Source: Ochromonadaceae sp. CCMP2298 (Eukaryota > Sar > Synurophyceae > Ochromonadales > Ochromonadaceae). From it: DNA of 23,878 nt. Shown piece after piece: positions 1 to 23,878 of the stretch; the stretch's first letter is position 1, and every line of letters begins with the position of its first letter. Where the stretch lies: NCBI GenBank assembly GCA_026770595.1, contig MU633789.1:1-23878 (forward strand), written 5' to 3'. Made by a program: the position numbers and the translations under genes. Below the pieces are notes generated by a model. That model was given only the letters and a program-made list of their open reading frames with translations. It had not been told where the DNA came from and did no database searches.

Positions 1-138
1 CCCCCCCCCCCCTGCCCAACGCTCTGTAACTCGCAAACTCGTCCCTATTCACCCTATTCACCACCATAGGATTACATTGCATCACATTCAGCCGGGGGGT
101 CTGGGCCTGTGAACGGCTTCGAAGAGAGCTTGCTGGGC
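1..138. other. Left-edge sequence upstream of gene 1
   Basis: This stretch opens with a run of C followed by pyrimidine-rich sequence and a possible AG acceptor near position 91. The reading frame of gene 1 stays open back to a TAG at 67-69, with no ATG before 139. It could therefore be the 5'UTR of gene 1, or the end of an intron joining an upstream exon outside the window. The sequence alone does not settle this. Confidence 0.4.
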
Positions 139-3100
139 ATGGAGTTCGCGCGGCACCACTTCGCCCCCGCACCAGCAGACTGGGGAAAGAAAAAAACTAA
201 GAAAAAGGCTGAGAATGAAGCTGAGGAAGAAGCTTTGGAAGACGCTGATGTATATGAGATGTTTGCGTGTCAGGGCGGCTTGGATGAGGTGGTTCTGCAG
301 CAGATGCAGCACCTGCTATTTAACGAGCAATGGCACGGCAATGGCAAAGGCAATGGCAAGGCAATGGCAAGCGTTGAGTGGCCGAAGGGCAATGGCAAGG
401 CATCGTCCAGCAGAGATTCGCCGGTGGCTGAGGATGCCAGTCCAGAGGCGCTGGAGAGAGTCGACAGTGTGTGCAGGCAAGAGAGTGTGTCCAGATGCGG
501 CCAAGAGGTTCCACAGGAGGAGAGGGCGTCTTACGGGAGTGTTGTGCAGACTGCTATGGCCAATATGCGAGCACTGGTGGCCCTCAGTGCAGCAGAGGCA
601 GAGAGGGAGCGAAACGACATCGAAAGCAGTAAAAGTAAGGACAGCTCTAGAAAGAGTGGTAGCCGGAGCGCGAGTGGCAAACGCGGGAAGAAGGCACCCC
701 CTGTTGTGGAGATAGTGGAGGTTGCGCGAAGCACAGTGCTGAACGAGCTGCTGAAAAGTTTGGAAAATCACCCGACCCCCCCCAACGAGAGTCCCTCGAT
801 TATATCCCCACTGCGCAGAGTCGAGTCGAGTTCTGGGTCTGGGGCAGCCGGGGGTGCGCCGCGGGAGGGCCAGGGGCCGTGGAAGGATCTGTCTGCAGAG
901 GTGTGCCTCGCAAATTCATGGTGGCATCCCGAGGCTACCGGCCAGCCCCCCTCTGCGGCGAACACATTCGGTGCGGTGACTGTGCGCTTGGGCAAGCGGG
1001 GGCGCTACTTTGACGATGTGTGCGCCGAAATCGAGTACGTGGAGCGACTCAACTACTCTGGCTGCACGCAGCTCAAGCCCCTGCACGCCTGGACTGACCT
1101 GTTCCACGCCGGCTACTGCGAGAACCACGACGGTCTCTACAGGGACTGGGCGTACGCAGCCCAGGTGAAAAAATTGGAAAACCTACCCTTGCCAAAATTG
1201 AAGAAGAAGAAGAGTTTGGACCCGTGCTTCCATACCAACGAGGCGTGCGATCGATCCAGCGAGCTGAGGGGCTTCTTCCCCCCGCCCGTACCGGTGGCCG
1301 TGCACCACCCTGCTTGCTGGTTTGTCGAGACTCCCACATGTGTGGAGGCACTAGCGGGTGCTCGCTTGGCCCTGGATGCCTCCAAAATGCACCCCGCTGC
1401 CTTCGTGCGCATCAGCAAGCCCCCCCCTCCCCAGGCTTCCGCACTGAGGGGACGCGTGAGGTCGGGTAGTCAGACAGAGCGGGAGCGGGAGAGTGTCCTA
1501 TTCAGGGGCATACATTTCGACTGCGTTAAGGCTACCGCGAGAGGAGGTGCAGGCAAGGAGGTGCAGTTCGAGGAGGAGGAGGAGGAGGAGGAGGAGTCTG
1601 AGGAGGAGGATGGCGAGGACGTGGACAAGCTTAACATATTTGCGGATCGGGACATGAAGCAGCTAGCGGTCGAGCAGGCCCTCACCTTCGTGCGCATCGC
1701 AAAATTACAGCAGGCTATGCGGGATAACGAGCCCGCCACACAATTGCGTGCACGGCGGAAACGTCTGGAGAGCCTGTTGTACAGTAGTGTGGTGAAGATG
1801 CAGGCCTCGCAGACACAGCGACTGAACTACCCCCTCCGTCCCACAAAGGAGTACCTGCTGGACGAGCGTGGGAACCAGATAGCTAGTGCGAATGTGCAAG
1901 AAGAGTCCTCTACCAGGTATGTCCCCTTCTCCCCACTCTGTCTACTTCTCCTGACTCTGTCCACTGCTCTTCATGACACTCTCCGCACTCTAACACCTTA
2001 GATTCTGACCCCTGCTTTCTTTTCCTTCGTTTTTAATCCCTATACTTCCAAACCCTTTCCTCAACCACAGGATGACGCGGGCAGCCGAGGGCGGCGGTAG
2101 CCGCAAACGCAAGGACCTCATCGGGGCGGTGTCCCTGCGACACGCAGAGCAGGGTTTGGCGGTGATAGGCTGTCTGCAGATAGGCGCACCTGTGGATGTG
2201 AGGGTGGGGGCTTACTGGCGCAGCGGGGTGGTGCAGCGGCTCCTGCTGGACGGGGGGCTTGTCAGGCATGTCAAGGTATGCGCTCGCGCTCCGACTCTGC
2301 CTCATCCCCAATCTCAGCACTCCCTCCCCTCCCTTCCCTCCCTTCCCTCCTATCAGGTACAGCTGCAGCCAGAGGGGGGCGACGCGGAGACCCAGGCGGG
2401 TTTCAGGGTGGGTGTCAAGATGCGCTGGGAGGAGCCGCGCAGCATTTGGGTGGCAGTAGAGGACAGCCGCATCCTGCCCTACGGCTCCTGCTGCAGGCCG
2501 GCGACAGGTCCCGCCAAGGCGAGGAGCTCTCAGATGATCGAGCAGAGGCAGAGGGAGTCGGATGCTCACCAGGCGGCAGCGGCGGCAGTGGCGGCGGCAA
2601 AGAGACCTCCGGTGGGTGCTTTCAGTGCTGTGCGTCCGGCTATGGTAGATGCCGTCAATGCAGTCACAGCCAATGTCGCTGCAGGGGGGCCTATGGACGA
2701 GTCCGAGGCCGGGGAAGTGGGCGCAGGGAACACCGCCGAGGAGGTGGGCAGTTCCCAGACCCAGCCTCATTCCCAGTCCCAGATGCAGTTGCAGGTGCAA
2801 GTACCCGTGGTGGGATTGGGCCTGGGACTGGGCGTAGGATTGGGACTGCGGATGCACCATCCAGTGGCGCACTTCCCATCTGCTCCCTCCACCCCCTCTG
2901 TCGTCTCCTCCGATGCCGCATACTCTGCGCTGCTCACGGAGGGCCAGCCTCCCCAGGCGCACCCCGTGCCCTGTCTGCAGTACCCCACCAACGGGGGTCA
3001 GTTCCAGTACCCAGCAAACGCCTCCGTGGGGGTGCAGCACTTTATGCCCCTGGCGCTCTCCAACGGGGAGAGTGTGAAGCAGCTGGAGGCGAGCGAGGTA

Positions 3101-3157
3101 GAGGCCACGACGTTCCGTATAAGTCCGAGTGGCACACTCGAAAAGATCAAACGATAG
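139..3157 (+). CDS. Unrecognised low-complexity protein, possible Tudor-like barrel
   Basis: Predicted exons are 139-1916, 2071-2275 and 2357-3157, giving 927 residues. The introns (154 and 81 bp) are GT-AG with pyrimidine-rich 3' ends and keep the frame (phases 2 and 0). The first in-frame ATG at 139 is chosen as the start, although the frame is open upstream to position 70. The protein has a Lys-rich N-terminus, an Asn-Gly-Lys repeat, a Ser/Lys/Arg-rich stretch, and a globular block around residues 250-400 with conserved-looking Trp, Cys and Tyr. A Glu run follows near residue 478. Around residues 620-690 a segment reading VDVRVGAYWRSGVVQRLL and ending ILPYGS resembles a Tudor or Agenet barrel; this is inference from pattern only. 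The C-terminus is rich in Ala, Gln and Gly. I do not recognise the family. It is convergent with gene 2. Confidence 0.7.
328..371 (+). repeat. Coding tandem repeat, Asn-Gly-Lys
   Basis: About three imperfect copies of GGCAATGGCAA(A/G), roughly 10-12 bp each, lie in exon 1 of gene 1. A further partial copy lies near 389-400. The repeat encodes a GNGKGNGK-type flexible basic stretch. Confidence 0.75.
1570..1596 (+). repeat. GAG trinucleotide run (poly-Glu)
   Basis: An uninterrupted GAG run of nine units, followed after a short break by more GAG codons, encodes the acidic tract of gene 1 just before a predicted helical segment. This is a likely length-variable coding microsatellite. Confidence 0.8.
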
Positions 3158-3720
3158 CTGTGACAGTAGCTTCGCAGTAGTTTAGCAAGTTTTGGTGCGG
3201 CCGTTACCGTGCCCCTGCCCCCGTGTCCTCCTCCTACCCCCTTCATCCGTCCTCGCTGCTCCCTGTCCCCGTCTCCCTGTTTCCTTTTCCATGCTGTACA
3301 GTAAGAACATTTGTATATACCGTTTGCTAATAATATGCATTTACGAAAATATAAAAAAGAGCACAAAAGGAAGAGCAGCACAGCGGGCGTATGAGGAGAG
3401 GGAAGGGTAAGAGGAGGAGCGAAGAAATGTAGGACACGGGGGAGGGAGGGCGGGAGGCAGAGGCCACCGGCAGTGGGTTCCGCATCAGTGGTGACGGCTC
3501 ACTCGTCAAAAAAGAGGGTATGTGATACCAGGACAGTTGTGTTCTGCACGCTAAAGATGCCGCTTCCGCTTCCACTTGCGATAATTACATTTGTATATAT
3601 AAGTTTAGCGTCTGCAAATATGAAAAGGGCATCTTCTGTCATGTTTTCAAATTTATACAACTAAGTTCATTTTACAAGTCAATAATATTTGGTGTTTTTT
3701 CCAACTCTATGGTCTATGCG
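3158..3720. other. Convergent 3' region between genes 1 and 2
   Basis: This 563-bp stretch holds no supportable gene and should contain both 3'UTRs. Gene 1's side has TGTA at 3295 and TGTATATA at 3312-3319, then A-rich sequence at about 3345-3370 that could be its 3' end. Gene 2's side (minus strand) has TGTAAAAT about 45 nt after its stop. A second TTTGTATATATA lies near 3589-3601. No AATAAA was seen on the relevant strands. Confidence 0.5.
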
Positions 3721-6565
3721 TCAATCCGTGGCCAGAACCACCCCGAATGGCGACCCGGTGGCGTGGACCACAGTCGCAGCGACATTGACAGCGATATCGG
3801 CGAGGTCAGCGGGGGCGTCGACGGGCGCGGGCTCCGGCTCCACCACCGAGACGACCTTGACGGACACCGACATCTTGGCCGAAAAGTCCTTCGACAAGCG
3901 CGTGGGCGATGAGATGAGAGAGGAGGTGTCGGAGAGCCTGCGGAATGGGGACCCATTGGAGACCTTCCGTGGGGTGGGCGGATTTGAATCCACAAACGTT
4001 CCTGACCGTCCGGATCTTCCTGATATACTGGAGGCTCCGTAGTTCTTGGAGGAGGTGTTGTAGGACTTGCGGAAGCCGGGCCTGCTGAACAGCCGCACTT
4101 GGTTGAGCAACTCGGGGTTAGGCTGGATGTGGTTCTCCTGCAGGTACTCTAGGAACTCCTGGGGCGTGATGTCGAGCGACTCGCGCATAACGGTGACCAC
4201 CGTGTGCACTAGCAGCTTCAGGTGGTCGGTTTTGTCTGTTATGGCCTCCTCGATCACTCGGTAGAAGACTGCCTCTGTGAAGGGGAAGCCCAGCATCAGA
4301 ACGTGCTGCAGGGCCACAACCATGCGCAATACGCACACAGGCGCGGTATTTAGGCGCCTCAGATGCTCCCTGACCTTGGCCACTATAGCCACGAACCACC
4401 TCTCATGCACCAGGCGCAGCATGTAGGTGTGCTTGGTGCGCTGCCCCGCTGATGCCCGCATGCGGCGGATGTCCCTCCTCAGGCCCCGGCTGGGGTCGCC
4501 CCCGTCTTTATTCGCCACATCGAAACAGGCACTCTGCTCCCTCAGCTCTGCGTGCCTGGAGAAGTCTTTTTTCTCATACATGTTCAGAGACTGCCCAGCG
4601 GACTCCTTGGAGAACTTCTGGAAGCGATCTTGCTCCTGCAGGATCTTCAGACTGGTACGTTCTAGCCGTTGAATTTTCTTCAGCCAGGCGCCGATAAGGT
4701 TGTCGCTCGCGTGGGTGAGCGTGTTGGAAGCTTGATGTGTGGAGACCATGGACTGCTGGAAGCGCTCGTGCCTGTCCTGCAGGTACTTTAGACCGTCCAC
4801 AGCCTCTGAGGGATCCGTCACGATGCCGATGAGCTCAGCAGCGACGTGTGCCTCCTCTGCGGACACGTTGGAGTATATCTTAGAGGTGTACTGGGCAGTC
4901 ACCTTGCGATGCCGCTGGTGCGACTCCGACTGGGGCCTATGCTGCCGCGGCGTCTGCGGCTGCTGTGCCTGTTGTGCCTGCTGTGCCTGCTGTGCCTGTA
5001 TCTGCTGTGCGTCATCTGCATCGTCGCCTTTGTCCGCTTCCACGAACTCCATCCCTGGAGCCTCTTCCTCCCTCTCCAACCTGCCCCACCGCGGTGATGC
5101 AGGTGCGTCCGAGACCTCACTATCATCATCGTTCTCCTTCCAGCGGCTCAGCCGCTGCGCCGCCAGCACAGAAGACGTGTCGGGTCGAGTCCCCTCCTCC
5201 CCCTCTGACGTGTCTGGTCGCCTATCCCTGTCTTGTCTGTCCTCGTCTCCCTGCTGGTCTGGGATCTTGCTGGATTCCTCCGCACTCCCGGCCTCCGGAG
5301 AGGCGTCACCTGGGCGCTTCTTCAGCTTCCGGCCCTTGGAAGGGAACGCCTTTCGAGCAGACCCAGTCCAGCGAGCTGGGGAAACCGGCTCGCTGGTCTG
5401 GCCCGAGTGGTGTGAGCTCAGGGACTCCGTGGACTCGCGGAGGTTGCGCTTAGAGGGCGAGAACAGCGAGGGATCGGGGCGTGTCACGCTGCGGATAAAA
5501 GCGTCCGTACCGCGCGACTTGAGCAGTTCCAATTGGTGCTCCAGACCCAGAGACTTCATGCGCTGAGGGCTGCCCGGGGTTAGAACTTGGGCGGGGAAAT
5601 GGGCGGCTGAGTTACAGCGGGAAGTCTTGGCGCCCTCGATTGAAATAGCAGACATCATGGTCTCTACGGGCTGCAGCTTGAGGACGGGGAACCAACTCTC
5701 AGCAGCAACTGCAGCCGCAGTAGCAGCACTAACAGATACTCTCCGTGTTAAGCCGGGTGAAGCCACGGGTGAAGCCAAGCCCATGGTCTCCTCGTGCTCC
5801 TTCTGGCGCTGCTGCTTCAGTAGACTGTGGGTTGGCAGGGATTTTGGGGTGGGGGGGGTGAATATATAGACGAATGTAATAGTAAGCAGGAGGCAGACAT
5901 GAGGCAGGCAGGGTGTAGGTGCAGGGTGTAGGTGGAGGATGTAGGTGCAGGGTGTAAGTGTAGGGTGTAGGTGACTGTCTGCCTATATGACTATCTGCCT
6001 GACTATCAATGCAGTAACGTAGAAGCAGACAGAGACATAGAGATAGACATAGTACGTACCTGTCCTGCAGCACTTCGAAGGCCTTCATGCGAGCATCCAG
6101 CTCCACCACCTCCGGCAGCAGCGCCTCCCCATGAAACAGCACGTGCTTCAAGCACCACGCCAAAGACTCCTCCAGACTGGGCGCCGCGAAGTGCTTCTCC
6201 AAACTCTGCCCCAGGCGGATGAACCTTGTGTGGCGCTGTATCTGCTTCACTCGCTCGAAGACGTCCTTCTTCGTCCTGCGCGTAGTCTCCAAACGCACCT
6301 GCGTCTTCTCCAGTTTATCCATCAGCGTGGGTGGGCGACCTTCAACTGTGGCCGGCGTGACGGTTGCGGGGGTGATCGTCTCCTCCTCGACGTGGTAAAA
6401 GATCTCTCCGATCAAGTTCACCTTCACCTCGCCATCAGCGAAGTTCGGCTTGGAGACCCGGTAGACCTGGAAGTCAAGGACGTCGGTCATATCTTTCGCA
6501 TCCATCTCTCCATTCTTCTTCTTCTTCTTCTTGCCTTCAGACCCTTTCTTGATTATGATCGGCAT
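3721..6565 (-). CDS. Unrecognised 869-residue protein with helical C-terminal region
   Basis: Exons are 6565-6060 and 5824-3721, joined across a 235-bp GT-AG intron (donor GTACGT, acceptor CCCACAG, phase 2). The ATG at 6565 opens a Lys-rich N-terminus. Residues about 30-190 form a conserved-looking block with Lys/Arg-rich predicted helices. Residues about 190-440 are Ser/Pro/Glu-rich and probably disordered. A QAQQAQQ tract sits near residue 441. From about residue 475 to 790 the protein is mostly helical, with a hydrophobic core segment (LRMVVALQHVLMLGFPFTEA). The C-terminus is Ser-rich, then hydrophobic and Ala/Val-rich. I cannot assign a family: the arrangement suggests a scaffold or cytoskeletal protein, but nothing catalytic is visible. 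It is transcribed the same way as RPL17, 779 bp downstream of the RPL17 stop, and is convergent with gene 1. Confidence 0.75.
4961..5008 (-). repeat. 9-bp coding minisatellite (Gln-Ala-Gln)
   Basis: Imperfect 9-bp units (plus-strand TGCTGTGCC) repeat about four to five times inside exon 2 of gene 2. They encode the QAQQAQQAQQ tract. The synonymous differences between units suggest an older expansion. Confidence 0.8.
5909..5972. repeat. Intronic minisatellite, 12-13 bp units
   Basis: About five imperfect copies of a GTGTAGGTGCAGG-like unit lie inside the gene 2 intron. On the sense (minus) strand they are C/A/T-rich. No stable coding frame is implied. Confidence 0.75.
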
Positions 6566-7344
6566 CTTGGCTTAACGTGGCGTGTCTCTACCAGTACTGG
6601 GTATGCTCGACTCCTCCTCACGGATCTCGCCGAACGACTCGGCAATCTTACGTCTACTGCACCGTCTTATGTCGGCGTGGTGGCGACCTCAGCGCGGGGC
6701 TCCACTCTGGAACACATTCCATCCCATGGCCTTGGGTGACTGCGGATTCGTTGTGTGATACCCATCCCAATGACTGCGGATGCCTGGGATGTGATACAAA
6801 AACAAGCGATCTTCGAAGATGCGTAACTTACTCGTAACGGTCCATGGGAACTAAATGGGCTACCGGTACATAGTTATTCCCTCTTAATGATCATATCAAA
6901 GTACACCGATACAGCGCATGTAAGATGTGCTCGTCTGAGAAAATTAAACTTGATATTAAAATATCATGCGCCTGGATAAGCATGACATTTAAAGTATCGA
7001 TAATATGAAACAAATAATTCCAGGAGTGTTATCAACGCGTTATTTCTTCGACAGGCCTCCAACATTACATAGCCAGGTGAATGACGGCATAGCTGTGGAG
7101 ATATCTATACCTTAACAGGCTCTTCCTGCATGCCCATCGATACCAGATGCCGCGCCAAGGACGAGTAAGTTGCAGGAAAGAGAAGATAAATCACATCTCA
7201 CGGTCATTACTTACGGTTCCCAACGAAACAAAAGCAAGAACTACATCCGTTATATCGGTAAAAGATACTAGAGAGAGTGCCTGCTGAAGCGCCGCCGACT
7301 GCTGGGGTTATTGGGGTTGTTCTGGATTGTGAAGGGGATCACAG
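6566..7344. other. Gene 2 upstream region and RPL17 3' region
   Basis: These 779 bp separate the RPL17 stop from the gene 2 start, both on the minus strand, and hold no convincing coding region. The part next to gene 2 contains an imperfect 34-36 bp duplication (TGACTGCGGAT at 6737 and 6771, TGTGATAC at 6754 and 6790), probably promoter or 5'UTR. The centre (about 6880-7060) is AT-rich with overlapping dyads. A CTCTTCCTGCA / TGCAGGAAAGAG inverted repeat spans 7120-7182. RPL17's 3'UTR side has TGTA about 100 nt after the stop. No tRNA, snRNA or rRNA signature was found. Confidence 0.5.
6720..6797. repeat. Imperfect direct repeat upstream of gene 2
   Basis: Two diverged copies share CATCCCA, TGACTGCGGAT and TGTGATAC in the same order. 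Spacing is 34 bp for TGACTGCGGAT and 36 bp for TGTGATAC. They start about 155 bp upstream of the gene 2 ATG, so they may be duplicated regulatory sequence. Confidence 0.6.
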
Positions 7345-8127
7345 TTAGACTCCGCCGCCAACCTTGATGGTCTTGTTCTTGCTCTGTGCGAGCTGCTTCT
7401 TCGACAGCTTCAACACAACCTCCTCCTTCTCCTTCACGATCTCCTCGTTCTTCTCCTCAACAATAATCTCGATGTGGGCAGGGGACGACTGGTAGGCTGG
7501 AAGGATGTAGCAAGTATGGAAAAAATTAGACTAGCGCGCTCAGCAACAAAAGAGCAGAGGAATATTTTACGTACCGTTAATTCTGCCGTGGGCTCTGTAG
7601 GTTCTGCGGCGCATCTTGGGGGCCTGGTTGCAGTTCACGCTTGTGATGAACACCTTGTCGAGCTCAAGACCCTTCGTCTGTACAAATGAATCACATAGGG
7701 GAGGCAGGGGCACCAAGTTAGCTGACAGTCGAGCAACGAATGCAGGCAGTTAAAGTAAAGACACACACCAATTCAATTCTGAATCGTCTTGATTAATTTA
7801 CGAGATGCTTACCTCCGCGTTGGACTCGATGTTGCGCAGGAGATCAAGGAAGGTCTTCGTTGCCTTCTGGGGGAAGCCAACCTTGTCACCGCATGCCTTG
7901 TACTGCTTGCCAACGGCGTGCCTGCCAATACCACCAGTGTACTTGGTGAAAGGAATAGCCTCCTTGAAAGCGAGCACGTTCTCCAAGTACGATCTGGCCT
8001 TGGCAATGGTTCTGCCCTTGATGGCCTCACCGATCTCGCGGCAGTGCTTGAAGTGCACTCTGAGGTGGGTGCCCTTCGCCTTGGCGGCCTTCACGGCGTT
8101 ATCGGGATCGTGGCTGTACTTGACCAT
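7345..8127 (-). CDS. RPL17: Large ribosomal subunit protein uL22 (L17)
   Basis: This is a 60S ribosomal protein that lines the peptide exit tunnel. Exons are 8127-7813, 7677-7575 and 7496-7345, with GT-AG introns of 135 and 78 bp (phases 0 and 1), giving 189 residues, close to the usual ~184. The N-terminus MVKYSHDPDNAVKAAKAKG and the block APKMRRRTYRAHGRIN, followed by SSPAHIEI, are diagnostic of eukaryotic L17. The divergent C-terminal tail is Lys/Glu-rich and ends in VGGGV. Intron 1 has a TAA in frame just after the donor, so retention would truncate the protein. It is divergently arranged with the 40S assembly gene NOC4, suggesting shared control of ribosome production. Confidence 0.97.
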
Positions 8128-8538
8128 CGTTGAATCTGACTGACCGCCGTGTAATGAAGTGAGATTATCTGTAGAAAAGAGAGGGCCTGTGGGTGGAAAG
8201 CCTCTCTTGGTGCTTCGGCTCTGCTCCCCTCCCCACGGCAGCCAGAGGTTTTGCGGCTATAATTTTCGCCTATTTTCGCCATCCCCTCCTGCCTATCTTT
8301 TGGCCCTGTTTTTTGAGTGGCTGCTAGGGAGCAGTACGTACTGGGGTAGTGGCGCCGGTATTTTATGTGGCGCCGATTTTCAGACGTGGTGTGGCTGCTT
8401 CCACCCAATCCGTCATTGAGGGGACGCGGACAATCTCTGATCTGTTTCAGCAGCTCCTGGCATTCGTCGGGCCCGAAGACCCTCAACACGCTCTCGCTCT
8501 CTCTGCGTTGCCAGCTCTGCCGACTCGGCCAAGGGAAC
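8128..8538. promoter_or_regulatory. Bidirectional promoter, RPL17 / NOC4
   Basis: This 411-bp divergent spacer contains ATTTTCGCC twice in tandem (8262-8270 and 8272-8280, period 10) beside a TATAA at 8258-8262. It also holds a perfect 12-bp palindrome CAGTACGTACTG (8332-8343) and GTGGCGCCG twice (8349-8357 and 8367-8375, period 18). The TTTTCGCC element resembles an E2F-like half-site, which is only a resemblance. Transcription start sites cannot be placed from sequence. Confidence 0.6.
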
Positions 8539-10314
8539 ATGTCGATGGAGGGCGTTCAGCAGGTGCGCGACTTGGAGCGGTCGGTGAAGAGCGACCCCAA
8601 AGCCGCGAATGATATTATCGCTCTGCGAAAGATAGTGGCAGACGACAGCAAGGCTGCGGATACTCGCATCGCTGCTGTCAACGCGTTGAGGAGGATCTTC
8701 ATCCACTACGTTGAGTCCAACTGGTCCCGCCGCGCTGTCCCGAAGAGTGCGGCTGCCGCGAAGAAGGCGAATGAGTTCAACAGCTGGTTTCAGGGACAGT
8801 TCGGCACCTACAAGAGCGTCCTCATACAGCTCGCTACCCACGACAACGACTCGTTTCAAGCGGTGTCGATAAGGTCGTACATTGAGATGATGAAGCTGGA
8901 CAGCGCGGTGGCGGACGGTCCAACAGCAAAGCCCGTGTTCAACATGGAGTCATGGAAAAACCTGCTCGTTGCGTTGCTCGTGTCGCAAAAGGAGCTGGAC
9001 GTGGATCTTCTGCTGATGCTCAGGGAGGAGATATTGTCTCTGCACGACTGCCTCTACTTCGCCTACATCGCAGTGACAGACCTGACGCTCGAGATCAAGG
9101 ACATGATTAGGCAGTCTTCAGATGCCATTCTCAGCAGTGGAAAAGCCAACGACACGGCCAGCTCCATCGTCTCAAATATCGACATTATTCGCAAAAACAT
9201 ATTCGACTTTCTGCGTGTGTCTGGTCTGCCGCAGAGCATCGACCTGGACAACTTTCTGGTCCCTCTGAGCAAAGGCGGAGCGGCAGAGGAGGACAGCGAG
9301 GCAGAGGAGGAATCAGACGACGAGGTGGACGCCGAGAAGGTGAAGCAGCAGCGGAAGGAAGCGCTGCTGGATAAGATGGACCCATTGCTCGCCGAGCTCG
9401 CGGGCCTGAAACGCGGCGCCCCTGCGTCCAAGGGCGCATCGAAGAAACGACGTGGCGAGGTCTCTCTGACAGACAAGCTGATGGACGTTGAATTCTACAG
9501 ACGCTCTTTCTCAAAGGCCTGGCTGGCCTGCCTGGGCCTTCCCTTCACCCCCGCGCAGCACAAGCTTATCTTGAAGCACCTCCCTGAGCACGTGGTGCCC
9601 TCTCTGCGCAACCCGATGCTGCTCGCTGACTACCTCACGCAGAGCTACCGCGTCGGCGGGGTGGTGGCGGTGCTCGCCCTGGAGAGCCTGTTCCACCTCA
9701 TCATGCACAACAACCTTGACTATCCTGACTTCTTCCGCTCCCTATACCGCCTCTGCACTGTGGAGGTGTTCAGCGCCAAGTACCGCTTAACATTCATGAA
9801 GCTGCTGAACGCCTCCCTCAAGTCTGTTAACATCCCCGCCTACGTGGTGGCCGCATTCGTTAAACGCCTAGCCCACCTCGCACTGCACACGCCCTCCCCC
9901 AATGCGCCCTTCTGCATCGCCCAGTGCACCTGGCTGCTCCGCCAGCACCCCCAGACGCAGACGCTCATCCACAGAAAGCGCGGGGGGGACTTCGACAACG
10001 CTGAAGAAGAGGACCTGGAGAAGGCCGGGGCCATGCAGTCCTCCCTGTGGGAGATGGAACTACTGCAGAGCCACCACTGGGCCAAGGCAGCCTCCCTAGC
10101 GGAGGGCCTCACACACAACGAGTCTACCATCATCGGTGCCGCTGCAGGCAAGTACTACGTGCACATGCCTGAGCACATGGCCCCCAGCTACGCGGACGTG
10201 CTGGAGGACAACCAGAAGGGCAAGAAGGCACGCAACTTTGCTATGTCCTATGTCAAGCCAGAGGCGCTGCTCCCCAATGGTGGACTGATTGCGAATCATT
10301 TCTCTACAGGATGA
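8539..10314 (+). CDS. NOC4: Nucleolar complex protein 4 (Noc4/UTP19-like)
   Basis: Noc4 works with Nop14 in the nucleolus to assemble and export pre-40S particles. This intronless gene encodes 591 residues. It has an N-terminal helical region, an acidic stretch around residues 250-268 (EEDSEAEEESDDEVDAEKV), then the CBF/Noc domain from about 310 to 560. Diagnostic features are the FYRRSFSKAWLACLGLP opening, the LIMHNNLDYPDFFRSLY block, and the terminal motif ending YADVLEDNQK. The ATG at 8539 is chosen because it sits in good context (GGGAACATG) and starts a plausible Noc4 N-terminus. An in-frame ATG at 8365 would add 58 residues of unconvincing sequence. The stop is TGA. The gene is divergent from RPL17 and convergent, with only 111 bp between, with the glycosyltransferase gene. 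Confidence 0.93.
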   Translation: MSMEGVQQVRDLERSVKSDPKAANDIIALRKIVADDSKAADTRIAAVNALRRIFIHYVESNWSRRAVPKSAAAAKKANEFNSWFQGQFGTYKSVLIQLATHDNDSFQAVSIRSYIEMMKLDSAVADGPTAKPVFNMESWKNLLVALLVSQKELDVDLLLMLREEILSLHDCLYFAYIAVTDLTLEIKDMIRQSSDAILSSGKANDTASSIVSNIDIIRKNIFDFLRVSGLPQSIDLDNFLVPLSKGGAAEEDSEAEEESDDEVDAEKVKQQRKEALLDKMDPLLAELAGLKRGAPASKGASKKRRGEVSLTDKLMDVEFYRRSFSKAWLACLGLPFTPAQHKLILKHLPEHVVPSLRNPMLLADYLTQSYRVGGVVAVLALESLFHLIMHNNLDYPDFFRSLYRLCTVEVFSAKYRLTFMKLLNASLKSVNIPAYVVAAFVKRLAHLALHTPSPNAPFCIAQCTWLLRQHPQTQTLIHRKRGGDFDNAEEEDLEKAGAMQSSLWEMELLQSHHWAKAASLAEGLTHNESTIIGAAAGKYYVHMPEHMAPSYADVLEDNQKGKKARNFAMSYVKPEALLPNGGLIANHFSTG

Positions 10315-10425
10315 ATGACTGAATGAAATTGTACAAAAGCACGTGAATTTAAAGAATAATCTCTATATGAATGTTTACATTCTTCATTGTACACTTCTAC
10401 ACTCTGGGTTAAACTCCTCTCTGGG
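10315..10425. other. Short convergent 3' spacer, NOC4 / glycosyltransferase
   Basis: These 111 bp must serve both 3' ends, so the transcripts probably overlap. TGTAC/TGTAA-type elements occur on both strands: TTGTACAAAA at about 10329 on the plus strand, and TGTACAATG and TGTAAACA on the minus strand. There is no AATAAA. Confidence 0.5.
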
Positions 10426-12265
10426 TTAGACTCTTCTGGGCGTGCGGAACGACTTGGGCAGCAGAGAGCTCACCGCGTAGGCGAGGGCGACGAGCATCAC
10501 GAGGGCGAATACCTCCACCTTAGTGTGCAGGTCGTCCATGAATTCGATGTGCGAGGCGTGCTGGGAGCTGCGCAGGGTGTCCAAGGGGGGCTCCGACTGC
10601 CCAGGGGTGTCAGGATCTCCCCTACTCTCCCCAATCTCCCCATTCAGCACCCCACCTCCCTTCTCCAGCACCTTTGCTCTCTCCGCGTCAGCCCTCTGCC
10701 ACGCCTCCATCATGCCGGGAGTCTGATCGAAGTAGACACTCCCCGGGTCTCGCACATCCACATACTCTTCAGTCCCTTTGTCATACTTGGGAATATAGTC
10801 CACTCCCCAGGGATGCTCCTCAAAGGGCACATACTCCAGGTTCCCGCACATATTGCCCAGCACTTTGCGACGTTTGGTGTCGATCCCGGAGAACCGGATG
10901 GCCTGGTCGAGGGTCCGCCGGTCCCCCAGACCGAACAAACTCTGCTGCACCTTGAGCGCTGCGGGGTCCAGGTCCTCCACGCCCATGCCCATCAGCTGCT
11001 TCAGTCGGAGCACGGATGCGTCCATCTCCCGCTGCACTTGTTTGTAGTCCACGGTTCTGCCGCTGCTGCTCGCCCAGGCGCTGTGGATGGGGTCCGACTG
11101 AATGGAGACAACGAGACAGGGGGACAAATAATTAGGGAGATGAGGTAACACCAGTAATAGAGGTTCTGGATGACATAGGATGTAAGCAATCACCTGTGAT
11201 GCCTTGTAGTGGTGAACTATGTACACCCTATGCGGGGAGTAGATGTCGTACCCCCACGTCCAAAACCGCAGCGCTCTGGAGAACTCCTCGCCGTCAAATA
11301 TGTGCGGCGTGTGCGGGTCATAAGGCGCCTTCCTCTCCGCATGGCACTTGGAAAACGACAATCCAGCGCCCCACACGGCATTGGTCAGCTTGGGTCGGGG
11401 CATGTTGCGCATGCACTTTGTACCCCAGTTCCTGACCATTCCATGAGACCCTTTTAGAGAGACAGAGAGTTAGTGAGAAAGAGAGACAGAGAGGCAGAGA
11501 GGCAGAGAGAGAGAGGCAGAGAGGCTGGGAGCGTGACATACCTGACAGAGTAATCATGCACAGATGAGGCACCTCGAAGGCGTTGTTCGTGCCCCTCCTG
11601 TCAGGCATATTGTCCTTCAGCGACGAGGAGTCCGCCACATAGGTAGATAGCACAGCGTACTCGTTGCCCGTCAAAGCCCACATATCTATCATCTTTACAT
11701 CCCAGTCGGGTACAAAGTCCATATGCGAGTCGGTCTGCAGACAGAACTCCTCCTGCTCCATCAGCGTCGAGCCCAGTGCCCTGGCCCACGTGGGTCCTCG
11801 GGCCTGCTCTGCCCCGAGGCGCATCATCTTTACCTGCTGCTCGAAAGGGCAGCCAGGGCCGTCGGTTTTGTTCTGCTCCTTCATCATCTCACAATAGCGG
11901 TTGAGGCAGTCCACGTCTCCGGGAGCGTTCTGCTGCACCACACCCACGCTGATGCGGTGCGGGTTCGCTGCCTTGTTGAACAGGTTGAACAACGTGCCTG
12001 GACACAGCTTATCCCTGTATGAAGACATCGTCATATAGATAGAAACATTTTCCCTTTCAAAGGTGGGAATTATCGGGTGTTGCCTCCTCTCCGCGCCGGA
12101 CTCATTGAAAACCTGCCAGCCAAGATCCTTTGACATAAATATGCAGCCCTCTCCGCCCCTGCATGGATTGGGAGGAGGACTCGGACTCTTCTTCGGCTTG
12201 GCACCGCTGAGCGCAATAGCCGCGAGCAGGACCATGAAGCCCATGCGCATTGCTACTAGCTGCAT
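10426..12265 (-). CDS. GlcNAc-transferase-like glycosyltransferase (PF11397 type)
   Basis: Exons are 12265-11542, 11450-11194 and 11097-10426, with GT-AG introns of 91 and 96 bp (phases 1 and 0), giving 550 residues. The family transfers GlcNAc to protein acceptors; the Skp1 enzyme is the known cytosolic example. Residues 1-22 form a signal peptide or signal anchor. SIYMTMSSYRDKLCPGTL (75-92) and RISVGVVQQN (104-113) mark the start of the catalytic domain. A DSH metal-binding motif lies at 179-181 in LQTDSHMDFVPDWD. FDGEEFSRALRFWTWGYD (about 293-310) and IVHHYK complete the fold signature. Residues 521-540 form a likely membrane segment followed by a basic tail, so this enzyme should be in the secretory pathway. 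The ATG at 12265 gives the signal peptide. The acceptor is unknown. Confidence 0.88.
11457..11527. repeat. GA-rich simple repeat in glycosyltransferase intron 1
   Basis: GAGAGGCAGAGAGGCAGAGA-type units fill most of the 91-bp intron. On the sense strand this is a CT-rich tract that doubles as the polypyrimidine tract before the acceptor. Confidence 0.75.
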
Positions 12266-12680
12266 TGCCACTGCCCGATGCTCCGGGCCACCCCCGCTTC
12301 CACGGATGCTCCCTCCCGATGCTCCTGAGCCCCGCTGGCTGGCACTGTGGATGATAAGGTACCCCCGCTTCCACGGATGCTCCCTGCCGATGCTCCTGAG
12401 CCCCGCTGGCTGGCAATGTGAATGATAAGGTACATAAGGAAAGGTCGCACATAGATATGAAGATAAAGAAATCCAAGACTGGGCGGCCAGGATAAAATAT
12501 TGTCGAAGGTTTCATTCTTGACGCCGATTAATGGTAAATTTGTATATCGCCTGTGCCAGCGGAGTGGTACAGTATGCAGCGTTGGGAGGATCACCGCCTC
12601 CATCGAACTTCTGGCTGTTCTTCTGCAGTGGAGGGTAGAGACACAGAAATCATTATCTATTCGCCATAACGCTCTAGAAG
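12266..12680. promoter_or_regulatory. Bidirectional promoter, glycosyltransferase / ZNG1
   Basis: This 415-bp divergent spacer contains a 71-bp tandem duplication on the glycosyltransferase side (annotated separately). A TTTGTATATCG stretch lies near 12538-12548, followed by the probable ZNG1 5'UTR. No gene is visible in it. Confidence 0.55.
12290..12431. repeat. 71-bp tandem duplication
   Basis: Two adjacent copies (12290-12360 and 12361-12431) start ACCCCCGCTTCCACGGATGC and differ at only three positions. The duplication begins 25 bp upstream of the glycosyltransferase ATG, so it lies in that gene's 5'UTR or proximal promoter. Within each unit the string GATGCTCC occurs twice, pointing to an older internal repeat. 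Confidence 0.93.
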
Positions 12681-14183
12681 ATGGCGGACCTGGTTGAGAA
12701 GAAGGTGGACGATGGGCAGGAGGAGGACGACGAGGAGGAGTACGCGGAGATCCCCGACTCGGAGAAGACCCCGGTCACCATTATTACTGGATTCCTCGGA
12801 GCAGGAAAGACCACCCTGGTGAACTACATCCTGAAGGAGCAGAACACTTGGAAGATCTGCGTTGTGGAGAACGAGTTCGGCGAGGTCTCGATTGACAACG
12901 ACCTCGTGAAGGAGAACCTCGCAGCGAAGGAGGATATCATCATGATGGACAATGGCTGCGTCTGCTGCAGCGTTAGAGGCGACCTGGTGCGGGCGTTCTC
13001 CATGCTGGTGAGCCGCAGGAAGGAGTTCGATGCCATCATCATCGAGACCACCGGCCTGGCGGATCCGTCTCCCATCGTGTTCACGTTCAACAGCAACAGT
13101 CTGATCCAGGACAACTATAGGATCGACAGCGTGGTGTGCCTGGTTGACGCGAAGCACATCAACATCCACCTGGACGACATAAAGCCTGAGGGCAATATCA
13201 ACGAGGCGGAGCACCAGATCGCATTCGCTGACCGCATCCTTCTGAACAAGCTGGACCTGGTCTCGAAAGAAGAGTTGGAGGACGTGGAGGACCGAATCAA
13301 GTCCATGAACTCCTTCGCCACCCTCATCCGCACCGAGCGCTCCCGGGCGCCGCTCGACCAGGTGCTGGGTCTAAATAGCTTCAGTTTAGAGAAGGTGGTG
13401 GAGGTGGATCCCACTATTATGGATGAGGAGGAGGAGGAGGAGGAGGTTGATGCGGGGCACGTGCACGACGAGCACTGCAACCACGAGAGCCACGACTCTG
13501 GCCACGTGCACGACGAGCACTGCAAACACGAGGAGGATCACAGCCACGGGCACGGACACGGGCACGACTCCGCACACAAGCACGATGACGGCCACGCACA
13601 CGGGCACGGTCACGAGTCTGCACACAAGCACGAGGATCACGGGCACGGCCATGATGCGGGGCATGTCCACGATGAGCACTGCTCCCACGACCACAAAGGT
13701 AACTTTCCACATTCGCTGCCTCTATCTGTCCGCACGCCTTACCCTCTTTACGAATTACCTCATTACGAATTCGCAGAGCACGACCACGGACACGACCACG
13801 CGGTGGAGAAGCCCCTGAAGAAGAAGAAGAAGACGCACAACCTGTCTCTCGTCTCCTCCGTGGGCTTCACCATCGTGGGCCTATTGGACGTGGCTCTCTT
13901 CAACACCTTCATGACCACCCTGCTGCAAGCCAAGGCCGCCGACCTATACCGCACCAAGGGAGTGCTGGCCTTCGCGGGCCAGGGGGATGTGAAGTTCGTG
14001 TTCCAGGGTGTGCACGAGCAGATCAACTTCGGGCCTTCGGAGCACCCCTGGGGAGAGGGCGTGCCCCGCGATACGAAGATGGTGTTCATCGGCAAGAACC
14101 TGGACTACGAGTACCTCAAGGAGTCCCTCCTGCAGTGCTGCGAGGACCCCGCCACTGCGGTGCTCACCATGCACAAGCGCTGA
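12681..14183 (+). CDS. ZNG1/CobW-family zinc GTPase with His-rich metal-binding region
   Basis: COG0523 GTPases bind Zn and deliver it to client metalloenzymes; ZNG1 serves methionine aminopeptidase 1. Exons are 12681-13698 and 13777-14183 around a 78-bp GT-AG intron (phase 1), giving 474 residues. Walker A is GFLGAGKT (37-44). The metal motif CVCC is at 93-96, ETTGLADP at 122-129 and the guanine motif NKLD at 189-192. An acidic Glu run is followed by a region of about 95 residues rich in His, Asp and Gly, with three HVHDEHC units. The C-terminal CobW_C domain starts near LVSSVGF and ends just before the stop. The intron lies inside the His-rich segment, is a multiple of three and has no stop, so retention would add 26 residues. 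The client-docking motif CPELVP is not seen at the N-terminus. Confidence 0.93.
   Translation: MADLVEKKVDDGQEEDDEEEYAEIPDSEKTPVTIITGFLGAGKTTLVNYILKEQNTWKICVVENEFGEVSIDNDLVKENLAAKEDIIMMDNGCVCCSVRGDLVRAFSMLVSRRKEFDAIIIETTGLADPSPIVFTFNSNSLIQDNYRIDSVVCLVDAKHINIHLDDIKPEGNINEAEHQIAFADRILLNKLDLVSKEELEDVEDRIKSMNSFATLIRTERSRAPLDQVLGLNSFSLEKVVEVDPTIMDEEEEEEEVDAGHVHDEHCNHESHDSGHVHDEHCKHEEDHSHGHGHGHDSAHKHDDGHAHGHGHESAHKHEDHGHGHDAGHVHDEHCSHDHKGNFPHSLPLSVRTPYPLYELPHYEFAEHDHGHDHAVEKPLKKKKKTHNLSLVSSVGFTIVGLLDVALFNTFMTTLLQAKAADLYRTKGVLAFAGQGDVKFVFQGVHEQINFGPSEHPWGEGVPRDTKMVFIGKNLDYEYLKESLLQCCEDPATAVLTMHKR
13451..13800 (+). repeat. Coding His-rich repeats of ZNG1
   Basis: Repeated GGGCACGG / GAGCACTGC-type sequence encodes three HVHDEHC units and two SAHKH(D/E) units. 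The 78-bp intron interrupts it at 13699-13776. The near-identical units suggest recent internal duplication. Confidence 0.8.
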
Positions 14184-14534
14184 GAACCTAGTAGGGTCGT
14201 ATTGGCAATTACAATTACCTAATATACCTAATAACCAAATGACCTAGTGAGATTCTCTGCCCTGCTCTGCTCGAACTTGTTTTAACGATTACCATGTGAG
14301 TAGTACCAGACTACGCTCTACTAATACTACTTATCGCAACTAAACCTGTCTATGTACACTTATACAAAATGACCGCTTTTGCCGGCACCATAGGAAGGGC
14401 CGGCGGACAATGTATACAAACGATCTCACTTATCTCACTACCCCCACTTGGCCACTACGTTTCGGAAGCGGCATGGTTGACCCAGCGATGCATGATTGCA
14501 TGACTGAACGGCATGGCTGGGTAGCACGGTCTCA
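14184..14534. other. Convergent 3' region, ZNG1 / aldolase-nuclease gene
   Basis: This 351-bp spacer holds no gene. The ZNG1 side has TGTA at 14353. A GCCGGC-loop-GCCGGC stem lies near 14379-14405. On the aldolase-nuclease side, about 13 nt past its stop, is a nested inverted repeat (14480-14522). No AATAAA was seen on either strand. Confidence 0.5.
14480..14522 (-). other. Potential 3'UTR stem-loop
   Basis: ACCCAGC (14480-14486) pairs with GCTGGGT (14516-14522), and inside it ATGCA (14488-14492) pairs with TGCAT (14497-14501) around a 4-nt loop. It lies just after the TAA of the aldolase-nuclease gene, so it may be a structure in that 3'UTR. Short arms and an asymmetric internal loop limit confidence. 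Confidence 0.35.
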
Positions 14535-16926
14535 TTAAATGCTCTCAATGTTCGCTCCCACGCCGACTGGGCTCTCGAGTTGCCTCGCATGCGTGTCGAA
14601 CGATGTAATCTGCTGCTGGAGCAGCAGCACCTTGTCCTCCCTGCCCTGCCTTACCGCCTCCACAAGCCGCTTCTTCAAGCGCGCCAGGATAGTCGCATCG
14701 TCCCGGGTTGTTGGTAGAGGGTTGAGGGTCTCCTTTATCTTCGGGAAAGAGGCCTTAAGCTCCTCGGGAGAGAAGGAGTGCTTCCCCTCCAGCAGGTCGC
14801 TGCGCACCTCGATAAGCGCGTCGCACCGCAATGCCAGCGCGATCGCGAAAAAGGCGCTTTTTGTGTTCACCTCTCGCGCGAATCCGGAGCGAGTCAGTAC
14901 TGTGCTGTTGCCCTCATGGGCGTCTGTATTCGTGCCGGGTTCCGTCTTCCCGCTCTTTATGTCCAGCACGGGCAGCAGGTTGGCATCTGGGCGCGCACGG
15001 CCCCACCTGCCCCCCACAGCCTCGACCTCCACGGCCACTGGAGATAGCAGCTCCTTGTTGCCGCTGCTTGCAGTGGTGTTGGTATCGTTTTCTGAGCGCT
15101 TCTGCGAGCCCGCCAGCAGCGCCTGGAAGGTCGTCTTCACCTTAGCCTTGTCCTCGCCCGAGCTCCCGTCCACATCCTCAATAAGTACCAATTTCAACTC
15201 GTACTTCTGCTTCGCATCGCCCTTGAATTGCGACATGAGCGCGTCCTTGGCCAGGTATGTCTCCACGTCAATGCCTTGCAGCAGCTGCAGCAAAGTCACA
15301 GCCTCAGATGTCTCCACCTCCTCTCGGTCCAGTCCCTCGCTCATGGGGTCCTCAGGCATCACCAACACCTTCACACAACGGTCAGATACGGTGCCCTGTA
15401 GGAAGACGCAAAAGCCATCGTCGGACACGCTCATCGCGCGCACCTGCACCTCCTCGTAGCTCACCACCACCTCCTCCTCTTTCTCCTCTTTCTCCACCAC
15501 GTCCCGCATGTCAGCGTCGAGCACATTCTCGCCCTCGAAGTGGGTGGTGTCTACGAGGCCTGACTCGAAGAAAATGCTCTCCTCGTCTGCTGAATCGAAC
15601 AGATCATCTGGGCGATAACCTGACGCAGAAGTCAGCAGGAGGGAGGAGGAGTCCGTCCAGGCACGGGCAGCCACGTCCCTGAGAGAGAGGTTGTAGGAAA
15701 GAAAAAGAGAGAAAGAGTAGAATAGTGTGGATGTTAGAGGGTGCGGGTGATGTATTATGTCAGAGGGTGCGTAAAAGGCGGGGGGGTGGGTAGTACCTGA
15801 AGGCCCAGATGACGGTGTCGAGGTCTTCGTCCCGGATGTCCCGGTGCGTGCACAGACGCAGGCTGCGCGGCCCGAACGGCAGCACCAGCACACCCCTTTC
15901 TTTGAGCTTCCCCGCGAAGGAGGAGGGGTCTTCGCTCTCATACTCTAGGTGGATTATGACGATGTTCGTGTCCACCGTTTCGGGGTCCACGCGGATGCCG
16001 GGGATGCTGGAGAGGGCCATAGCGATCACCGCGGCGCGCTTGTGGTCCGTCTCCAGCATACCGGATTCGAAGTCATCCAAAGCCCGCATACCCGCAGCAG
16101 CCAGCACCCCCACCTGGCGCATGCCTCCGCCTAGCGCTTTGCGTATGCGGCGGGCCTTGTCGATCAGGTGGCTGGGGCCCACAAGCAGGGAGCCTGAGGG
16201 TGCGCCGAGGCCTTTAGAGAGACAGGCCGAGAGAGAGTCTACAGGTGCAGCCAGCTTGGCCAAAGTGGTGCCAGACGCGGTGGCGGCGTTCCAGATGCGA
16301 GCGCCGTCCATGTGAACGGCTAGGTCTTTTCTGTCAGCCAGCCAGCGCACGGCCTCCGCGTATCCCCCAGGCAGCACTCGCCCCCCGCAGTAGTTGTGCG
16401 TGTTCTCGATAGCGATCATCTGCGTCTCCGGGAAGTGCACGTTGTCTGCGCGGATGGCTGCCTCGATCGCCCCGATGTCCATGGTCCCGTCGGCGCGGTT
16501 CGTCACCACGCGCGGAGAGACGCCTGCGATCTGCGCCATGTTGGACTGCTCGAACAGATACATGTGTGACGAGTCGCCCAGGATCACCTCCGACCCCCTA
16601 GCATCACACCAGGCCATCGTGGCTGCAAGATTGGACATCGTACCGGTGGGAAAGAAGAGCGATCTTTCCTTGCCGAACATCAAAGCCACGCGCTCCTCGA
16701 GCTTGTTCACCGTGGGGTCCTCACCGAACACGTCGTCTCCCACCTCCGCCTCCGCCATGGCTTTGCGCATTGCCGGTGTGGGCCTTGTGATCGTATCGCT
16801 GCGAAGATCCACGGTCATAATGCGCGGCGGCCTCTTCGGCAGAAGCAGCGAGGCAACCAAGCCAAATACATCGGGCAACAGAAGCAACTCCAAGAACAAA
16901 GCGCCGAAGACGAGACTTGGCTTCAT
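14535..16926 (-). CDS. Threonine aldolase fused to bifunctional-nuclease (DUF151)-UVR module
   Basis: Exons are 16926-15797 and 15678-14535 around a 118-bp GT-AG intron (phase 2), giving 757 residues. Residues 38-377 are a PLP-dependent L-threonine aldolase, which cleaves threonine to glycine and acetaldehyde. Visible are VDLRSDTITRPT, HMDGARIWNAA (Asp207) and the PLP-lysine motif SKGLGAP (Lys238). After an acidic linker, residues about 452-673 match the BFN/DUF151 fold (DDGFCVFLQG, SEAVTLLQLLQGID, IALALRCDALIEV) with a large insertion near 568-640. The usual RPSDA block before IALALR is degenerate (TKSAFF), so nuclease activity is doubtful. Residues 709-737 resemble a UVR helix pair, as in plant BBD proteins. 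The N-terminus (1-30) is hydrophobic: a signal peptide, anchor or plastid/ER leader. The splice joins the domains in frame, and the nuclease part has no plausible start of its own upstream of the fold. Confidence 0.82.
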
Positions 16927-17329
16927 TGTAGCAGCGGGCCGATCCGAGCTGAAGAATATGTGACCGCTGACGCTGATCAAGCGAGAGTAAAAACCACACC
17001 GCTCGGTGAGGTTGTGTGGTCTTCAGCAGAAGCAACACTCCTCTCACACTGTGCAGCTTCGCTGGCTCACGTCTTGAGACCTTGAAATGACGCCGTGTGC
17101 GTGTGCGTTACATCAGTCACAGCACATACTTAGCGCCAATATTACTGTGACAAAATACCGTTTCCCAGGTTCCGCCAAAAAAACAGGGATAATTTTATCA
17201 ACAGATCAAGGGCCTCTCCAAAAGCTCTCTCTTATCCAAGATCTTGAGCTTCCCCACCCTGGCTTTCGAGGCTGTTCGCCCAGCGCAAGCACATTGGGGC
17301 TGCCAGACGGACACTCCGTCAACGTCGCC
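16927..17329. promoter_or_regulatory. Bidirectional promoter, aldolase-nuclease gene / TAF9
   Basis: This 403-bp divergent spacer contains a small inverted repeat, GTCACAG (17116-17122) and CTGTGAC (17145-17151). The frame of TAF9 is open upstream to an ATG at 17087, but that sequence does not look coding. No TATA box is convincing. Confidence 0.5.
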
Positions 17330-18219
17330 ATGAACCTTGTCGAGGAGGACGAACCCTTCGTGCAGATTCTGCACGACATGGGCATCGAAAGCTTCAATCC
17401 GCTCGTGCCCACTGCGCTAAATGAGTATGCTACACGTAAGCTCGGCATAGTTCTTTTTAGGCATGAAGCACTTTGTCTGAGCGGTTTCGTCGTCCTCTCG
17501 TTCTTCCCAAACAGGGTTCGCCACGGAGCTCCTGGCTGATGCGAGAGACTACTCCAAGCATGCAGGCAGAGCAGTAAGTCAATCAACCCCCTTTCTGTCA
17601 CTATCTTCTCACGCTGCTCTCTATGTACCCACTGGGCCTGCAGGAGATCGAGCCGGAGGATGTGAAGCTCGCGGTGAAGCTCAGCGACGCACATGCTGTT
17701 GGCTTCGACGCCCCCGAGAGCGTGCAGCACGCAGTGCAGGCGGAGATGGAGCGGAATGACCTGACGATGCTAGCCGACCCATCTTCGGTGCTGCACCGCT
17801 ACCCACAGGACATGTTCATGCAACGCGCATATACGTTCGTCACGGGCAGCGAGGCCTATCCGCAGGACGTGGAGGGAGGCGCGACGGGTGGTGTGGAGAC
17901 GCTGACGGGCGTCCAAGCCGCCAGCGGGACTGTTTCTGGACCCACTGGTCAATACCAGTCCGGAAGCACAACCTCCTTGAAGTTTCAGACCACTGCCCGG
18001 ACAGGTAAGATTTTGCCATTATTCCTCCTTCAAACGTACAATGGATGCTGTCTCCTTATAGTGAATGTAACGGACAGTAGCAGCGGCAGTAAGCGTCGGA
18101 TTTACTACCTTATCAGATCGCCGCATTCTTTTTCTCATCTTCATCCCTATGTGGCGCCCCTCTTTCCAGGACCCAAGAAGCTGGACAGCGCCCCGGGATT
18201 TGATGATTCGGATTTGTAA
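17330..18219 (+). CDS. TAF9: Transcription initiation factor TFIID subunit 9
   Basis: TAF9 is a histone-fold subunit of TFIID and SAGA that pairs with TAF6. Exons are 17330-17435, 17515-17573, 17644-18004 and 18170-18219, with GT-AG introns of 79, 70 and 165 bp (phases 1, 0, 1), giving 191 residues. The fold reads VQILHDMGIESFNP, then YATRFATELLADARDYSKHA across the first splice, then IEPEDVKLAVKL across the second. This matches TAF9 helices alpha1 to alpha3 in order. The protein is shorter than metazoan TAF9 and has a Gly/Ser/Thr-rich tail ending in an acidic DDSDL. The ATG at 17330 places the fold near the N-terminus, as in other TAF9s. Intron 3 is a multiple of three and lacks a stop, so its retention would insert 55 residues. 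TGTAAATA lies 37 nt after the stop. Confidence 0.93.
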
Positions 18220-18477
18220 TGCCGGCGTCACAAGTATGAATAATATGTAATTCACTGTAAATATATTCGATGGTTCAGATGTACTGACAAGTTTTGAAAA
18301 TAGGAGAGCATAAGCAACCTCAATCTAGTTTCTTCATGTTGTACAGTACACACAAGCTATTCGTAAAAGTTTCTTCTAGGTTCTTGTTCTATGCTCTAAC
18401 TATGTATCGGTCCCATTTGTATATATGTATTGGTCCAGGGTGCACGTACCCCTCCTCCAGATCTGTACGGAAGTAAA
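18220..18477. other. Convergent 3' region, TAF9 / DENN-WD40 gene
   Basis: This 258-bp spacer contains TGTAATTC and TGTAAATA (18256-18263) for TAF9, and TGTACTGTAC on the minus strand about 130 nt after the DENN-WD40 stop. A TTTGTATATATG stretch occurs near 18416. No gene and no AATAAA were seen. Confidence 0.5.
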
Positions 18478-21400
18478 TCAACACGAGAGTGAGTGTTGGT
18501 CGTACACGAAGCAGCGCAGGGTGCCATTCCATCCGTTGGTGACGATGCAGGTGCGTGTGCCTGGGTTGTCCAGATCGGTGAACTCCACAGGACCCTGGTG
18601 ATAGGTAGGTGGTAGGTGGTAAGTAGTAAGTGGTAAGTGGTAGGTGGTATGTTATGTGGGCACGCGGGGAGTGGGGAGTGGGGAGTGGCACAAAAGCGAA
18701 ATAAAGCAGCTCTCACATGGGGTGTGTGTATAACGTTGTTGGCCCGCCGGAAGGAGGTCATTTTCATCTGCGCCACGCCTTCGTCGTCGAAGGCGCGCAG
18801 TAGGTATGTGTTCTGGCCGTTGATAGAGTCCCTAAAGTGTAAGATGTAAGGTGGAATAGGTAATATATAATGTAAGATGTAAGGGGGGGGTGTAGAAAAG
18901 AAAAGACAACCACCGAACAGTAGTATTACTTACCAGGTACGTACTGTGCCGTCGTGCGAGGCTGTGTGGAACTCGTCCACGCCGTTCCAGGCGATGGCGG
19001 TGATGCGGGAGCGGTGGCCCTGCGAGACGCTTGAGGGTGTGTTCACGTCGTAGCGGCGGTCCCAGATGCGCACGACGCCATCCGCACTGGTCGATATCAC
19101 CAGCGAGTCGTCCCCGCCCCCCACGGCGATAGCAGTCACCGCCGAGGCGGCGCACTTTTTGTGCCCATCTGAGCCCATAGAGCGGCCCTCCAATACGCGC
19201 CCGTCGAGGGTCTGTGTGGAGCGGTTGCGGGTGCGTATGTCCCACAGCTTTATGGAGCGGTCGGTCGAGCTGGAGATAAACTCGTTCGCGCGCAGGCCTA
19301 GCAGCTGCGTGACTCTACCCGAGTGCGCGACCACCTGGAAGACCGGCTGTGCGGTAGTGAGGTCCAGCAGAGAGACCAGGCCCGTGCTGGTGCCCACCCC
19401 CAGGTACTCGTCGTTGCTACGCGGCTTCAAAGTGCGGGTGGGGGGGCGCTTGCCACTGAGCGGGGATTCCGCTGTGCGCTCAGCGCCTATGAAAGCTAGA
19501 CAACAGATGCTGAGGTCAGGGGGTGGGGCGTCGAGGTAGATCTTCTGAGAGCTCCCGTTGTGCGCGAAGGTGGGATTAATGGCGTGCGTCAACGAGATTG
19601 TGTGGGAGGAATTGTCAGACCCGCGGGTGAGAGATACCAACCCTGCGCTGTCCCCCGCAGCCAGCAGCCACCCCTCGCCCTCTCGCCGCACAGCCATCGC
19701 ACCGATCTCCGCAGAGTGTCCCTTGATGGTGGCCAGGGATTGGTTGTTTCCCATACGCCCCCACAGTTTGCTGATGGTGGAGGCGGGCTGGGGCGTGCTG
19801 GTGGCGAAACCGTCCTGGGGCAGCGTCCAGGCCCGCAGCACGCCGTTGGAGCAGCCGCTGAAAAAGAGCTGAGCGGGAGAGTTAGCGCCGGGGTCTTTGT
19901 CGCCAGCGCTTGTGGGGCTATTGGTAGCGCTAGAGGTAGTGGTAGTGGCGACGTCTTGCAAACAAACGAGGCTTGTTACCCCCCTGTATGCGTCGCCGCT
20001 ACCTGAGCTGTGCCGATGCGTCGCCGCTACCACGCCCGTTGCGAGGTCAGTGATGGAGATGCAGCCTGCGTGCGTGCCGCTCACTAGCCAGTTCCCCGAC
20101 ACTTCTGTGGCAGTCACCTGCCCCTCGTCCAGGCCCTGCGTAAGAGGGAGATCGAGGAAGAGCGAGGGATGAAGAACGTCAAGGGAGAGGTAGGAGGACG
20201 GGAAGGTGAGAGGGAAGTAGGGAGGTTGAGGAAGGGCAGGAGGGTGATAATGATTCGAGTGGTTAGTAGAAAGTATTAAAACCAATGTGTCAGGGAAGGA
20301 GAGCGAGAGCTGTATAGAGAGCGAAACACAGGGGCAGCTGCGGGTGGACTGTAAGCAACACACGCAAAACGCAATACACGATACACAACACGCTCCCTAT
20401 TCAAGCCACTTACGATGAGAGGCAGGGGCGAAAATTTTCTAGGCAGGTCCATGCTCACGGTCTTGGGACGATGGGTGTGGCGTGGCGTGGGGGCCAATGG
20501 ACCCCCATCTGTATCCCCTGACATAGTGCGCAAGTCGTCCTCGGTGACGCTGTGGCGGTAGGACTCATCGATACTGGGTATGCGGCGCAAGTCAAAGGAA
20601 TCCATCTCGTCCAGACTGGGTATGGGCTTGTCTAAGCCCAGAAATACACACTGCAGCAACCCCTCGGAGTGGTTGGGTCGGCTCACTCGAGAGGCTCTGG
20701 AGACTCGGTCGCTGTCCGAAGAGTGCTCACTCTCCTCGTCGATCTGCTCCAGCTTCTCGCCGTAGAAGGAGTCCCGCATGCTGCCCTTGCGCGACAACAA
20801 GTGGGGCAGGTCGGGTGAGCGTGCATTGGAGGCGTCTGAGCTGGGGGAGGAGTCTGCGCTGGACCCCCCAGTCCTATTTAATCGCACCTTTGCGCCCTCC
20901 TCGTCGTTGCGTTTGGAGTGCCTTTTGCCCTTCTCTTCATTCTTGGAGCTGAAGAGCTTTGAGCTGTCGTGTCCCTGCATGGAGAGCATATCCCCCAGAC
21001 TCAGAGAGGTGCGGCCCTTGTGCTTGCGGCCCCTGGGCGTGCTCTCCCTCTTCACCCGCTCCTGCTCTGCCGCCAGCTCGTCCACGTTGATGGTCCAGAT
21101 GCGGTTGACGAACCTTTGCAACTTTGTGTACTCGTTGATCGACAGTGCGTAGTCCGAGGCCACCCCCTGGATGAACAGCAGTGCGCGCGCGTTGTTTACC
21201 TCCAATTCGAGCATTATGAAGAGCAGCGCGTACACCTCTGAGAGCACGCTGTGCAGCAGAACGTGTGCTCGGGCGATCTTGCCGAGCTTCGCGTCAGGCG
21301 GGGGCACGCGCGAGCACATGAGTGCCCTCCAGAGGTCTGAGTTGTGGTAGATGGGATGCTGGCAGGTGCGCTGGGAAAGGAACTCCATGATATCGTCGGG

Positions 21401-23878
21401 TGTCTCGATCTCGTCATCGTGCAGCAGGAAGCAGAAGTACAGACCGCCCACCTCCAGCAGCCCGTAAGCAGTAAGGTAGTCCTCGAGCTCGGAGCAGATG
21501 CGCAAAGTGCCTGCGAAGAGGCGAGAGAAGGCGTCGAAGGCTGTGGGGTTTAGTGGGAAGACGTTCGAAGCATCGCGCTTCTCCTTGCTCTGCTTGGCAT
21601 TTTTCAGCATGGCGATGAGGGCAGTTCTGTTATGCGCCTCCTCCAGTGCGGTGAGGCTCAGCTCTATGGCGGAGTCGAGCCACTTTGCGTCCAGTACGCT
21701 CTCAGTAACTACCTTCTGCAGCAGTTGCGTGATGCACTCGGCGCACCCGCCCCCCTCAGCCAGCTGGTCGACCGTCGCCTGGTCTGTCATGTAGCGGCGG
21801 TTCTGACGACTAGCCGTGGAGACTGCGCGATTACGGGCTGCAAATTGCGTGTTCGCGCACAGCCTGCTGGACGCCGTACTGCGCACCTTGAGATAGGTGG
21901 CTAGCAGTGGCTCCATAGGTGTGCCAAGCTCCTGAGCCAGGTGGGCGACCGACCAGCGGGTCACCTGCGCCTGTGCTAACTTCAACTTATCGGTATCGAA
22001 CACGGCGAGAGGGTGGGAGTGATCAGCGTAGCATAGGTCCACCTCGGTAGGCCTTACGGACTGCTGCCTGCGCATCATGTCATCTCTATTGAACGAGTCT
22101 GTCTCCTCGTCAGAGCCGTCTAGTTCCGAGTCAAGCCCGCCCCCCACAGCCCCCATCCCCACATCGTCTTGTCTCTTCATATTCCACGATGAGCCGTTCT
22201 CTTGGTCCAGACTCGTGCCCTCCTGCGCATCCTCCCCATCATGGCCATCCACCCCCCTCTGATCCCGCTCTTGCGCCCCTGGCATGTCCGGCTCGCTGTC
22301 GAAGTCACCCCCTCCCTCACCCTCTCCCTCGCCCTCTCCCTCCTCTCCCCGGCCTGGGGAGCCTTCAAAGGCGCTGCTCACGCTCCCGAACTTCCCCGCG
22401 CCACTGGTCTTGAACATGAACGAAGAAGAGGCAGAGTGCACCGCACAGTCAGACTTGCTATCGTCGCTACTTTCTTTAGTGTCTTGGCCAGTGCTTTGGT
22501 CAAGCTCCGGCCCAAAACTCATCCTTGACTGAGGTGGCTGGGGCAGGTTGGGCTCCGCGCTGGCGAAAGCCGACAGCGCATATGCTGTGCGTATCTTGAT
22601 GTGGTACACGCCACGCGTGCGACTCGTCGCCAGGGTCGGGTCTGGCGTGCTGGGGTAGGGCGAAGGGGCGGTCTTGGCGGCATGTCTGAGGTAGGGGAGG
22701 TAGTGGCGGATGCGGCTGTCGAGCAGGGCTTTGATGTTGTCCACCCGCGCTGTCGCGCTGCCCCGCAGGTGCGAGGGGGCGACTAGCCAGGTAGGCAGCA
22801 GGGATTCGTAAGCAGCCTCGTTGGGGTTCTCCCCATTCATGGTGAACATGGAGCCTGCTGAGCTGCGCTGCTGCAGGTAGCTCTTGAAGTCGTTGCCCAA
22901 GCCCACCACACTGATCCGCCTCCCCTTGCCCACTTCCCGCTCATCGTCGCGCACCACAGCAGCCGTCACATCCGACATATTCAAGTCCGACATGGAGGCA
23001 CTCAGCGATCGTACGTGTCCCTTCACCATTTTGTCGTGCAGAACGCTGGACATGGACACATTCCGAGTGATCTTCCCCGAGGTAGAGGTGTTTGCGGAGG
23101 TCTGCTGTGGAGAGGAGGGTCTGCTCTCCCCCACATCCTCCAGTCGGGCCTTCTCGGCCTCCGCCAGGCGTAGGATGTTTTTGTAGAAGAAGGCGAGCGA
23201 GGGGGTGTGGATGGACTCTGTCAGCACGTGGAAGCAGTTGGTCACGGTCAGCAGCTCCAGAGTTGCGCGGTACTCGTCTGTGGCGTAGTCGGAAATGAAG
23301 AGGGGTCTGTTGAACACCGGGCACTTGGGGTTGAGGTAGAAGAGGCAGTCGGGGACGTATCTGAGCAGCTGGAAGAGCACGTCGTAGAAGGCCAGCTGCA
23401 CTTGTGTGTTCACATCAACCAGTGCCTCAGGCGCATCTGGCTCGGAGGCCTCTGGGTCTAGGCCCAGTGTGTAGACGTTGAAGGTGTTGCGCTGGTCGTG
23501 GCAGGGCAGCGGGCCGTGTAGGATTGCGCGCAGTGAGTGCATCAGCCAGCGGTCCTCTCGGATGGGCAGTTCCATAGCCAGGGCGCCGTTCATAGAGAGT
23601 GCGCCTGTGTCGCAGTCCACCAGCACCATATCTTGCATATATTCTCCCTGGATGAAGCGCAGCCAGGATGAGTGCGTGCCCAGCATGAAGGGCACGGGCG
23701 CCTCCACCACATTCAGTAGGTGCATGGGCACCACAGGCAGGTACACGTGTGTCCACTGCAGGGGGTAGATCAAGGCGCGCAGGCCTTCGCAGATGACGGG
23801 CAGTAGGGACAGGTCGCAGGAGTGGAACAGCATGCGGCACTCGGACAGCACGCAGCAGACCACGTCGATCAGCACGCG
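18478..23878 (-). CDS. DENN-WD40 protein (SCD1/DENND3-like Rab GEF), 5' partial
   Basis: DENN proteins activate Rab GTPases in membrane traffic. Exons in the window are 23878-20414, 20135-18934, 18831-18717 and 18594-18478, with GT-AG introns of 278, 102 and 122 bp (phases 0, 2, 0). This gives 1632 residues running off the right edge, so the uDENN and the start of cDENN are missing. The first residues (LSECRMLFHSCDLSLLP, then YPLQWTHVYLPVVP and PVPFMLGTHSSWL) are core cDENN, and dDENN follows to about residue 240. A long Ser/Glu/Gly-rich stretch separates this from a conserved helical middle (about 610-945). From 1156 on are WD40 repeats with SIKLWDIRT, VVRIWDRR and TVRTWDS. The final exon (PVEFTDLDNPGTRTC, stop TGA) is recovered by splicing only. 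Plant SCD1 and animal DENND3 share the DENN-then-WD40 order. Confidence 0.88.
18603..18650. repeat. Short tandem repeat in DENN-WD40 last intron
   Basis: About seven units of GGTAGGT/GGTAAGT lie inside the 122-bp intron (18595-18716). A GGGAGT triplet repeat follows at about 18669-18688. On the sense strand the repeat is a CA/CT-rich tract running up to the acceptor. Confidence 0.75.
20136..20413 (-). other. Intron joining DENN and WD40 coding exons
   Basis: The donor is GTAAGT directly after the DENN exon and the acceptor is TTACGCAG before the WD40 exon, both phase 0. A perfect TACTAAC branch-point-like heptamer is on the minus strand at 20268-20262, followed by a CT-rich tract. This is the main evidence that the DENN and WD40 parts are one gene. 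Confidence 0.8.

Follow-up and report, generated by a model that had tools for sequence, protein, structure and literature searches.

A predicted threonine aldolase fused to a divergent DUF151-like fold and a UVR-like hairpin in Ochromonadaceae sp. CCMP2298 and relatives

In the stretch of DNA analyzed here (23,878 nt, contig MU633789.1 of Ochromonadaceae sp. CCMP2298, hereafter the window), one spliced gene on the reverse strand joins a complete aldolase to a tail that has a predicted DUF151-like fold and in which the residues proposed for nuclease activity are replaced; the same architecture is conserved in relatives. The gene would make a single protein in which a hydrophobic leader precedes a PLP-dependent L-(allo-)threonine aldolase, and a flexible acidic linker leads on to a divergent DUF151 fold and a UVR-like hairpin. 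The predicted aldolase would release glycine and acetaldehyde from threonine or allo-threonine, its probable site being an organelle, and the tail would regulate or dock the enzyme without cutting nucleic acids. Our tentative preference, in which confidence stops a little short of even, is for one spliced, regulated aldolase whose non-cutting tail acts most likely through a Clp-type unfoldase or another partner. In one clade a cyclic nucleotide-binding domain appears to have been added to the same tail.

Gene model, aldolase domain and leader

The exon coordinates, the phase 2 GT-AG intron of 118 nt and the reading frame are as the original prediction gave them (Table 1). The spliced exons translate into 757 aa followed by a stop codon, and the frame is lost with all three neighboring splice choices tried, each one base off. 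The translation is identical, letter for letter over all 757 aa, to a protein database entry of the same organism (P0026, recorded as 'pyridoxal phosphate-dependent transferase', with ncbi, nr and mmetsp as sources), and the mmetsp source suggests that the spliced product is encoded by a transcript. The predicted fusion of aldolase and tail is confirmed, and relatives share the joint. In the full-length AlphaFold2 model, a single helix (residues 366–395) passes through residue 377, where the exons meet; block pLDDT values there are 96 and 89 on the two sides, and the sequence that follows the intron (RDVAARAW) extends the last aldolase helix and is similar to that of relatives.

Table 1. Features of the aldolase-tail gene in the window (positions are those of the window)
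Feature	Position	Strand	Remarks
Exon 1	15797..16926	(-)	leader and complete aldolase, residues 1-377, last codon split; 1130 nt
Intron	15679..15796	(-)	GT-AG, 118 nt, phase 2; reads GTACTACCCA...TCTCTCTCAG
Exon 2	14535..15678	(-)	linker and tail; stop codon 14535-14537
Hydrophobic leader, residues 1-36	16819..16926	(-)	hydropathy
Aldolase core PF01212, residues 40-326	15949..16809	(-)	E 4.3e-98
Lys238 in SKGLGAP	16213..16215	(-)	aligned with SKGL of PDB aldolases
Linker, acidic and largely disordered, to residue 449	15462..15678	(-)	residues 402-444 pLDDT <50
DUF151-like fold, N-terminal half, residues 450-573	15090..15461	(-)	AKDAL at TM0160 Thr57-His58 site
Disordered insertion within DUF151-like fold, residues 574-642	14883..15089	(-)	residues 575-639 pLDDT <50
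DUF151-like fold, C-terminal half, residues 644-690	14739..14879	(-)	KSAFFA at RPSDA (Asp115) site
UVR-like helical hairpin, residues 703-744	14577..14702	(-)	predicted structure and profile similarity

The PF01212 match covers the full domain (328.6 bits against a curated cut-off of 27; model positions 1–286 of 288). The CLSKGLGAP segment aligns with aldolases of the PDB, and from family knowledge we take Lys238 to be the PLP lysine. The top NCBIfam model is the subfamily 'GntG family PLP-dependent aldolase' (439 bits, cut-off 230), a model name that does not imply a toxin role, and the low-specificity threonine aldolase model scores slightly below its cut-off (309.2 against 312). The nearest solved structures are L-allo-threonine aldolases, and the top prokaryotic match in the genome scan, among the best 80 of 346, is a deltaproteobacterial locus (L002) with 54% identity.

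The hydrophobic leader noticed earlier is indeed present in the window protein. When 27 rows were selected on the basis of a 25–75-residue leader, 23 of them contained an 11-residue stretch with a mean hydropathy of at least 1.8; in another list of 27 distinct proteins, 7 had fewer than 25 residues ahead of the core, and among rows without the tail 3 of 83 have at least 25. Several leaders continue with A-L-x-x-P and then a basic stretch. The leader could be of the plastid-type bipartite kind, with a Leu instead of Phe leaving doubt, and a plastid location of the window protein is a guess from this leader.

CCMP2298, which NCBI assigns to the Ochromonadales, is described in one paper (PMC9756366) as a chrysophyte originating from the bottom part of a core of Arctic sea ice; its draft assembly is given there as 61.1 Mb. 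In the 11.2 Mb of the assembly that were searched, the window protein matched its own two exons only, other PF01212 matches were confined to one contig (C388), and there were no matches to PF02577 or PF02151; because of the difference between the searched and the published size, these copy counts say little.

The window holds several other genes. On the forward strand, the ORF at 12678–14180 encodes a CobW-type GTPase (PF02492, 183 bits; CobW_C, 71.5 bits) that has, by eye, a long His-Asp-rich stretch and looks like a metal chaperone; a CBF/Mak21-family ORF lies at 8350–10311, and a spliced gene at 17330–18220 is TAF9-like by eye, although neither of its two ORFs that were scanned matched Pfam. 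On the reverse strand there are a WD40-repeat ORF (18933–20396) and two overlapping ORFs (10429–12511) that match the GlcNAc glycosyltransferase family PF11397 and probably belong to a single gene as its exons.

Fold of the tail

The DUF151-like fold proposed for the tail is borne out by structure comparison on the AlphaFold2 model and by profile comparison (scores above those of 100 shuffles, with hhalign's own probability at 41%), though Pfam gives no call: the HMM check suggested for the tail returned neither PF02577 (curated cut-off 27 bits) nor PF02151 in the window protein. Among the 44 members scanned, PF02577 matches at all in five, with a best E of 0.0075; the scores seen for members lie at 12.2 to 17.6 bits, under the cut-off. 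The full-length model (pTM 0.55) consists of two bodies with a low-confidence linker between them, and does not settle the contacts between domains.

The same model places two C-terminal helices at residues 704–721 and 724–745. Against a UVR profile made of 16 segments from 19 loci (other loci having been missed by the search pattern), the hairpin appeared to align in register, with a score of 21.1 (E 4.4e-5), compared with at most 14.7 in 200 column shuffles and 10.7 for the reversed UVR profile. Eight circular shifts scored 12.7–20.6, the highest being a shift of four columns that retains most of the register and nearly equals the true score. PF02151 matched none of the 44 members, even at E 10. 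The hairpin is called UVR-like rather than UVR: the helix pair of the original prediction stands as a model-predicted structure with profile similarity, and lacks a Pfam UVR call.

Relatives carrying the fusion

Searches with exon 2 and with the tail within the full-length protein (about 8000 candidates scored in each) gave 23 and 47 matches, respectively, the latter including the window protein itself. The domain order to be looked for in related genomes was found in 35 of the 47 tail matches, in which a single predicted protein combines PF01212 with at least the N-terminal half of the tail; the hairpin is reached, by motif, in 32 of these 35, while P0021, P0023 and P0056 end earlier. PF01212 is absent in the other 12, many of which begin within a linker, and many of the 12 may be exon pieces. 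In P0051 and P0053, ORFs with a complete aldolase plus tail take up all but 93 and 117 nt of the contigs, and in P0011 an ORF with the aldolase end and the tail takes up all but 26 nt; therefore the parts can be joined without an intron. Additionally, an aldolase runs into the tail in P0098 (EukProt), and P0052, labelled 'archaeon', is in our inference a misassigned eukaryotic contig.

In a first tree, built from 32 fused proteins (of the 35, the pattern missed P0011, P0016 and P0052) and 16 of 18 bacterial loci, the fused rows all lie on one side with a support of 100/100. In a wider tree of 68 rows, unfused aldolases (predicted proteins without a visible tail) are interspersed with fused ones around P0054 and P0055, with mixed support, and ten rows called pieces may correspond to the first exon of a fused gene. 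Since unfused and fused rows are mixed, a single origin of the fusion is not claimed, nor are repeated fusions; it follows from the same mixture that some lineages can dispense with the tail on this enzyme. For the fused P0055 and for the unfused P0074, the longest JGI contig is given as 29621 nt, and, going by these equal values only, one genome may hold them side by side.

A feature that the original prediction missed is the cyclic nucleotide-binding domain PF00027, present in 19 of the 47 tail matches, 18 of which also have the aldolase. In P0033 it is located between aldolase and tail (residues 456–538, 71.6 bits) and matches structures of PKG and of PKA regulatory subunits with a best E of 4.9e-39. 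The stretch FGEIALMYDAPRA, presumably the phosphate-binding cassette, is read in 11 of the 19, with variants among the rest (FGQTSLIYDTPRS in P0029 and FGEIALLYDTRRS in P0018). All 18 rows with aldolase and PF00027 form, together with P0051, a 19-row clade in the first tree (100/100); P0051 is without PF00027, so that the tree requires two changes, for example a gain and a loss. Of the two forms, plain aldolase-DUF151 is probably older than the one with the cyclic nucleotide-binding domain. PF00027 has no match in the window protein, and a hidden domain of this kind in its linker was considered and rejected, the linker having no Pfam match and being a low-confidence coil in the model.

Possible roles of the tail and comparison with known systems

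A Clp-type partner is suggested by work on Arabidopsis in which a CLPC1 trap enriched for UVR2, UVR3 and UVR4 (PMC8889267); by analogy with what has been proposed for plant DUF151-UVR proteins, binding of such an unfoldase, or of another partner, to the tail would control the activity or the half-life of the enzyme. Against Clp docking, Clp acts in the plastid, where the window protein is placed by a guess from its leader. The missing Pfam UVR call, the near-equal score of the shifted UVR profile and the unfused aldolases among the fused ones also weigh against this reading of the tail. It is possible, if doubtful, that golden algae and their relatives possess an organelle-targeted aldolase directly controlled by a disarmed-nuclease and UVR-like tail, with direct cAMP or cGMP control through a PKA/PKG-type sensor in one clade.

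Alternatively, the DUF151 fold may have been repurposed for a small molecule (an amino acid or a nucleotide) and control the aldolase allosterically without a protein partner. The 18 relatives with a ligand sensor (the cyclic nucleotide-binding domain) within the same protein are consistent with this, as is the block GLD....E(T/S)SEAVTLLQLLQGID, nearly or fully invariant across 41 aligned sequences as expected for a binding surface; however, such a block might just as well form the interface of a dimer or with a partner, and we regard a ligand-sensing tail as unlikely.

A passenger fusion, in which the tail was acquired fortuitously and contributes nothing to the work of the aldolase, had also been considered at the outset and now appears decidedly improbable. 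Unfused aldolases do occur among the nearest relatives, but across 12 selected full-length proteins the DUF151 core shows roughly the same degree of conservation as the aldolase (mean pairwise identity of 0.66 for its N part and 0.51 for its C part, 0.60 for the aldolase and 0.42 for the hairpin), unlike the linker (0.19) and the insertion (0.22), and the domain order is maintained in 35 of the 47 tail matches. The conservation of the tail indicates that it has a role, not that this role concerns the aldolase.

A bifunctional enzyme, whose tail would be an active DNase or RNase tied to threonine breakdown, is very unlikely, although the DUF151 fold is present and plant DUF151 proteins have been reported as bifunctional nucleases. 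The Arabidopsis BBD1/BBD2 paper (PMC7249048) describes a putative catalytic triad in TM0160, consisting of Asp115, His58 and Thr57, with the Asp fully conserved in the Pfam seed. When 45 tails and seven references (six bacterial sequences and TM0160) were brought into one merged alignment, the references have Asp in seven, His in seven, and Thr in six with Ser in one, but the window protein has Ala, Lys and Phe at the Thr57, His58 and Asp115 positions. Across the tails, the Asp position is occupied by Glu in 26 (a mild change that could favor a nuclease), Phe in 8, Tyr in 6, Met in 2, and Asp, Ile and Val in one each; the His position by Arg in 26, Lys in 14 and His in 5; and the Thr position by Ala in 35, Pro in 8 and Ser in 2, the triad itself being putative. 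Because these residues are replaced in the window protein and in most tails, the window tail is unlikely to be a nuclease of the proposed TM0160-triad kind, and the nuclease part and nucleic-acid role suggested earlier find no support. That the gene model is an artefact of two separate genes or transcripts is scarcely conceivable: exon 2 does contain in-frame ATGs, the first (residue 434) upstream of the DUF151 fold, and 12 matches have no aldolase, but separate genes are rejected because in relatives a single ORF holds aldolase and tail together (P0051 and P0053, nearly filling their contigs), and the aldolase helix continued across the intron and the mmetsp source also argue against it.

A regulated aldolase with a non-cutting tail would bear on the role of DUF151-UVR proteins, which is unsettled, being that of a nuclease in some reports (PMC7249048) and Clp-interacting in another (PMC8889267). 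Fused tails that have lost the proposed nuclease residues, the rest being about as conserved as the enzyme, suggest that the DUF151 fold can work non-catalytically. The fusion also names the enzyme with which DUF151-UVR function can be probed, and the cyclic nucleotide-binding domain of some relatives makes control by cAMP or cGMP directly testable. In the literature searched (subscription journals and preprints lying outside it), 'threonine aldolase' had no joint mention with 'cyclic nucleotide-binding domain' or 'chrysophyte', and none in the literature searched with DUF151, UVR domain or PF02577; together with 'bifunctional nuclease' it appeared only in a bud-dormancy paper, which mentions each once, and it was absent among the matches listed for stramenopile fusions.

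Residues 38–379 match L-threonine and L-allo-threonine aldolases (PF01212; PDB 3wgb, 1jg8, 4lnj) over their full length and SKGLGAP is kept, but solved bacterial and archaeal-type aldolases stop at 333–382 aa whereas the window protein has about 380 more residues. Relative to the DUF151/bifunctional nuclease fold (PF02577; TM0160, PDB 1vjl, 1sj5), the window protein falls below the Pfam cut-off, like the members scanned, and differs from TM0160-type proteins by its replaced putative catalytic residues, its long disordered insertion and its fusion to an enzyme. Plant BBD/UVR2-4 proteins, with DUF151 followed by UVR, resemble the window protein in its order of a DUF151-like fold and a UVR-like hairpin; however, the hairpin of the window family is not a Pfam UVR, and the plant proteins, as described in PMC7249048 and PMC8889267, are without fusion to a metabolic enzyme. 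Finally, the cyclic nucleotide-binding domain of the relatives matches PKA regulatory subunit and PKG structures, but its partner is an amino-acid lyase rather than a kinase or a channel.
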